This document shows, piece after piece, positions 1 to 64,000 of a DNA stretch of 64,000 nucleotides. The number at the start of each line of letters is the position of its first letter. Within the stretch, counting starts at the first letter, position 1. The stretch is from assembly GCA_024919195.1 (NCBI GenBank), contig CP103436.1:558001-622000 (forward strand), given 5' to 3'. The stretch comes from Methylophilaceae bacterium LSUCC0717. Lineage in GTDB: Bacteria > Pseudomonadota > Gammaproteobacteria > Burkholderiales > Methylophilaceae. The position numbers and the translations under genes are program-made. The notes below the pieces were generated by a model. It did not search any database. It was not told the DNA's origin and saw nothing but the letters and a program-made list of their open reading frames with translations.

Positions 1-848
1 AAATATGCATCATCTTTTTCCATCACATCTTCGAAGAAGATATTTGGGGATTTTCCACCTAATTCAAGAGTGACTGGGATAATATTTTGAGAAGCGTATT
101 GCATAATCAATCGACCAGTTGTTGTTTCTCCGGTAAATGCAATTTTTGCTATACGGTCTGAGCTAGCAAGTGGTTTCCCTGCTTCTAGTCCAAAGCCATT
201 GACTAAGTTTAATACACCCGGTGGAAGAAGGTCGCCAATAATTTCTGCAACCACCATAATAGAAACTGGTGTTTGTTCTGCAGGTTTCATAACAACACAA
301 TTTCCTGCACCAATAGCAGGTGCCAATTTCCAAGCCGCCATTAAGATAGGGAAGTTCCAAGGGATAATTTGACCTACAACGCCTAAAGGTTCATGAAAAT
401 GGTAAGCAACAGTCTCATGGTCTATTTCACAAACTGATCCTTCTTGCGCTCTAATGGCTCCAGCAAAGTATCTAAAATGATCAATTGCCAGAGGAATGTC
501 AGCAGCCATGGTTTCGCGAATAGGCTTACCATTATCAATAGTCTCTGCTAGAGCAATCTTTTCAAGATTTTGCTCCATTGCATCTGCAATTTTATTGAGA
601 ATATTCGCTCTTTCTGTAGGGCTTGTTTTACCCCAGGCATCTTTTGCAGCATGCGCGGCGTCTAGGGCTAAGTTAACATCCGCTTCTGACGATCTAGCAA
701 CTTCACAGAATGGCTTACCAGTTAAAGGGGTAATATTTTCAAAATACTTTCCATCAACAGGTTTTACCCATTTTCCGCCAATGTAATTGTCATATCTTTC
801 CTTGTAAGGACTATCTATCCCAAGGTTTTTTAATGTATCAAACGCCAT
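1..848 (-). CDS. Aldehyde dehydrogenase, AcoD/ExaC type (partial; 3' end outside window)
   Basis: NAD-dependent oxidation of a short-chain aldehyde (probably acetaldehyde) to the acid, in the cytoplasm. The 282 N-terminal residues are visible. They begin [10 protein letters not shown], carry the YIGGKWV start of the ALDH fold, the NAD-binding [18 protein letters not shown] stretch, the FTGETTTGR phosphate-binding loop and the catalytic-glutamate motif [11 protein letters not shown]. The catalytic cysteine lies beyond the window edge. The sequence strongly resembles the AcoD/ExaC branch as I remember it, including the [12 protein letters not shown] segment. The start is the ATG at 848, preceded by AGGAAAG. 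The gene stands divergent from tRNA-Ser. In a methylotroph it could remove ethanol-derived acetaldehyde; the true substrate cannot be read from sequence. Confidence 0.93.
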
Positions 849-966
849 TTTTTCTTTCCTCCCAAAAATAAAATTAGCTATGATGCTATGTGTATTAGAT
901 GCCTATGCAATACATTAATGGGATTTTGCGTTTAAATCAAGTCAACATACCTGATAATATTTTATG

Positions 967-972
967 TATAAT
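967..972 (+). promoter_or_regulatory. Probable -10 element for tRNA-Ser
   Basis: A perfect TATAAT lies 18 bp upstream of the mature tRNA-Ser 5' end. No good -35 hexamer is visible at 16-18 bp spacing (best match TCAACA, 19 bp away), so this is a partial promoter call. Confidence 0.4.
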
Positions 973-990
973 CCACGTCTCAAAGCATCT

Positions 991-1082
991 GGAAGGGTGG
1001 ATGAGTGGTTTAAATCGCACGCCTGGAAAGCGTGTTCAGGTTGAATAGCCTGACGCGGGTTCGAATCCCGCCCCTTCCGCCA
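991..1082 (+). tRNA. tRNA-Ser (anticodon GGA)
   Basis: A 92-nt class II tRNA with a long variable arm. The acceptor stem GGAAGGG pairs with CCCTTCC, followed by discriminator G and an encoded CCA. The anticodon stem CACGC/GCGTG encloses loop CTGGAAA, giving anticodon GGA (reads UCC/UCU). The T-arm GCGGGTTCGAATCCCGC is canonical. Confidence 0.97.
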
Positions 1083-1142
1083 CTAATTTAAATTGTCATT
1101 AGATAATAAAAAACAACAATAAATTGAATTTTTTTGTATACT

Positions 1143-1162
1143 AAACACTCTATGTAGTGTTT
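1143..1162 (+). repeat. Inverted repeat AAACACT-6-AGTGTTT before the 83-aa gene
   Basis: A perfect 7-bp dyad with a 6-nt loop, followed by TTT. It directly follows a TATACT hexamer (1137-1142) and ends 24 bp before the next start codon. It could be a weak terminator for the tRNA-Ser transcript or an operator or leader hairpin for the small downstream gene; the sequence does not decide between them. Confidence 0.45.
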
Positions 1163-1186
1163 TTACTATTTTGGGAGATTTCATAG

Positions 1187-1438
1187 ATGACAAAAGATGT
1201 CTTGAAATACCTGGTAATACCTATAATGATTTTCTTAATGTTTGGTATCTTTATCCAACATCATGTATCAAAACCAAACCCACCAAAAAAATTATTATGC
1301 AATGAAGGTAATCTTTTATCCCAAATTGACGGCAAGGGTTCTGTTTACACCAGAGTAGGTGGCTTATCATGTAACTATGATAAAGGAACCCTCATTATTA
1401 GTGACAAAAGCAACAGAGTGGCATTAAACGTTGAATAA
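1187..1438 (+). CDS. Small membrane-anchored protein of unknown function (83 aa)
   Basis: I do not recognise the family. The protein has a single hydrophobic segment near the N-terminus (about residues 8-24, YLVIPIMIFLMFGIFIQ), then a short polar domain with two cysteines (LLCNEGN and LSCNYD) that could form a disulfide in the periplasm. Topology is probably N-in with the domain outside, or an uncleaved signal. The start ATG has a good ribosome-binding site (GGGAG, 8-12 bases upstream). It ends 4 bases before the stop of the convergent unknown gene. The coding call rests on the ribosome site, a plausible secreted-domain composition and lack of a competing frame. Confidence 0.65.
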   Translation: MTKDVLKYLVIPIMIFLMFGIFIQHHVSKPNPPKKLLCNEGNLLSQIDGKGSVYTRVGGLSCNYDKGTLIISDKSNRVALNVE

Positions 1439-1442
1439 ATAG

Positions 1443-1976
1443 CTATAACAGCGAGCAAAAACTTCCGTTAATTTTCTGCTCAGGATTCCTTTCAGGGATG
1501 ATACCTGATAATTGATCCAAAAACTCAAGGTAAATATTTTTCAGCTGAATATCATGACGCGCTTGCATATAGACTTGTTTTTTTATAGTCAATGAGCCAC
1601 GATCTATTTGCTTTGATGGTTCCTGAAATAAATAATAATTTAAATCCGCATACATTATTTGCATGAGTGGATTATAAAAAAAATTGGGTTCTAATTTGAT
1701 AATAAAGTCTGAGTTGTTAATGTCATTGCACTCGGAGAAAGTTATTTTTTGATAATTTTGTTCATAATCTAACAAGGCTTCTTTAAACACATCAGAGTGT
1801 TTGTAAAAAATTCTTCGGTTAACCCTGGTTGATATTCTTTCAGAATCAGAATAATAATTAAACCGGCCATCAAAAAAGTATTGGACATCAAGCTTTTCAC
1901 TTGCTATTAATGAAGGCATGAAAATAAAGTTAATAATTAATAATAAAAAAACGATACTTGCATTCATTTTCATCAT
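1443..1976 (-). CDS. Exported protein of unknown function
   Basis: I do not recognise the family. The ATG at 1976 gives MMKMNASIVFLLLIINFIF, a standard signal peptide with probable cleavage near SLIAS-EK; the mature protein is about 145 residues. It contains FSECND, a stretch rich in Asn, Phe and Tyr (KLEPNFFYNPLMQIMYADL), and a terminal FCSLL. No catalytic motif is evident. Other starts exist in frame at 1973, 1967 and 1919; the last would remove the signal peptide. With the signal peptide the 5' end overlaps the divergent thermonuclease gene by about 59 bases, so either the two starts truly overlap on opposite strands or this gene starts at 1919. No ribosome-binding site helps the choice. 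Confidence 0.6.
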   Translation of the reverse strand: MMKMNASIVFLLLIINFIFMPSLIASEKLDVQYFFDGRFNYYSDSERISTRVNRRIFYKHSDVFKEALLDYEQNYQKITFSECNDINNSDFIIKLEPNFFYNPLMQIMYADLNYYLFQEPSKQIDRGSLTIKKQVYMQARHDIQLKNIYLEFLDQLSGIIPERNPEQKINGSFCSLL

Positions 1977-2436
1977 AAGTACTAGTCTATCGGGAATAAC
2001 TTTAAGTTCAAATTTAAATGGCAAAATAATCAAGATTATTGATGGTGATACAGTCTATTTTCAGGCTAATAATGACGATGGCTACAAAAAACTAAGACTT
2101 GTGGGTATTGACGCTCCAGAAATGAAACAAGCTTTTGGCCAAGAGTCGAGACAATGTTTGGCTAATTTAATTAATAATAAGCTGGTTCAAATCATTACGT
2201 TTGGAGAGGATCGTTACAAAAGAACCTTGGCAAAAATAATCATTGAAAAAATTGATATCAATCAAGCTATGATTAAAAATGGCTGTGCTTGGTTTTATAG
2301 AAGATATAAGAATACTTTAGATAAAGATGATCAGGTTATGTATGATCAAGCTGAAATTTTTGCTATTGAAAATAAAAAAGGGCTTTTTAGTAACCAAGAG
2401 GCAGAAGCCCCATGGGTTTGGAGAAAAAAGTATTGA
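1918..2436 (+). CDS. Secreted thermonuclease-like (SNase-fold) nuclease
   Basis: A Ca-dependent phosphodiesterase of the staphylococcal nuclease family acting on DNA/RNA outside the cytoplasm. The 172-residue protein starts with a positively charged, hydrophobic leader (MKIKLIINNKKTILAFIF), probable cleavage around residue 28-30. The SNase core follows: IIDGDTVYF, LRLVGIDAPE (active-site Arg, Asp and Glu region), FGQESR and YKRTLAKI (second active-site Arg), ending with APWVWR, a common family ending. The ATG at 1918 is the only standard start ahead of the domain. Its 5' end overlaps the oppositely oriented unknown gene. The glutathione peroxidase gene starts 44 bases downstream on the same strand. 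Confidence 0.88.
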   Translation: MKIKLIINNKKTILAFIFIISTSLSGITLSSNLNGKIIKIIDGDTVYFQANNDDGYKKLRLVGIDAPEMKQAFGQESRQCLANLINNKLVQIITFGEDRYKRTLAKIIIEKIDINQAMIKNGCAWFYRRYKNTLDKDDQVMYDQAEIFAIENKKGLFSNQEAEAPWVWRKKY

Positions 2437-2480
2437 ACAATTTTTCTTATTACTTATCAAAAATTAAAAAGGAGTTTTTA

Positions 2481-3011
2481 ATGAAAAAAATATTATCAGT
2501 GCTTTCGCTTTTTCTTTTTCCAGCAGTAGGTCTTGGTGCTTGTGGGGATTTTTATGACACACCTTTAACAACCCTGCAGGGGGATAAATTTAATCTATGT
2601 GAACATAAAGATAAACCTATTATTTTTGTCAACACAGCGAGCAAATGTGGTTTCACCTCGCAATTTGAGGATCTTGAGCGACTTTACTCTGATAACAAAG
2701 ATAAGCTTTTAATAGTAGGATTTCCTTCTAACGATTTTAATCAAGAACCTGGTTCTAATGAGGAAATACAAAAATTTTGCAAACTTACCTATGCTGTTGA
2801 ATTTCCAATGATGGAGAAATCAAGTGTCGTTGGTCCTAAGGCAAACCCGATTTATCAAAAATTAAGTGAGGTTACCGGGAAGGCTCCAATGTGGAACTTC
2901 TATAAGTTTGTTGTGATGCCTAATTTTGAAAAAGTGCACGTATTTTCTAGTATGACAAATCCCGAATCTAAGGACATCAAAAAGATACTAAAACCATTTG
3001 ATATTAATTAA
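2481..3011 (+). CDS. Periplasmic glutathione peroxidase-family thiol peroxidase
   Basis: Reduces hydroperoxides with a thiol donor; such Cys-type bacterial enzymes often use thioredoxin rather than glutathione. The start is the ATG at 2481, preceded by AAAAGGAG. A longer frame upstream lacks a ribosome site and would bury the signal peptide MKKILSVLSLFLFPAVGLGA. The peroxidatic Cys56 is in NTASKCGFT. Partner motifs are GFPSNDFNQEPGSNEE (where most relatives have Gln/Cys in FPCNQF) and MWNFYKFVV with the active-site Trp. It follows the thermonuclease closely, and its stop overlaps the convergent ppsR stop by four bases. Export of this enzyme suggests defence against external or envelope peroxides. 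Confidence 0.9.
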   Translation: MKKILSVLSLFLFPAVGLGACGDFYDTPLTTLQGDKFNLCEHKDKPIIFVNTASKCGFTSQFEDLERLYSDNKDKLLIVGFPSNDFNQEPGSNEEIQKFCKLTYAVEFPMMEKSSVVGPKANPIYQKLSEVTGKAPMWNFYKFVVMPNFEKVHVFSSMTNPESKDIKKILKPFDIN

Positions 3012-3820
3012 TTTTTGTTGATATGCTGAATAATGATTGCTGATAGTTCTTCAACAGAGCGACTGGTTGAGTCAGCAATTGGAACCCCAAGCTTTTGCAT
3101 TAATCTTTCAGCTTTTTTGATTTCATCTTTACAATTTTCAAGGCTTGCGTAATGACTATCGGGGCGTCGTTCACTTCTCAGTGAACTTAATCTATTTGCT
3201 TGAATTGTGAGACCAAAAATTTTATCCATATATCCTTCAAGAATAGGAGGAATAGTACCTCTCTCGAAATCCTCCGGAATTAAAGGGTAATTCGCAGCTT
3301 TTATACCAAATTGCATGGCAAGATAAATGCTTGTTGGCGTTTTTCCACTTCTTGAGACACCAACTAAAATTACGTGAGCTTGGTTTAATCCATTATGAGT
3401 CATCCCGTCATCATGGCCTAGAGCAAAATTTATGGCCTCAATACGGTTTCCATAATTTGCACCCTTCATACTGTGAGCAACGCCAGGGCGAGTTAGTGGC
3501 TCTTGATTTAACTCTTCTCCAAGTGGATATATAAAGGATTCAAATAAATCAATATAGTATGCATCGACCTGTTTCAGTTCACTGCGAAGGATATTATTAC
3601 CAATAGACATAATTACAATCGGCCTTATCCCATTAATTAATTTTGCATTGACGATTCTTTTTTGAGCATCTTCGATTTTTTGATGAGAGTCAGTAAAGGG
3701 TATTCTGATTTGTTCAAACTCAGTATCAGGGAAATGCGCTAATAAGCCACCAAGAGAGCCCGCTGTAATACCTGTTCCATCAGATATAAAAAAAGCTCTT
3801 CTTTTATTATCAGAAGACAT
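3008..3820 (-). CDS. ppsR: PEP synthase regulatory protein (bifunctional kinase/pyrophosphorylase, DUF299)
   Basis: ADP-dependent threonine kinase and Pi-dependent pyrophosphorylase that inactivates and reactivates PEP synthase. The 270-residue length is normal. The N-terminus has FFISDGTGITAGSLGG, typical of the family, and the P-loop GVSRSGKT lies at residues 154-161. It lies directly downstream of ppsA on the same strand, with ppsA stop and ppsR start sharing one base, so the regulator and its target are translated from one mRNA. The expected target threonine is present in PpsA. Confidence 0.95.
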   Translation of the reverse strand: MSSDNKRRAFFISDGTGITAGSLGGLLAHFPDTEFEQIRIPFTDSHQKIEDAQKRIVNAKLINGIRPIVIMSIGNNILRSELKQVDAYYIDLFESFIYPLGEELNQEPLTRPGVAHSMKGANYGNRIEAINFALGHDDGMTHNGLNQAHVILVGVSRSGKTPTSIYLAMQFGIKAANYPLIPEDFERGTIPPILEGYMDKIFGLTIQANRLSSLRSERRPDSHYASLENCKDEIKKAERLMQKLGVPIADSTSRSVEELSAIIIQHINKN

Positions 3821-6180
3821 TACTTAGAAATTTTTTTCCATGTAGAAATAACAGTATCTGGATTTAATGAGACAGATGATATTCCTTTGTTCACCAACCA
3901 TTGAGCCAAGTCATCATGATCTGATGGCCCTTGCCCACATATACCTACATACTTCTTCTTCTTCTTAGCAGATGTAATTGCTTGCTCAATGAGCTTCATT
4001 ACTGCAGGATCTCTTTCATCAAAACCATCAGCCAAAATACCAGAATCACGATCAGTACCTAAAGTTAATTGTGTTAAATCATTTGACCCGATTGAAAATC
4101 CATCGAATAATTCTAAGAATTCATCTGCCAGAATCGCGTTAGATGGAACCTCACACATCATAATAATTTTTAGATCATTTTCACCTCTTTTAAGGCCATG
4201 ACTCTCTAAAATTTCAAGTACTGATTTAGCTTCGTTTAAGGTTCTAACAAATGGAATCATGATTTGGATATTAGTAAGCCCCATTTCATCCCTTACTTTT
4301 TTCAAGGCTTTGCACTCCAAGGCAAAACAGTCTTTGAATTCTTCGGATTGATATCTGGCAGCACCCCTGAAGCCAATCATTGGATTTTCCTCATCAGGTT
4401 CGTAAATATCTCCAGCAACCAATTTTTTATACTCGTTAGACTTAAAGTCTGACGTTCTCAAAATAACTGGATTTGGATAAAAAGCAGAACCCAAGGTGGC
4501 TACTCCTTCAGCAACCTTGCTAATGTAGTAATCTTCCGGATTTAAGTAACCTTTTGACTTATGATCAATCACTTCTTTAACATCACTTGGCATGGCATCA
4601 TAATTTATGATGGCTTTTGGATGAATGCCAATAATATTGTTGATAACGAATTCTAATCGCGCTAATCCAACACCATGGTTTGGTATTTGGGCAAAGGTAA
4701 ATGCCATATCGGGATTACCAACATTCATCATCACCTTAACAGGCGGAGAAGGTAGCTCTCCATCTTCTTGAATCTCAACATCAAAATCCAGCTTACCTTG
4801 ATAAACGATTCCCGTTTCACCTTCAGCGCATGACACAGTAACGAGATCACCATCTTTCAGTAATTCAGTTGCATTTACACTACCAACAATAGCAGGAATA
4901 CCGAGTTCACGAGCGATAATTGCAGCGTGACAAGTTCTACCGCCTCTATTAGTAACTAGGGCAGAGGCTCTTTTCATCACAGGTTCCCAATTTGGATCCG
5001 TCATGTCTGCAACCAGAACATCTCCAGGTTGAACAGTGTGCATTTCATTAGGGTCTGTTACTACTCGTACAGGACCCACGCCAATTTTTTGTGTGACAGC
5101 TCGTCCAGCAACAATTGCCTTACTGGTTTCATTAAGTTTGAAAGTTTCAGTGACATTTTTCTTTTGTGATTTTACTGTTTCAGGACGTGCTTGCAGGATA
5201 TACAGTTTATTGTCAATGCCATTCTTACCCCACTCAATATCCATAGGGCACCCATAATGTTCTTCAATAGTAATTGCATATTTAGCCAATTCTAAAACTT
5301 CATCGTTCGAAAGACTGAATCGATCAGATTCTTTATTATCGACATCGACAGTCTCTGTACTTTTTCCAGCTTCATTTAAATTGGAAAAAACCATTTTAAT
5401 TTTTTTTGAACCGATTGTTTTTTTTACAATGGCAGGATAATTCTTTTTTAATAGCGGTTTATGGACATAAAATTCATCAGGATTAACAGCACCTTGAACA
5501 ACTGTCTCACCTAGGCCATATGAGGATGTAATAAAAACAACATCATTAAAACCAGACTCTGTGTCAATTGAAAACATAACGCCAGCACATCCAATATCAC
5601 TTCTCACCATCTGTTGCACACCCGCAGATATAGATACGTCGGCATGAACAAAACCCTTATGGACACGATAAGAAATTGCACGATCGTTATAAAGAGATGC
5701 AAATACCTCTTTGATTGCTTTTTTAATATTCTCAATCCCTTGAATATTTAAAAAACTTTCCTGTTGACCTGCAAAGGATGCATCAGGAAGATCCTCCGCT
5801 GTGGCTGATGATCGAACAGCAAAAGTCATTCCGTCAGATGATCTTTTCGTTAAATTAGAATATTCCTTCTCAATTGAACTATCTAATTCTTTTGGAAAAG
5901 GGGTTTCCATAATCCAATTACGGATCTTTTTGCCAGATGCAGCGAGCTGTTGAACATCATTAATGTCTAATCCATCTAACTCTTGTGAAATTTGATTACC
6001 AAGATCATCGTGTTTCAAAAATTCTTGAAATGCAAAAGCGGTCGTTGCAAATCCGGTTGGAACGCGAATTTCTTTTTGTGTTAATTGAGAAATCATTTCA
6101 CCAAGTGACGCATTTTTTCCACCAACCGAACCAACGTCAGTGTTTCTCAAATTTTCAAAAGGGATAACGTAATCTGTCAT
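3820..6180 (-). CDS. ppsA: Phosphoenolpyruvate synthase
   Basis: Converts pyruvate, ATP and water to PEP, AMP and Pi; supports gluconeogenesis when carbon enters as C3 units. The protein has 786 residues, close to the usual 790. Domains in order: N-terminal ATP-grasp with VGGKNASLGEM; phosphohistidine domain with GGRTCHAAIIARELG, in which His418 is the phosphorylated residue and Thr416 the expected PpsR target; C-terminal PEP/pyruvate barrel with the active-site Cys748 in GICGQGPSDH. The ATG at 6180 gives the canonical opening IPFENLRNTDVGSVGGKNAS region. It is divergent from glnE with a 123-bp gap, where I see no clear promoter on this strand. Confidence 0.97.
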   Translation of the reverse strand: MTDYVIPFENLRNTDVGSVGGKNASLGEMISQLTQKEIRVPTGFATTAFAFQEFLKHDDLGNQISQELDGLDINDVQQLAASGKKIRNWIMETPFPKELDSSIEKEYSNLTKRSSDGMTFAVRSSATAEDLPDASFAGQQESFLNIQGIENIKKAIKEVFASLYNDRAISYRVHKGFVHADVSISAGVQQMVRSDIGCAGVMFSIDTESGFNDVVFITSSYGLGETVVQGAVNPDEFYVHKPLLKKNYPAIVKKTIGSKKIKMVFSNLNEAGKSTETVDVDNKESDRFSLSNDEVLELAKYAITIEEHYGCPMDIEWGKNGIDNKLYILQARPETVKSQKKNVTETFKLNETSKAIVAGRAVTQKIGVGPVRVVTDPNEMHTVQPGDVLVADMTDPNWEPVMKRASALVTNRGGRTCHAAIIARELGIPAIVGSVNATELLKDGDLVTVSCAEGETGIVYQGKLDFDVEIQEDGELPSPPVKVMMNVGNPDMAFTFAQIPNHGVGLARLEFVINNIIGIHPKAIINYDAMPSDVKEVIDHKSKGYLNPEDYYISKVAEGVATLGSAFYPNPVILRTSDFKSNEYKKLVAGDIYEPDEENPMIGFRGAARYQSEEFKDCFALECKALKKVRDEMGLTNIQIMIPFVRTLNEAKSVLEILESHGLKRGENDLKIIMMCEVPSNAILADEFLELFDGFSIGSNDLTQLTLGTDRDSGILADGFDERDPAVMKLIEQAITSAKKKKKYVGICGQGPSDHDDLAQWLVNKGISSVSLNPDTVISTWKKISK

Positions 6181-6303
6181 GCTGTTTTTACTCTTAAATA
6201 ATATCTGTATGAATGCTGCTTACCAAAACTTGTAATTCTGCCAAATTCACAATCAAATGTCATTAAATAATGTAACATTAGTTAAAAACACTTTTCTGTA
6301 TAT

Positions 6304-8841
6304 ATGAAAGATTTTGATAAAGATATTGCATACATTTCTAGTTTAAGTCGATACTTTGCAAGACTTATCAAAAATGAAGAGTACCTTGAATACATCCGAA
6401 CATCATACGCAAAACCCTTTGGTAAAATTGATGTTGAAAATATTTTATCCTTAAAAGTTGATGACGAAAAAAACTTTCTAAGATCGATCAGAGTCGCAAA
6501 AAATAAAATCCTAATGCGATTAATTTTTTGTGATTTAAAACAAATGATCCAGTATGAGGATGTTGTTGATATTTACTCATACTTTGCCGATTTAGTTATT
6601 CAAAAGACATTTGCTTTCTATGCCGAAAGTTTTAATTGCAAAAAAGAAAATTTCTATATCATTGCAATGGGAAAATTAGGAGGTCAGGAGCTTAATGTGG
6701 CTTCAGACATCGATTTGATATTTGCTCTTGACAATGACACTTTGGATAATCAACAAGGCTCAGAACTTGCAAAAAAAATTATCTATGCACTCGAGAATAA
6801 TGATGAGCATGGTTTTGTATTTCATGTTGATATTAGATTGAGACCTCATGGTAGTGAAGGAAGATTGGTACCATCGTTAAATTTTCTTGAAGACTATTAT
6901 CTGAATTATGGAAGAGAATGGGAGCGCTATGCGTGGATTAAACATAGAGTAATTGTTGGTGATGAAGATAAAATTTCTAACCTGATTACTCCTTTTGTTT
7001 ATAGAAAATACCTAGACTATAAAACGATTTCTGAGATTAGAAACTTAAAAAAATTAATTAAAAAAGACTTAAATGAAAAAAATAAGTTAAATGACATTAA
7101 GTTAGGTGTCGGTGGGATTAGGGAGATTGAGTTTATTGTCCAGGCAATCCAGCTCATAAGGGGTGGAAAAAATCCACATTTGAGATTAAAAAATACCCTT
7201 GCATCATTACAACAAATTTTTTATGAAAAGGCCTTAGATAAGGAAGAATTTACTAATTTAAAAGCGGCCTATATCTTTCTTAGAAATACTGAACACAGAA
7301 TCCAATATCTTGATAATAAACAAACTCATTTGATTCCAGTAAATGATGACTTAGATCTTTTATCACAAAGTTATAATCTAAATTCCAAAGAATTCATAAC
7401 TCAACTTGATAAATTTAGGGAATCTATTAATTTTCAATTTGTTAACTTTTTTAAAACTGAAAACGAGCACGAAGGAGCAATCGACCATTTCCATGACAGT
7501 GAAAATAAGGAGTTGGTGGATAATTTAACAAAATCAAAACGTTGGAATAAATTATCTATTTCAAATCAAGAAAGAATTCTTACTCTTTTTAAGTTATTAG
7601 ATGAAGAAGTTCATATTAATAAATATAAGAAAGATCAAAAAGTTTTTTTAAAAGTTTACGACCTCATCGAGACCATATCTTCAAGATCAAATTACATTGC
7701 ATTTTTTATTGAATATGCAGATTGTTTTAAATCAATTATTAGGTTTGCTTCTTACAGCTCTTGGATCATTGAGTATATAAAAAAACATCCAATCTTGATT
7801 GATGATCTTTTAATTAACCATGGAGATTATGAAGTTGACTTCAGCGTGCTTCATGAACGAACCTTAGATATTTTATTAAAACTTAAAAGCTTAGATGAAC
7901 AGCTAGATTATTTAAGGGACCTTAAACATAAATTAATTTTCCAACTTGCGGTTTTAGAAATTAAAGGTGAAATTAAACTAGAAACGGTCTCTGATGAGCT
8001 ATCAGATATTGCTGATTTTTTTATCAACATCACCATCGGCTTTCTTAAATATAAATTTAGTAATGACAAACTTTTTGAATCCTTTGCTATTGTCGCATAC
8101 GGAAAATATGGTGCTAAGGAAATGAGTTACGCATCTGACTTGGATATTGTATTTTTATATAAAGATGCTGGGTATGACAAGTCAGAATTTATCAACATTG
8201 CCAAGAAGTTAAGTACATGGTTTTCCAGTTACACCAATGCTGGGATTTTATATGATTTAGATTTGGCTCTCAGACCAAATGGAAATAACGGCTTGTTGGT
8301 CAGCTCATTTGATGCGTTTGAAAAATACCAAATGGAGCAGGCATGGTTATGGGAACATCAAGCCTTATCCAAGGCAAGATGTTGTTATGGAAACGAGGCT
8401 TTAACAAAAAGGTTTAACCAAATACGACACAAAGTCTTAACAAAACCGAGAAGAATTCAAGAATTAAAAGATGAAATATTTAAAATGCGTCAAAAAATGT
8501 ATAGTCAACATAATCCCAAAGAAGGCAGCTTTGACTTAAAAAATGATAAAGGGGGGCTCATTGATATTGAATTTTTAGTTCAGTTCTTTGTGTTGATGTA
8601 TTCAACCAAACATCCAAATTTATTGTCTAACACGGGTAACTTGGCTCTTATTAATGCTTTAGAAGGTTATCAGTTGATTAAAAGTAAGGAGTCAACACTT
8701 CTTAAAAAAGCATATCTTTTGTATAGGCAAGAAATTCATAAATTGGCATTAAACAATCAAACTAATTCATTGGTTGATAGGGGACTCATGGAGAATCTAC
8801 CGCATGAAGTTCATCAATGTTTCATGTCCTATCTTTCTTAG
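6304..8841 (+). CDS. glnE: Bifunctional glutamine synthetase adenylyltransferase / adenylyl-removing enzyme
   Basis: Adds AMP to glutamine synthetase and removes it under control of PII; the output enzyme of the nitrogen-sensing cascade whose sensor GlnD is also in this window (58.6-61.2 kb). Two nucleotidyltransferase domains are present. The N-terminal one has GKLGGQELNVASDIDLIF with metal-binding Asp135 and Asp137; the C-terminal one has GKYGAKEMSYASDLDIVFLY with Asp612 and Asp614. At 845 residues it is about 100 shorter than the E. coli protein as I recall it, about 38 of these missing at the N-terminus. Both active sites look intact. The start ATG has no clear Shine-Dalgarno sequence. 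Confidence 0.95.
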   Translation: MKDFDKDIAYISSLSRYFARLIKNEEYLEYIRTSYAKPFGKIDVENILSLKVDDEKNFLRSIRVAKNKILMRLIFCDLKQMIQYEDVVDIYSYFADLVIQKTFAFYAESFNCKKENFYIIAMGKLGGQELNVASDIDLIFALDNDTLDNQQGSELAKKIIYALENNDEHGFVFHVDIRLRPHGSEGRLVPSLNFLEDYYLNYGREWERYAWIKHRVIVGDEDKISNLITPFVYRKYLDYKTISEIRNLKKLIKKDLNEKNKLNDIKLGVGGIREIEFIVQAIQLIRGGKNPHLRLKNTLASLQQIFYEKALDKEEFTNLKAAYIFLRNTEHRIQYLDNKQTHLIPVNDDLDLLSQSYNLNSKEFITQLDKFRESINFQFVNFFKTENEHEGAIDHFHDSENKELVDNLTKSKRWNKLSISNQERILTLFKLLDEEVHINKYKKDQKVFLKVYDLIETISSRSNYIAFFIEYADCFKSIIRFASYSSWIIEYIKKHPILIDDLLINHGDYEVDFSVLHERTLDILLKLKSLDEQLDYLRDLKHKLIFQLAVLEIKGEIKLETVSDELSDIADFFINITIGFLKYKFSNDKLFESFAIVAYGKYGAKEMSYASDLDIVFLYKDAGYDKSEFINIAKKLSTWFSSYTNAGILYDLDLALRPNGNNGLLVSSFDAFEKYQMEQAWLWEHQALSKARCCYGNEALTKRFNQIRHKVLTKPRRIQELKDEIFKMRQKMYSQHNPKEGSFDLKNDKGGLIDIEFLVQFFVLMYSTKHPNLLSNTGNLALINALEGYQLIKSKESTLLKKAYLLYRQEIHKLALNNQTNSLVDRGLMENLPHEVHQCFMSYLS

Positions 8842-8927
8842 GTTTAATAATAATTGCAGTCTTTAATTGATATTGTTAAAATCTAGTTCTTTGGATATTT
8901 CCTCAAAATTTAGAGTTATTTCATAAA

Positions 8928-8959
8928 TAAGATTTAAAATCAGATAAGTTTAAATCTTA
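8928..8959 (+). repeat. 11-bp inverted repeat in the tal leader
   Basis: TAAGATTTAAA at 8928-8938 and TTTAAATCTTA at 8949-8959 are perfect inverted copies with a 10-nt spacer. The repeat ends 26 bases before the tal start codon. It is AT-rich, so chance is not excluded, but an 11-bp perfect arm at this place suggests an operator or an mRNA leader hairpin. Confidence 0.45.
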
Positions 8960-8985
8960 ATAATAAAGTCAAAACGGAGAAAAAA

Positions 8986-9936
8986 ATGGCATCTTTATTA
9001 GAACAATTAAAATCAATGACCACTATTGTTGCAGACACTGGTGAAGTTGATGCAATTAAAACGCTTAAGCCTGTTGATGCAACAACAAACCCATCACTAC
9101 TATTGAAAGCTAGTCAACTACCACAATGTGAATCAATGATTGAAGAGGCTATTGCATATGCAAAGGCTCAAGGAGGTTCTACTGAGGAGCAGGTTGAGAA
9201 TGCAGCGGATAAATTAGCTGTGGCTGTTGGCCTTGAGATTTTAAACCATATTCCAGGCCGTATTTCGACAGAGGTTGATGCAAGTTTATCATTCAATATA
9301 GATAAAATGGTTGCAAAAGGTAAGAAGCTTATTAAGCTCTACAACGATGCTGGCGTATCTAATGATCGTGTGCTTATTAAGTTAGCGTCTACTTGGGAAG
9401 GTATTAAAGCAGGTGAAATCCTCGAAAAAGAGGGCATTAACTGTAACTTAACCCTTTTATTCAGTTTTGCTCAGGCCAGAGCTTGTGCTGAAGCAGGTGT
9501 TTTCCTTATTTCTCCATTTGTTGGAAGAATCATGGACTGGTATAAGGCTAAAACTGGTCAAGAGTATGCTCCAGCTGATGATCCAGGCGTGCAGTCAGTA
9601 ACTAGAATTTACAACTGGTATAAAGAGCATGGTTTCAATACAGTTGTTATGGGTGCTTCTTTTAGAAACATCGGTGAGATTACTGAATTAGCTGGATGTG
9701 ATCGATTAACTGTTGCTCCTGCGCTACTTACTGAACTAGAGAACACTGAAGGTACTTTAGATAAGAAGCTAGTTGACAATGGCGCGAAAACTGAAAAACC
9801 TGCAAAACTTACTGAAGAACAATTCAGATTTGATCATAATGAAGACGCTATGGCGACTGAGAAGCTTGCTGAAGGAATCAGAAACTTTGTTATTGATCAA
9901 AATAAACTTGAAAAAGCTCTTGCTGAAAAACTGTAA
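8986..9936 (+). CDS. tal: Transaldolase (TalB type)
   Basis: Transfers a dihydroxyacetone unit between sugar phosphates. In RuMP methylotrophs it belongs to the regeneration of ribulose-5-phosphate, the formaldehyde acceptor. The 316-residue length matches the classical type. Lys132 in [14 protein letters not shown] is the Schiff-base lysine, and [10 protein letters not shown] and [13 protein letters not shown] are family signatures. The start ATG follows CGGAGAA. Hps lies 107 bp downstream with its own promoter. A weak hairpin (AAAAAGCT 9911-9918 with AGCTTTTT 9936-9943 and a T-run) could give partial termination at the tal 3' end. Confidence 0.97.
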
Positions 9937-9948
9937 GCTTTTTTTGAA

Positions 9949-9977
9949 TTGACAAGGAAACTATCTACCTATAATAT
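9949..9977 (+). promoter_or_regulatory. Probable sigma-70 promoter of hps
   Basis: TTGACA (9949-9954) is a perfect -35 hexamer. The -10 can be TATAAT at 9970-9975 (15-bp spacing) or TAATAT at 9972-9977 (17-bp spacing). The predicted start near 9982-9984 gives a leader of about 60 nt before the hps ATG. This is the strongest promoter-like sequence I found in the window and fits the expected very high expression of Hps. Confidence 0.7.
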
Positions 9978-10005
9978 TCCCGTTCTAACAGGAAATAGGT
10001 AGATA
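9962..10005 (+). repeat. Dyad symmetry at the hps promoter, probable operator
   Basis: TATCTACCTAT at 9962-9972 and ATAGGTAGATA at 9995-10005 are perfect 11-bp inverted copies separated by 22 bp. The left arm sits between the -35 and -10 and overlaps the TATAAT; the centre (about 9983.5) coincides with the predicted transcription start. The left arm would not be in the mRNA, so DNA binding by a dimeric regulator is a better explanation than an RNA hairpin. No candidate regulator gene is adjacent. Confidence 0.55.
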
Positions 10006-10043
10006 ATCTATTTTTTATAAATTTTTATCGGGAGATATAAACG

Positions 10044-10673
10044 ATGGCATTAACTCAAGTCGCATTAGACTCATTAGATTTTGACGCAACAGTTGCTTTA
10101 GCTGAAAAAGTTGCAGCAAATGTTGATATTTTAGAAATTGGTACTCCATGCATTAAGCACAACGGTATCAAATTATTAGAAACTTTAAGAGCTAAGTTCC
10201 CAAACAACTTAATCTTAGTTGACCTTAAAACAATGGATGCTGGCGAATATGAAGCTGAGCCATTCTATAAAGCTGGTGCTGACATTTGTACAGTTCTTGG
10301 CGCTTCTGGTATCGCTACAATTAAAGGTGTTATCGCAGCTGCTAAAAAATATGGCAAAGAAGTTCAAGTTGATATGATCAACGTTGACGATAAAGCATCT
10401 TTAGCTAAAGAAGCTGTTGCTGCTGGTGCACAAATCATCGGTGTTCACACTGGTCTTGATGCTCAAGCTGCTGGTCACACACCATTTGAAGATTTAGCTG
10501 CTATTGCTGCTCTTGACACAGGTGCTAAAATCTCAGTTGCTGGTGGCGTTAAAGCTGCTACAACTCAGCAAGTTAAAGACGCTGGCGCTGCAATTATTGT
10601 TGCTGGTGCTGCTATCTACGGCGCTGCTGATCCAGCTGCTGCTGCTAAAGAAATTACAGATATTGCTCACTAA
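10044..10673 (+). CDS. hps: 3-hexulose-6-phosphate synthase (formaldehyde fixation)
   Basis: Condenses formaldehyde with D-ribulose-5-phosphate to D-arabino-3-hexulose-6-phosphate, the assimilation step of the RuMP cycle. The 209-residue single-domain protein belongs to the OMP decarboxylase superfamily of (beta/alpha)8 barrels. VDLKTMDAGEYEAEPFYKAGAD holds the conserved Asp-Lys-Asp metal and phosphate site; the C-terminal SVAGGVKAATTQQVKDAGAAIIVAGAAIYGA region is the phosphate-binding end of the barrel. The ATG follows GGGAGATATAAACG. Codon choice is very uniform (almost all Ala as GCT/GCA), as expected for an abundant protein. It lies between tal and phi and is closed by a strong terminator, so it is probably its own transcript. 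Confidence 0.97.
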   Translation: MALTQVALDSLDFDATVALAEKVAANVDILEIGTPCIKHNGIKLLETLRAKFPNNLILVDLKTMDAGEYEAEPFYKAGADICTVLGASGIATIKGVIAAAKKYGKEVQVDMINVDDKASLAKEAVAAGAQIIGVHTGLDAQAAGHTPFEDLAAIAALDTGAKISVAGGVKAATTQQVKDAGAAIIVAGAAIYGAADPAAAAKEITDIAH

Positions 10674-10697
10674 TCGAGTAAAAATCTAGTATTTTTT

Positions 10698-10728
10698 AAA
10701 ATCCCGACTCAGGTCGGGATTTTTTTTG
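10698..10728 (+). terminator. Rho-independent terminator after hps
   Basis: The stem AAATCCCGAC / GTCGGGATTT with a short TCAG loop is followed by a run of T residues. It starts about 25 bases after the hps stop codon. GC-rich core and T-tract make it a textbook intrinsic terminator. Confidence 0.9.
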
Positions 10729-10775
10729 GTATTATTTTGTTTTATTTATGAATTCATTAATTTAAGGGATGCTGA

Positions 10776-11315
10776 ATGGATACACAAAAACTTATTTTAG
10801 ATAGATTAACTACGGTACTTTCAGAAACTGACAAAAGTAACGCAGCAAAGTTAAAAGCACTTGTTGACGGGGCTGGAAGAATTTTCGTTGGCGGGGCAGG
10901 TCGTTCTGGACTTGTTTCACGTTTTTTTGCAATGCGTCTTGTTCATTCAGGTTATCAAGTGAACATGGTAGGTGAGGTAGTGACACCAGCAATGAAGGAT
11001 GGTGACTTACTTGTTGTAATTTCTGGATCCGGTGGAACAAAGACTCTATTACCCATTCTTGAAACTGCAAAATCAAAGGGCGGTAAGATTGCGGTTATTT
11101 CTCAGAAAACAAGTTCAGCAATGGCGGAGATTGCTGATTTGGTAGTTCAAGTTGGTAATGATGACAGCTATTCTAACTACACAGAAGGTATGCCAATGGG
11201 CACAGTATTTGAGTTATCAACATTAGTGTACTTAGAAGCAGTGATTGCAGAAATTATTTTTGACAAAGGTTTAACTGAGGATGGTATGAGAGCGATTCAT
11301 GCTAACTTAGAGTAA
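10776..11315 (+). CDS. 6-phospho-3-hexuloisomerase
   Basis: Isomerises 3-hexulose-6-phosphate to fructose-6-phosphate, the second RuMP step; the gene is named phi, hxlB or rmpB in different organisms. The 179-residue protein is a single SIS (sugar isomerase) domain: GGAGRSGLVSRFFAMRLVHSGY, VGEVVTPAMKDGDLLVVISGSGGT and a terminal helix ending in ANLE. The ATG follows AAGGGATGCTGA. It is 102 bp from hps with a terminator between, so the enzyme pair is adjacent yet separately transcribed, which would allow Hps in excess of Phi. Confidence 0.95.
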   Translation: MDTQKLILDRLTTVLSETDKSNAAKLKALVDGAGRIFVGGAGRSGLVSRFFAMRLVHSGYQVNMVGEVVTPAMKDGDLLVVISGSGGTKTLLPILETAKSKGGKIAVISQKTSSAMAEIADLVVQVGNDDSYSNYTEGMPMGTVFELSTLVYLEAVIAEIIFDKGLTEDGMRAIHANLE

Positions 11316-11325
11316 AATCAGTTTT

Positions 11326-11331
11326 TATAAT
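11326..11331 (+). promoter_or_regulatory. TATAAT adjoining the phi terminator, possible pabB promoter
   Basis: A perfect TATAAT hexamer sits one base before the left arm of the phi terminator. The -35 region is poor. Transcription from here would begin near 11338, within the terminator's first arm, so the new RNA would lack part of the hairpin and could pass through into pabB. Confidence 0.35.
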
Positions 11332-11360
11332 AAAAAAGGGAGCATTAGCTCCCTTTTTTG
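11332..11360 (+). terminator. Rho-independent terminator after phi
   Basis: A 12-bp perfect stem AAAAAAGGGAGC / GCTCCCTTTTTT with loop ATTA, ending in a T-run. It lies 16 bases after the phi stop and only 15 bases before the pabB start codon. The symmetrical A/T flanks mean it could also work on the other strand. Confidence 0.9.
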
Positions 11361-11375
11361 TTTAAAATTTTTAAA

Positions 11376-12728
11376 ATGCATACCTTTGATCTTCCTTATC
11401 AAGAAAACTCATCCATCTGGTTTGATAAATTCGCTTCCAGTCACTCCCCGATATTTCTTGATAGCTGTTTTCAAGGTAATGATTACCCCAATGATTATAA
11501 TCGATATGACCTAATCTGCTGGGATCCGTTTATAGAAATAATTCAAAAAGGATCCAAGACTTTAATCATAAAGGAGGGTACATCATTTTTATCTGATGAA
11601 TCATTTACAGAGACCGTAGACGTGATTTACTCCGGATTATTAGATAGTTACGGAAATAATTCTTTATTGCCATTCACGGGCGGCTTGATTGGCTATCTCT
11701 CTTATGAGTTTGGTCAGAAAAGCACAAAAGATATAGTTTTGCCTCAAGCAAGAGCAAATGCCTATAAAAATACTATCCTTGTGGACCACCTTGAAAAGAA
11801 AACATATTTTATTAGTTTTAATGAAAAAAGAGATGCGGAAGCAACTTATGATCAATGTTTGAATCATCAAAATGAAATTAGTGATGACTTTGTTATCACG
11901 GAGCCAATAGTAAATACTGAACTCTTCGAGGATTATAAAGATAAATTTAATAAGATTCAGCAATACATTACCGATGGCGATGTTTACCAGGTTAATTTAG
12001 CCACAAAATTTTCCACAAAATACTCTGGAAATCCTTGGATCTTTTATAAAAAATTTCGAGAAATTAATAAGTCTCCCTACATGGCGTATTTAAAGTTTGA
12101 AGATTATTCGATTATCTCAGGCTCACCAGAGCAGTTTATTTCAGTTAATGGGCGAACTATCACCTCACGACCGATAAAGGGCACAATGCCAAGAGGAGAT
12201 AATCCAAAGTCTGATAGCAGTAATTATGAAAAACTGAGTTCCAGCGAGAAAGATAAAGCAGAAAATTTAATGATAGTGGACTTAATCCGAAATGATTTAG
12301 GAAAAAATTGTGAAACGGGTTCTATTAATGTAAAAAATCTATTTACCATTGAGAGTTATCCTAATGTCCATCATCTTGTTAGCTCTATTGAAGGTAAGCT
12401 GAAGCAAGAAATATCTCCATGGACTGCATTTTGTGACGCTTTTCCAGGAGGATCGATTACTGGCGCGCCGAAGAAAAGATCAATAGAAATTATTAACGAG
12501 CTTGAAAGTTTTTCGAGAGAGGTTTATTGTGGATCAATTTTTTATCTATCTTTTAATAAGACGATGAATTCCAATATCGCAATACGATCTTTAATTGCTT
12601 ATGATGGAAAATTAGAATTTTTTTCAGGAGGAGGCATTACAAAAAGCTCAACAGCAAGAAGTGAATACAATGAAATATTTAATAAAGCTGCAAATATTGA
12701 AAAAGCTATTTCATCCTTTATGAGGTAA
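11376..12728 (+). CDS. pabB: Aminodeoxychorismate synthase component I
   Basis: Forms 4-amino-4-deoxychorismate from chorismate and ammonia for p-aminobenzoate and folate synthesis. About 450 residues with the chorismate-binding domain at the C-terminal two thirds: PIKGTMPRG (Lys in PIKGT marks PabB, whereas TrpE has PIAGT), RNDLGKNCETGSI, YPNVHHLVSSIEG and AFPGGSITGAPKKRSIEII. The ATG at 11376 begins MHTFDLPYQE; an in-frame TTG at 11358 falls inside the terminator and is unlikely. No PabA or PabC partner is adjacent. The stop codon region TGAGGTAA supplies the ribosome site for the next gene, so the two are probably cotranslated. Confidence 0.93.
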   Translation: MHTFDLPYQENSSIWFDKFASSHSPIFLDSCFQGNDYPNDYNRYDLICWDPFIEIIQKGSKTLIIKEGTSFLSDESFTETVDVIYSGLLDSYGNNSLLPFTGGLIGYLSYEFGQKSTKDIVLPQARANAYKNTILVDHLEKKTYFISFNEKRDAEATYDQCLNHQNEISDDFVITEPIVNTELFEDYKDKFNKIQQYITDGDVYQVNLATKFSTKYSGNPWIFYKKFREINKSPYMAYLKFEDYSIISGSPEQFISVNGRTITSRPIKGTMPRGDNPKSDSSNYEKLSSSEKDKAENLMIVDLIRNDLGKNCETGSINVKNLFTIESYPNVHHLVSSIEGKLKQEISPWTAFCDAFPGGSITGAPKKRSIEIINELESFSREVYCGSIFYLSFNKTMNSNIAIRSLIAYDGKLEFFSGGGITKSSTARSEYNEIFNKAANIEKAISSFMR

Positions 12729-12733
12729 TCAAA

Positions 12734-13006
12734 ATGAATAAAGAGTTGATGAGTAAAATTGAATCAGATTTAAATGAGTGGACAATTCAAAATGAATTAT
12801 TAGTCAAAGAATTTGTGTTCTCAACTTTTCAGGATGCTATGAATTTTGTTAATGCAGTTGCAAAAAGTGCAGATGAGGCAGATCATCACCCTGATATTTT
12901 TATTTCATATAATAAGGTAAAAATCTCATTAATCACCCATGATCTTGGTGAAATTTCCGAAAAAGATTACTTGCTCGCAAAGGAAATTGAATTTTTAGAA
13001 GTTTAA
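12734..13006 (+). CDS. Pterin-4a-carbinolamine dehydratase family protein
   Basis: A 90-residue protein of the DCoH/PhhB family, which dehydrates 4a-hydroxytetrahydropterin. The family signature is complete: FVNAVAKSADEADHHPDI with the paired catalytic histidines, followed by VKISLITHDLGEISEKDYLLA. It starts 5 bases after pabB with GAGGT as ribosome site, and its 3' end overlaps the convergent RND gene by 12 bases. No phenylalanine hydroxylase is visible nearby, so the role may instead relate to folate or molybdopterin chemistry. Pairing with pabB fits a pterin/folate context. Confidence 0.92.
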   Translation: MNKELMSKIESDLNEWTIQNELLVKEFVFSTFQDAMNFVNAVAKSADEADHHPDIFISYNKVKISLITHDLGEISEKDYLLAKEIEFLEV

Positions 13007-16000
13007 AAATTTCGTTTTTTTGAAATCGCCATAATTCAGTAAAACGGTGGGCAATATCAATAGATTTAAAATGGTAGAGGTGAATAAACCTCCAATAATA
13101 ATCATGGCCATAGGGCCTTCGATTTCTTTTCCTGGTTCACCAGATCCAATTGCAATTGGAAGCAGGGCAAGACCAGCCACTAAGGCAGTCATTAAAATGG
13201 ATGGCAACCTCTCTGATGCACCTAGGATGCATGTTTCTAAATTCCATGTATGACCTTCGTAATCTACAAGATGCTGATAATGCGATATAAGCATTATTGA
13301 ATTTCTTAATGTAATTCCAAATAGTGTAACGAACCCAACGAGTGAGCCAATAGATATCCAGCCCCCATGAAGAGATGCAGCTATGACACCTCCAATTAGA
13401 GCAAAGGGTAAATTAAGTAGCGTTAGACTAAGATTTTTTAATGTCCCGAATGCAATATAGAGCATTAAAAGAACACCAGCAATCGCAATAGTCGAGTGAG
13501 CAATTAAGTCTTCACGTGATTTAGCATTTTCTTGAGCTTCTCCAGTAATCTCGAAATAATTTCCTGAACCCAGCTGAAGTTGCTCGAGACCTTTTTTTAC
13601 ATTATTCACATAATCATTTAGGTCATAATTATTGATATTTGAGGTAATTGTTTGCACACGTTTTCCACCTTGGTGCAGTATTTTAGATCGTCCACTAACC
13701 TGACTTATTTGAGCGATATCACCTAATTCAACAATCTGTCCTGATGAAGAGCTGAGAGGTAGTTTTTTAATATCCTCAAGATCATCTTTAAATTCAGAAT
13801 CTATGGTAACGGCGATATCAACCGGTATCATCCTTTCATAAATTTGTGCTACCGGAAGATTTTCATAGGCGGCCCGAATTACATCTAGTGCATCTGCTCG
13901 TGAAATCCCATAGTTGGTTAGCTGTTCAGGTAGAAGTTTAATGTTTACCTGAGGGTTTCCAGGGGGTGATTGCAACATGATGTCTTTTGAGCCTGGAAGT
14001 GTCTCTAACATTTGAGCAACTTTAATGGCATCTTGATCAAGTGTATCTAAATTTTTACCGTACAGGTTAATCACAACTGCTGCATTATAGCCAGAAATAG
14101 TTTCTTCAATTCGCTCAGTCAAAAAGGTATTAATCGCAAAGTTGACACCAACAAAACCATTATTCTTGTCATAAACAATATCCTGAATTGATTTCAAGAT
14201 TCTTCTCTGATCATCTCCAGATTTTTTTGATAATTCAATCTCAAATTCACTGTAATGAGTTCCAAACGTATCTGCTCCAAGCGGCGAACGGCCTACCCAT
14301 TGAGCAATAGATTTGACCCCATCAATCTCTAGAAGCTGTTCTGAAACTAAATTACCAATACGAAGCGACTCATCTTCAGATGTTCCTGGATATGCGGTCA
14401 TATGCATAATGTAATGACCTTCATTCAAGGGTGGAATAAAGTGAGTTTTAAATAAGGGTATAAAGGATAATCCAAATGCAATAACAAATAATGAGATGAT
14501 TAAAACCACCTTAGAGTGCGATTCAATACCGAGTAATAATTTACGATAGTTTCTTTTTAATGATTTAATAACTGGCGAGTCCTCGGTGTTTAGATTTTCA
14601 TTTTGACCTAATAACATAAAGCTCATCGCAGGTGTAACGGTGAGTGCCACCACAAGGGAAGCAAGTATAGAGAGAATGTAGGCAATCCCTAATGGACCAA
14701 AGAGCTTGCCAGCAACACCAGTTAATGACAACAGTGGTAAAAATACAATAACAATTATCAGTGTTGCATAAACTACTGATTTTCTAACTTCCATTGAGGA
14801 TTCAAAAACAACTTGGTAAAGAGGTTTTTTATTTTTTAAAGTTTTATTTTCCCGAAGTCGACGAAATATGTTCTCGACATCAATAATGGCGTCATCAACA
14901 ACCTCACCCAGGGCGATTGCTAAGCCACTGAGTACCATAACATTTAATCCCAGGTTCATATGGCTCATGACACCAATTGCAGACAAAAGAGATAAGGGGA
15001 TGGCTATTGCAGAAATAAAAGCTGTTCTAAAGTTGAAGAGGAACAAATATAAAATTCCAATAACCAATATAGCGCCGATAATAATATCTACCCGAAGACC
15101 TTTGATTGAGGCATCAATAAAATTAGCAGGTTTGAAAAGCTCTGGGTGAATAGTTATTTCCTCTTTTTCTGCAATTGGTAACAAAGAGTTAATTGCGTTA
15201 TCAAGATTTTTTGTTAACTCATATGTATCCGACCCAAGTTGACCTTGTATGGACAGATACACTCCAATTTGACCATTGATTGATGCACTGCTTATGGATG
15301 GTACAAAACCATCCTCAATGATTGCCACATCTTTTAGCCTGAGCAACTTTCCCTGTTGGTTGATTAGTGATGTTTGCTCAAGCTCCTGAATAGTGAGTGT
15401 CTGGCCTTCGGTGTTAATAATGATTCTTTGATTTTCGTTTTGAATAAAACCACCACCACGAACAGCGGATGATTTTTGTGCAGCTGTGAATATATCTTGT
15501 AAACTCAGATCATTTTCTAATAGTTTTTTTGGAATTGTTTTGATCTGATACTGCCTCACCTTTCCACCGAATCGATTAACATCAGCCACTCCTTCAACAC
15601 TCATCAAATGCGGAATAATAACGTTATCCGCAAAAGTTCTTAACTCAATTTCATTTGCGCTATCTGATGTTAAACCGATGCCAAGAACGCTTGATGCTGA
15701 TGAGGTTAAGGGAGTAATTTTAGGAATAATATTCGTAGGTAAAATATTAGTGAGAGTGGATAGTTTTTCTGTGATCGATTGCCTGTTTCTATAAATATCG
15801 GTGTCTTCATTAAAAACCACAGTTACTACTGAGAGACCGGGTATGGATTGAGACCTTATCTGCTTTATACCAATTGTCCCAGACACCATCACCTCAATAG
15901 GACGGGTGACCAATTTTTCGACAAGATCAGATGAAAATCCTGGTGACTCTGTCTGAATAACTACCTGGGTAGGGGAGAATTCAGGAAAAACATTTAATGG

Positions 16001-16099
16001 ACTATTTTTAATTTGAACGATGCCGTACACAACCACAATTAAAGCTAGACCAATAATCACTCCAGCATATTTAATTGAAAATTTTATTAATGATGACAC
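12995..16099 (-). CDS. RND efflux permease, heavy-metal (CzcA/CusA-like) branch
   Basis: Proton-driven inner membrane pump of a tripartite efflux system. 1034 residues with the RND plan: TM1 near residues 13-28, a large periplasmic loop, TM2-6, a second periplasmic loop, TM8-12. TM4 carries LAIALGEVVDDAIIDVENIFRRL with adjacent acidic residues for proton relay. GEVVDDAIxDVEN differs from the classical CzcA DFGxxxDGA and CusA motifs as I know them, placing it in a less studied HME-like group. The start is GTG at 16099, immediately after the adaptor stop. Substrate is undetermined: metal cations are the default guess, organic compounds possible. Confidence 0.9.
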   Translation of the reverse strand: MSSLIKFSIKYAGVIIGLALIVVVYGIVQIKNSPLNVFPEFSPTQVVIQTESPGFSSDLVEKLVTRPIEVMVSGTIGIKQIRSQSIPGLSVVTVVFNEDTDIYRNRQSITEKLSTLTNILPTNIIPKITPLTSSASSVLGIGLTSDSANEIELRTFADNVIIPHLMSVEGVADVNRFGGKVRQYQIKTIPKKLLENDLSLQDIFTAAQKSSAVRGGGFIQNENQRIIINTEGQTLTIQELEQTSLINQQGKLLRLKDVAIIEDGFVPSISSASINGQIGVYLSIQGQLGSDTYELTKNLDNAINSLLPIAEKEEITIHPELFKPANFIDASIKGLRVDIIIGAILVIGILYLFLFNFRTAFISAIAIPLSLLSAIGVMSHMNLGLNVMVLSGLAIALGEVVDDAIIDVENIFRRLRENKTLKNKKPLYQVVFESSMEVRKSVVYATLIIVIVFLPLLSLTGVAGKLFGPLGIAYILSILASLVVALTVTPAMSFMLLGQNENLNTEDSPVIKSLKRNYRKLLLGIESHSKVVLIISLFVIAFGLSFIPLFKTHFIPPLNEGHYIMHMTAYPGTSEDESLRIGNLVSEQLLEIDGVKSIAQWVGRSPLGADTFGTHYSEFEIELSKKSGDDQRRILKSIQDIVYDKNNGFVGVNFAINTFLTERIEETISGYNAAVVINLYGKNLDTLDQDAIKVAQMLETLPGSKDIMLQSPPGNPQVNIKLLPEQLTNYGISRADALDVIRAAYENLPVAQIYERMIPVDIAVTIDSEFKDDLEDIKKLPLSSSSGQIVELGDIAQISQVSGRSKILHQGGKRVQTITSNINNYDLNDYVNNVKKGLEQLQLGSGNYFEITGEAQENAKSREDLIAHSTIAIAGVLLMLYIAFGTLKNLSLTLLNLPFALIGGVIAASLHGGWISIGSLVGFVTLFGITLRNSIMLISHYQHLVDYEGHTWNLETCILGASERLPSILMTALVAGLALLPIAIGSGEPGKEIEGPMAMIIIGGLFTSTILNLLILPTVLLNYGDFKKTKFLNF

Positions 16100-17170
16100 T
16101 TAATCCTCATTCTCATTTTTTATTTGGTACTTATATTCTTCAGATAAAAGGAGTTGCGCACCTTTGGAAACAATAATGTCATTTGTTGATAGTGCATCAG
16201 ATGTCACTAACCATCCATCTTTGATTTCATTTTCAAGAGAGACCGGTTTTTTTACAAAAAGAAAAGGCTCTTCTTCAATATAGACCCAAGGCAAACCATT
16301 GCTCCAAACTATTGAACTGCTTTGCACTTCATAACGATTCAGAACTTTATCATTGTTTTGATTTTCTTTATAAAACCCTATGAGCTTTGATCCAATTCTT
16401 ATATCAGGAGAGTGGATTAAATAGTAAAAGGTTTGACCAAGGATGCTGGGTTCGATGGTTGGAGCTTTGTCTAAATACACTCCTTCAGTTTCACTATTAC
16501 CGTTGATCGGTGTAAAAATTATTTTCTCTGGAACTGAGTTATCACTATCACTGGAGGGGAGGGTGATTTTTACTAATCGAGCTTCACCATTAAGTAGGGG
16601 ATTTAATTGTTTATCTTTAGCTTTACCAGTAATGGCCATATAAAATTTATTGCCCCACTGTGATAAGACTTTTTGTTGAAGATTTTTCTTTAAGGCTACT
16701 TTTTTTTCAATAGATACTTTTAGATTATTAACTATTGTTTGTTGATCAAGAAGAACCTGATCAGAAATATTTTTTTCATCAGCATTTAAATCAACAAACG
16801 CTAAATATTTTTTTTCTTCAGTATTAGTTTGATTTTGTAATGTATTGATTTCCTGCATTAGCTGATCATATATATTTTTAAGATCAATTAATGTATCAGT
16901 CGCTTGGACTATTCCGTAATTAGAAAAAGAGGATTGCTTGTTTGAGCTTATAATTGCCGAAGTTTGAATTCCACTATTTTTCACTATTGTTTCAGTCAAT
17001 CTTATTTGATTTAAACCTTCATCATTTACTTCAATAAAAGATAAAGTTTCCTCTTCATCAAAAAGGTCGTCATCAACAAACTCATCACTCCCCATTAAGA
17101 CTACAACCCAAATAAGCAAAATAATCACGAATGATTGAATAACAATAATCATTAAGCTTTTTTTATTCAT
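16100..17170 (-). CDS. Atypical periplasmic adaptor (membrane fusion protein) of the RND operon
   Basis: Position between an outer membrane factor and an RND permease makes this the adaptor. 356 residues with an N-terminal membrane anchor (about residues 5-26), then an unusual acidic stretch (DEFVDDDLFDEEE), and a coiled-coil-like segment around residues 90-165 (YDQLMQEINTLQNQ, LKVSIEKKVALKKN). The lipoyl and beta-barrel half-motifs of normal adaptors (such as VEVGDxVxKGQ) are not recognisable by eye, so its assignment depends on context. It overlaps the outer membrane protein gene by 8 bases and abuts the permease gene. The C-terminal part SKGAQLLLSEEYKYQIK resembles the typical end of CzcB/CusB relatives (GAFLLxSE). 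Confidence 0.72.
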   Translation of the reverse strand: MNKKSLMIIVIQSFVIILLIWVVVLMGSDEFVDDDLFDEEETLSFIEVNDEGLNQIRLTETIVKNSGIQTSAIISSNKQSSFSNYGIVQATDTLIDLKNIYDQLMQEINTLQNQTNTEEKKYLAFVDLNADEKNISDQVLLDQQTIVNNLKVSIEKKVALKKNLQQKVLSQWGNKFYMAITGKAKDKQLNPLLNGEARLVKITLPSSDSDNSVPEKIIFTPINGNSETEGVYLDKAPTIEPSILGQTFYYLIHSPDIRIGSKLIGFYKENQNNDKVLNRYEVQSSSIVWSNGLPWVYIEEEPFLFVKKPVSLENEIKDGWLVTSDALSTNDIIVSKGAQLLLSEEYKYQIKNENED

Positions 17171-18581
17171 TTGGTTCTTTTTCTACGTGAAGTTGACTAA
17201 CAAATGGAATATGAAGTGATTTTTCAATTTCATAACCTCCCTGAATCAGATTATATAAGCTATCCAAATAAATATAATCAATTTCATATAATTTAATTTT
17301 TTCTTGCTCGAGTTCAAAGCGACTGAGAATCCCGTTATTGAATTTTTTTTCTAGACTGACTAGTAACAATTCTTTTTCATCATGCAAAACTTTCGCGTTC
17401 ATATATTTTTCTGATGAGTCATTCAAGTATGATTGCAATGTATCAATTTCGTTAGATATCGTCAGCTGCAGGTCAATAATCCTTGATGACTCTGACTCCC
17501 TAAAATTTTCTGCTTTTGTAATTAATGCTTTGTTTTTTTCTAAATTTGGGATGAGAGTAGATATTCCTAAGGTCCAAATTTTATCTCCAAAGTCATATAA
17601 ATAGGCAGGACTAAATTTTAGATCAGGGTACTGTTTAGCAACTTCAAGCTTGAGACTAGCTTCAGCTTTTGCATAATCTGCTAGATCTCTTCTTAAATCA
17701 ATTCTAGATTGAATTGCTTGTTCTCGAGTCAAAGATAGATTTTGATCCTTTATAGTTTCCATTTTGCTCATCAGGTTGTTAATGATGTCATCAGCAAGGA
17801 TAGGATTTTTCTCTAAATGTTGTATCTTAATCCCTGCATTTTGAGCAATTTGTTTTCGAATGTTTAGCTGATTTAATTGAAGATTCTTTAATGTATTTTC
17901 GGTTATTTGAAGAGCAATTTTTGATTGTTGCAGTTGGATATTATCTTCTATTCCTGTTTCAAACCTTTTTTTTGTCATCAAATAAACAGATTGGCGAGAA
18001 AACAACTCATTTTTAACAGCATTTATTTTTTTTATATTAAATGCATATTTAGTAAGTGCATTAATCAACGTTAATCGCTCATTCCATGAAAGCAATCTAT
18101 AATCTTCATAGGCCGATTGAGATGTATTGAGAGCTATCTCATACCGAATCAATCGTTTATTAGCTGTTTCAAGCGGGAATATTACTCCTAAACCTTCAAC
18201 ATCTTTGGATAGGTCATCATTAGCCCCATTGCCAGATCCAACCTCAATCCCCAGCGAGGACTGTGGTCGGAATTTTGCAATAACTTCATCACTTTTAATG
18301 GTTTGATATTGTCTTTCTGCTGTTTTAATTTTTGTGTTGAAAAAATACAGTGATGCTAATAAATTGTCTGTATTCCAACCATCTTTTGATGGGGAGATAT
18401 CTTGTCCTAATGTGGTAATAAATTTTGAAAAACTTTCAGCTTCTGAATCTTGGTTATCAATTGCAGCATTATTATTTAAATCAATATCTTTTTTTAAATA
18501 GGGGATAAGCTGACATCCAGCAGTGCTGAGAATTAACATCAAAACAATAATGATAGAACTAAAAAAATTCGAGAAAATCAA
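17163..18581 (-). CDS. TolC-family outer membrane efflux lipoprotein
   Basis: Outer membrane channel component of the RND system. About 472 residues with a lipoprotein-type leader ending LSTAGC (predicted lipidated Cys about residue 23) and long amphipathic helices containing the repeated OEP features, for example YAFNIKKINAVKNELFSRQSVYLMTKKRFETGIEDNIQLQQSKIAL and, in the second half, ESSRIIDLQLTISNEIDTLQSYL and KKFNNGILSRFELEQEKIKLYE. The start is uncertain: a TTG at 18581 gives a full leader, the first ATG (18539) would cut into it. It is first of three genes (this, adaptor, permease) with overlapping ends. No metal sensor regulator adjoins. Confidence 0.85.
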   Translation of the reverse strand: MIFSNFFSSIIIVLMLILSTAGCQLIPYLKKDIDLNNNAAIDNQDSEAESFSKFITTLGQDISPSKDGWNTDNLLASLYFFNTKIKTAERQYQTIKSDEVIAKFRPQSSLGIEVGSGNGANDDLSKDVEGLGVIFPLETANKRLIRYEIALNTSQSAYEDYRLLSWNERLTLINALTKYAFNIKKINAVKNELFSRQSVYLMTKKRFETGIEDNIQLQQSKIALQITENTLKNLQLNQLNIRKQIAQNAGIKIQHLEKNPILADDIINNLMSKMETIKDQNLSLTREQAIQSRIDLRRDLADYAKAEASLKLEVAKQYPDLKFSPAYLYDFGDKIWTLGISTLIPNLEKNKALITKAENFRESESSRIIDLQLTISNEIDTLQSYLNDSSEKYMNAKVLHDEKELLLVSLEKKFNNGILSRFELEQEKIKLYEIDYIYLDSLYNLIQGGYEIEKSLHIPFVSQLHVEKEPNE

Positions 18582-18683
18582 AGTAAAATCTGTAACTTAA
18601 GTAGGTTTATGTATTAATAGATTCTATCAAATTTATCTGTAAAAATTTATGGAATTTATTTATCAAAAATCTATCCAAAATGG

Positions 18684-18689
18684 TATAAT
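18684..18689 (+). promoter_or_regulatory. Extended -10 element for tRNA-Leu (and possibly tig)
   Basis: TGGTATAAT provides a TGn extension plus a perfect -10 hexamer (18684-18689), 19 bases upstream of the tRNA-Leu 5' end. No good -35 is visible, which is acceptable for extended -10 promoters. Confidence 0.55.
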
Positions 18690-18708
18690 CTGCGGTTCTC
18701 TGGTACAT

Positions 18709-18793
18709 GCGAGAGTGGCGGAATTGGTAGACGCACTGGATTTAGGTTCCAGCGCCTAAAAGCGTGAGAGTTCGAGTCTCTCCTCTCGCACCA
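18709..18793 (+). tRNA. tRNA-Leu (anticodon TAG)
   Basis: An 85-nt class II tRNA with encoded CCA. The acceptor GCGAGAG pairs with CTCTCGC, discriminator A. The anticodon stem CTGGA/TCCAG encloses TTTAGGT, giving anticodon UAG (reads CUA/CUG). The variable arm GCCTAAAAGC is followed by T-arm GAGAGTTCGAGTCTCTC. The trigger factor gene begins 61 bases downstream. Confidence 0.97.
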
Positions 18794-18854
18794 TTTAAAA
18801 AATTAGTGCTTAATTACAAATTTAGTTATTTAGAAGATTTTATTAGGATTAAAC

Positions 18855-20162
18855 ATGACACAAGCTGTTGAAAAAATTAGCGATATTGAAAGAAAAGTTA
18901 AGGGCAAAATTATCATTGCTCCGCTTGAGAATGAAATTAAACAAAGATTCATTCAAGTATCAAAAAATGCAAAGATTCAGGGTTTCCGACCTGGTAAGGC
19001 TCCAATGAGTATCATTGAAAAACAATACGGCCCGGATATTCGATCTGAAGTATACTCAAGAGCTATAGAAAATCAGTTTGGTCAGATTGTGCAGGAAAAT
19101 AAATTAAACATTGTTGGCATGCCTCAAATCAATCATGATCCACTCCCAGAAATCAAAGATGATTTTGAATTTACTGCAACATTTGAGGTTGTTCCTGACG
19201 TTAAAGATATCGATTTTAAAAAAATCGAGATTTCACAGCCTGATGTAAAATTAACAAAAAAAGATGTAGATGCAACCATCGATGTCATGCTTAAACAAAG
19301 AGCAACATTCAAAAAAGTAGATCGAGCTTCTAAATTAGGTGATCGTGTAGGCGTGAAACTTGAATCCTTCATTGATGGAAAGTCTGCTGAATCTACTGGT
19401 TCACAAACTCTAAATTTTATCCTCGGTGACAAAAACAGATTAGAAGTTTTTGATAAAGAGTTAGTTGGATTGAAAGCTTCGGATATGAAAGACTTTGAAA
19501 TTCATTATCCTAAGGACCATGAACCAGCTCAGCTGGCAGATAAAAAGGTTAAATATACAGTTGTTATCAATGAAGTGAATGAAATGGAGCTTCCAAAAAT
19601 TGATGCAGATTTTGCTAAATCTCTCGGAGTTGACAGCGGTGATGTTGATGAAATGAAAAAGCAAATTGAAGATTCTCTAGCCGAAGAAGTTGAAAAACGC
19701 GTAAGGCTGAAAGAGAAAGATCAAGTCTTTGTAGAACTTGTAAAGCATGCCAAATTCGAATTACCAAAATCCATAATCGACAATGAATCATATCGCTTGA
19801 TGCAACAGATGATTGAGAATATGGAAAGACAGGGTGCGAAAGCAAAAGATTTAAAATTAGAACCATCCATGTTTAATGACAGAGCAGAGCAAACAGCACG
19901 ACTTAGAATAGTTTTAGCTCATTTGGTCGATAAAGAAAAATTGCACGCAACTGAAGAACAAGTTAAATCCAAGATCGAAGAGTTTTCAAAGTCATATGAC
20001 GAGCCAGAAAAAGCTGTTCAGTGGTTTTATGAAAAACAAGAACGTTTGAACGAACCTGCGGCCTTAGCAACTGAAGACAATGTCGTGAATTTTGTTTTAA
20101 AGGCTTGCAAGATCAAAAAAGAAAAAGTTTCATTCGACGAACTAATGGGCAATAATCAGTAA
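18855..20162 (+). CDS. tig: Trigger factor (ribosome-associated chaperone and prolyl isomerase)
   Basis: Binds ribosomal protein L23 at the exit tunnel and shelters nascent chains. 435 residues, normal length. The ribosome-binding signature [17 protein letters not shown] lies near residues 43-59; the FKBP-type isomerase domain covers about residues 150-245 ([17 protein letters not shown]); the helical C-terminal chaperone arms follow. The start ATG has TAGGA upstream. Its stop overlaps the clpP start by one base (TAATG), so tig and clpP are translationally coupled. This is the conserved tig-clpP-clpX-lon order. Confidence 0.97.
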
Positions 20163-20785
20163 TGTCATCTGATAAATTCTCAAGAGCAAATTCACCTGTG
20201 GGGTTAGGTTATATACCAATGGTCGTTGAGCAAAGCGGCAGAGGTGAAAGAGCATATGATATATACTCAAGACTTTTAAAAGAAAGAGTTATCTTTTTGG
20301 TTGGACCGGTTGATGATATGACTGCCAACCTTGTTGTGGCTCAATTACTTTTTTTAGAGGCTGAAAATCCAGATAAAGATATTTCCTTATATATTAATTC
20401 TCCAGGGGGCTCAGTGACCGCTGGCATGGCAATTTATGACACCATGCAATTTATTAAGCCTGATGTGAGCACTTTGTGTATCGGACAGGCTGCCAGTATG
20501 GGAGCACTATTGTTAACAGCTGGAGCAAAAAACAAGCGTTTCTGTCTTCCTAATTCAAGAGTCATGATTCATCAACCACTAGGTGGATTTCAAGGTCAAG
20601 CTTCAGATATTGAAATACACGCGAAAGAAATTCTTTACCTTAAAGATAAATTAAATAGAATCTTATCTCATCATACAGGTCAAGACATTAAGACAATCTC
20701 AAAAGATACAGACAGAGATAATTTTATGAGTTCTGAGGATGCGGTAAAATATGGCCTTGTGGACAAAGTCATTAACGAAAGATAA
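20162..20785 (+). CDS. clpP: ATP-dependent Clp protease proteolytic subunit
   Basis: Serine protease that forms a double heptameric barrel and degrades proteins fed by ClpX. 207 residues. The catalytic triad is visible: Ser112 in [11 protein letters not shown], His137 in VMIHQPLGG, and Asp in TDRDNFMS. The family opening [26 protein letters not shown] is intact. It starts on the tig stop codon and is followed 21 bases later by clpX. Confidence 0.98.
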
Positions 20786-20806
20786 TTTATTTAGGTATAT
20801 TCTGTT

Positions 20807-22063
20807 ATGAGTGACCAGGATAAAGATAAATCATTATTTTGTTCCTTCTGTGGAAAAAACCAGCACGAGGTAAAAAAATTAATAGCTGGTCCATCAGTTT
20901 TTATTTGTGATGAGTGTATTGATCTTTGCACCGACATCATTAAAGAAGAAATAAAAGCTGCTGACTCAAAAAAATCTGTCGATACCGACTACATTCCTAA
21001 GCCTCAAGAAATTTTTGATCAACTAAATCAACATATCATTGGTCAAAACCATGCGAAAAAATCATTGTCAGTCGCAGTCTACAACCATTATAAAAGACTC
21101 GGTAGTCACAGTGATGATGATATAAAAATTGCTAAAAGCAATATTCTCTTAATTGGCCCGACTGGATCTGGTAAAACATTATTAGCACAATCCTTAGCTT
21201 CATTCCTGAATGTTCCTTTTGTCATTGCGGATGCAACAACATTAACTGAAGCCGGCTATGTTGGTGAAGACGTTGAAAACATTATGCAAAAATTATTGCA
21301 AAAATGTGATTACGATGTCAGCAAAGCTCAAAAAGGAATCATTTATATTGATGAGGTTGATAAGATATCAAGAAAATCAGACAACCCCTCGATAACTCGT
21401 GATGTATCAGGTGAGGGTGTCCAGCAAGCATTATTAAAATTAATTGAGGGCACTGTAGCTTCCGTACCTCCTCAAGGGGGAAGAAAGCATCCTAATCAAG
21501 AATTTGTGCAAATTGATACTTCTAACATTTTGTTTATCTGTGGTGGGGCATTTGACGGTCTTGAAAAAGTCATTCAAAGAAGATTGGAAAGTAATAGCAT
21601 AGGCTTTGGAGCAAATGTAGCCTCTAAAAATGACAGTAGAACCACATATCAGCTTTTAAAAGAAACTGAATCTGAAGACTTGGTTAAATTTGGTTTAATA
21701 CCAGAGTTCATCGGACGTTTACCGGTTATCTCTGCACTAGAGCCACTTGACATTGACGCATTAACAAAAATTCTCATAGAGCCAAAAAATGCACTGATTA
21801 AACAGTATAAGAAACTCTTTGAAATTGAAGGGGTGGAGCTAGAATTTAGAGATCAGGCGTTAATTCATATTGCAAAAAAAGCCTTAGATAGAAACACTGG
21901 AGCTCGTGGACTTCGATCGATTTTGGAAGAAACTCTTCAAGATGTCATGTTTGATATCCCTTCTGATAAAACAATTGAAAAAGTAATCATCGACGAAAAA
22001 ACGATTACCGAAAACAACAAACCAATTTTAATTCACTCAGATCAAAAGAAAATTAATCAATAA
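20807..22063 (+). CDS. clpX: ClpX ATPase, substrate-recognition subunit of ClpXP
   Basis: AAA+ unfoldase that recognises tagged substrates and threads them into ClpP. 418 residues. The N-terminal zinc-binding domain has CSFCGKNQ and CDECIDLC; Walker A is GPTGSGKT, Walker [11 protein letters not shown]. The ClpP-binding loop region is IGFGANV (IGF tripeptide), and sensor 2 is [10 protein letters not shown]. The neighbours clpP and lon complete the standard block. Confidence 0.98.
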
Positions 22064-22075
22064 TTCTATTAATTC

Positions 22076-22104
22076 CTTGAATTATTCTGATTAGCCCTCA
22101 TAAT
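22076..22104 (+). promoter_or_regulatory. Possible heat-shock (sigma-32) promoter of lon
   Basis: CTTGAA (22076-22081) and CCTCAT (22096-22101) are separated by 14 bp. This matches the classical sigma-32 form CTTGAA - 13 to 14 bp - CCCCAT with one mismatch. The predicted start near 22108 gives a leader of about 30 nt for lon. It is a by-eye match in a 75-bp gap. Confidence 0.5.
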
Positions 22105-22138
22105 AAATATTAAGAACAATTTAACTAATAGATCAAAT

Positions 22139-24547
22139 ATGGCTCAAGAAAAAATCAATCCTATAACCCCTTTGTTACCCTTAAGAGACGTTGTTGTTTA
22201 TCCTCAGCTTGTTATTCCTTTATTCGTAGGGCGCGATAAATCTATTAAAGCGATTGAAAAGGCAAATAATGGAGATAAGCAGATATTATTAGTCGCTCAA
22301 AAGTCAGCTAATAAGGATGACCCAGATGTTAAAGATTTGTTTGAAATCGGAACCTTAGCAACGATCTTACAAATGTTAAAGCTTCCTGACGGGACGGTTA
22401 AAGTTCTCGTGGAAGGTATTGAGAGAATTCAATTAACTAAGTTTTACGATTCTGGTGAATTTTGGTCTGCGGAGTCTAAGGTGATTAAATCTCGTGAAGT
22501 GAAGGATAAGAAATCGATCGCATTGATGCGCACGCTATATTCACAGTTTGATCAATATGTGAAGCTTAATAAGAAGATTCCACCTGAGTTGCTGACAACT
22601 TTATCATCAATTGAAGAGCCTGGTCGTATGGCCGATTCAATTGCAGCAAATTTAAATCTTAAGTTGCAGGATAAACAAAAATTACTTGAGACGATAAATG
22701 TTCGCGAAAGACTTGATCTTTTATTGTCACTCCTTGAGGCTGAGCTTGATATCCTTCAGGTAGAAAAAAGAATCAGAGGACGTGTCAAACGTCAGATGGA
22801 AAAATCTCAAAGAGAATATTACCTTAATGAGCAAGTCAAAGCGATTCAAAAGGAACTTGGTGAACAAGATGAAACAGCTGAATTCGACGAATTAGAGAAA
22901 AAAATTAACACCGTTGGAATGTCCAAAGAAGCTCAAGATAAAGCCTTAGGTGAACTAAGAAAGTTAAAAATGATGTCACCGATGTCTGCAGAGGCATCTG
23001 TGGTGAGAACTTATATTGAGACTCTAATCAACCTTCCTTGGTCGAGTAAAACCAAAATCAATTCAAGTCTAAAGGATGCCGAAACCATTCTAGATGCAGA
23101 TCATCATGGCCTTGATAAGGTGAAAGAAAGAATTATTGAGTATCTAGCAGTGCAGCAACGAGTTGATAAGGTTAAATCTCCAATCCTTTGTCTTGTTGGA
23201 CCGCCTGGTGTTGGTAAAACTTCGCTTGGTCAAAGCATCGCTAAAGCCGTAAATAGAAAATTTATCCGAATGGCGTTAGGTGGAGTCCGTGATGAATCAG
23301 AAATTAGAGGGCACCGAAAAACATACATCGGGTCGATGCCTGGAAAAGTATTACAAAATATGACCAAGGTTGCTGTTAATAATCCACTATTTCTTCTGGA
23401 TGAAGTCGATAAAATGGGTCAAGATTTCAGAGGAGACCCATCATCAGCTCTATTAGAAGTTTTAGATCCTGAACAAAACCATACCTTTATTGATCACTAT
23501 GCAGAAGTAGAATATGACCTATCAGATGTCATGTTTGTGGCTACCGCCAATACATTAAATATCCCTGAACCACTTCTGGATCGTATGGAGATTATTCGAT
23601 TACCTGGCTACACAGAGCAAGAAAAAATTGATATCGCACTCACGCATTTAGTGCCTAAGCAACTGAAGGCGCATGGCTTAAAAAGAAGTGAATTGAATAT
23701 TGCTCAGTCAGCTGTGAAAAGCATTATACAGTTTTACACTCGCGAAGCTGGTGTAAGAAGGTTGGAGCAAGAAATTGCAAAAATCTGTAGAAAATCCGTT
23801 AAACAATTACTTACTAAGAGAAAGCTGACAAAAATATCAGTAACGGCAAAAAATGTTAATGATTTCCTAGGCGTTAAAATTTATGACATCGGATTGGCCT
23901 CGAAAAAAAGTCAAGTTGGTCAGGTTACAGGCTTAGCCTGGACTCAAGTGGGTGGAGAGTTATTAACAATCGAGTCAGTAATTATGCCAGGCAAAGGAAA
24001 AATAAATCTTACTGGTAAGCTTGGCGATGTAATGAAAGAATCCATACATGCGGCACTAAGTGTTGTGCGTAGTCGATCCAAGAAGCTCCATATCTCTGAA
24101 GAGTTCTACGAAAAAAATGATTTTCATATCCACTTACCAGAAGCCGCTACACCTAAAGATGGTCCTAGCGCCGGTATTGGCATGACCACAGGAATCATTT
24201 CATCTTTAACAGGCATTCCCGTACGTGCAGATGTCGCAATGACGGGAGAAATTACCTTAAGAGGCGAGGTGTTACCTATTGGAGGGTTAAAAGAAAAGTT
24301 ATTAGCAGCCCACCGCGGTGGAATTAAAAAGGTGATTATTCCACACCTCAATACAAAAGACCTTATTGATATCTCCCAAGAGGTGCTAAAAAAAGTTGAG
24401 GTTATTCCAGTTAAAACAATTGATGAGGTGCTTAAAATTGCTTTGACTAAAGATCCTGAAAACTTAAAAGTTAGTAAAACAAGAGCTGCAAAAAAGACGG
24501 TCTCAAAGAATCATTTAGACAAAATCGACAAATCTATAGCACATTAA
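22139..24547 (+). CDS. lon: ATP-dependent protease La (Lon)
   Basis: Degrades misfolded and regulatory proteins in the cytoplasm. 802 residues. Domains in order: LAN substrate domain (PLLPLRDVVVYPQLVIPLFVGR opening), AAA+ module with GPPGVGKT and sensor regions, and the C-terminal serine-lysine protease with Ser677 in PKDGPSAG and Lys720 in GGLKEK. No convincing Shine-Dalgarno precedes the ATG. The C-terminus has a lysine-rich extension after the protease domain. Unlike in E. coli, no hupB follows; two tRNAs and ppiD do. Confidence 0.97.
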   Translation: MAQEKINPITPLLPLRDVVVYPQLVIPLFVGRDKSIKAIEKANNGDKQILLVAQKSANKDDPDVKDLFEIGTLATILQMLKLPDGTVKVLVEGIERIQLTKFYDSGEFWSAESKVIKSREVKDKKSIALMRTLYSQFDQYVKLNKKIPPELLTTLSSIEEPGRMADSIAANLNLKLQDKQKLLETINVRERLDLLLSLLEAELDILQVEKRIRGRVKRQMEKSQREYYLNEQVKAIQKELGEQDETAEFDELEKKINTVGMSKEAQDKALGELRKLKMMSPMSAEASVVRTYIETLINLPWSSKTKINSSLKDAETILDADHHGLDKVKERIIEYLAVQQRVDKVKSPILCLVGPPGVGKTSLGQSIAKAVNRKFIRMALGGVRDESEIRGHRKTYIGSMPGKVLQNMTKVAVNNPLFLLDEVDKMGQDFRGDPSSALLEVLDPEQNHTFIDHYAEVEYDLSDVMFVATANTLNIPEPLLDRMEIIRLPGYTEQEKIDIALTHLVPKQLKAHGLKRSELNIAQSAVKSIIQFYTREAGVRRLEQEIAKICRKSVKQLLTKRKLTKISVTAKNVNDFLGVKIYDIGLASKKSQVGQVTGLAWTQVGGELLTIESVIMPGKGKINLTGKLGDVMKESIHAALSVVRSRSKKLHISEEFYEKNDFHIHLPEAATPKDGPSAGIGMTTGIISSLTGIPVRADVAMTGEITLRGEVLPIGGLKEKLLAAHRGGIKKVIIPHLNTKDLIDISQEVLKKVEVIPVKTIDEVLKIALTKDPENLKVSKTRAAKKTVSKNHLDKIDKSIAH

Positions 24548-24604
24548 ATTTAAGCTAGCATTTCGTCATTTCTTATTGTAGAATGGCGTCCTCGATATTA
24601 TTTT

Positions 24605-24680
24605 GGGTGCTTAGCTCAGCTGGTAGAGCGTCGCCCTTACAAGGCGAATGTCGGCGGTTCGATCCCGTCAGCACCCACCA
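24605..24680 (+). tRNA. tRNA-Val (anticodon TAC)
   Basis: A 76-nt tRNA with encoded CCA. The acceptor GGGTGCT pairs with AGCACCC, discriminator A. Anticodon loop CTTACAA gives UAC, reading GUA/GUG. D-arm AGCTCAGCTGGTAGAGC and the T-loop TTCGATC are canonical. Confidence 0.97.
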
Positions 24681-24687
24681 AAATAAG

Positions 24688-24763
24688 GAGTGGTAGTTCA
24701 GTTGGTTAGAATACCGGCCTGTCACGCCGGGGGTCGCGGGTTCGAGTCCCGTCCACTCCGCCA
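24688..24763 (+). tRNA. tRNA-Asp (anticodon GTC)
   Basis: A 76-nt tRNA, 7 bases after tRNA-Val and clearly cotranscribed. The acceptor GGAGTGG pairs with CCACTCC, discriminator G, encoded CCA. Anticodon loop CTGTCAC gives GUC. The ppiD start lies 41 bases downstream. Confidence 0.97.
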
Positions 24764-24804
24764 ACTTTTTTAGAACTTTTTGACGCAAGAAGGTCATAAA
24801 AATC

Positions 24805-26688
24805 ATGTTAGAAACAATTAGAAATGGTTTAGAGAAAAAATGGGCTAAAGTGGTTTTAGCCATCATTGTTGTTCCTTTTGCTCTTTTTGGTATTGACTCT
24901 TATCTCAACTCAATGGGTTCAAATGTCACTGTTGCCTCAGTTAATAATTTTGAGATTACTGCACAAGATTTTCAGCGCTCCATGATGGTTCTTCAAGAAA
25001 GACTTGATGCTGAAGGTCAGGATCGTTCAATACTTCAATCGCCAGAATTTAGAAAAAGTGTTATTGATTCGTTAGTTGATAGTCAACTAATTAAGTCTGC
25101 AGTCGATAAATATAATTTCCGTATCTCTGATGACCAACTCTCTACCTATATTGTAGGTATGCCTGATTTCCAAGAAAATGGGAAATTTTCACAAGATAGG
25201 TATGATCAAATTGTTCAATATAATGGCCTGACACCAAAGAAATTAGAGCAACAAATACGTGGTGATATGGCAACACAACAGATACAAGGGACTTTAGCTA
25301 ATTTGACTTACTTCCCTAAAAAAAATATTGAAGAGATAGCTAAGATTGCCTATCAAAAAAGACATGTCAAGCTCTATGATATGTTACTGCTTGACTATGA
25401 AGACAAAATTAAAGTTTCTGATGATGAGATTAAAGAGTTTTATGAAGCCAACACGGATTCATTTATACGACCTGATCAAGTCAAAATCGAATTTGTTGTT
25501 TATTCTGTGGCTAATATCGTTCCAAATGTGAATGTGACAGATGAAGAAGTAAAAGAGTTTTACGAGTTTAATAAGCAAAACTACGAAGGTGACGAAGAGC
25601 GTTCCGCTAGCCACATCTTATTTATGGCTGACGCCTCACAATCTGATGAAGAGGTTGAAAGAGTTAGGCAAAAGGCATCGGATGTATTAAAAGATATAAA
25701 GAAAGATCCAAAGAAATTTGAGGAATACGCGAAAGATCTATCACAAGATCCTGAATCCGCCAAAAATGGCGGATCACTTGGATTTTTCAAAAGAGGGGTG
25801 ATGGTTAAGGAGTTTGAAGAGTCTGCATTTACATTAAATAAAGGTGAGATTTCTGATTTAGTCAGAACAGATTTTGGTTTTCATATCATTCGTCTCGATG
25901 ATATCAAAGGTGATCAAGTATCATTCAAAGATGTTAAAGCTCAAGTAAAAGGTGAGCTGCTATACGGAAAAGCTTTGGAAATTTATAATACCAATGCTGA
26001 AGATTTTAGTAATATCGTATACGAACAGAAAGAGTCTTTAGATCCAGTCATCAAAAAATATAACCTTGATGTTCAACAAAGCCCATGGATGTCAAAGGCT
26101 GATGCTGAAAACTTCTTCAATAATCCTGTCTTTTCTGAGGCCGTTTTTGATCAAACTATCATAGACAGCAAATTTAATACTCCAGCTATTGAAGTTTCAC
26201 CCAATAATCTGGTTTCGGCTAGGGTTGTAGACTTTAGAAAGTCTGAGGCTCAGGCATTGGATGATGTTAAAGACGAGATCAAAACTTTCTTAACGAAAAG
26301 AAATTCACAAGAAAATTTAATCAATGATGGTAATAAATTGGTTGAAGGGCTTCAAGATGGTTCTGCTAAAGAGCCAAAATGGATTGACGAATTAACCATT
26401 GATAGATCAGACAAACAAGGATTATCAGATGTTATTGCAGAAGAGATATTTAAAATGAATTCCTCTAATTTGCCAATTTACTCAGGAATCTATGATCCCA
26501 AAGGCGAATTTATGGTCATAAAATTAGATAAAGTCGACTCAGAAAGTATCTTAGAAGAAGATGTTGAGTTCTTCAATGAAGAGTTTATGGCTGCTATTGA
26601 AAAAGAGATTGAGAAATCTTATGTAGAAGATTTAAGAGCTGATTCAAAAGTTAAAATCAACTCTAAGTTTCTTCAATTTGCTCAGTAA
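24805..26688 (+). CDS. ppiD: Periplasmic folding chaperone with PpiC-type domain (PpiD-like, SurA_N family)
   Basis: Inner-membrane-anchored chaperone that assists proteins leaving the Sec translocon. 627 residues: cytoplasmic N-terminus MLETIRNGLEKKWAK, one membrane helix (about residues 15-35, VVLAIIVVPFALFGIDSYL), a SurA-like N-terminal chaperone domain, a parvulin domain around residues 265-365 (RSASHILFMADAS, DPESAKNGGSLGFFKRG, FGFHIIRLDDI), and a long C-terminal domain. The stop lies three bases from the convergent fabI stop. Position after tRNA-Val/tRNA-Asp is the usual betaproteobacterial arrangement. Confidence 0.95.
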   Translation: MLETIRNGLEKKWAKVVLAIIVVPFALFGIDSYLNSMGSNVTVASVNNFEITAQDFQRSMMVLQERLDAEGQDRSILQSPEFRKSVIDSLVDSQLIKSAVDKYNFRISDDQLSTYIVGMPDFQENGKFSQDRYDQIVQYNGLTPKKLEQQIRGDMATQQIQGTLANLTYFPKKNIEEIAKIAYQKRHVKLYDMLLLDYEDKIKVSDDEIKEFYEANTDSFIRPDQVKIEFVVYSVANIVPNVNVTDEEVKEFYEFNKQNYEGDEERSASHILFMADASQSDEEVERVRQKASDVLKDIKKDPKKFEEYAKDLSQDPESAKNGGSLGFFKRGVMVKEFEESAFTLNKGEISDLVRTDFGFHIIRLDDIKGDQVSFKDVKAQVKGELLYGKALEIYNTNAEDFSNIVYEQKESLDPVIKKYNLDVQQSPWMSKADAENFFNNPVFSEAVFDQTIIDSKFNTPAIEVSPNNLVSARVVDFRKSEAQALDDVKDEIKTFLTKRNSQENLINDGNKLVEGLQDGSAKEPKWIDELTIDRSDKQGLSDVIAEEIFKMNSSNLPIYSGIYDPKGEFMVIKLDKVDSESILEEDVEFFNEEFMAAIEKEIEKSYVEDLRADSKVKINSKFLQFAQ

Positions 26689-26691
26689 AAT

Positions 26692-27474
26692 CTATTCGAT
26701 TGCCCCGGCGGCAGTTATATTCATACCACCATCTACATAAGTTACCTCACCAGTGATACCGCTTGCTAGGTCACTGCAGAGAAATGCTGCCGCATTACCC
26801 ACTTCATCTATGGTCACGTTTCTTCTTAACGAGGCATGTTTCTCATTAAATGAATACATTTTGTCAAAATCAGAAATACCGGACGCAGCTAAAGTTTTTA
26901 TCGGACCTGCTGACACAGCATTTACCCGAATCCCTTTTGGACCTAGACTTTGAGACATATAGCGCACATTAGCTTCTAAACTGGCTTTTGCTAAACCCAT
27001 TACATTATAGTTAGGCATTGTTCTTTCAGCACCAAGATAACTTACTGTGAGTAAGCTCGCATCGCTAGACAGCATCGGTAACGCCGCCTTAGCTAGGGCA
27101 GTAAAGCTGTATGAACTAACATCATGAGCTATGCGAAAATTTTCTCTTGAAGTGTTTTCAACAAAATCTCCCTGCAATGCATCCTTTGGAACAAAGGCAA
27201 TTGAGTGAACCAAGATATCAAAATGATCCCAATGTTTTTTTAATAGATTAAATAGATTATTAATTTGATCATCATCTGATACGTCACAGGGTAATACAAT
27301 ATTTGAATTAAAATTTGCTGCTAGTTTTTGGACTCGTTGTTCATGCTTATCTATTTGATGCGTGAAGGCTAACTCAGCCCCTTGCTGATGCATTGCATTC
27401 GCAATACCGTAAGCGATCGATCGATCACTCAATAAACCTAAAATAAGTGCACGTTTGTTTTTTAAAAAAGACAT
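26692..27474 (-). CDS. fabI: Enoyl-[acyl-carrier-protein] reductase (NADH)
   Basis: Last reductive step of each fatty acid elongation cycle. 260 residues, a short-chain dehydrogenase of the FabI type: [30 protein letters not shown] at the NADH site, catalytic Tyr and Lys in [23 protein letters not shown], and [10 protein letters not shown] near the C-terminus. It is the last gene of the minus-strand run gloB-mltD-binding protein-permeases-fabI, 20 bases after the second permease, so it can share that mRNA. Confidence 0.97.
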
Positions 27475-27494
27475 GGATACCTCGTATATATCTG

Positions 27495-28307
27495 TTACGT
27501 ATTCTGGTCGAAGTTATCTCTAAGACCCTCCCCGAGTAGATTATAACCCAATACAGTAATTAATATAGCAAGTCCCGGAAACAATGATAGCCACCATGCA
27601 AATTGGATGTATTCTTTTCCGTCAGTCAATATGTTTCCCCATGAGGCTGTAGGTGCCTGAACTCCAAGCCCTAGGAAGCTTAGACCAGATTCAACCAATA
27701 CAGCACTGGCAACACCCAAGACGGTACTCACAATAATTGGACCTAGGCTGTTAGGTAATAGGTGAGTAAGAATAATTCTTAAATCACTTGCCCCCAACGT
27801 CTGAGCTGCGAGTACGAAATCACGTTCTTTTAAACTTAAGAATTCTGCTCTTACCAGTCTAGTGACACCCATCCAGGAAGTTAAGCCGATGACGATCATG
27901 ATATTCCAAATGGAGGGGGTAAGGAAAGCAATGACCGCAAGAATAAGAAAAAATGAGGGTATCGATAACATGACATCCACCAATCGCATAATGATGGTAT
28001 CAACAATGCCACGATAATATCCTGCTACAGAGCCTAGAATAATTCCAATGATGGTTGATATTCCAACTGCGACAATTCCCACAAGAAGTGAGATTTGAGC
28101 TCCATGCAACATTCGAGAAAAGACATCGCGACCAAGCGCGTCAGTACCCATCCAGTGGGTGCCGTTAGGGGATAAAAGGATCGCATTGATATTAATATAA
28201 TTTGGATCAAACGGGCTGAGATACCCTGCAAAAATAGCAAGTATTCCTATTATTGAAATAATAATTAAACCGGCTAAAGACATTGGGTTCTTTATAATCT
28301 TTCTCAT
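27495..28307 (-). CDS. Peptide-type ABC transporter permease (DppC/OppC family)
   Basis: Second inner membrane permease of a peptide/nickel/opine-type importer. 270 residues, about six membrane helices. The N-terminal OppC-type domain includes [18 protein letters not shown] and [25 protein letters not shown]; the ATPase-contacting EAA loop is [35 protein letters not shown]. The start ATG overlaps the upstream permease stop by four bases. No ATP-binding subunit gene is next to it. Confidence 0.93.
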
Positions 28308-29323
28308 TTGGCAAGACCTCGTCGAATTCTAGGATCTGCCCATGCGTAAGCTAAATCTGCAATTAGATTACCTAGCAAGGTTAAGATCGAACCAATGGTC
28401 AATATTCCCATTACAACAGGAAAGTCACGCATCAGGACGGCGTCATAAAATAACTTACCCATTCCAGGGATAGCAAAGATTGACTCAGCAATTACTGAGC
28501 CACCAATTAAACCGGGAATAGACAACCCCAGGATTGTAATTAATGGAAGTAGGGCATTTTTTAAAGTATGTACAAAAATCACTTTTTTTTCATATAGGCC
28601 TTTTGCCCGAGCTGTTTTGATAAAATCTTGATTAAGAATTTCTATCATCCCGTTTCGAACATAAAGTGAAATTCCTGCCAATCCGCTCAAACAAGAAATA
28701 AATACAGGCAATGCTAGATGTTTTAAAAGATCAAGTATTTGGGCTAACTTACTCATTTGCTCGTATCCAATGGAATGCAATCCTGAGATTGGCAATACCT
28801 GATTAACAACCCCCAATGAGTACATTAGAATCAAAGCTAACCAAAATCCCGGGATAGCAAAACCAATAAAGACAAACAAGGTTATCATGCGATCAGGGAT
28901 CTTATTTTTCTTTATAGCGGCAATTGTTCCGAGCAGAATAGAAATAGAGAATATAAGGAGTATGGTTAAAAGATTAATTAATAGGGTTATCGGGAGTGCT
29001 TTTTGAATTAAGCCTGGCTTAATGTTGCCATTTTCATCTTTTTTTTCCCATAGCACAGGCCTTTGATGCGAGGCAAATGACGAACCAAAGTCTAGTTGAA
29101 CGATTCTTTTTAACCATAAACCGTATTGGACAATAATAGGTTTATCAAGGTTGTATAATTCTCTTAGCTTTTGTCGTGATTCCTCACTGGCTTTGGGGTT
29201 AAATGCACTCTCATTGGATGTTATGTCACCTGGCGCTAAATGCATTATAAAAAAAGATATCAAGCTGATGCCAATTAACATAGGAATCATCCAGAGAATT
29301 CTTTTGATCAAATAATTTAACAT
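28304..29323 (-). CDS. Peptide-type ABC transporter permease (DppB/OppB family)
   Basis: First inner membrane permease of the importer. 339 residues with the family opening YLIKRILWMIPMLIGISLISFFIMHLAPGD and the EAA loop VRNGMIEILNQDFIKTARAKGLYEKKVIFVHTLKNALLPLIT. It follows the binding protein directly (the stop codon and the next start codon are adjacent) and overlaps the DppC-type gene by four bases. Substrate is unknown. Confidence 0.93.
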   Translation of the reverse strand: MLNYLIKRILWMIPMLIGISLISFFIMHLAPGDITSNESAFNPKASEESRQKLRELYNLDKPIIVQYGLWLKRIVQLDFGSSFASHQRPVLWEKKDENGNIKPGLIQKALPITLLINLLTILLIFSISILLGTIAAIKKNKIPDRMITLFVFIGFAIPGFWLALILMYSLGVVNQVLPISGLHSIGYEQMSKLAQILDLLKHLALPVFISCLSGLAGISLYVRNGMIEILNQDFIKTARAKGLYEKKVIFVHTLKNALLPLITILGLSIPGLIGGSVIAESIFAIPGMGKLFYDAVLMRDFPVVMGILTIGSILTLLGNLIADLAYAWADPRIRRGLAK

Positions 29324-30952
29324 TTAGAGACTCATCTCGTTTCTTCTAAATTTTTTCGGAATATACCACTCATAGTCGTTATGAAAGACACCTGCCGGTG
29401 GAGTAATCTTCTTTACCCCTTTTATTTTTTTATGAATGGCCGTTAGGCCATATCCGGCATACAGGTAAATAATAGGTTGTTCATCATAAATAATTTTAGA
29501 AAACTCGTCATAGATTTGTTTCCTTTTTTCATTATTTAGCTCTTTCCTTCCATTCTCAAGAAGGGTATCAACTCTAGGGTTATTGTATCCAATAAAATTG
29601 AATTGACCCGGCCCCTGTTGCGAAGAGTGCCAGATGCTATACTGATCTGGATCAAGTGAAAGGCTCCAGCCTAACACAACAGCCTCAAACTCACCTGTTT
29701 TGATAAACCTGTTCACAAAACTTGCCCATTCAATAACCCTGATACTGACATCAATGCCTATATCCTGAAGACGCCGCTGTATAAGCACTGCAGTCATTTC
29801 TCGTTGCTTGTTTTGGTTTGTGAGAATTTCAAAAGCAAGAGGCTTGCCATCTTTTTCATAGATATTGTTTGCATTAAGTTGGTAACCTGATTTTTCAAGC
29901 AATTCTCTGGATCTACTCACATCAAAAGAAATTTTATTGATCGACTTATTTTCCCAGTAAGTACCAGGCTTATATGGACTGGTAATTTCTTCTCCTAATC
30001 CCAGCAAAACACCATTGATAATTTCTTCTTTATCGATAGCATAACTAATCGCTTTTCTAATATTGACGTCATCAAAAGGCTTTTTCTTTAAATTAAAACC
30101 AAAATAGGTATACCCGTTGCCCATTTCTTTATAAAGATTAATTTTGTCGTTCAACTCAGATCGGCTGGGGAAGACTCTTGAGTACTGAATTGGGTTAATA
30201 TTCATAAGATCAATATTTCCTGCAATCAATTCCATAAATTGGGATGATAGATCAGGAATGATCCTGGTTATCTTTTTTTCTAGAAGCGGTCGACCATGGA
30301 TGGAGTTAGGATTGGTTTTGAGCTTTACCTGCTGACCGGTTGTCCATTCATCTAGAGCATAGTAGTTGCTTCCTGTAGGATTTAATGAGAAATAGGTATC
30401 GTTAATATTTTCATTTTTCAGTAAATGTTCTGGGAGTATGTGTAAGGATGCCCATGTTTCAAGGGCAGGCGCATAAGGTTCGTCATACTCAGCAATAAAT
30501 ATGTGATTGTTTGCACATGAAGCTGAACTCACCAGCTGATAATCAGAACCGTAAGGAGTTCTAGTGTCTGGGTCAGTAACCTTCTTCCAGGTAAATAACA
30601 CATCTTGACATGTAAACGGTTCGTCATCAGCCCACTTAATATCTTGCTTTAAATTAAATGTAATTTTTTTATAATCGTCGGAAATTGTCCAGCTGTCGGC
30701 CAGGTCTCCTTCAAAACCAAGATTTTCATCATATTTTAATAGAGAGTTAAAAATTTGCCCGGCAATCGCAGATGAGGCGGAGTCACCAGCTATCATCGCA
30801 ATCAGATTGTTGGGTTCGCCAATCATTGCATTGGTCAATGCACCTCCAGATTCTGGAAGGGTGGGGTCGTCATAGTTATTGTTGTCTATATTTTGATTAT
30901 TATTACAACCAACGACAAGACTTATAATTAGTAGAGCTAAAAACTTATGCAT
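29324..30952 (-). CDS. Extracellular solute-binding lipoprotein, family 5 (peptide type)
   Basis: Periplasmic ligand-binding component. 542 residues with a lipoprotein leader MHKFLALLIISLVVGC (Cys16). The SBP_bac_5 fold is recognisable: EPNNLIAMIAGDSASSAIAGQIFNSLLKYDE, DSWTISDDYKKITFNLKQDIKWADDEPFTCQDVLFTW, and FGFNLKKKPFDDVNIRKAISYAIDKEEII. The ATG at 30952 follows AAGGATAT. The upstream neighbour is mltD, so the natural ligand could be muropeptides, although this is only inference from location. Confidence 0.93.
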   Translation of the reverse strand: MHKFLALLIISLVVGCNNNQNIDNNNYDDPTLPESGGALTNAMIGEPNNLIAMIAGDSASSAIAGQIFNSLLKYDENLGFEGDLADSWTISDDYKKITFNLKQDIKWADDEPFTCQDVLFTWKKVTDPDTRTPYGSDYQLVSSASCANNHIFIAEYDEPYAPALETWASLHILPEHLLKNENINDTYFSLNPTGSNYYALDEWTTGQQVKLKTNPNSIHGRPLLEKKITRIIPDLSSQFMELIAGNIDLMNINPIQYSRVFPSRSELNDKINLYKEMGNGYTYFGFNLKKKPFDDVNIRKAISYAIDKEEIINGVLLGLGEEITSPYKPGTYWENKSINKISFDVSRSRELLEKSGYQLNANNIYEKDGKPLAFEILTNQNKQREMTAVLIQRRLQDIGIDVSIRVIEWASFVNRFIKTGEFEAVVLGWSLSLDPDQYSIWHSSQQGPGQFNFIGYNNPRVDTLLENGRKELNNEKRKQIYDEFSKIIYDEQPIIYLYAGYGLTAIHKKIKGVKKITPPAGVFHNDYEWYIPKKFRRNEMSL

Positions 30953-30958
30953 ATATCC

Positions 30959-32284
30959 TTATTGAGGAATATCGATGTACTTACCTACGATTATTTTTGT
31001 GCTTTTGAGTTCATTAAACTCCATTAAATCTTTGATTGAGATCTTATATTTTCTAGCTATTCCACCCAACGTATCTCCAGGCTTAATTTTGTGGGTAATA
31101 ATCGTTGAATAGGAGTATAAATTATCAGTGTTGATAGGATATTTCTTTAAAACATCAGGTGAAGCAGGAATTAAGATAATTTTATTTTTTAGAGTTTGGT
31201 TGCTTCTTAATTGATTAATCTTTATTAATTCTTTTATATCAATATTAAATTTTTTAGCCACATGGTTTACCTTTTCCCCTTTGATGGGCTTGTAGGTAAT
31301 CCAGTTGGTTAATGGATCCTTATGATCTTCCAAATTTTTCAAAAATGTATCAACACTTTCAACAGGTAACAGTATATCCTGAGCACCAAAGTGTGCTTTC
31401 ATCAAGGGTCGATTGTGCTCAGCATTCAATAATTGGAACTCTTCATAGGGAATATCAGCTAACTCAGCTGCTATATGTGTATCCATTTCATCAGGAACAT
31501 TAACGACTTGGAAATAAGGTTTATCCGGAATATCTTTAATATACAGTTGAAATCTTTCTGGGTCTTGAATAATTTTTTTTACCGCTAACAATTTTGGTAC
31601 ATAGTTTTTTGTTTCTTTGGGAAGCCTGAGAGAGTAATAATCAGTAGCTAATTTTCTTTTTTTATTTCTTAGGATGGCTCTTTTTACTCGGCCTTCACCA
31701 GCGTTATAGGCTGCCAAAGCCAATTCCCAGGACCCAAAAAGATTGTGAAGTTGTTCAAGGTAATCCAAGGCAGCATTAGTTGAGTCAATAATATTCCTCC
31801 GCTTATCTCTCCACCAGTCCTGCTCAAGTCCAAATAATTTTCCAGTTGAAGGAATAAACTGCCACACTCCAACTGCTTTTTGCCTTGATTTTGCAACTGG
31901 ATTATAAGCACTTTCAATCATAGGCAAGAGTGCTATTTCCATTGGCATATTTCTTTTTTCAACCTCTTCTACCACGTGAAATAAATAGCGGGATGATCTT
32001 TCAATCATCCTTTCAACATACTCGGGCCTAGATTGGTACCATTTGACATAATTTTTAACTCTTCTGTTATCAATATCTTTAATGGCAAATCCATTTTGTA
32101 TTCTTTCCCATAGATTTTTATCTCCCTCAATATAGTGAATATTTTCATCATTATCTGGGACAGGATCGTCAAACAATTCAAGAGTTACACCCTCAGCATT
32201 TTCAATTGTGGATGGGAATTCAAAAGAATTTGAGAAAAGAGAAGGGCTTATGAGTAGTGAAAAAAACAGTAATATATATTTCAT
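30959..32284 (-). CDS. mltD: Membrane-bound lytic murein transglycosylase D with two LysM domains
   Basis: Cleaves peptidoglycan glycan strands to 1,6-anhydromuropeptides. 441 residues. A signal peptide (MKYILLFFSLLISPSLFS) lacks a lipobox, so it may be soluble or held by LysM binding. The SLT domain has the catalytic Glu in IESAYNPVAKSRQKAVGVWQF and the AAYNAGEGRV motif. Two LysM repeats occupy the C-terminus (about residues 334-378 and 394-440), with GEKVNHVAKKFNI and GDTLGGIARKYKI. It starts on the gloB stop codon. Confidence 0.94.
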   Translation of the reverse strand: MKYILLFFSLLISPSLFSNSFEFPSTIENAEGVTLELFDDPVPDNDENIHYIEGDKNLWERIQNGFAIKDIDNRRVKNYVKWYQSRPEYVERMIERSSRYLFHVVEEVEKRNMPMEIALLPMIESAYNPVAKSRQKAVGVWQFIPSTGKLFGLEQDWWRDKRRNIIDSTNAALDYLEQLHNLFGSWELALAAYNAGEGRVKRAILRNKKRKLATDYYSLRLPKETKNYVPKLLAVKKIIQDPERFQLYIKDIPDKPYFQVVNVPDEMDTHIAAELADIPYEEFQLLNAEHNRPLMKAHFGAQDILLPVESVDTFLKNLEDHKDPLTNWITYKPIKGEKVNHVAKKFNIDIKELIKINQLRSNQTLKNKIILIPASPDVLKKYPINTDNLYSYSTIITHKIKPGDTLGGIARKYKISIKDLMEFNELKSTKIIVGKYIDIPQ

Positions 32285-32979
32285 TAAAATAGGTCTTTTG
32301 CTTCTCTTAATTTTTTAAATTCATCATATGAAGAATTTAGGAAAGGATTTGATTCTAACTCATCCTTTAGTAAAGAGGGTAAAGTAATCATTGATTTTGA
32401 TAAATTTTGATATTTTTTTTCATAAAACGTATTATCTTTGAAATAATTTTTTAAAAACTCAAGATTTTTTAGGGTGTATTCATGGGTGCAATATACTTTC
32501 GAATCAGGATCAATTGACTTGAATTTTCTTAGGCTGTCATACATTTGTCTATAAGTACCCTCAAAAATTCTTCCACATCCAAAACTAAACAAAGTATCAC
32601 CGCAAAATAAAAGCTTATTGCCATGATAAATGATGTGCTCCAAAGTATGTCCTGGAACTTCTATCACGGAAAATTCTAATGTGTTGTCGAAAAGCTGAAT
32701 TTTGCTATTTTCCTGGACTTGATGATATTTGAAATTAAATTTCTCATGATATGGGGCATATACAGGCACGTTATGTTGATTAATGATCCCATCTATACCT
32801 CCTATGTGATCATGGTGATGGTGCGTTATAAGTATTGCTGTTAACTCAAGATTATACTTTTGGTGGTACTTTAAAACTGGATCAGATAACCCAGGATCAA
32901 TCACTACAGTCTTTTTACCATGAATGATTGTCCAAATGTAGTTATCATTTAGAATAGGGATAGGAACAACATTTAACAT
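32284..32979 (-). CDS. gloB: Hydroxyacylglutathione hydrolase (glyoxalase II)
   Basis: Hydrolyses S-lactoylglutathione to lactate and glutathione in methylglyoxal detoxification. 231 residues, slightly short of the usual 250. The metallo-beta-lactamase fold is clear: DDNYIW-like opening ILNDNYIWTI, THHHHDHIGG metal site, VPGHTLEHI, FCGDTLFSFGCGRIFEGT and CTHEYTLKNLEF. It heads the gloB-mltD-ABC-fabI run. Only 21 bases separate its ATG from the divergent methyltransferase ATG, so its mRNA leader is very short or absent. Confidence 0.95.
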   Translation of the reverse strand: MLNVVPIPILNDNYIWTIIHGKKTVVIDPGLSDPVLKYHQKYNLELTAILITHHHHDHIGGIDGIINQHNVPVYAPYHEKFNFKYHQVQENSKIQLFDNTLEFSVIEVPGHTLEHIIYHGNKLLFCGDTLFSFGCGRIFEGTYRQMYDSLRKFKSIDPDSKVYCTHEYTLKNLEFLKNYFKDNTFYEKKYQNLSKSMITLPSLLKDELESNPFLNSSYDEFKKLREAKDLF

Positions 32980-32985
32980 TAATTA

Positions 32986-32993
32986 ATTATAAA
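32986..32993. promoter_or_regulatory. Symmetrical -10 element shared by gloB and the divergent methyltransferase
   Basis: The sequence ATTATAAA contains the palindrome TTATAA. Read on the minus strand it gives TATAAT (32991 to 32986), six bases before the gloB ATG; on the plus strand it gives TATAAA (32988-32993), seven bases before the methyltransferase ATG. Both predicted transcription starts fall at or within one or two bases of the start codons. The -35 regions would lie inside the opposite genes and are weak. Confidence 0.45.
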
Positions 32994-33000
32994 CTTAAAC

Positions 33001-33651
33001 ATGACTTGGTTTGAAACTAAAAGAGGCTCAGATTTATTGTTGTTAGAGCAAAAAATTCTCGATCAGTTATTCGATCATTTGTTTGGCTATAACATTGTCC
33101 AAATTGGAAATCATCGATCACTGATTGAAAATTCTCGATTTAAGAATAAATATACATACAAGCAAATCCAATTTGATGCCGAGCAATTGCCTTTTGAGTC
33201 CGATGCTATTGATTGTATTGTTCTACCTCATCAAAATACAGAAGATGAGAGGATGTTGTCTGAAGTGTATCGTTCATTAATGCCTCATGGTCACGCAATA
33301 TTTATAAACTTTAATCCATGGAGCCCAATAGGGTTAAGAACTTTTTTTTCAATGAGCTCAGAAGAGCCGTGGAATCATAATCTTGAAAGCTTCACCTCTT
33401 TTCAAAATAAATTATTAAAACAAGACTTTGAGATTGTGAATGGTAAATTTTTTGGATATCACCCACGTTTTAAGTCAGCATCAAATAAGTCAAGGTGGGA
33501 TAAGATTGGTGACCGCTGGTTTCCTTTGTTTGCAAATATTTATTTAATCGTTGTGCGAAAAAAAATATTTACCATGACCCCAATTAAACCATCATGGAAT
33601 GGTAAAATTCAAAGAAATCAAGTCAAAGTAAAAGAAACCTATGAGCTTTAA
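33001..33651 (+). CDS. SAM-dependent methyltransferase-like protein (type 11), degenerate SAM motif
   Basis: A 216-residue protein of the class I methyltransferase family found upstream of rnhA in many betaproteobacteria. The opening MTWFETKRGSDLLLLEQKI is typical. The second half of the fold is recognisable (DAEQLPFESDAIDCIVLPHQ and EVYRSLMPHGHAIFINFNPWSPIG), but the glycine-rich SAM loop is reduced to VQIGNHRSL, so cofactor binding may be altered or lost. Its substrate is unknown. Its end overlaps rnhA by 11 bases, making a methyltransferase-rnhA-dnaQ unit. Confidence 0.8.
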   Translation: MTWFETKRGSDLLLLEQKILDQLFDHLFGYNIVQIGNHRSLIENSRFKNKYTYKQIQFDAEQLPFESDAIDCIVLPHQNTEDERMLSEVYRSLMPHGHAIFINFNPWSPIGLRTFFSMSSEEPWNHNLESFTSFQNKLLKQDFEIVNGKFFGYHPRFKSASNKSRWDKIGDRWFPLFANIYLIVVRKKIFTMTPIKPSWNGKIQRNQVKVKETYEL

Positions 33652-34090
33652 AATTTATACTGATGGATCTTGCCATGGAAACCCTGGACCGGGAGGTTGG
33701 GCATTTATAGTTGTTGCAAACGATGAGGTTGTAAAAGAAAAGTCCGGTTCCATGGAAAAAACCACAAATAATCAAATGGAATTATCTGCAGCAATCGAAG
33801 GACTTTTTTACTTTAATGAACATATTGAATCCAAAGAAGTTGAGTTATTTACTGATTCTAAGTACGTAATTGATGGGATTAATTCTTGGATCCATGGATG
33901 GAAGAAAAATAATTGGAGAACATCCACAAAAAAACCAGTTAAAAATGAAGAACTATGGAAGACCTTGGATGAATTAAATTCAAGATTGATAGTGAGTTGG
34001 AATTGGGTTAAAGGTCATAGCGGGGATATTTTTAATGATAAGGTAGACCTGTTGGCTAATAATGCAACAGTTGGAGATTGTTTACTGTGA
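33641..34090 (+). CDS. rnhA: Ribonuclease HI
   Basis: Cuts RNA in RNA-DNA hybrids, removing primers and R-loops. 149 residues. The four acidic active-site positions are in YTDGSCHGNPGPGGWA, NNQMELSAAIEGL, LFTDSKYVIDGI and HSGDIFNDKVDLLA. The basic handle (WIHGWKKNNWRTSTKKPVKN) is present. It overlaps both neighbours, and its stop TGA overlaps the GTG start of dnaQ, the same tandem as in many proteobacteria. Confidence 0.97.
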   Translation: MSFKIYTDGSCHGNPGPGGWAFIVVANDEVVKEKSGSMEKTTNNQMELSAAIEGLFYFNEHIESKEVELFTDSKYVIDGINSWIHGWKKNNWRTSTKKPVKNEELWKTLDELNSRLIVSWNWVKGHSGDIFNDKVDLLANNATVGDCLL

Positions 34091-34746
34091 GACAGATATT
34101 TCTAGATACCGAAACGACAGGTCTTGATCCCGCTCAGGGACATCGTATTATCGAGATTGCTGCTGTTGAAATGATCAATCGTCAGGTCACGAACAATCAA
34201 TTTCATGTATATATCAATCCAGAAAGAGAAATTGATGAGGCTGCACAGGAAGTGCATGGACTTACACTGGAATTTCTTTCTGATAAGCCCAGCTTTGAAT
34301 CTATTTCTGAAAAATTTATTAGCTTCATTGCTGATGCTGAATTGATCATTCACAACGCTCCATTCGATATTGGTTTTTTAAATATGGAGTTGGGAAGAAT
34401 AAAAAAAGGAGTTGTTGAAGATTATGCTGAGGTTATTACCGATTCATTAGTTATGGCTAGAGAGTTGAGACCTGGGCAAAGAAATAACTTAGATGCCTTA
34501 TGTAGGCATTATGGCGTTGATAATTCTGAAAGAAATTTGCACGGCGCATTGCTTGATTCACTTTTGCTCGCAGAGGTCTTTATTGGCATGACCAGGGGGC
34601 AGGAAGCTTTAGAAATTGATTTTAATAATCAAGAGAAATTATCGATTGACTTTGATAAAGGTATTTTAAATAAACTAAAAATAGTTAATGCCAGTCAAGA
34701 AGAGGCTGAGCTGCATCGAGAGTACTTAAAAAAAATTAAACACTAA
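34087..34746 (+). CDS. dnaQ: DNA polymerase III epsilon subunit (3'-5' proofreading exonuclease)
   Basis: Proofreading subunit of the replicative polymerase. Starting at GTG 34087 gives MRQIFLDTETTGLD, matching the usual opening; the next in-frame TTG upstream (34078) lies deep in rnhA. The Exo motifs are LDTETTGLD, IIHNAPFDIGFLN and the Exo III His-Asp pair in LHGALLDSLLLAEVF. Length is about 219 residues. The C-terminal segment should contact the alpha subunit. The GTGA overlap with rnhA indicates translational coupling, and its stop overlaps the convergent queD stop by four bases. Confidence 0.95.
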   Translation: MRQIFLDTETTGLDPAQGHRIIEIAAVEMINRQVTNNQFHVYINPEREIDEAAQEVHGLTLEFLSDKPSFESISEKFISFIADAELIIHNAPFDIGFLNMELGRIKKGVVEDYAEVITDSLVMARELRPGQRNNLDALCRHYGVDNSERNLHGALLDSLLLAEVFIGMTRGQEALEIDFNNQEKLSIDFDKGILNKLKIVNASQEEAELHREYLKKIKH

Positions 34747-35189
34747 GTTGATGAAGACACATCAGCCCAATTGTTAGGTGTCTCATAGAGTCTAACAAGA
34801 CTTGGCTTAATTTTTCCATCAAACTTGTCTTTAAATGCTGCTTCAAGCATTTGAAATGCAATTAATGCCATATTTTCAGCAGTAGGGACTCTCTCTAATA
34901 CGACAGTCTTATGATCTTTAATTTGATTTAAAAAATTGAGAACTTCGGTATCTTTTTTATACACAATAAATGCATGATCCCAAGGATCTACAATGGTAGA
35001 TCTTATTAATTCTTTGGCATCCTTAAAATCCAAAACCATGCCAAAGTCTGATTGATCCTCTTGTTGAATAATTTCTCCACTTAAGGAAACTTCTATAGCG
35101 TATCGATGACCATGTAAATTTCTACATGTTGATTTATGGTTTGGGATCCTATGACCCGCATCAAATTCCATTCTTGAGGTAATTATCAT
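34743..35189 (-). CDS. queD: 6-carboxy-5,6,7,8-tetrahydropterin synthase
   Basis: Queuosine pathway enzyme forming carboxytetrahydropterin from dihydroneopterin triphosphate. 148 residues of the PTPS family, with zinc ligands in FDAGHRIPNHKSTCRNLHGHRY, the catalytic Cys in the same segment, and a late acid region VPTAENMALIAFQML. It follows the M48 protease gene with an ATGA overlap. QueG, a later enzyme of the same pathway, is encoded at 44.4-45.5 kb, supporting QueD over a biopterin role. Confidence 0.9.
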   Translation of the reverse strand: MIITSRMEFDAGHRIPNHKSTCRNLHGHRYAIEVSLSGEIIQQEDQSDFGMVLDFKDAKELIRSTIVDPWDHAFIVYKKDTEVLNFLNQIKDHKTVVLERVPTAENMALIAFQMLEAAFKDKFDGKIKPSLVRLYETPNNWADVSSST

Positions 35190-36421
35190 TTTGCACCCAA
35201 AGCTTTAATTCTAGCCATTGCAGGGGGGTGGCTATCATAAAAGTTAGAGTAAAGTTTATCCGGAGTTAATGTAGATGCATTGTCTCTATAAAGCTTAATG
35301 AGGGATTCTTTTAAATCTTTAGCGGGTGTAAATTCACATGCATAGGCATCTGCTTCATATTCATTTTTTCTTGAGTAGTGTGCCATGAAGGGCCTCACAA
35401 AAAATAAAAATAATGGCGAAATAAGAAAAAATAGAAGTAGTGCAATTGCATTTGTTTGACTCTCAACACCCAGTCCCAAGTAAAACCAATCATTTGATTT
35501 CAGCAAATCTAAAAAATAAAGACCTATGAACGACAAGATAAATAGAAAAACTATTCTCTTCTTCACATGGTTATGAGCAAAATGGCCTAACTCATGTGCT
35601 AAAACTGCCAAGATTTCATTAGGCGAAAGTTTCTCAAGCAGCGTGTCAAAGAAGACAATCCTTTTTGCTTTGCCAAATCCAGTGAAATAAGCATTTCCAT
35701 GGGTGCTTCTTAATGAACCATTCATAACGTATAAGCCATCAGATTCAAAGCCACATTTTTTTAGGAGTTGTTCAATTTTTACTTTAAGTTTTTTATCTTC
35801 CATAGGTTTAAACTTGTTAAAGATCGGTGCGATATAAAGAGGGTATATTGCCAACATAGTCACATTAAAAATTGAGAGAAAAATCCACAACCAGAACCAC
35901 CAATAATCTCCAAGATTACCAAAAATCCATAGCGCAATGAAAATGACTGGCAACATAATAATAATTGACACCAAGCTTTGTTTGACTAAATCAGATAAAT
36001 ACAAGGAGAGAGTCATTTTATTGAAGCCAAATTTTTCGTCAATCACAAAAGTTTTGATTAGACCTAAGGGGGCTTCAATGATGCTCGATAGGATAATCAC
36101 AGAAAAGATCAATACAACACCTTGTAAAATCTCATTATCAAAAAATTGTAAAGCAAGTTCATTGATGTAATTGATCAAACCACCAAGAGTAAGTAGGTAT
36201 AAGAAAACCCCTTGAACTATAAAGCCGAGTATATTAATTTTTGCTTTCGCAGAAGTGTACAATGCTGCTTTTTTATGATCTTTTGGTTTTACGATTTTTT
36301 TGAAGTCGCTTGGAACCACATTTTGATTCTTAAGGGCACTAGCATTTTGTCTAATTGATAGGTAGATTTCTGTCAGTGTGGATAGGATCAGTAAAAATAA
36401 AAAAATATAAGTAAAGGTCAT
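35186..36421 (-). CDS. M48 family zinc metallopeptidase (Ste24 / CAAX protease 1-like)
   Basis: Integral membrane metalloprotease, probably for membrane protein quality control. About 411 residues with several membrane helices and the catalytic motif VLAHELGHFAHNHVKKR (HExxH); the third zinc ligand is in NEYEADAYACEF. The N-terminal peptidase_M48_N region includes VIDEKFGFNKMTLSLYLSDLVKQ. The ATG at 36421 is preferred; a GTG at 36436 is the alternative. It lies divergent from orn, a pairing common in betaproteobacteria. Confidence 0.92.
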   Translation of the reverse strand: MTFTYIFLFLLILSTLTEIYLSIRQNASALKNQNVVPSDFKKIVKPKDHKKAALYTSAKAKINILGFIVQGVFLYLLTLGGLINYINELALQFFDNEILQGVVLIFSVIILSSIIEAPLGLIKTFVIDEKFGFNKMTLSLYLSDLVKQSLVSIIIMLPVIFIALWIFGNLGDYWWFWLWIFLSIFNVTMLAIYPLYIAPIFNKFKPMEDKKLKVKIEQLLKKCGFESDGLYVMNGSLRSTHGNAYFTGFGKAKRIVFFDTLLEKLSPNEILAVLAHELGHFAHNHVKKRIVFLFILSFIGLYFLDLLKSNDWFYLGLGVESQTNAIALLLFFLISPLFLFFVRPFMAHYSRKNEYEADAYACEFTPAKDLKESLIKLYRDNASTLTPDKLYSNFYDSHPPAMARIKALGAK

Positions 36422-36515
36422 TATTGTTGTATTCACTATTTAAAATCAGCATTTTAAAGTAAAAGAAATGTTAAAGTTATATATGTATTCAAATGTTTAA
36501 ATTTTAATGGAAATC

Positions 36516-37070
36516 ATGACAAAAAATAACAACAATCTAATATGGATTGATATGGAAATGACAGGATTAAATCCAGTAACAGACAAGATCATAGAGGTTG
36601 CAGTTATTGTTACAGACCCACATTTAGAGATAATTGCTGAAGCTCCAGTTTATGTCATAAAACAATCTAATGAGTTATTGGATTCAATGGATGCATGGAA
36701 CACAAATACACATTCAAAGTCCGGATTAATTGATAAAGTAAAGCAATCAGATATTACAGAAGATGTGGTTGAGCGTGAGCTGATAAATTTTTTAAGTCAG
36801 TATGTGGATAAAAATAAATCACCCATGTGTGGAAATTCGATATGCCAAGATAGACGCTTTATGGCAAATTACATGCCTCAACTGGAGTCATACTTTCATT
36901 ACAGAAACTTAGATGTCAGCGTTTTTAAAGAACTCGCTAAAAGATGGAAAACAAGCCTTCTTGGACAATTTAAAAAATCAGCAAAGCATGAAGCATTAGC
37001 AGACATTAAAGAATCAATTGAAGAATTAAAATTTTATCGTGAACATTTCCTAAGGCTTGATAGTGAATAA
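36516..37070 (+). CDS. orn: Oligoribonuclease
   Basis: Degrades 2-5 nt RNA fragments, and pGpG from cyclic-di-GMP turnover, to mononucleotides. About 184 residues. The DEDDh motifs are [28 protein letters not shown] and [15 protein letters not shown], with [15 protein letters not shown] between. The ATG at 36516 gives [17 protein letters not shown], aligning with relatives; another ATG at 36507 is in frame. Essential in many proteobacteria. Its last bases overlap the GTG-started crcB. Confidence 0.95.
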
Positions 37071-37458
37071 CCTATATCAATTTTTTATCATTGGTTTGTT
37101 TGCTTCTTTTGGAGCCATGCTGCGGTATTTTTTAGTTTTATTATTCCCGTTTAACTTTTTTATTATGAACGGTGTTCTGATCGCTAATATCGTTGGTTGT
37201 TTTTTAATAGGGGTCGTTTTGTATCTGGATTCACAATATCAGGTTATGAGCCAAGCTTTAAAGCTTGGGATAGTAGTTGGATTCTTGGGAAGCTTGACAA
37301 CATTCTCAAGCTTTGGAGCCCAGTTTTTTAGTTTTATTGAAGAAAAGCTTTTTTTAAAAGCTTTTCTTCATGTCTCTATCACGGTTTTTTTATCTCTAGT
37401 ATCTATTTATCTGGGATACTGGTTAATGAGTTTACTTCTCAGCCGTTTTTTTAGTTGA
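37063..37458 (+). CDS. crcB: Fluoride ion channel CrcB (Fluc)
   Basis: Small dual-topology membrane protein that exports fluoride. About 131 residues with four membrane helices. Signature segments: [30 protein letters not shown] (conserved Asn in helix 2) and [15 protein letters not shown] (the TTFSTF-like fluoride path). GTG at 37063 is the likely start (MNNLYQFF), overlapping the orn stop; TTG at 37057 is an alternative. Its 3' end overlaps the convergent rne gene by 27 bases. I see no fluoride riboswitch in front. Confidence 0.9.
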
Positions 37459-39648
37459 TTTCTTTGTAGTTGATGTTCTTGCCTTGGCTGTTTTGGTTGA
37501 TTTCTTCGGTGCATCTTTTGTCTCAACCATTACCAACTTTTCGGTTTTTTTAGGCGCTGTTTTTTCACTCTTCGCCCAAGAAGCCTTTTTCCTGCGAACA
37601 GGTTTTTTTGCTTGATCATCTTGAGGTGTGCCCTGACTAGACTTTTTCTCAGTTTCAACTAACTTTAATCCAACATCCGCAAGATTTATATCTTGTAGCT
37701 CCTCAGCTTTTTTCCTTGGTTGATTTCTCTTAGGCTTGTCTTTAGGTTTATTAACAGAATCTAAGTTTTTATCACTATTTTTTTCAACATCGACAGGAGT
37801 TTCAACCATGACCATTTCTGGTTTTTTATTTACGTTTTCCTGATTTTGTTGAATTGACCTGTAGTTTCGTGAGCGATTATTTCTCCTTCTTCTGTTATTT
37901 CTGTATGGTTTTTTATTACCTTCGCTCTCCTCTAGATCTTGTGATGACTGGTTATTCCTATCTGAAGCAGCTTCTGAAAAATCTTCAGTAGCATCATCAT
38001 CGCTAGCAATCAAGCCCTTTATAAATCCAAAAAGTGATTTATTTTTAGACTTTCTAGATCTTTTCTCAGGAATTACGCCTTTAACAGCAGGAATTTGTTT
38101 AACTTTTGTCTCTTGTTCGTTGTCATCAAGATTCTCAACATCTGGAACGTCCACTTCTTGATAGCTTAATTCTTTTTTGTTACCTAAGTCTGATGACGTA
38201 ATCTTGAATTGAGGAACATCAAAGTACTTGTTAGCAATAATAAATATTTTATTATTTCCTTCTGATTCAGTTTGAATAATGATTTCTCTCTTTTCATTTA
38301 AGAGAAAAGTTGCAACATCAACAGGAACCTGAACTGAAATTTTTTGCCCTTGTTTTTTGTTAGATTGTTCCTGAATTATTCTGATTATATGTAAGGCGGA
38401 TGATTGGAAGTCACGAATCCGACCTGTCCCATTACATTTTGGACATTCTCCGTTACTTGTTTCACCAATGCTTGGCCTTAAGCGTTGTCTTGAGAGTTCC
38501 ATTAATCCAAATCTTGATATTCGACCAGTTTGAATTCTCGCTTTATCATGCTTAAGAGCATCCCTGAGACACTCTTCAACCTCTCTTTGATGTTTTGGAT
38601 TTTCCATATCGATAAAGTCAACAACAATCAAACCACCAATGTCTCGGAGTCTTAATTGTTTGGCAACCTCTTTAGCAGCTTCAAGATTGGTATTAAAAGC
38701 TGTATTTTCTATATCTCTACCCTTGGTTGATCTACTTGAGTTAACATCAATTGATACTAATGCTTCCGTATGATCAATGACGATTACTCCGCCTGATGGA
38801 AGCTGAACTTCTCTTAAGAATGCAGACTCAATTTGATTTTCAATATTAAATTTTGAAAAGAGAGCGGTGCTTTCTTCATACAATTGGATGCGATCTGCAT
38901 AATCAGGCATCACATGGTTCATGAATTGAGATGCTTGATCATAGATATCTTGATTATCTATTAAGATTTCTTCTATGTCCGTATTGAAGTAATCTCTTAT
39001 AGCTCTTATGACAAGGTTGCTTTCTTGATAAATCAAGAACGGTGCATCTTGTTGATCTGACGCCTCTTGAATGGCTTCAGATAATTGTGTTAGGTAATCA
39101 AGATCCCATTGAATTTCTTCAACACTGACACCGATACCAGCGGTGCGACCAATCACACTCATTCCTTTTTTTACTTTCAATTGGGAAAGCACTTCCTTGA
39201 AGTTGGATCTCTCATCCCCTTCAATCCTTCTAGAAATTCCTCCGCTGTCAGAACTATTAGGCATTAAAACAATATATCTGCCGGCTAGAGATAGAAAGGT
39301 TGTGAGGGCAGCTCCTTTGTTGCCGCGCTCCTCTTTAGAAACCTGTACAATTACTTCTTGACCTTCATTGATTACATCAGCAATGGACAAGTTTTTTTTG
39401 CGGGATTTTTTTGAATAAAATTCTTTTGCGATTTCTTTAAAAGGAAGGAAACCGTGTCGATCGACACCATAATTTACGAAAGCTGCTTCAAGTGAAGGTT
39501 CAACCCTGGTAATTGTGCCCTTATAGATATTGCTCTTTCTTTGTTCCCTAGTGCTTCTTTCATAGTCTAGGTCTTCAATGGTAGAGTCGTTGATGATCGC
39601 TACACGTATTTCTTCAGATTGAGTTGCATTAAATAGCATCCTCTTCAT
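37432..39648 (-). CDS. rne: Ribonuclease E
   Basis: Endonuclease that starts mRNA decay and processes rRNA/tRNA; core of the degradosome. The ATG at 39648 gives MKRMLFNATQSEE and sits 8 bases from AAGGAG, better than the ATG at 39654. Domains: S1 (SNIYKGTITRVEPSLEAAFVNYG), the catalytic site (VIDHTEALVSIDVNSSRSTKG), Zn-link CPKCNGTG, then a disordered basic C-terminal region with an Arg-rich RNA-binding stretch (YRNNRRRRNNRSRNYR) and a Lys/Thr-rich tail. About 738 residues, so the scaffold part is shorter than in E. coli. Three VET-containing short motifs recur in that tail. Confidence 0.96.
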   Translation of the reverse strand: MKRMLFNATQSEEIRVAIINDSTIEDLDYERSTREQRKSNIYKGTITRVEPSLEAAFVNYGVDRHGFLPFKEIAKEFYSKKSRKKNLSIADVINEGQEVIVQVSKEERGNKGAALTTFLSLAGRYIVLMPNSSDSGGISRRIEGDERSNFKEVLSQLKVKKGMSVIGRTAGIGVSVEEIQWDLDYLTQLSEAIQEASDQQDAPFLIYQESNLVIRAIRDYFNTDIEEILIDNQDIYDQASQFMNHVMPDYADRIQLYEESTALFSKFNIENQIESAFLREVQLPSGGVIVIDHTEALVSIDVNSSRSTKGRDIENTAFNTNLEAAKEVAKQLRLRDIGGLIVVDFIDMENPKHQREVEECLRDALKHDKARIQTGRISRFGLMELSRQRLRPSIGETSNGECPKCNGTGRIRDFQSSALHIIRIIQEQSNKKQGQKISVQVPVDVATFLLNEKREIIIQTESEGNNKIFIIANKYFDVPQFKITSSDLGNKKELSYQEVDVPDVENLDDNEQETKVKQIPAVKGVIPEKRSRKSKNKSLFGFIKGLIASDDDATEDFSEAASDRNNQSSQDLEESEGNKKPYRNNRRRRNNRSRNYRSIQQNQENVNKKPEMVMVETPVDVEKNSDKNLDSVNKPKDKPKRNQPRKKAEELQDINLADVGLKLVETEKKSSQGTPQDDQAKKPVRRKKASWAKSEKTAPKKTEKLVMVETKDAPKKSTKTAKARTSTTKKSTKKTAEK

Positions 39649-39654
39649 TATCAT

Positions 39655-39892
39655 ATCTCCTTATAGATAAGAAGATTCAGATAGGAATAATCTTAAGCTT
39701 TTAATTTTCAATGATAAAGCTTAATTAAAATTCTAATATCAAAAATCTTATATAAAAATTGCAACTCTTAACATCTATTCGTAAATGGGGTTACAATCTT
39801 TCATGTTCAAAAAAATTCTTTAAAATCAACCATTTTGATTTAAAGACTACATCAAGAGTATAGGGTAAAACGGATAAAAAGAAAACAATTAG
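39655..39892. promoter_or_regulatory. Divergent rne / rluC regulatory region with two inverted repeats
   Basis: The 238-bp gap is the longest intergenic stretch in the window. TTAAGCTTT (39693-39701) and AAAGCTTAA (39716-39724) are perfect 9-bp inverted copies, placed about 45-76 bases upstream of rne and so probably in its leader. CTTTAAAATCAA (39818-39829) and TTGATTTAAAG (39835-39845) form a near-perfect dyad with one bulged base, upstream of rluC. Known rne genes are autoregulated through leader hairpins. I could not place a sure -35/-10 pair. Confidence 0.45.
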
Positions 39893-40813
39893 ATGCAGAA
39901 TAAGCAAATTCAATATATTAATATAGATGAGTCATCTGAAGACCAGCGGATTGATAATTTTTTATTTAAAACATTTAAAGATGTTCCAAAAAATCATATA
40001 TTCAAAATTATTCGCAATGGAGAGGTAAGGGTAAATAAGAAAAGAGTAAAAACTCTTTATAAGTTAAAAATTAATGATGTCGTAAGAATCCCTCCGATTG
40101 AATTTATTGAAAAAAAAGAAAAAAAACCTTCCAATAACTTTAAACCACATATTATTTATGAAGATGAATGGCTGTTGGTTGTTAATAAGCCCAGCGGTAT
40201 GGCTGTGCATGGGGGGAGCGGGATTGATTTTGGCTTAATTGAGCACATGAGGCATATAAAGCCTGAATATAAGTTTTTGGAGTTAGTGCATCGTATAGAT
40301 AAAAATACTTCTGGCGTTATTGTGATAGCTAAAAAAAGATCCGCTCTAAGATCAATGCAAGAACTGTTTCGTAATAAAAAAATTAAAAAAAATTATCTTG
40401 TGGCAGTCAAAGGTAATTGGGATTCCAAAAAGAAAGAAGTGAATCTTCGATTGGAAAAAAAACAAACACCTGAGGGTCATCATGTGAATGTGGTGGAGGA
40501 TCCTCTGAAGGGAAAATTATCCAAATCCATATTTTATCTTGTTAAACAAATGCAACAACAATCATTATTATCTGCACAAATAATAACTGGCAGAACACAT
40601 CAAATTAGAGTTCAGCTTGCTTTCTTGGGATTTCCTGTGCTAGGTGATGACAAGTACGGTGATTTTGCGCTTAATAAAAAATTACAATCGAGTGGTTTAA
40701 AAAGAATGTTTCTTCATGCTCATAAGTTATCCTTTTTTCATCCATTTACTGAGGAAAAAGTCGAGCTTACTGCAGACTTACCAATAGAGCTTAGGAAGTT
40801 TTTTGATGAATAA
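39893..40813 (+). CDS. rluC: 23S rRNA pseudouridine synthase RluC
   Basis: Modifies uridines 955, 2504 and 2580 (E. coli numbering) of 23S rRNA. 306 residues. An S4 RNA-binding domain covers about residues 15-75 (QRIDNFLFKTFKDVPKNHIFKIIRNGEVRVNKKRV); the RluA-type catalytic domain has HRIDKNTSGVIVIAKKRSAL with the catalytic Asp, and GRTHQIRVQLAFLGFPVLGD. It is divergent from rne, the conserved proteobacterial arrangement. The HAD gene begins inside its last codons. Confidence 0.95.
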   Translation: MQNKQIQYINIDESSEDQRIDNFLFKTFKDVPKNHIFKIIRNGEVRVNKKRVKTLYKLKINDVVRIPPIEFIEKKEKKPSNNFKPHIIYEDEWLLVVNKPSGMAVHGGSGIDFGLIEHMRHIKPEYKFLELVHRIDKNTSGVIVIAKKRSALRSMQELFRNKKIKKNYLVAVKGNWDSKKKEVNLRLEKKQTPEGHHVNVVEDPLKGKLSKSIFYLVKQMQQQSLLSAQIITGRTHQIRVQLAFLGFPVLGDDKYGDFALNKKLQSSGLKRMFLHAHKLSFFHPFTEEKVELTADLPIELRKFFDE

Positions 40814-41444
40814 ATTAATAATTTTTGATTGGGATGGAACAATCGTTGATAGCACATCACATATCGTTCAATCCATTAATAAGGCGTGCTCCACATTATA
40901 CAAACAAACTTTTGAGAAAAAAAAGATTAAGTCAGTCATTGGGTTAAGTCTTCCTATTGCTTTTAAAAACCTAACGGGTTTGGAATCTCAAACAGAATTT
41001 AATGAGTTTGCTGATTTATATAAAAAACTTTATATCATTGAGCGACCAAGACCATTTGATGGCGTAGTTTTAGGCCTTGATCGCTTAAAAAAAAATAACT
41101 TTACTTTGGCTGTTGCTACCGGGAAAAGTCGACGTGGATTAGATAATGATTTTACAGCTTATGATTTAGGGAAGTATTTTAGTGACTCAAAAACTGCAGA
41201 TGAATGTTTTTCTAAGCCCCATCCCCAGATGATTGAAGAGATAAGCACAAATCTAATGTTTGATCGCACATCCGTTACAATGGTTGGAGATTCACTAATG
41301 GACCAAAATATGGCGAAGAATGCCCATGTTAACTTTGTTGGAATAAATTATGGTGCAAGTTCACTGGGGGATTTTGATGATTATGGAAATTTCTTTGCTG
41401 ACTCTCCCATCCTTTTATTTGACTGGTTATTAAATAATGGCTGA
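40806..41444 (+). CDS. HAD-family phosphatase (phosphoglycolate phosphatase-like)
   Basis: A 213-residue HAD subfamily IA hydrolase. Motif I is FDWDGTIVDS, motif II region VATGKSR, motif III with Lys in CFSKPHPQM and motif IV MVGDSLMDQNMA. The substrate is unknown. The gene is fixed between rluC and a Rieske protein in betaproteobacteria. The ATG at 40806 overlaps the end of rluC by 8 bases; its stop overlaps the next start by 8 bases. Confidence 0.88.
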   Translation: MNKLIIFDWDGTIVDSTSHIVQSINKACSTLYKQTFEKKKIKSVIGLSLPIAFKNLTGLESQTEFNEFADLYKKLYIIERPRPFDGVVLGLDRLKKNNFTLAVATGKSRRGLDNDFTAYDLGKYFSDSKTADECFSKPHPQMIEEISTNLMFDRTSVTMVGDSLMDQNMAKNAHVNFVGINYGASSLGDFDDYGNFFADSPILLFDWLLNNG

Positions 41445-41784
41445 GTCAATTATTTTTGAAAAAAACAATATTATAAATTCAGCCACAAAGGCTGTTAAAT
41501 CATATGTAAATAATGAAACATCAATATTTGTTGTTTATTTTGAAGGTGAATTTCATGCCTACATCAACCAATGTCAACACCTACCAGTTGAGCTTGATTG
41601 GGATGAGGCACATTATTTCGATGAAACAGAAAAATTTTTGATTTGTGCAACTCATGGAGCTGTATACGATCCAAAAACTGGCCATTGTCTTTCGGGGCCA
41701 TGCAAGTCAAAATACCTAAAAAAATTAGAGGTTATTGAGAGAAATAATAAAATTGAGGTAATTTACGATGACAGTAAAAAATAA
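41437..41784 (+). CDS. Small Rieske [2Fe-2S] ferredoxin-like protein
   Basis: A 115-residue soluble Rieske-fold protein. The cluster ligands are in NQCQHLPVE (Cys-X-His) and CATHGAVYDPKTGHCLSGPC (Cys-X2-His). It has no membrane anchor. Its electron partner is unknown; the conserved neighbours rluC, HAD phosphatase and sppA give no clear role. It overlaps the HAD gene by 8 bases and sppA by 17. Confidence 0.88.
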   Translation: MAESIIFEKNNIINSATKAVKSYVNNETSIFVVYFEGEFHAYINQCQHLPVELDWDEAHYFDETEKFLICATHGAVYDPKTGHCLSGPCKSKYLKKLEVIERNNKIEVIYDDSKK

Positions 41785-42718
41785 AGATCAAGAAGTTAAA
41801 GACCAGGCGCTGAATACGTTACTAAACAATATCTTCATTGAAAATAGAAAGAATCGCAGATGGAGTAATTTTTTTAAAATTGTTACCTTCTTGTATCTTT
41901 TTATTCTTCTATTTATATTTCTTGATAAACCTGGTGATCAGGTGAATGCGTCGGGAGACTTTACAGCCTTGGTCAAGCTAAATGGCATAATTTCGACGGA
42001 ATCTGAGATTAATGCGGAGGATGCAATAAAAAGCCTACAAAAGGCAATGAAAAATGATGGTACAAAAGGACTTATTGTAAGTATTAACAGCCCTGGTGGA
42101 AGTCCAGTCCAGTCAGCAATGATTAATGATGAAATTAAGCGCCTTAAATTGATTTACCCAGAAAAGCCTATTAAGGTTGTCGTTGAAGATGTATGTGCCT
42201 CAGGAGGATATTTCATCGCAGTTGCAGCAGATGATATATATGCAAATAAATCAAGCATAGTTGGCTCAATTGGGGTCTTGATGAATGGTTTTGGCTTTGA
42301 TCAGGCCATTGAGAAGTTGGGGATAGAAAGACGATTAATGACGGCAGGAAAAAATAAAGGAATTCTTGATCCATTCCAGCCTATAGACCCTACTCACAGA
42401 AAACATGTACAACAACTTCTCGATGAAGTGCATCAGCAATTTATCACTGCAGTCAAAGAGGGCAGAGGCGATCGATTATCTGAGGACCAGTCAATATTCT
42501 CAGGGTTGTTTTGGAATGGTGAGTCAGCATACAAATTGGGATTGATTGACGGCTTTGGGACGGTATCATCAATCGCAAAAGATGTAATTGGATATGAAAA
42601 AGTGATAGATTTCACGACTTATGAAACCTTTGCTGATCGCTTTGCAAAAAAACTAGGGGCTGGCATTGGCAGTGTGTTACACAGTCAAGTAATTAATAAA
42701 AATTATCAATTAAATTAA
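41768..42718 (+). CDS. sppA: Signal peptide peptidase SppA, short 36-kDa type
   Basis: Inner membrane serine protease that degrades cleaved signal peptides on the periplasmic side. 316 residues with one N-terminal membrane helix (about residues 36-54). Motif INSPGGSPVQSA precedes the catalytic Ser145 in CASGGYFIA; the general base is probably Lys197 in AGKNKGILDPF, 52 residues later as in other short SppA proteins. Its stop is four bases from the convergent pgi stop. Confidence 0.93.
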   Translation: MTVKNKDQEVKDQALNTLLNNIFIENRKNRRWSNFFKIVTFLYLFILLFIFLDKPGDQVNASGDFTALVKLNGIISTESEINAEDAIKSLQKAMKNDGTKGLIVSINSPGGSPVQSAMINDEIKRLKLIYPEKPIKVVVEDVCASGGYFIAVAADDIYANKSSIVGSIGVLMNGFGFDQAIEKLGIERRLMTAGKNKGILDPFQPIDPTHRKHVQQLLDEVHQQFITAVKEGRGDRLSEDQSIFSGLFWNGESAYKLGLIDGFGTVSSIAKDVIGYEKVIDFTTYETFADRFAKKLGAGIGSVLHSQVINKNYQLN

Positions 42719-42722
42719 TTAT

Positions 42723-44375
42723 TTAGCAACTTTTTTTAATGTAATCTATCAGATTATTCGTTGAGGCATCAAAACAGCTAGTCGTCTTTTCACCTTGAAT
42801 TTTAGGTAAAACGAGGCGGGCGATTTGCTTGCCATATTCAACTCCCCATTGGTCAAATGAATTAATATTCCATATGATGCCTTGAACAAATATTTTGTGT
42901 TCATAAAGAGCTATGAGTTTACCTAGATTTTTTGGTGTAAGCTTTTCGAATAAGATGGTGTTGCTTGGTCTATTTCCTTCGAATGATCGATGAGGTAGTA
43001 AAGATGATATTTCTTGATCACTTAATCCTGAATTAATGAGCTCAGACCGAGCTTCATCAATAGTTTTACCCATCATTAACGACTGTGATTGAGCAAGAAG
43101 ATTGGACATCAAGATTTTATGATGAAGATTTTTTTTATCTCCAGGGTTGTAATGAGATTTTATGGGCATAATAAAGTCACATGGTACAAACTGCGTTCCT
43201 TGATGAATCAATTGGTAGAAGGCGTGTTGTCCATTTGTGCCTGACTCACCCCATATAACTGGACCTGTCTCTAAGCATACTCGGTTGCCATCTCGATCAA
43301 TAAACTTACCATTACTTTCCATGTCTGCTTGCTGCAAATAAGATGGCAACAGGGATAGTCCTTGATCATAAGGAAGAATAGCTTGAGTGTTGAATTTAAA
43401 GAAATTGTTATACCAAATGCCAATTAGAGCCATCTGAATTGGCATATTTTTTTCTATTGGAGCATTAAGAAAATGTTGATCCATCTCATAAGCACCAGTT
43501 TGAAGGCCTTTAAAATTTTCAAAACCTAAGTAAATGGAGATTGACAGCCCAATTGATGACCATAAGGAGTATCTTCCACCAACCCAGTCCCAAAAAATAA
43601 ACATATTCTCTTCATTTATACCAAATTCTTTTACTTTTTCGGTATTAGTAGATACGGCAACAAAATGCTGACTGATAGCATCATTATTTTTTGCATGATT
43701 TAAAAACCAATGTCGAGCAGAAAAAGCATTGGTCATTGTTTCTTGGGTGGTAAAAGTTTTGGAAGCAACTATAAAAAGGGTGGTTTCAGGGTCACACTGC
43801 TCAAGTGTTAACGCTAAGTCTGCGCCATCTACATTTGACACAAAATGAATATTTAAATCTTTTTGTGAATATGGCTTTAACGCTTTACATACCATTGCAG
43901 GACCTAAGTCAGAACCACCGATTCCGATATTTACAATCGTATTAATTTTTTTTCCAGTAAACCCTTTCCATGATCCGTCATTAATGGAATTACTAAAGTT
44001 CTCAACCTGCTTTAAGACTTTTAAAACTTCTGGTTTAACATCAACACCATCAACAACAACGGGATTGTTGTCTTGCGAACGAAGTGCTGTATGCAGAACT
44101 GCACGATCTTCTGTTGTGTTTATTTTCTCACCACTAAATTGTTTAACTCTCCAACCCTCTACATCAGCTTTAATAGCTAATTTGTTAAGAAGGCCTAAAG
44201 TTTTGTCATTTATTCTATTTTTTGAGAAATCAAATAAAAAATCATCCAATGCTAGATGAAATTTTTCAAAACGCTGCTCGTCATCTTTAAACAGATCTCG
44301 CATCTGAACATTTTTGATATCGTCAAAATGTTTTTTTAGGTCTTGCCACTCGTTAGAGTCAATTATTTTCGTCAT
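42723..44375 (-). CDS. pgi: Glucose-6-phosphate isomerase
   Basis: Interconverts fructose-6-phosphate and glucose-6-phosphate. In a RuMP methylotroph it directs Hps/Phi product into the oxidative (dissimilatory) cycle via glucose-6-phosphate. 550 residues, normal length. Signatures: VNIGIGGSDLGPAMVCKAL, FIVASKTFTTQETMTNA, DWVGGRYSLWSSIGLSI, the catalytic His segment GTNGQHAFYQLIHQG, and the family end FDQWGVEYGKQIARLVLP. It is a single gene with a short upstream gap to queG. Confidence 0.97.
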   Translation of the reverse strand: MTKIIDSNEWQDLKKHFDDIKNVQMRDLFKDDEQRFEKFHLALDDFLFDFSKNRINDKTLGLLNKLAIKADVEGWRVKQFSGEKINTTEDRAVLHTALRSQDNNPVVVDGVDVKPEVLKVLKQVENFSNSINDGSWKGFTGKKINTIVNIGIGGSDLGPAMVCKALKPYSQKDLNIHFVSNVDGADLALTLEQCDPETTLFIVASKTFTTQETMTNAFSARHWFLNHAKNNDAISQHFVAVSTNTEKVKEFGINEENMFIFWDWVGGRYSLWSSIGLSISIYLGFENFKGLQTGAYEMDQHFLNAPIEKNMPIQMALIGIWYNNFFKFNTQAILPYDQGLSLLPSYLQQADMESNGKFIDRDGNRVCLETGPVIWGESGTNGQHAFYQLIHQGTQFVPCDFIMPIKSHYNPGDKKNLHHKILMSNLLAQSQSLMMGKTIDEARSELINSGLSDQEISSLLPHRSFEGNRPSNTILFEKLTPKNLGKLIALYEHKIFVQGIIWNINSFDQWGVEYGKQIARLVLPKIQGEKTTSCFDASTNNLIDYIKKSC

Positions 44376-44432
44376 TTATAAATGTTAATTTAGGTGAGTA
44401 AAATTGAAAGCGCTATTATAGCAAAAAATATA

Positions 44433-45509
44433 TTATTTCTTCGCTTCTTGTTCGCTAATTGCCCATAAAACATGTTCTTTGATTAAATTTGACGGATCCT
44501 CACTTCGTTTTATTAAAGCGTCTATAATTTTTTGATCATGGCCTGCGTTGCCTAGAGCAATTGCGACATTACTAATCCATTTTTCATAACCAATCCGCCT
44601 GATGGCGCTTCCATTGAAGTATTCATTAAAACGGTGGTTATCCATCAAAAAACAGTCCATAAGAGAAATGTTATTTAACTTATGTCTTACAAAAAAATCT
44701 ATTTCAGTGCTTTTCTTGGCAAATTTATTCCATGGACAGATAATCTGACAATCATCACACCCATATATTCGATTACCAATTTTTCTCCTAAAGCTTATAG
44801 GAATTATGCCTTTATGTTCAATTGTCCAGTAGGAGATACACTTAGATGCATTTAGATAGTAAGGTTTTTCAATGGCCTGGGTGGGACAAATGTCAATACA
44901 GGCTGAGCAAGAGCCGCAGTGGTTTGTGCTTCTTGTTTGATTGAAAACTAATGGAGCGTTCGTATATAGTTCACCAAGAAAGAACCACGAGCCATTATTC
45001 TTGTTAAGTAATAATGTATTTTTTCCACGCCAACCCAGTCCAGCCTGAGTCGCAATTTCAATCTCTGGGCTTGGTGCTGAATCAGTTATCGCTCTGAATT
45101 TAAAATCAAAATCACTTTCTGAAATTATAGATTCAATCAAATTACCAAAGTGATTAAGTTTTTTCTTTAATGTCTTGTGATAATCCCTTCCAAGAGCATA
45201 GCGGGCTATGTAGGCTTTATCTTTTTGATTAATTAAATCAATAAGATTTTCATTAAGTGGAAGGTAATCAAGCCTTACACTGATGATGCTTTTGGTGTTT
45301 GCCAAAATATTCTCAGGATCAAATTTAATGTCTTGATGATCTTCTAGATAAGACATGGCGCCATGATTTTTAGCGTCAATCCATTCTTTATACAACCTCT
45401 GGTTTTGATTAATTACAATATCAGATATTCCTACATCATTAAATCCTAGCTCTTTACCAGTGGCTATAATTTTTTTTGATATATCTTTCCAATAAGCCTT
45501 ATCTAACAT
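44433..45509 (-). CDS. queG: Epoxyqueuosine reductase
   Basis: Cobalamin-dependent reduction of epoxyqueuosine to queuosine in tRNA, the last step of the pathway. About 358 residues from ATG 45509 (MLDKAYWKDI); an upstream extension in the same frame would run into the tsaE region and is not expected. Two [4Fe-4S] sets are visible: CGSCSACIDICPTQAI plus SKCISYWTIEHKG, and CDDCQIICPWNKFA. The family motif LGRDYHKTLKKKL is present. QueD is encoded at 34.7 kb. Divergent from tsaE with 26 bases between start codons. Confidence 0.95.
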   Translation of the reverse strand: MLDKAYWKDISKKIIATGKELGFNDVGISDIVINQNQRLYKEWIDAKNHGAMSYLEDHQDIKFDPENILANTKSIISVRLDYLPLNENLIDLINQKDKAYIARYALGRDYHKTLKKKLNHFGNLIESIISESDFDFKFRAITDSAPSPEIEIATQAGLGWRGKNTLLLNKNNGSWFFLGELYTNAPLVFNQTRSTNHCGSCSACIDICPTQAIEKPYYLNASKCISYWTIEHKGIIPISFRRKIGNRIYGCDDCQIICPWNKFAKKSTEIDFFVRHKLNNISLMDCFLMDNHRFNEYFNGSAIRRIGYEKWISNVAIALGNAGHDQKIIDALIKRSEDPSNLIKEHVLWAISEQEAKK

Positions 45510-45535
45510 GAAAAAAAATAATAAACTATGAAGTA

Positions 45536-45988
45536 ATGGATCATACACATCATATCTGCAAATCTGAGGAAGATACAAAAAAAGTTGCCGAACTTATCGC
45601 ACCCCAGCTCAAAGCGGGCATGGTTATTTTCCTCAAGGGTGAGCTCGGAGCTGGAAAAACTACATTAGTGAGATATTTACTTAAGTCTTTGGGTTACCAG
45701 GATAAAGTAAAGAGCCCAACTTACAATCTTGTAGAAACGCATCAATTAAAAAACTTTACAGTACATCATTTTGATCTATACCGTTTTGGGTGCCCAGAGG
45801 AATGGTTTAGTGGAGGATTTGATGATTACTTAATCACAGAAAATACGATTTCTATTATTGAATGGCCAGAAAAAATTAAGGGTGTGAATATTAAACCGGA
45901 TATAGAGGTCAATATTTCAACTGGGCAACTTGATGCCAGAATAATGGATATTTATATCAAAGAAGAGGCTGGTAATGCCCTTACATAG
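45536..45988 (+). CDS. tsaE: tRNA threonylcarbamoyladenosine biosynthesis ATPase TsaE
   Basis: ATPase partner of TsaD/TsaB in t6A37 formation on ANN-decoding tRNAs. 150 residues. Walker A is KGELGAGKTTLVRYLL, with SPTYNLVETH, HHFDLYRFGCPEEW and ISIIEWPEKI as family signatures. It overlaps the downstream amidase gene by 14 bases, the same tsaE-amiB-miaA order as in many proteobacteria. Confidence 0.95.
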   Translation: MDHTHHICKSEEDTKKVAELIAPQLKAGMVIFLKGELGAGKTTLVRYLLKSLGYQDKVKSPTYNLVETHQLKNFTVHHFDLYRFGCPEEWFSGGFDDYLITENTISIIEWPEKIKGVNIKPDIEVNISTGQLDARIMDIYIKEEAGNALT

Positions 45989-47228
45989 AATTTGTTTTGG
46001 CTTTCTGTTAGCTTTTTTTGTAACAAATGTGTTTGCGGATGTACAAACCCGTGTGTGGCCATCCAATGAATATACGAGATTTACTATTGAATCTACTGAC
46101 TATATAAAAAATGATCAATCAATTTTAAAAAATCCAGATCGAGTTGTTATAGATTTAAAAAGTATTAACATAAACAATAGTTTAACAGATTTATCTAAAG
46201 TAGATTTTAAAGATAATTCTACTATTTCAGGGGTGCGTGTAGCACAATTTGATCCTGGTACAGTCCGTATTGTGGTCGATTTACGTCACGAGTCTAAGAT
46301 TAAAATTTTTAGTTTGAAGCCTTTCAAATCATATGGCCATCGTCTTGTTGTCGATGTCTATCATGAGGAAGATGAAATTGCACATTTATTAAAACAATTG
46401 CAGGGTAAGGCAGGTGATGATCATAAAGATAATAATCAAAAAGTTGAGGATGAAAAAGCCAACTTGACCAGCAAAGAGGAACCCAAAGAGGAACAACCAA
46501 AGGTGGCTGAACAGGCTAAAATCATTGTGGCAATTGATGCTGGGCATGGTGGAGAGGATCCTGGTGCAAGAGGATCATCGGGTACAAAAGAAAAAGACAT
46601 CACTCTAGCCATTGCGAAGAAATTACGAGATGCGATTAATAAAGAGCCAAACCTGCAGGGGGTTTTAATTCGTGATGGCGATTACTTTATCCCATTGGCA
46701 AAAAGAGTTGCCAAAGCTAGAAAGCTTGAGGCTGATCTATTTGTGTCAATTCATGCGGATGCTTTTACAAAGAAATCTGTGAAAGGATCCTCCGTATTTG
46801 CCTTGTCCGAGAGAGGGGCTTCAAGTGCATTTGCTAAATTTATAGCTAATAAAGAAAATGAGTCAGATTTGATTGGCGGAGTCAGTATTGATGATAAGCA
46901 TCCAGTTTTGGCGCAAACTTTACTCGATTTATCTTTAAGTGCGACGATTAATGATTCAATGAAATTGGGACGGTATGTTTTAGATGAGATGGGCAAGGTG
47001 AATACATTACATAAAAAATATGTGGAGCAAGCTGGTTTTGCAGTTCTAAAAGCTCCGGATATCCCATCTATACTTGTTGAGACTGCATTTATAAGTAATC
47101 CAAAGGAGGAAAAAAACCTCAGGTCAGAAAGCTTTCAAATTAAACTAGCTGAAAGTGTGGTAAAGGGTATTAAAACATACCTTAAAACAGGCGCCAACCT
47201 TGCCTTCTTTTATGAGCTTGAACAGTGA
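45975..47228 (+). CDS. N-acetylmuramoyl-L-alanine amidase with AMIN domain (AmiB/AmiC type)
   Basis: Periplasmic zinc amidase that splits septal peptidoglycan during daughter cell separation. 417 residues: signal peptide (MPLHRICFGFLLAFFVTNVFA), AMIN domain about residues 22-125 for septal targeting, an acidic/lysine linker (EEPKEEQPKVAEQAK), then the Amidase_3 domain with zinc ligands in IDAGHGGEDPGA, Glu in the same region, VSIHADAF, and the catalytic Glu in SILVETAFISNPKEE. No LysM domain. Its TGA overlaps the GTG start of miaA. Confidence 0.95.
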   Translation: MPLHRICFGFLLAFFVTNVFADVQTRVWPSNEYTRFTIESTDYIKNDQSILKNPDRVVIDLKSININNSLTDLSKVDFKDNSTISGVRVAQFDPGTVRIVVDLRHESKIKIFSLKPFKSYGHRLVVDVYHEEDEIAHLLKQLQGKAGDDHKDNNQKVEDEKANLTSKEEPKEEQPKVAEQAKIIVAIDAGHGGEDPGARGSSGTKEKDITLAIAKKLRDAINKEPNLQGVLIRDGDYFIPLAKRVAKARKLEADLFVSIHADAFTKKSVKGSSVFALSERGASSAFAKFIANKENESDLIGGVSIDDKHPVLAQTLLDLSLSATINDSMKLGRYVLDEMGKVNTLHKKYVEQAGFAVLKAPDIPSILVETAFISNPKEEKNLRSESFQIKLAESVVKGIKTYLKTGANLAFFYELEQ

Positions 47229-48151
47229 AACAAGTATTTTTAATGGGCCCTACAGCCTCTGGTAAAACAGGGATTGCAACACAACTATTTCAAGAATTAA
47301 AGCTTCAGCTTGTAAGTGTTGATGCCACACAGATTTATTCTGATTGTAATATTGGCTCGGCTAAACTGCCAGCAGATGACTTAAAAAAATACCCTCATGA
47401 GTTGATAAGTATTATTTCACCCTGCGATAATTTTTCAGTTGATCATTTTTTAAATCACTATCAACAAATTTTAAATCAATTAAATGGCACGGGAATTAAC
47501 CCACTTTTGGTGGGTGGAACTATGATGTATTTCAATGCCATCCTTAACCCTCTTGACGATATACCAAGATCGACTCCAGACGTTAGAAAGCATGTAGAGG
47601 AATTAGTTAACGTTAATGGATTAGATTGGCTTGCAGCAAAAGTAAAGGAGGTCGATCCATTGTCGAAAATCGTCAATACGGACAAACAAAGGTTGATGAG
47701 GTCCTATGAGGTATTTTTAATATCAAATCAGCCTCTATCCAGTTTTTATGATAGAACTCCAAAGCAAGATTCCACCCATGATAAAGATATCCTTAAAATT
47801 GCCCTGGTTCCCAATGATCGAAAAAAGCTTCATGATGCAATCTCACTCAGGACTAAAACCATGTTAGAGGAGGGTTTGGTGGAGGAGGTGGAAGGGTTAT
47901 TTGTTAAATACCCTGAATTGAGCTGGAATTCTAACTCTATGAGGTCAATAGGCTACCGACAGGTTGGAATGTTTTTAAGGGGAGAAATAAAGCAAGAGGA
48001 GTTGTTCGATAAAATCTTGTTTGCCACGAGGCAACTGGCAAAGCGACAAATTACCTGGCTCAGGTCCATGCAGGATATCCAGATTTACGATCCCTTCAAA
48101 ATTGACATCTACCAAAAGATTAATGATGCGATCAAACAATTTATCAATTAA
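47225..48151 (+). CDS. miaA: tRNA dimethylallyltransferase
   Basis: Adds the isopentenyl group to A37 of tRNAs reading UNN codons. 308 residues. P-loop MGPTASGKTGIA at the N-terminus, DATQIYSDCNIGSAKLP, PLLVGGTMMYFNAIL and the tRNA-binding/catalytic SMRSIGYRQVG, with ATRQLAKRQITWLR near the end. The start is GTG at 47225, inside the amidase stop (GTGA). The EamA transporter gene begins immediately after its stop. Confidence 0.96.
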   Translation: MKQVFLMGPTASGKTGIATQLFQELKLQLVSVDATQIYSDCNIGSAKLPADDLKKYPHELISIISPCDNFSVDHFLNHYQQILNQLNGTGINPLLVGGTMMYFNAILNPLDDIPRSTPDVRKHVEELVNVNGLDWLAAKVKEVDPLSKIVNTDKQRLMRSYEVFLISNQPLSSFYDRTPKQDSTHDKDILKIALVPNDRKKLHDAISLRTKTMLEEGLVEEVEGLFVKYPELSWNSNSMRSIGYRQVGMFLRGEIKQEELFDKILFATRQLAKRQITWLRSMQDIQIYDPFKIDIYQKINDAIKQFIN

Positions 48152-49021
48152 ATGCCGATGAAAAGGGAAGAGGTTGTAGGCTTAAGCTGCTTACTTTACG
48201 GGACAGTATTTTGGGGCCTGGTTTGGTATCCTTATAGGCTGCTTGAGCTGAATCAAATTTACCCAATATCTGCTAGCTCCCTGACCTTTATGGTTGCCAG
48301 CATACTCGCATTGGTATTTATATTTCCAAAAAGACATGACGATATTCTTTTGAATCTGAAATCTTTGGTAATTTTTGCTTTGGTAGGATGTGTCACGAAT
48401 ATTTCATATGTGATTGCTGTTGTTAATGGAAATGTTGTCAGGTCGATGTTGCTTTTCTTTATGTCACCTCTGTGGACGATATTTTTAAGTTACTTTTTAA
48501 TACCCAACGATACATTTCAAAAAAAAGATGCATACATTGCCTTGCTGTCGATTGTTGGTGGATTTATTATTTTGTTCGATCCTAATTCATTTTTAATGAA
48601 TGTTGGGTTCAGTGATTTTTTTGCATTATTAGCTGGAATTTTCTTTGCTTGCACTAATGTGCTGGCAAGAAAATTTAGCAAGATTCATTATCAATCAAAA
48701 TCTTTTGCGATTTGGGTAGGGGTGGCAGTTGGTGGAGCATTATTAATATTAATAACTAATGATTTAAATGTTATTAATTTGATAAATCCAAAAAGTCTAA
48801 TGTTGTTACTCATCATCGGGTTACTTCTTTTTTGTTCGACGCTGATTATCCAATACGGATTACCTAAAATTAATCCTGTTAAAGCAAGCCCTATTTTTAC
48901 TTTTGAGATTGTTGTGGCTGCTTTGTCATCTTACTGGCTGGCGAACGAAATATTGGGCGTTAAAGACCTGGTTGGTGGCGTATTTATTATCCTTGCAATT
49001 TCTCTTTCTGCTTTGAAATAA
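48152..49021 (+). CDS. EamA/DMT-family transporter
   Basis: A 289-residue inner membrane protein with about ten predicted helices arranged as two EamA repeats. Substrate cannot be predicted; the family includes exporters of amino acids and metabolites. GTVFWGLVWYPYRLLE at the N-terminus and TLIIQYGLPKINPVKASPIFTFEIVVAALSSYWLANE near the C-terminus are typical. An ATG at 48158 is an alternative start. Its 3' end overlaps the convergent TPR-glycosyltransferase gene by 35 bases. Confidence 0.88.
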   Translation: MPMKREEVVGLSCLLYGTVFWGLVWYPYRLLELNQIYPISASSLTFMVASILALVFIFPKRHDDILLNLKSLVIFALVGCVTNISYVIAVVNGNVVRSMLLFFMSPLWTIFLSYFLIPNDTFQKKDAYIALLSIVGGFIILFDPNSFLMNVGFSDFFALLAGIFFACTNVLARKFSKIHYQSKSFAIWVGVAVGGALLILITNDLNVINLINPKSLMLLLIIGLLLFCSTLIIQYGLPKINPVKASPIFTFEIVVAALSSYWLANEILGVKDLVGGVFIILAISLSALK

Positions 49022-50861
49022 GCTTTAAATAAATTTCTTCGATATTTTTTATATATTCGTCAGGCTGAAATAAGACATGCTTTTTGTTATTGATTTTTTC
49101 ATTTAAATCTTCTAAATACTCTTGGTTTTTATAGAAGAAAATAGCTTGTTTTTGGTAATCTTGGAGATTATCAAATACCAGCTCTTCAGAACAATCAATG
49201 GCATGTAAAAGGCTTGCCCCAACTCTCGATTGCATTACTTCACCAATGTGTGTGATGGTAGGCTTATTTTGGTAAATTGCATCAGCTATGGTGGTATGTG
49301 CATTGTATGGATAACAGTCTAAAAATAGGTCTGCATGCTCAATTCTGCCTATGTGTTCATCAATAGGAGCATACTCTGCAATAATTATTCTGTTGTCATC
49401 CAGACCATTTTTCCTTGCATATTCTTTAATATTTCTTTTTGAAATATCGTTTTGCAGGAGTATCCATAGGGATGACTTTGGGCATTCTTGGAGTATATTT
49501 ATCCAGACATCAAAGATATCTTTTGTTATTTTTAAATTTTGATTAAAGCTGGCAAAGATAAAATGATTATCTGGGAGGCGGTATGTATCTCTTTGTGTGG
49601 TTATTGAAGGCCTTTTAAAATTATTGGGTTGGTAGGTCGGTTTTAAATTAATGATTTGTTCAGAAAAGAACTTTGCTTTACTTTTATCAATAACAATTTC
49701 ATCCGCAAATATGAAATCACCCAATGGTTTGTCATTGAAACTTCCGAATGTTCCAGGATAGCCGAGCCAGTTAACTTGAATTGGAGCGGGGTGATATTTT
49801 AGAATATTTGTCCTACTATTTTTTGTAAACCCTGATAAATCGACCAGAATATCAATCTCTAAATCAATAATTTTTTGAACAAGCTCATGATCAGACATGT
49901 TAAAGGTGTTAATAAAGTTTGTTGATAATTTTTTAAAAGACAAATGCTCTTTTGATTCTTCCTCAACACCATTAAATAGAAAAATCACCTCAAATTTTTC
50001 TTCATCGTGAAATGACAGGGCATCATGCACCAAATAAAATAAGGGATGATTCCTTAGATCTGAGGACATGTAGGCAATTTTAGCTTTTCCGTCATTTATT
50101 TTAGTGGAGTAGGCATGTATTGCAGGTTCAAATGGTAATTTTTTATTCCACTGACAGGCGATGTTTAAGTATTGTTCATTAGAGATCCCTGGTAGGGTAA
50201 GCATAGGGAAGGGTGGAAAAGAAAAATTCACATCCTTTAGTCGATTATGAATATCTTTCATTAGGGTATCAAACTCATTCCAGTCATTAATCTTTTGATT
50301 CAGATGAAGTAATTGCACTAAGGCATTGTCATTTTTTTTAAGCTGATATGATTTCTCATAGCATTTTTTTGCCTCGTTTAAGTTTTCAAGTTTTAGATAA
50401 GCATTCGCTAAATTGTTATACAGGTCTTCATCGTCTCTACCACCTTTGCTTAGTGCAGTTAAATAATGACTGACAGAGAGTTTAATTTCATTGTTGGCTT
50501 GCAAAACATTAGCGTAATTATAAAAATGCTGCCAATTATTACTCTCATGGTTTATTAGTTCTTCAAAATATAGCTTCGATTGTTGATAATTTCTTTTTAG
50601 AAATGCATCATTTCCAAGCTCATTCAGACAAAACGAAATTGATTCAGCGAGATGGTCATTGTCACGAAAGACATGATAGACCCTTCGAAAGTAGCCCAGA
50701 GCCTCTTCAAAATCTCCAGCCATAGCATAATAGTTACCAATTTCAGTTTGGATTGAAAGGTCCCGGGGCGCTTTCTTGAGTTCTTTTTTTAATAACTGAA
50801 TAGCTTCATCGAATTTATTTTGTGATTCTAGGTCAGCAAGCGTTTTGTTGAGATCATGCAT
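48987..50861 (-). CDS. TPR repeat protein with O-GlcNAc transferase-like (GT41/SPINDLY) domain
   Basis: About 624 residues. The N-terminal third is TPR repeats (for example GNYYAMAGDFEEALGYFRRVY, NLANAYLKLENLNEAKKCYEKSY); the C-terminal part resembles GT41 glycosyltransferases: IAYMSSDLRNHPLFYLVHD, DILVDLSGFTKNSR, APIQVNWLGYPGTFGS, FIFADEIVID, FASFNQNLKITKDIFDVW, and DLFLDCYPYNAHTTIADAI. It probably transfers a sugar to protein or another acceptor; donor and target unknown. ATG 50861 is chosen over TTG 50873. Last of the long minus-strand run; overlaps the MnmC-like gene by 8 bases. Confidence 0.85.
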   Translation of the reverse strand: MHDLNKTLADLESQNKFDEAIQLLKKELKKAPRDLSIQTEIGNYYAMAGDFEEALGYFRRVYHVFRDNDHLAESISFCLNELGNDAFLKRNYQQSKLYFEELINHESNNWQHFYNYANVLQANNEIKLSVSHYLTALSKGGRDDEDLYNNLANAYLKLENLNEAKKCYEKSYQLKKNDNALVQLLHLNQKINDWNEFDTLMKDIHNRLKDVNFSFPPFPMLTLPGISNEQYLNIACQWNKKLPFEPAIHAYSTKINDGKAKIAYMSSDLRNHPLFYLVHDALSFHDEEKFEVIFLFNGVEEESKEHLSFKKLSTNFINTFNMSDHELVQKIIDLEIDILVDLSGFTKNSRTNILKYHPAPIQVNWLGYPGTFGSFNDKPLGDFIFADEIVIDKSKAKFFSEQIINLKPTYQPNNFKRPSITTQRDTYRLPDNHFIFASFNQNLKITKDIFDVWINILQECPKSSLWILLQNDISKRNIKEYARKNGLDDNRIIIAEYAPIDEHIGRIEHADLFLDCYPYNAHTTIADAIYQNKPTITHIGEVMQSRVGASLLHAIDCSEELVFDNLQDYQKQAIFFYKNQEYLEDLNEKINNKKHVLFQPDEYIKNIEEIYLKLISKQKEKLQG

Positions 50862-51969
50862 AGTTAAAGCCAATTATATTTTTTTTATTATGTCCTTTGA
50901 TTAGGTTTTGATATGGGTTTAAATAATTTAAAAATTTAGCATCAAGCTCACCAAGGTTCCCAGTCAGCATTTTTACTATAATCCTTGAAGCAAGAGGAGC
51001 TAGGGTGAAACCTTTGGAGCCATAAAAGCTATTTATTAAGATATTATCTCGCCAAATAAATTCCATTCCATTATGACTTTGCTTTACTTCTTTTAGCACT
51101 TTACCCACGTATGGAATTCTCTGTTTTGTTGTAAAACGGTTTCCAGTCCATATTTGTTTTTTTGCATTTTGAATCTTTGATATATCATCGAACCAGTCTA
51201 TCTTTTTTTCAAGTGACTTTTCTTCCTCATTCTGGTCTATATCCTTAATATCTTTATTTTTATGGTAACTTGACCCGCATGCAAAAGCCTTATCATCAAA
51301 AATTATATATCCGTCTTGTGATAGATTAACCTTTTCTGATGATTGATAATCTCCTTGAAGGATTGATCCAGAGTAGTGCTCACATATAATTTTTTGACCT
51401 AATAAATTATTTATACTTTGAGGGTTACATAAGATAACAACGTCATGATCGGCAATGATTTTTCCATTACCATCGATCAGCCGATGTCCTTTTGATTTTG
51501 ATTGGATTTGTTTTATTTCAATTTGGGATTTGTTTATTTCTAAGCTAAGAAGTCTTTCAGTATTAACCCAGCCAGCTGTCTTCTGAAAGATCGCATTTTG
51601 CTCATGATTATGGCGGACGACACTGATTTCTTCAGAAAGGAATGGGTTGTTTTGAACCGTTTTTTTCACCCTTTCATTCAAGTCTTCATTGTGTATAAAA
51701 CGATAGAGTCCAGGAAAGGCGATGGAGGTTCTGTCTAAGTATTTGGTATAAAATTCCTTGGCATACCCGATCGCATGAAAATGCAGTAAGTTGTGATTAT
51801 ATGAGGCAATGCCATATTTTGGATTAAGTGAAGCGTAGGGAGGTGAATTCTGTGGGTATTGTTTATCATCACTATATAATGCAACGTCAAATCCAGATTC
51901 TTTAAGTGCAACGGCCGAACAAATTCCTGCAATACCGCCACCAATTATTCCAACACTCAAATCAGCCAT
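50854..51969 (-). CDS. FAD-dependent oxidoreductase, MnmC C-terminal-domain-like
   Basis: A 371-residue DAO-type flavoprotein. The FAD-binding fold begins VGIIGGGIAGICSAVALKESGFDVALY. PPYASLNPKYGIASYNHNLLHFHAIGYAKEFY and GSKGFTLAPLASRIIVKMLTG resemble the oxidoreductase half of the bifunctional tRNA enzyme MnmC, which turns cmnm5s2U34 into nm5s2U34. The methyltransferase half is missing; it may act alone, as single-domain forms exist, or have another substrate. It overlaps the kinase-like gene by 13 bases. Confidence 0.7.
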   Translation of the reverse strand: MADLSVGIIGGGIAGICSAVALKESGFDVALYSDDKQYPQNSPPYASLNPKYGIASYNHNLLHFHAIGYAKEFYTKYLDRTSIAFPGLYRFIHNEDLNERVKKTVQNNPFLSEEISVVRHNHEQNAIFQKTAGWVNTERLLSLEINKSQIEIKQIQSKSKGHRLIDGNGKIIADHDVVILCNPQSINNLLGQKIICEHYSGSILQGDYQSSEKVNLSQDGYIIFDDKAFACGSSYHKNKDIKDIDQNEEEKSLEKKIDWFDDISKIQNAKKQIWTGNRFTTKQRIPYVGKVLKEVKQSHNGMEFIWRDNILINSFYGSKGFTLAPLASRIIVKMLTGNLGELDAKFLNYLNPYQNLIKGHNKKNIIGFNYA

Positions 51970-52670
51970 AACAAAACCACCAACAATATTGTGGCGCCAA
52001 GAGTTTTTTTAAAATATTTATATTTAATTTTGCTAAATATTGTCAAATAAAGCTGAAATCGAATCCTCTCAAAGGAGTTAAATTTGCTTGAAACCATATA
52101 TTCATTAATAAGATTTTTATAATTTATCAAGCCGAAATGTTTAATGTCATCTTTGTACTTAATCATTCTTCTAAATGCACGCGCTCTGGTAAAGATGAAC
52201 AATGGCCATGGGTAGAAGTGAATCTTAGCGATATCTATAAGAAATAATTTTTTATTATGAAGTAGAATGTTACCTAGATGCATCGCTCTAAAATAGATGC
52301 CTTTTTTATGGATGATTGAAATATATTTAGCCAAGTCGGTTATCATTTCTTTTGTAATTTTGTTACCTAAATCACGGTATGTTTTGCCTGGAATGTATTT
52401 GTATGAAACACCGGACAATCTATTGTTGTATTGAAAAGCTAATTCGTTGGTAATTTCAATTGATGAGATTTCATGTTCCTTTAATTTAATGGAATTTTTA
52501 ATGATGCGACTGGCGTATGTATTGAAAAAACCACTGGATATATAACCCCTTACGTTAAAAATTTTAATTATTTCGTTTTTTTTATGAAAGGTCTTTCGGT
52601 GACCCAAATCATCGGCTTTCTCAACAAATTTATTAAATTCCGTATCATTTTTAAAGAAGATCTTTTTCAT
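51957..52670 (-). CDS. InaA / lipopolysaccharide-kinase-like protein
   Basis: A 237-residue protein with a kinase-like fold of the InaA/WaaP (or 'toluene tolerance') type. The catalytic-loop region is HKKGIYFRAMHLGNILL (HLGN at residues 131-134), followed by LIDIAKIHF with Asp146 as metal ligand. The usual HxD catalytic Asp is not seen at the expected place; FRxxHLGN looks like a family variation. KYIPGKTYRD resembles the hinge region. A hydrophobic C-terminus (ATILLVVLLWLI) suggests membrane attachment. It overlaps cfa by 20 bases. It might phosphorylate a lipid or LPS sugar; unproven. Confidence 0.65.
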   Translation of the reverse strand: MKKIFFKNDTEFNKFVEKADDLGHRKTFHKKNEIIKIFNVRGYISSGFFNTYASRIIKNSIKLKEHEISSIEITNELAFQYNNRLSGVSYKYIPGKTYRDLGNKITKEMITDLAKYISIIHKKGIYFRAMHLGNILLHNKKLFLIDIAKIHFYPWPLFIFTRARAFRRMIKYKDDIKHFGLINYKNLINEYMVSSKFNSFERIRFQLYLTIFSKIKYKYFKKTLGATILLVVLLWLI

Positions 52671-53856
52671 TTTGAGGTAGGCGGTTTAATGGTTTTGATA
52701 AAAGAATATGGAAATCATTGATGGCTCTTTCATGGAAGCCACCAGCGCAATAAGAAAAATAATAGTTCCACATCTTCATGAATCTCTCGTCAAACCCAAG
52801 GCTCATAATCTTTTTACTATTCTTGTTAAAAGATTTTTGCCAGAGCGTGAGCGTTTTCGCATAATGCACATTAATGTTTTCTAGATCAGAAATGATCAGG
52901 TCAGTATGTCTTGTAATAGTTGACTGGATAATATCAATTGATGGAATGCATGACCCTGGAAAGATATATTTTTGGATGAAATCTACAGTCTTGATGGCTT
53001 GATTGTATCTTTGATCACGAATGGTAATTGCTTGAATTAATCCCATACCAGTCGGCTTTAGAAGTGAGCTTACCTGTTTAAAATATTCGGGGTAATAATG
53101 ATGGCCAACAGCTTCTATCATCTCGATGGATACCAATTTGTCAAACTGACCACTCAGGTGTCTATAGTCTTTAAAGAGTAAGTTAATTTTTTTTGTTAAC
53201 CCTTTTTTCTTAATTAACTCTTTGGCGAAATTATATTGCTGCCTTGATATGGTTGTTGTAGTTACTTTACAACCATATTTTTCAGCTGCATATGTCGCAA
53301 AACCACCCCAGCCAGTTCCTATCTCGATGATATGATCGGTTTTTTTGAGTTGAAGTTTTTTGCAGATAATATCCAGTTTGTTTAAGGATGCGTGGTGCAA
53401 TGATTGGGATTTATTTTTAAAAATGGCTGATGAGTACATCATTGTTTCATCTAAAAATAATTTGAAGAAATCATTACTTAAATCATAATGTGCTGAAATA
53501 TTTCTCTCACTATTTTTTATAGAATTTTTATTAAGATAATGAATGAGTTTGAAGAGCGGCTTGATAAAGAAGTTAAATTTTGTTTCTAATTTTTCTGTTA
53601 ATTGTTGATTTACAGCAAAGACACGAATGACATTAGTTAAATTTGGGCTACTCCAGTATCCATTCATGTAAGCCTCACTCGCACCAATGGAGCCACCAAA
53701 AATTATGTACTTATAAAAGGCTTGGTCTTTTACAACGATTTCTGCCTTTAGAGGCTCTTTTTTTGATCCAAATACATGTTTTTTATCGCCATCATAAATC
53801 ACTAAATCTGCATTCTTCAAGATTTTGAGGTTTGAAAAAAGGAGTTTTTTTAACAT
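52651..53856 (-). CDS. Cyclopropane-fatty-acyl-phospholipid synthase family methyltransferase
   Basis: SAM-dependent methyltransferase acting on double bonds of membrane phospholipid acyl chains. 401 residues. SAM motif HIIEIGTGWGGFA (residues 175-187), DETMMYSSAIF, SIEMIEAVGHHYYPEYFKQVSSLLKPTG, KYIFPGSCIPS and the C-terminal WNYYFSYCAGGF match Cfa. The product could be a cyclopropane or a methyl-branched acyl chain as in UfaM-type enzymes; sequence does not settle this. Neighbours DUF1365, COG2907 flavoprotein and desaturase support a fatty-acid modification cluster. Confidence 0.9.
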   Translation of the reverse strand: MLKKLLFSNLKILKNADLVIYDGDKKHVFGSKKEPLKAEIVVKDQAFYKYIIFGGSIGASEAYMNGYWSSPNLTNVIRVFAVNQQLTEKLETKFNFFIKPLFKLIHYLNKNSIKNSERNISAHYDLSNDFFKLFLDETMMYSSAIFKNKSQSLHHASLNKLDIICKKLQLKKTDHIIEIGTGWGGFATYAAEKYGCKVTTTTISRQQYNFAKELIKKKGLTKKINLLFKDYRHLSGQFDKLVSIEMIEAVGHHYYPEYFKQVSSLLKPTGMGLIQAITIRDQRYNQAIKTVDFIQKYIFPGSCIPSIDIIQSTITRHTDLIISDLENINVHYAKTLTLWQKSFNKNSKKIMSLGFDERFMKMWNYYFSYCAGGFHERAINDFHILLSKPLNRLPQNEKDLL

Positions 53857-53858
53857 AT

Positions 53859-54587
53859 TTATTTTAACGGGTGTGAATAGAATGGAGTTTTCTTAAACCA
53901 TAGTTTTAATGCATTCCAATATATCTTAAAAACAGTCTCAAGAGGAGATAGTGGATATTTAAATATATATGAAGTTAAGCTAAGTGCTGAAATCGATCTT
54001 CTCTTTAATTTAAGGGTAGCATTAAATACTTTTTCACTATTAAGATTGTTGTTCATGCTTATAACGATAACATCATTTGGTTTTGTAAATTGCCAGTTAT
54101 ATTTTATATGCATGGGCATGAAAGGGGATATATGAAACTCTTTATCAAAGTTAAATTTGTGGGTTATATCTTCTTGGTTGCATGGATGAACATAGGCGAA
54201 TCTTTCATTCCAGGGCGTGTTATTAATGTCAGATATTATGGCCCTTAGGATAGAGCCCTGGTAACAATAATAAAAGCTGACAGGGTTGTAGCACACCCCG
54301 AAAACACGAGGGGTTGTCAGTATAAAAATTTTGTTTACCCCCTTAATTTTTTTAGTGGTCAAAAAGTCAATTAAATCCTTTTTTAAGTGCCTTGATTTAC
54401 GAAAATAATCTTTTTGTCTAAAGCAGACAATATTTGGACGATCAAAACTCCAGAGGAAAGAACGCCGAAAAGTTGAGTTGACCTGATCCAGATCAAGCAT
54501 CAGCATCGAATACCTGTATGAGAATTTATTTTTTGTGGGTGCAATTCGGTCGTGAGTGACCACACCACTGTAAATTCCCTGGTTCAA
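53859..54587 (-). CDS. DUF1365 family protein
   Basis: A 242-residue protein of the DUF1365 family, function unknown but repeatedly found with Cfa and COG2907 flavoproteins. Typical segments: GIYSGVVTHDRIAPTKNKFSYRYSMLMLDLDQ, FNPVSFYYCY-like YNPVSFYYCY, ISDINNTPWNERFAYVH, FHISPFMPMHIKYNW. The start is TTG at 54587, overlapping the flavoprotein stop (TTGA); downstream ATG codons would cut into the conserved N-terminus. Two bases separate its stop from the cfa start. Confidence 0.9.
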   Translation of the reverse strand: MNQGIYSGVVTHDRIAPTKNKFSYRYSMLMLDLDQVNSTFRRSFLWSFDRPNIVCFRQKDYFRKSRHLKKDLIDFLTTKKIKGVNKIFILTTPRVFGVCYNPVSFYYCYQGSILRAIISDINNTPWNERFAYVHPCNQEDITHKFNFDKEFHISPFMPMHIKYNWQFTKPNDVIVISMNNNLNSEKVFNATLKLKRRSISALSLTSYIFKYPLSPLETVFKIYWNALKLWFKKTPFYSHPLK

Positions 54588-55831
54588 TTATTTACCCCGC
54601 TAAATTTTATGGCATTCAATGCGCTGACAACTCCATCCTCATGGAAACCATTTCCCCAGTAGGCTCCTGCAAAGGCAAATTGGCCATCACATAATAACTT
54701 CTGCTTCTTTTGAGCCTCAAAGGTGTTTAGGTTAAATGTGGGGTGCTCATATGTTATTTTTTTTAAAATCTTTTTGTTGTTTATTTTTTTATCAAAATTT
54801 AAGCTAACCAGTAAATCTGATTTTGTTTTGATATTTTGCAAAATATTCATATTATATGACACCGTGACATCACTAATAAGTTTCTTATCAACATGATAAT
54901 TCCATGCTGCCCATGCTCTTTTGCTTTTGGGCATGAGTGATGAGTCTCGGTGTAATACGGCACTATTTTTTGCATAGTCAAATTGCCCAAGTATCTTTTT
55001 TTGTATGGGTGTTGGCTTTTTAATTAATTTAAGCGCTTGGTCGGCATGACAGGCAAAAAAAACGTGGTCGAATGAATAATTGCTCTGTTTTGTTTGTACA
55101 ACACATTTTTTCCCATTCTGATAAATAGATTGGATATTTGCGTTTAGGATAATTGAACCGTTCAGTTTTTTAATTATTTGATCCACGTACGTCTTAGACC
55201 CGTTTTTTATGGTGAGCCATTGGGGGCGGTCGTTGATATTAATCATGCCATGATTATTTAAAAATCTTAAAAAAAATAGTAATGAAAATTTTTTAACATC
55301 TTTAAAGCTGGAAGACCAAATGGCTGAGGTCATCGGCAATAAGTAGTTGGTCATAAAATAATTTGAAAAGTTATAAGAGCATAAAAACTCTTCGATAGTG
55401 ATATTTTTGATTTGAGCGGCAGGCGTTTTGAGTAACTTTTTTCCTAATCGATTAAATTTCAATATTTCCCATATCATTACCCAGAATCTAACATTAAAAA
55501 TATTTTTTCTTTGACTGAATAGAGTATTAAAGCTGTTTCCATTATATTCAAGACCATTTAATTTAGATTGAACACTAAAGCTCATTGATGATTTTTGAAA
55601 AGGGACATCAAGCTCGTTGATTAATTTTAAAAAGTTTGGATATGTTTTTTTGTTAAAAACAATAAAACCAGAATCAACGTTAATTTTTTTATTGTCTAGG
55701 GTTAGTGAATGGGTATGAGTGTGTCCACCAACACGGTTGTCTTTTTCGAAGACTGTGATTTGATGTTTTTTTCCAAGATAGTGGGCCAGAGTGAGGCCTG
55801 AGATACCGGAACCAACTACTGCTATTTTCAT
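54584..55831 (-). CDS. NAD/FAD-dependent amine-oxidase-like flavoprotein (COG2907)
   Basis: A 415-residue flavoprotein. VVGSGISGLTLAHYLGKKHQITVFEKDNRVGGHTHTHSL is the dinucleotide-binding opening, followed by VDSGFIVFNKKTYPNF; the C-terminal FAFAGAYWGNGFHEDGVVSALNA closes the FAD site. Relatives near Cfa genes have been connected to unsaturation or furan formation in fatty acids (for example UfaD in Rhodobacter, from memory). It starts on the desaturase stop codon (TAATG). Confidence 0.88.
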   Translation of the reverse strand: MKIAVVGSGISGLTLAHYLGKKHQITVFEKDNRVGGHTHTHSLTLDNKKINVDSGFIVFNKKTYPNFLKLINELDVPFQKSSMSFSVQSKLNGLEYNGNSFNTLFSQRKNIFNVRFWVMIWEILKFNRLGKKLLKTPAAQIKNITIEEFLCSYNFSNYFMTNYLLPMTSAIWSSSFKDVKKFSLLFFLRFLNNHGMININDRPQWLTIKNGSKTYVDQIIKKLNGSIILNANIQSIYQNGKKCVVQTKQSNYSFDHVFFACHADQALKLIKKPTPIQKKILGQFDYAKNSAVLHRDSSLMPKSKRAWAAWNYHVDKKLISDVTVSYNMNILQNIKTKSDLLVSLNFDKKINNKKILKKITYEHPTFNLNTFEAQKKQKLLCDGQFAFAGAYWGNGFHEDGVVSALNAIKFSGVNN

Positions 55832-56742
55832 TAGTTATGTTTTTGTCTTATGGCCTTACTAACCGTTCTTAAATTATAAACAATCCCAAAGAAGGACAGA
55901 AATCTAAGTGCATAGTAAGTTAAGTCAACTTCCCACCAGTAGAATCCCTGTTTAATAGAGCCTGGGTAGTGATGGTGATTATTGTGCCAACCCTCTCCGA
56001 AAGTGAGCAGGGCAACAAAAAAATTATTTTTACTTTCTTCTTTTGTGTTGTATCGCTGTGTTCCCCATAGGTGAGCAATGGAATTTACGGCAAATGTGCA
56101 ATGATAAACAAGAATTGTTGATACACAGAAACCCCAGATAACCATATTCAAACCGCTGATGCCTGAAATTAACAATGAGTACTCACCAATTACAAATAAG
56201 GATAAAAGTAATAGGACGGGAGGTAACCAATCAAAGCGATCGATTAATACTAATTCTTTAAACTTAATTAGGTCGCGAACAACCTTACGATCAGTTAGAA
56301 AGTTTTTCTTTGCGAGGAACCAGCCCATATGGCTCCATAAGAAGTGATGTGTGTGGGGTGAGTGGTGGTCATTATGCCTATCTGAATTTAGATGATGTCG
56401 TCGGTGATGCGATGCCCACCAAATCGGACCTCGTTGTGCTGCTGTTGATCCAATGAAGGCGAAGATGAATTGCATCAATCTAGATGTTTTGAAGGTTTTA
56501 TGCGCAAAGTAACGATGATAAAAGCCTGTAATGGCAAACATGCGAATCACAAATAAAAAAAATGCTACCCAGACTAAGTACCATTCAAAATGGGTCCAAA
56601 ATGCCGCCAAAGCGCCAAAGTGGATTAGGATGAAGGGGATAACCCTGAACCAATCGATTGTGTCTCCATCAACACCTTTTTGTTTTTGATAGTATTTCTC
56701 AGCGTAATTATTATCGAAAATTTTTAATAAAAAATGCTTCAT
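55831..56742 (-). CDS. Membrane fatty acid desaturase, delta-9 (acyl-CoA/acyl-lipid) type
   Basis: Oxygen-dependent di-iron desaturase that introduces a cis double bond into saturated acyl chains. 303 residues, four or more membrane helices. The three histidine boxes are HRYFAH (residues 76-81), HHRRHH (112-117) and HNNHHH (253-258). It overlaps the lipocalin gene (ATGA) and the flavoprotein gene. Its product could be the substrate for the Cfa-type enzyme two genes later, giving a logical enzyme order on one mRNA. Confidence 0.94.
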   Translation of the reverse strand: MKHFLLKIFDNNYAEKYYQKQKGVDGDTIDWFRVIPFILIHFGALAAFWTHFEWYLVWVAFFLFVIRMFAITGFYHRYFAHKTFKTSRLMQFIFAFIGSTAAQRGPIWWASHHRRHHLNSDRHNDHHSPHTHHFLWSHMGWFLAKKNFLTDRKVVRDLIKFKELVLIDRFDWLPPVLLLLSLFVIGEYSLLISGISGLNMVIWGFCVSTILVYHCTFAVNSIAHLWGTQRYNTKEESKNNFFVALLTFGEGWHNNHHHYPGSIKQGFYWWEVDLTYYALRFLSFFGIVYNLRTVSKAIRQKHN

Positions 56743-57260
56743 TGGTTATGAGGGACAAAACGTAACATATCCTTATCATAACCCAGTTCAGAAGTTTTTT
56801 TATAAATCCATTGTTTTTTTTCGGTAGGTAAATCAGTTGTTCTTGACATAAACCACAGGTAGTCTCTCTTATCTCTAGCGACAATTGTGTTCTCATAACC
56901 TTCATCAATATAGGCAATCACATATTGTGCCTTTATGGGCCAAATAAATTGCATACCCCAAACAGCATTATTTGTTCCAGGAATAACAAACCCTTTTGGT
57001 TTGTAGATTTTTTCTGGGCCATCTAAGGCACCTTTGTTAAAGGTGAAAGTTGTTTCAATTACCTGGTCCGCATTATTAAAAGAGTAGCTTTCCACCGCAT
57101 TAAACGCATTTTTTTCAATCAGCGCCGGGATGTGGGCCAACACATACCAATCTCCCATAAAATTATCCAATGAAATCTTCTCCACGGGCTCAATTTTAGG
57201 GAGACCGTTTGTTGCACAGCCAGAAATTAGTGTAAATATTATAAGGACTATCTTTTTCAT
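56739..57260 (-). CDS. blc: Outer membrane lipoprotein of the lipocalin family (Blc-like)
   Basis: A 173-residue lipocalin that may bind fatty acids or lysophospholipids in the envelope. Lipoprotein leader MKKIVLIIFTLISGC (lipobox LISGC). Lipocalin motifs: FMGDWYVLAHIPALIEK (Gly-x-Trp), YSFNNADQVIETTFTFNKG, AQYVIAYIDEGYENTIVARDKRDYLWFMSR. It sits between a POT transporter and a desaturase, overlapping both by four bases, which fits acyl-chain trafficking or repair. Confidence 0.92.
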   Translation of the reverse strand: MKKIVLIIFTLISGCATNGLPKIEPVEKISLDNFMGDWYVLAHIPALIEKNAFNAVESYSFNNADQVIETTFTFNKGALDGPEKIYKPKGFVIPGTNNAVWGMQFIWPIKAQYVIAYIDEGYENTIVARDKRDYLWFMSRTTDLPTEKKQWIYKKTSELGYDKDMLRFVPHNQ

Positions 57261-58588
57261 AATAACTTTCGTAAATAAGGTCTGGACATAATCAGAGCAA
57301 TTGCTCCTAACATGGTTAGGATACTTATGAACTTAAATAAGTTCAGATCTAAGTTTTGAACAACTGACGGAAGGAGTCCTGCGAGATAGCTAGCAATGGC
57401 AAAGGTCAGAAACCATAAACCAATCATTAAGGATTGAATTTTTTTTGGCGCCACTTTGGTTACCATCGATAAGCTTGTTGGGGAGAGACACAATTCACCC
57501 AGTGTGTGAAAAAAATAAATAAGGACAACCCAAGTAAAGTGAATGTTTTCCATATCTTGGATGAGTGTCAAAATTATAAATCCCAAACTCATCAATAACA
57601 GTCCGAGACCCATCTTCTCTGGCGTTTCAGTTCTAAATCTTGAATCTATACGAAACCAAATTTTAGCAACAACCGTACCTAAACAAATAATGATCAGTGG
57701 ATTAATGGCAAGAAAGAATGTGGTTGGTATGGTGAAATTAAAAAAACTTTTATCTACCTTTGAATCTGTAAAGAGTGTCAGTGACCCACCAGCCTGCTCG
57801 AAACCGACCCAAAAAATGACCGAAAACAGACCAAGGATAAAAATATAGTATATTTTTTTTAAATCTTTTCTATTAAACGAAAAGGATGATCGCTTAATAA
57901 AGAATAATATAACCGTGAGAATAATTAAAAGAACAAACCATAATGGCGAATAAATGATAAAACAAATTAAAGCCACATTTATGAATAAAAAGATTTTAAT
58001 TTTTGAATAATTAATTTGTGTTTTTAAAATCTCAATTTGGTTAATTTTTAAGCAAAATACAACTAAGCCAAGAAGCATTCCAAAAGCAGCCATTAAAAAG
58101 CCTAAATGCCAGTTGTAAAATTCACCTATAAAACCAATTATTAGTGGTGCTAAGAAAGCTCCGATATTAATCCCGATATAAAAGTAACTAAATCCTTCAT
58201 CTCTTAATTTTTCTGGTTTTGATTCGTATAGGTTACCTAGCATGCTTGAAATGTTCGGTTTAAAGAAACCATTCCCAGCAACTAAGAAGCCCAAACCAAT
58301 GAAGAATAAGGACTCAAATGCGAGCAGGGCATGTCCGATCATCATCAAGATCCCACCAATCAAAATAGCATTAACATTATTAATGTATTTATCGGCAAGA
58401 TAACCACCCAAAAGTGGTGTTAAATAGACTAATCCGGTATAGATGCCATAAATATACAGGGCTTCGGTATCCGGATAAGCCATCGCATTGACTAAATAAA
58501 GAACCAGCAGGGCTCGCATCCCATAAAAACTGAACCTCTCCCACATTTCAGTGAAAAAAAGTGTGCGAAGTAATTTTGGGTGCTTCAT
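57257..58588 (-). CDS. Proton-dependent oligopeptide transporter (POT/PTR2 family)
   Basis: Proton symporter for di- and tripeptides. 443 residues, about 12-14 membrane helices. The TM1 proton/peptide motif is FFTEMWERFSFYGMRALLVLYL (ExxERF), and FSYFYIGINIGAFLAPLI is the PTR2 signature. HTLGELCLSPTSLSMVTKVAPKK contains the conserved TM10 glutamate. It begins four bases after the ATG-started glnD region ends and overlaps the lipocalin gene by four bases. Confidence 0.93.
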   Translation of the reverse strand: MKHPKLLRTLFFTEMWERFSFYGMRALLVLYLVNAMAYPDTEALYIYGIYTGLVYLTPLLGGYLADKYINNVNAILIGGILMMIGHALLAFESLFFIGLGFLVAGNGFFKPNISSMLGNLYESKPEKLRDEGFSYFYIGINIGAFLAPLIIGFIGEFYNWHLGFLMAAFGMLLGLVVFCLKINQIEILKTQINYSKIKIFLFINVALICFIIYSPLWFVLLIILTVILFFIKRSSFSFNRKDLKKIYYIFILGLFSVIFWVGFEQAGGSLTLFTDSKVDKSFFNFTIPTTFFLAINPLIIICLGTVVAKIWFRIDSRFRTETPEKMGLGLLLMSLGFIILTLIQDMENIHFTWVVLIYFFHTLGELCLSPTSLSMVTKVAPKKIQSLMIGLWFLTFAIASYLAGLLPSVVQNLDLNLFKFISILTMLGAIALIMSRPYLRKLL

Positions 58589-58592
58589 GAGG

Positions 58593-61151
58593 TTATTTAA
58601 GGAGGTTTAAGAGATCATTCTCAAGGTTTTTTGGCTCAAACTGTGAGTCGTTGCTGATTTTGAAATCAAAATGATCCTCAACACGCTCGCCCATGGTCGT
58701 AATTTTGGCATTAGACAGGCTAATGTTGTATTTTTTTAGTAGAGAGGCAACGGATAATAATAACGCTTTACGATTGGCCGTTTTGATCTGCAAGTGAAAT
58801 AGCCCATCGTCATTTATTAGCTCAATAAAATCCTCAATTTGATGGAAGCTGGCCTGCCTTGATTTTTTCATTAGGTTGTTAGAATTATTAAAGCTATTCT
58901 TGCTAACATCCTGATCAATTACATTCGTGAGATTTTCTTCAATATACTTAAAAAAGTCCTTGAACCTTAATGAACTTTCATCTTCATAGGTTACATTAAA
59001 GATATTTAGCGCATAGCTATGGTTTGTTGTAAAAATTTTAGCTTGACTGATTTCGCATGATATTTCATTGAAAAAATGGCAAGTTTTGTAAAAAATATCA
59101 TTTTTATCTTTTGTGTAAATCAGCACCTCAATACCTTGCCCACCTTTTTGATGCCTTACTCTGGTAATTGTTTTTTGTGTGTTCGCGTGTGAGAGAAGAA
59201 GCCGTGTGTGCCATGATATTTCTGGTGCTTCAAACTTAGTAAAGTATTCAGAACCCATTAGCGACCAGTTTTTTTGATACATGTGTGGTTCAATTGAATA
59301 TTTAATTAAATTATTTTTAATTTGCTTCACTCTTTGCTTAATAAATTGCTCATTAGTGAGTTTGTTTTGAAGGTATTTTGTTGTTGTCTGATGAAGGCCG
59401 TTAATTAGAACTGATTTCCATTGATTCCATACCTTGTGGCTTGTGCCTCGAATATCTGCAGTAGTTAACAGATATAGCAAATCAAGACGATCCTGATTTT
59501 GAACTTCATTTGCAAAGGAGCGAATCACCGAAGGATCTGCAAGGTCAAGCTTCTGGGCAACATTTGACATTAATAGGTGATTTTTAACTAACCACGAAAT
59601 TGTTTGAATATCAGGTGTACTCAGGTTAAACATTCGACCAAATCTCTTAACTTCTTTTTCGCCTAAGCTTGAATGATCACCGCCTCTTCCTTTAGCAATG
59701 TCATGGAAAAGAGCAGCTAGATATAAAATGGATGGGTCTTTAAGTCTTTTGAATGCCTCATGGGATTCGGGTGATTCATGTTTTAGTTTAGCCTTGCTGT
59801 ATCTTCTCAAGTTATCAATTACATTGAGTGTATGTTCGTCTACGGTGTAGATATGGAATAGGTCATGCTGCATTTGTGAAATTATCTTTCCAAAAACAGG
59901 TAAAAATTTTCCTAAAATGTTATATCGGTTGAGTAACCTTAATGATCGATTTACTTTTTGTTTTTCTTTAAAAATTTGCAAAAAATCTTCTTGAATATTT
60001 TTGTCTGACCTGTAAGTCTTATCAATAAGAAGGTTTGCGGTTGTTATAAAGCGGTCGATTAAATTGGGTCCAAAGCCCTGTATTGATGGGTTACGTTGAA
60101 AGATATGGAAGTATGCAAAGATTTTCTTCGAAATATCTTTTTTTGTATTTTTGTTTAATTCCAAGAGTCCATCAGATATGTAAAGCTCATTAAAACCTTC
60201 AACTTTTTCTTTGCTAGATTGAAACTCAACAGTAAATTTTTTTGTAATAATTTCATTGAAGAGTATTATATAACGTATTGATTTATATAAACTATTCATT
60301 ACAAATTCACTTGCTTTTTTATTTGATGAATTCTTAAAACCTAAATCTTTTGCAATTTTTGATTGATAGTCAAAGAGCATCCTATCTTCCTGGTGGTCGG
60401 TTGCAATATGAAGATAAATTCTTCTTTTGATTAACTTGTTGTAGTGAAAGTTTATTAGGTTGAGTTGTTTTTTGGTGATTACCTTGCTTTCTAACAAAGT
60501 TTTGAGGTTATGATCTCCATACTTTGCTGCACATAGCCATCGAATGAAATGGATGTCACGTAAACACCCTCTGGATTCCTTAATATTTGGCTCTAAGAGA
60601 TATCCGGACTTACTAAATTTCTGATGCCTTAATTCCTGCTCCCTAACTTTTGCTAGAATAAATTTTTTAACGTTTAATGTTTTTTTAAATTTTTCATTAT
60701 ACTTTTCATAAATAAGATGATTTCCACAGATGAGTCTGGATTCTAGTAGGTTGGTCGCAATAGTGATGTCTTTTATGTCTTTTGATATCTCATCAATTAC
60801 CCTCTGACTAACACCCAGTCTGAATCCAAAATCCCAACAAAGTTGAATAAAATTTTCTAACTTCTCATTATTGATATTGATTGAATCGATGCTATTGGTA
60901 ATGATTGTTATATCAATGTCTGATGATGGATAGAGTTCCTTTCTGCCATATCCACCAACTGCAACAAGACAAAAGGACTCATTTAAATCAGCTAGCACCC
61001 ACAATTTTTTTAAAACATCGTCACAGAGTTTAGTATTTTGCTTTAAGAAACCTGAGCTGTTATGTTTTTTTAAAAACTGAGACTTTATTTGTTCAAATCG
61101 AATGTCATATGATTTTTTAATGAACTTAAAATCATTTTTTTTTGATTCCAT
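58593..61151 (-). CDS. glnD: PII uridylyltransferase / uridylyl-removing enzyme
   Basis: Glutamine sensor that uridylylates or deuridylylates PII. About 852 residues. Domains: nucleotidyltransferase with GGYGRKELYPSSDIDITII (metal Asp78 and Asp80), a GlnD helical domain, HD hydrolase with LYLAALFHDIAKGRGGDHSSLG, and two C-terminal ACT domains (one around VLIYTKDKNDIFYKTCHFFNEI, one around LFHLQIKTANRKALLLSVASLLKKY). ATG 61151 (MESKKND) is preferred over TTG 61163. It follows map by four bases. GlnE at 6.3-8.8 kb is the downstream effector. Confidence 0.95.
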   Translation of the reverse strand: MESKKNDFKFIKKSYDIRFEQIKSQFLKKHNSSGFLKQNTKLCDDVLKKLWVLADLNESFCLVAVGGYGRKELYPSSDIDITIITNSIDSININNEKLENFIQLCWDFGFRLGVSQRVIDEISKDIKDITIATNLLESRLICGNHLIYEKYNEKFKKTLNVKKFILAKVREQELRHQKFSKSGYLLEPNIKESRGCLRDIHFIRWLCAAKYGDHNLKTLLESKVITKKQLNLINFHYNKLIKRRIYLHIATDHQEDRMLFDYQSKIAKDLGFKNSSNKKASEFVMNSLYKSIRYIILFNEIITKKFTVEFQSSKEKVEGFNELYISDGLLELNKNTKKDISKKIFAYFHIFQRNPSIQGFGPNLIDRFITTANLLIDKTYRSDKNIQEDFLQIFKEKQKVNRSLRLLNRYNILGKFLPVFGKIISQMQHDLFHIYTVDEHTLNVIDNLRRYSKAKLKHESPESHEAFKRLKDPSILYLAALFHDIAKGRGGDHSSLGEKEVKRFGRMFNLSTPDIQTISWLVKNHLLMSNVAQKLDLADPSVIRSFANEVQNQDRLDLLYLLTTADIRGTSHKVWNQWKSVLINGLHQTTTKYLQNKLTNEQFIKQRVKQIKNNLIKYSIEPHMYQKNWSLMGSEYFTKFEAPEISWHTRLLLSHANTQKTITRVRHQKGGQGIEVLIYTKDKNDIFYKTCHFFNEISCEISQAKIFTTNHSYALNIFNVTYEDESSLRFKDFFKYIEENLTNVIDQDVSKNSFNNSNNLMKKSRQASFHQIEDFIELINDDGLFHLQIKTANRKALLLSVASLLKKYNISLSNAKITTMGERVEDHFDFKISNDSQFEPKNLENDLLNLLK

Positions 61152-61155
61152 GCGA

Positions 61156-61950
61156 TTAATCAAGAAAGGGTGGGGGTGTATGTTCGGATACAGTTAACAC
61201 TTCATACCCGTCTTCAGTAACTAAAATGGTATGTTCCCATTGTGCTGACAATGATCGATCCTTAGTGACAACTGTCCAGCCGTCAGGCATTATACGAATA
61301 TCTTTTTTACCTGCATTTACCATAGGTTCAATGGTGAATGTCATACCTTCTTTTAATTCTAATCCTGTTCCTTTTTTTCCGTAGTGGAGGACTTGCGGTT
61401 CTTCATGGAAAACTTTTCCAATTCCATGCCCACAAAACTCTCGTACAATTGAAAATCCATGGCTTTCCGCAAACTGTTGTATTGAAAAGCCGATATCACC
61501 TAATCTTGCACCAGGCCTGACTTCACGAATACCTTTCCACATTGATTGGTATGTAATCTCACACAATCTTTTTGCCTGAATTGAGGGCTCACCAACATAA
61601 AACATTCGGCTGGTATCACCGTGATATCCTTCTTTAATGACAGTGATATCAATATTAACAACGTCACCCTTTTTCAGCACTCTGTCGCTAGGAATTCCAT
61701 GGCATATTTGATTATTAATCGATGTGCAAATTGATTTTGGATATGGAGCATGGCCTGGAGGTGCATAGTTTAGAGGGGCTGGCACTGTATCTTGAACGTT
61801 AACCATGTAATCATGACAAAGGCGATCAATTTCTTCCGTTGTAACACCAGGTTGTACATGTGGAGTTATAAAGTCTAAAACTTCAGCAGCCAATTTACCA
61901 GCGACTCGCATTTTGCGAATATCATCTTCATTTTTTACTGTAACCGACAT
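61156..61950 (-). CDS. map: Methionine aminopeptidase, type I
   Basis: Removes N-terminal methionine from nascent proteins. 264 residues. The five metal ligands are in VVNIDITVIKEGYHGDTSRMF (two Asp), the His in FCGHGIGKVFHEEPQVLHYG, and the two Glu in FTIEPMVN and WEHTILV. Heads the long minus-strand run and is divergent from rpsB, the classic map / rpsB-tsf arrangement. Confidence 0.97.
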   Translation of the reverse strand: MSVTVKNEDDIRKMRVAGKLAAEVLDFITPHVQPGVTTEEIDRLCHDYMVNVQDTVPAPLNYAPPGHAPYPKSICTSINNQICHGIPSDRVLKKGDVVNIDITVIKEGYHGDTSRMFYVGEPSIQAKRLCEITYQSMWKGIREVRPGARLGDIGFSIQQFAESHGFSIVREFCGHGIGKVFHEEPQVLHYGKKGTGLELKEGMTFTIEPMVNAGKKDIRIMPDGWTVVTKDRSLSAQWEHTILVTEDGYEVLTVSEHTPPPFLD

Positions 61951-61981
61951 GTATTTCCTATACTTACAATCAAAATTGTAT

Positions 61982-61987
61982 TATAAT
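61982..61987 (+). promoter_or_regulatory. Probable -10 element of rpsB
   Basis: A perfect TATAAT lies 90 bases before the rpsB ATG, in the 126-bp gap between map and rpsB. The -35 region is weak. It leaves a leader of about 83 nt with hairpin-forming sequence. Confidence 0.45.
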
Positions 61988-62011
61988 TGCGTTTTTTTAA
62001 AATTTGCACTT

Positions 62012-62076
62012 ATGCCACCTAAGGTGCTAGTTCTCTAGTTTGGCGTGAGTGAAGTGATAACCTATAGGAGAATATC
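62012..62076 (+). promoter_or_regulatory. Candidate rpsB leader RNA (possible S2 autoregulation site)
   Basis: The leader between the -10 and the rpsB start contains a short hairpin (CACCTAAGGTG), then CTAGTTCTCTAG with a self-complementary CTAG pair, and the TGGCGTGAGTGAAGTGATAACC segment before the ribosome site TAGGAG. Ribosomal protein S2 represses its own operon through such leaders in other bacteria. I did not match it to a specific family model. Confidence 0.35.
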
Positions 62077-62808
62077 ATGTCAGTTACAATGAGACAAATG
62101 CTTGAGGCTGGTGTCCATTTCGGTCACCAAACACGTTACTGGAATCCAAAAATGGAATCATTTATTTTTGGCGAACGTAATAAAATACATATCATCAATC
62201 TTGAAAAAACACTTCCTCTTTTTGAAGAAGCTTCAAAATTTCTAAAAAACCTTGCAGCTAACAAAGGACGTATTTTATTTGTTGGTACTAAACGTCAAGC
62301 AAGAGAAATTGTTAAAGAAGAAGCTGAAAGAGCTGGTTGCCCATATGTAAACCATAGATGGTTAGGTGGTATGCTGACTAACTTTAAAACAGTAAAACAA
62401 TCTATTAAGCGTTTAAATGAGCTTGAAACAATGATTGCTGACGGCTCTCTAGACAAATTGAAAAAAAGAGAAGCTCTAACTGTCAAACGTGATCATGAAA
62501 AACTTGTCCGTTCAATTGGTGGTATTAAAGAGATGTCATCCTTACCAGATGCAATATTTGTAATTGATGTTGGTTTTGAAAGTGGAGCAGTGGAAGAAGC
62601 AACAAAATTAGGCATCCCAGTTGTGGGAATTGTTGACTCTAACAACTCTATTGAAAACATATCTTATGTGATTCCTGGAAATGATGACTCAAGTAGAGCT
62701 ATTCGCCTTTATGCAAGAGGCATGGCTGATGCAGTCTTGGCTGGTAAAAATCAAGCGATTACTGAGCTTGCAAAAACAGTATCAGAAGAAACTGCTGAAG
62801 AAGAATAA
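62077..62808 (+). CDS. rpsB: 30S ribosomal protein S2
   Basis: Small subunit protein. 243 residues. Opening [60 protein letters not shown], and the terminal [12 protein letters not shown] with an acidic tail are family standards. ATG follows TAGGAGAATATC. tsf follows after 40 bases. Confidence 0.98.
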
Positions 62809-62848
62809 TTAATAATTAAACACTAATTTTAAGTATAAGGATAAATAC

Positions 62849-63724
62849 ATGGCTGAAATAACTGCTTCTCTAGTAAAAGAATTAAGAGAAATGACTGATG
62901 CGCCAATGATGGATTGCAAAAAAGCTTTATCTGAAGTAGATGGAGATCTTCAAAAGGCTGAAGAGCTACTAAGGGTAAAGTTTGGTAATAAAGCTTCCAA
63001 AGTGAGCTCAAGAGTTGCCGCTGAAGGCTTAATTTCAATTGCTATTTCAAGTGATGGAAAGCAAGGAGCTATATTAGAAACGAATTCTGAAACTGACTTC
63101 TGTGCAAAAAATGATGAATTTGTAAGCTTCACCCAGAAGGTTGCTAAGGCAATTTTAGATTCAAAGCCAACTGATATTGATGCACTAAAAAACGTATCTA
63201 TAGATGGCTCTTCTGTTGAAGAAACACGCTCTAACCTAGTTGGTAAGATTGGTGAAAATATTTCACCACGAAGATTTATTACTGGAACAGCTGGTGGAAA
63301 ATTCCATTCTTATCTTCATGGAGGTAAGATTGGTGTTCTACTTGACCTTGATGGTGGTGATGATGAGCTGGGTAAAGATATTGCAATGCATATTGCAGCA
63401 TCAAAACCAAAAGCTCTAGATGAGTCTGGTATATCACAAGACCTTATAGATGCTGAAAAAAGAGTTGCAATTGAGAAGGCTAAAGAAGCTGGAAAGCCTG
63501 AAGAAATGTTAGATAAAATTGCCACAGGTACAGTTAATAAATTTTTAAAAGAAGTGACATTATTAAATCAGGCGTTTGTAAAAGATGACAAACAAACGAT
63601 TCAGAATTTATTAGATTCAAAAGGAGCAAAAATTCATAACTTCACACTTTTCGTGGTCGGTGAAGGAATTGAAAAGGTAGAATCGGATTTTGCTGCTGAG
63701 GTAGCAGAAGCCTCGAAAGTTTAA
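62849..63724 (+). CDS. tsf: Translation elongation factor Ts
   Basis: Nucleotide exchange factor for EF-Tu. 291 residues. N-terminal UBA-like domain with LREMTDAPMMDCKKAL, the EF-Tu contact region ETNSETDFCAKNDEF, and the C-terminal coiled-coil region KPEEMLDKIATGTVNKFLKEVTLLNQAFVKD. The ribosome site is AAGGATAAATAC. Followed by a strong terminator. Confidence 0.98.
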   Translation: MAEITASLVKELREMTDAPMMDCKKALSEVDGDLQKAEELLRVKFGNKASKVSSRVAAEGLISIAISSDGKQGAILETNSETDFCAKNDEFVSFTQKVAKAILDSKPTDIDALKNVSIDGSSVEETRSNLVGKIGENISPRRFITGTAGGKFHSYLHGGKIGVLLDLDGGDDELGKDIAMHIAASKPKALDESGISQDLIDAEKRVAIEKAKEAGKPEEMLDKIATGTVNKFLKEVTLLNQAFVKDDKQTIQNLLDSKGAKIHNFTLFVVGEGIEKVESDFAAEVAEASKV

Positions 63725-63731
63725 ATTAATG

Positions 63732-63761
63732 AAAAAGGTTGCTTAGGCAACCTTTTTTTTT
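63732..63761 (+). terminator. Rho-independent terminator after tsf
   Basis: An 11-bp stem AAAAAGGTTGC / GCAACCTTTTT with loop TTAG, followed by a T-tract. It starts 7 bases after the tsf stop and ends about 16 bases before the pyrH start codon. Confidence 0.9.
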
Positions 63762-63777
63762 GTGTCATAATTAATCC

Positions 63778-64000
63778 ATGTTAAACAAGCCAATTAAAAG
63801 AGTTTTATTGAAGCTGTCGGGCGAGGCCTTGATGGGTGAGAATTCTTTCGGTATTTCCCCAGATATTGTTAATCAAATCGTTATAGAAATTAAAAAAATC
63901 CTTGAGCAAGATATTCAACTTGCAATCGTTATCGGCGGAGGAAATATTTTTCGTGGAATCTCACTTGGTGATCAGGGAATGACCCGCGCCACTGGTGATT
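63778..64000 (+). CDS. pyrH: Uridylate kinase (partial; 3' end outside window)
   Basis: Phosphorylates UMP to UDP. The first 74 codons are visible: KRVLLKLSGEALMGE, IGGGNIFRG and the start of the GMTRATGD segment, all typical of bacterial PyrH. It follows tsf as in most proteobacteria. The ATG has no Shine-Dalgarno sequence; CATAAT six bases upstream could be a -10 giving a leaderless message. Confidence 0.95.
   Translation, partial: MLNKPIKRVLLKLSGEALMGENSFGISPDIVNQIVIEIKKILEQDIQLAIVIGGGNIFRGISLGDQGMTRATGD

Follow-up and report, generated by a model that had tools for sequence, protein, structure and literature searches.

A gene run in a streamlined Methylophilaceae methylotroph probably forms half of a furan fatty acid biosynthesis cluster that has come apart

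Furan fatty acids (FuFAs) are membrane lipids and potent antioxidant scavengers. They occur in fish and plants and in a few bacteria, of which only a handful of strains have been shown to synthesise them. Methylophilaceae bacterium LSUCC0717 belongs to a group of abundant, streamlined plankton of sunlit water with 1.3-Mb genomes. In a window of 64,000 nucleotides from its genome (the whole stretch of DNA analysed here), a close-packed run of lipid-related genes raises the question of which unusual fatty acid it may make, and under what control. A preliminary description proposed constitutive production of such an acid, cyclopropane or furan, in a sunlit-water methylotroph. The genome agrees with that picture of the host, being streamlined, very small, rhodopsin-bearing and equipped for RuMP methylotrophy. 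Gene families and gene order make it quite probable that the genes belong to a FuFA biosynthesis cluster divided in two, of which this run is one part.

The six open reading frames of the preliminary description are present at 51957–57260, all on the minus strand according to the ORF and Pfam reading, and their ends overlap by 1–20 nt or lie 2 nt apart (Table 1). Pfam families, synteny and dN/dS agree on this gene set; with dN/dS of 0.04–0.26 in two close comparisons, every gene is under purifying selection. As a boundary, however, the interval is too narrow: the run extends on both sides, from map to the TPR gene, over 11 genes with a largest intergenic gap of 4 nt, and part of the ancestral cluster lies 70 kb off. 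Upstream, 126 nt separate map from the divergent rpsB, and downstream the MnmC C-domain-like gene is a flank common to the cluster loci of several relatives. The run is no chance arrangement: the synteny survey found the gene order kept in congeners and the ufaD-ufaO-ufaM core recurring over Pseudomonadota. An Rfam search of the region gave no match at the gathering score, and its repeats are AT-rich only and probably due to chance.

Table 1. Features of the close-packed run and the evidence for each
Feature	Position in window	Strand	Evidence or remark
TPR-repeat protein	48987..50873	-	ORF, overlap, synteny; closes the run
MnmC C-domain-like FAD protein	50854..51969	-	TIGR03197 128.8 bits, under cut-off; synteny
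KIN, LPS-kinase-like (InaA/WaaP type), 237 aa	51957..52670	-	weak Kdo match
ufaM, Cfa-family SAM methylase, UfaM clade, 401 aa	52651..53856	-	tree, residues, CMAS
ufaO, DUF1365 protein, 242 aa	53859..54587	-	DUF1365 241.8 bits, cut-off 25
ufaD, COG2907 FAD-dependent fatty-acyl desaturase, 415 aa	54584..55831	-	Amino_oxidase/NAD_binding_8 (Pfam)
DES, SCD1-type membrane acyl desaturase, 303 aa	55831..56742	-	FA_desaturase 63.7 bits
LCN, Blc-type lipocalin with lipoprotein signal	56739..57260	-	Lipocalin_2 98.9 bits
POT-family peptide transporter	57257..58588	-	PTR2 193 bits; subfamily model over cut-off; upstream neighbour
glnD	58593..61163	-	TIGR01693 655 bits, cut-off 519; upstream neighbour
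map	61156..61950	-	TIGR00500 334.5 bits, cut-off 171; opens the run

The choice between cyclopropane and furan turns on the methylase. This enzyme belongs to the CMAS family (286.8 bits in Pfam) and matches cyclopropane synthases at the level of annotation, so it could be an ordinary cyclopropane synthase, with the other genes serving different lipids; Halomonas UfaM strains in E. coli also yielded cyclopropane acids (PMC12089945). In the tree, however, the window protein groups with the UfaM of Cereibacter johrii, the sole strong CMAS protein of that genome, and apart from canonical Cfa (support 100/96). On the Cfa equivalog it scores 299.6 bits, under the cut-off of 400. At the positions of His240, His266 and Cys139 in Cfa it carries Ala, Gln and Ser, respectively, and His266 of Cfa is a bicarbonate ligand (PMC11387697). 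It thus lacks all three marks of a canonical Cfa, namely both histidines and the equivalog score, while every near-invariant UfaM residue is kept. Ala and Gln occupy the positions of E. coli Cfa His240 and His266 in all cluster UfaM proteins (71/71); because the canonical Cfa of one congener (L105) likewise has Gln266, Ala240 is the cleaner mark. No canonical Cfa was found in the LSUCC0717 genome, and ufaM has ufaD and ufaO as neighbours almost without exception. An ordinary cyclopropane synthase is therefore very improbable. Of the two products first proposed, furan is the one predicted, because of the UfaM clade, the lost bicarbonate-ligand histidine and the UfaD match.

That match was obtained with reference genomes, those of C. 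johrii and Luteovulum azotoformans, which were located with the sequence of a structurally solved ChrR. With L. azotoformans UfaD as the query, the window ufaD is the single strong match in the LSUCC0717 genome (34% identity, E 4e-78), and its product keeps 55 of 55 near-invariant UfaD columns. The suggested kinship with the Rhodobacter ufa genes, including that of the COG2907 protein with UfaD, is borne out by this match and the UfaM tree. The genome encodes one DUF1365 protein, and the window UfaO keeps all 19 near-invariant columns of its family. UfaO is predicted to fold as a beta-barrel with C-terminal helices (pLDDT 85). Both UfaO models show a likeness to nitrobindin and to fatty-acid-binding-like barrels (best two Foldseek matches of each: E 0.0035–0.0078, probability 0.97–1.00); since the VIA Z of 6–8 against such barrels is of the size of the usual background, we take this predicted likeness only as a lead.

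The window enzymes are just 27–39% identical to those of Cereibacter, which leaves room for a different acyl position or chain length. It is even conceivable, albeit unlikely, that the pathway halts early or ends in a different product (a conjugated or methyl-branched acid, for example), owing to another substrate position, another chain length or a different UfaO chemistry in Methylophilaceae. Such a departure would suit the UfaO identity of about 27%, the extra desaturase in the cluster, and the place of Methylophilaceae UfaM in the gamma-type half of the tree, with the Cereibacter enzyme in the other half; it sits poorly with the full retention of near-invariant UfaO and UfaD residues and with the three genes remaining side by side in most loci examined. 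A FuFA pathway is the preferred reading.

In most Methylophilaceae the cluster reads fufM-DUF2878-DUF1295-DUF6134-lipocalin-desaturase-ufaD-ufaO-ufaM. LSUCC0717 and six relatives have it in two pieces: the part with fufM lies elsewhere, and the rest follows map-glnD-POT. Loss of fufM in LSUCC0717 is rejected because the fufM-DUF2878-DUF1295-DUF6134 block was found 70 kb from the ufa half. There it stands as a unit of its own, about 280 nt from a divergent gene upstream. The tree places the LSUCC0717 FufM homologue in a CNMT-like CMAS branch. It is 26% identical to the UfaM of LSUCC0717, which equals the published identity between Rhodopseudomonas palustris RPA0924 and the UfaM of R. sphaeroides. 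Its orthology to FufM is putative, resting on family and neighbourhood. In a distant relative (L130), DUF1295-fufM adjoins both rpoE-chrR and ufaDOM.

UfaD, UfaO and UfaM have been reported as necessary and sufficient for a mono-methyl FuFA, and in R. sphaeroides the three genes suffice. The preliminary description was right in seeing a fatty-acid modification set, but its order of steps does not hold: the methylase acts first, the flavoprotein then desaturates the methylated chain, and the DUF1365 protein inserts O2 (PMC7380195). By analogy with these reactions in other organisms, the route in LSUCC0717 would take place on phospholipid acyl chains. FabA/FabB would supply cis-monoenes, helped by DES on saturated chains. 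With SAM as donor, UfaM would methylate the cis double bond, which would shift and become trans; UfaD would turn the methylated trans-monoene into a methylated conjugated diene; UfaO would close the furan ring in an O2-dependent step; and the FufM homologue, going by the known reaction of FufM elsewhere, may provide the second methyl. Expected are 9M5/9D5, derived from 18:1 (delta-11), and, with a shorter chain, 7M5/7D5, derived from 16:1 (delta-9). Their likely role is to protect the membrane from singlet oxygen and other light-driven oxidants. Both precursors are omega-7 monoenes. A literature search on Methylophilaceae fatty acid composition gave no usable data.

DES has the three His boxes and the FA_desaturase profile of an SCD/DesA-type membrane acyl desaturase, keeps all near-invariant residues and matches acyl-CoA desaturase 1 (PDB 4ymk) with E 6e-34. 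It is not the sole source of unsaturation, because fabA and fabB are encoded in the genome. The N-terminus of LCN, MKKIVLIIFTLISGC, bears the lipobox ISGC. As a lipoprotein of the Blc type, this lipocalin probably has acyl lipids as ligands or cargo at the outer membrane. Near ufaD, DES occurs in 35/40 and LCN in 37/40 Methylophilaceae loci, against 3/36 elsewhere. To our knowledge neither has a tested role in any known FuFA producer, and this is the first link of either an SCD-type desaturase or a Blc-type lipocalin to the FuFA pathway; we infer their parts in it.

The kinase-like protein and the POT transporter find no support as pathway parts, since they adjoin the cluster in this subclade only. 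KIN has no Pfam match over cut-off (Kdo/WaaP 14.2 bits against 21.3), and its loop FRAMHLGN has no Asp at the expected place (an inferred position) in any aligned homologue; it thus lacks both the score and the catalytic loop Asp of a Kdo/WaaP-type LPS kinase. Close relatives of KIN occupy the same place in 7 congeners only, and homologues elsewhere sit in other, LPS-like neighbourhoods. KIN is a late recruit in the subclade and probably not part of the pathway. POT likewise stands beside the cluster in congeners L062–L065 and L095.

The missing photolyase and ChrR had been read as a feature of this locus. ChrR has no match in the LSUCC0717 genome, and the whole Methylophilaceae family lacks it, because 0/80 genomes pass the family cut-off; a loss at this locus only is rejected, and photolyase-family genes are present elsewhere in the genome. 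Constitutive FuFA production from the map promoter is compatible with the preferred reading, and we lean slightly against it. In its favour are the lack of ChrR in the family and the tight packing of the run, where no intergenic gap exceeds 4 nt. Such packing, however, is the norm for streamlined genomes, and the fufM half forms its own unit. The promoter and terminator scan of the region gave no signal above shuffling (51 promoter sites, 57 expected), which speaks neither for nor against internal promoters.

LSUCC0717 thus looks like a bacterium with a seemingly complete FuFA enzyme set, to which a further desaturase and a lipid-binding protein are added, while the usual light-stress switch is missing. 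If abundant sunlit plankton with 1.3-Mb genomes keep a complete route after shedding most other functions, the lipid probably matters for life in the light, and such plankton could supply furan acids to food webs. A bolder proposal, rather unlikely as a whole, is that mono- and dimethyl FuFAs are formed continuously, without a ChrR switch, by aquatic methylotrophs that have streamlined genomes and a rhodopsin; a dedicated desaturase would feed C16 chains toward 7M5/7D5, and these organisms would be one bacterial source of the furan acids in aquatic food webs.

The UfaM-UfaD-UfaO pathway is already known, and the Methylophilaceae arrangement is a new version of it. R. palustris RPA2571-2569 has the same three genes in the window's order, with a second Cfa-family methylase, RPA0924 (fufM), elsewhere in the genome, as the putative FufM of LSUCC0717 is (PMC7380195); in a comparison of gene content and order, LSUCC0717 adds the desaturase and lipocalin, and DUF2878, DUF1295 and DUF6134 in the fufM block. 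R. sphaeroides has orthologous UfaD, UfaO and UfaM under RpoE-ChrR (RSP1091-1087 and RSP2144). In this type, as checked in C. johrii and other Rhodobacteraceae-type genomes, ufaM is apart, beside a photolyase gene, while ufaDO form an operon next to rpoE-chrR that also has SDR and DUF3833 genes, whereas the window cluster lacks ChrR and has DES and LCN. Among gammaproteobacterial clusters, ufaD, ufaO and ufaM are consecutive in Halomonas sp. YLGW01 (PMC12089945), in the window's order, and in Pseudomonas syringae PSPTO_1121-1116, which is part of a regulon of the RpoE/ChrR type that includes photolyase and SDR (PMC5507510); neither description includes a desaturase. Nearest to the Methylophilaceae layout are the f17 gammaproteobacterial loci L147 and L152, which hold DES, ufaDOM, DUF1295 and fufM together (L147 also LCN), but differ in that ECF/ChrR-like genes adjoin the cluster.

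The six open reading frames claimed in the preliminary description are all present as described, and family matches were obtained for them; the close-packed run comprises eleven genes, from map to a TPR protein, with gaps of −20 to +4 nt. The host genome consists of one contig of 1,271,458 bases and encodes a rhodopsin and, above cut-off, the RuMP hexulose phosphate synthase. It is in line with Ca. Methylopumilus and OM43, which have genomes of 1.26–1.36 Mb and 35.3–37.7% GC (PMC6794327), and we infer that the host is a streamlined member of the Methylophilaceae. One rhodopsin is encoded in this genome and its close relatives and two in other members of the genus g1; a similar split in rhodopsin number has been described for OM43 versus Ca. 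Methylopumilus (PMC6794327).

Coordinates of the features discussed
Feature	Position	Strand
TPR protein	48987–50873	
Six-gene set	51957–57260	−
KIN (LPS-kinase-like)	51957–52670	−
ufaM (Cfa-like methylase)	52651–53856	−
ufaO (DUF1365)	53859–54587	−
ufaD (COG2907 flavoprotein)	54584–55831	−
DES (desaturase)	55831–56742	−
Lipocalin	56739–57260	−
Four-gene fufM block	~685.3–688.2 kb of the genome	

The reactions of the core genes are known: UfaM methylates cis-vaccenate to 11Me-12t-18:1, the phytoene-desaturase-like flavoprotein UfaD (RSP1091) gives 11Me-10t,12t-18:2, UfaO (RSP1090, DUF1365) forms the furan acid 9M5 in an O2-dependent reaction, and FufM (RPA0924) methylates this once more to yield 9D5 (Lemke et al. 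2020, PMC7380195). The order ufaD-ufaO-ufaM in the window is identical to that in R. palustris. References for orthology were obtained by starting from the solved structure of R. sphaeroides ChrR, moving to ChrR neighborhoods in named genomes (Cereibacter johrii, 96% ChrR identity; Luteovulum azotoformans, 89%), and searching these for CMAS proteins, of which each genome has one strong match. By eye, the C. johrii gene adjoins a photolyase-like ORF, as RSP2144 lies beside RSP2143 in R. sphaeroides. Identities to the Cereibacter proteins are 39% for UfaM, 34% for UfaD, and 27% for UfaO, and a UfaD search of the host genome returned the window gene with no other match of note. The assignment of the window ufa genes to the furan fatty acid pathway is a strong one.

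The product had been proposed to be an unusual membrane fatty acid, related sets being known to make cyclopropane or furan acids. In a maximum likelihood tree of 63 proteins, a branch with 100/96 support separates 46 cluster UfaM plus both Cereibacter-group references from the rest; the four canonical Cfa, one from E. coli and the others from Methylophilaceae, group together (100/99), and the FufM group is supported at 100/100. E. coli Cfa binds its catalytic bicarbonate through Glu239, His266, and Tyr317 (PMC11387697); cluster UfaM retain Glu239 and Tyr317, but have Gln at His266 and Ala at His240 in 71/71 and Ser at Cys139 in 58/71. The comparison set comprised five Cfa entries, one being a spurious ORF (L102), and Gln266 also occurs in one genuine Cfa (L105). 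The signature at these positions, defined here from sequence, would set UfaM apart from Cfa. No canonical Cfa was found across the window genome, and some congeners have one. The product predicted from sequence is a furan acid, not a cyclopropane acid.

As for the substrate, the solved structure nearest to DES is that of acyl-CoA desaturase 1, and fabA and fabB are present above equivalog cut-offs, so DES is not the sole source of double bonds and would give UfaM additional monoene. FabAB produce 16:1 delta-9 and 18:1 delta-11, both omega-7, and therefore 7M5 is predicted to be made alongside 9M5.

A search by sequence for a solved relative of UfaO found none. AlphaFold models of the window and C. 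johrii proteins (pLDDT 85 and 90) are beta-rich with C-terminal helices, and each has nitrobindin and a fatty-acid-binding-like protein as its best Foldseek matches, with scores near background; the two models rest on one shared alignment, and the barrel shape was read off these matches. As a weak lead only, UfaO may be a barrel of this type, a pointer to its cofactor; a lipid-binding barrel, if true, would fit its reaction.

Methylophilaceae loci that are intact run fufM-like methylase, DUF2878, DUF1295, DUF6134 (missing from some), lipocalin, desaturase, ufaD, ufaO, and ufaM. Seven genomes, that of the window and those of its congeners G015, G034, G046, G056, G086, and G114, have a split layout; in these the downstream flank is typical of the genus except for the added kinase-like gene, and POT, glnD, and map lie upstream wherever the contig extends that far (the G086 locus, L090, stops early). 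The fufM block of the window genome is 70 kb from the ufa genes, and in G046 and G015 it is also apart; as it is still in the genome, all parts are retained and rearranged. What is new is the layout and the host; the pathway itself is known. The fufM-like protein, a candidate FufM, shares 26% identity with the UfaM of the same genome, equal to the published value for RPA0924 and R. sphaeroides UfaM (PMC7380195). FufM reportedly has 38% identity to AT4G33110 (PMC10940516).

Forty Methylophilaceae loci were compared with 36 from other Pseudomonadota. Near ufaD, the former have a desaturase (35/40 vs. 3/36), lipocalin (37/40 vs. 3/36), and fufM (30/40 vs. 5/36) more often, whereas RpoE-like and ChrR-like genes (each 0/40 vs. 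18/36) and the RSP1087-type SDR (2/40 vs. 22/36) are commoner in the latter. The absence of ChrR, remarked on earlier for this locus, extends to the family: a profile search placed 0/80 Methylophilaceae genomes above cut-off. Photolyase-family proteins are encoded at three other sites in the window genome. The closest solved relatives of the fufM-like protein are coclaurine N-methyltransferase-type enzymes, a type to which AT4G33110 presumably belongs. Loci L074, L075, L081, and L101, from two Methylophilaceae genera (g10 and g11), carry a different cluster without desaturase, and UfaM of L074, L081, and L101 is placed in the other half of the tree, which suggests separate acquisition. At locus L122 (genome G478, 1.21 Mb, 27% GC), ufaD, ufaO, and ufaM form a single run together with a photolyase-like and a cysteine-synthase-like gene. 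Judged by its size, GC, and neighbors, this genome is probably SAR11-like and, if so, represents a second streamlined lineage with furan genes.

The kinase-like protein and POT, suggested earlier as additions to the pathway, are probably not members, nor is glnD. POT and glnD, like KIN, neighbor the cluster in a subclade, KIN being in the run in seven genomes of the genus only. KIN matches LPS-kinase profiles weakly, and its relatives examined in other Methylophilaceae (~29–33% identity) lie at other loci, several adjoining, by eye, aldolase-like, HAD-phosphatase-like, heptosyltransferase-like, or other glycan-type genes. KIN and L276–L280 share a conserved loop, F(R/H)xxHxGN, and the expected catalytic Asp (position inferred) is missing in the homologues aligned; these proteins are possibly pseudokinases or unusual kinases. 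At the end of the run, the C-terminal half of the TPR protein resembles an O-GlcNAc-transferase-type enzyme, and an MnmC-like gene adjoins it in many relatives.
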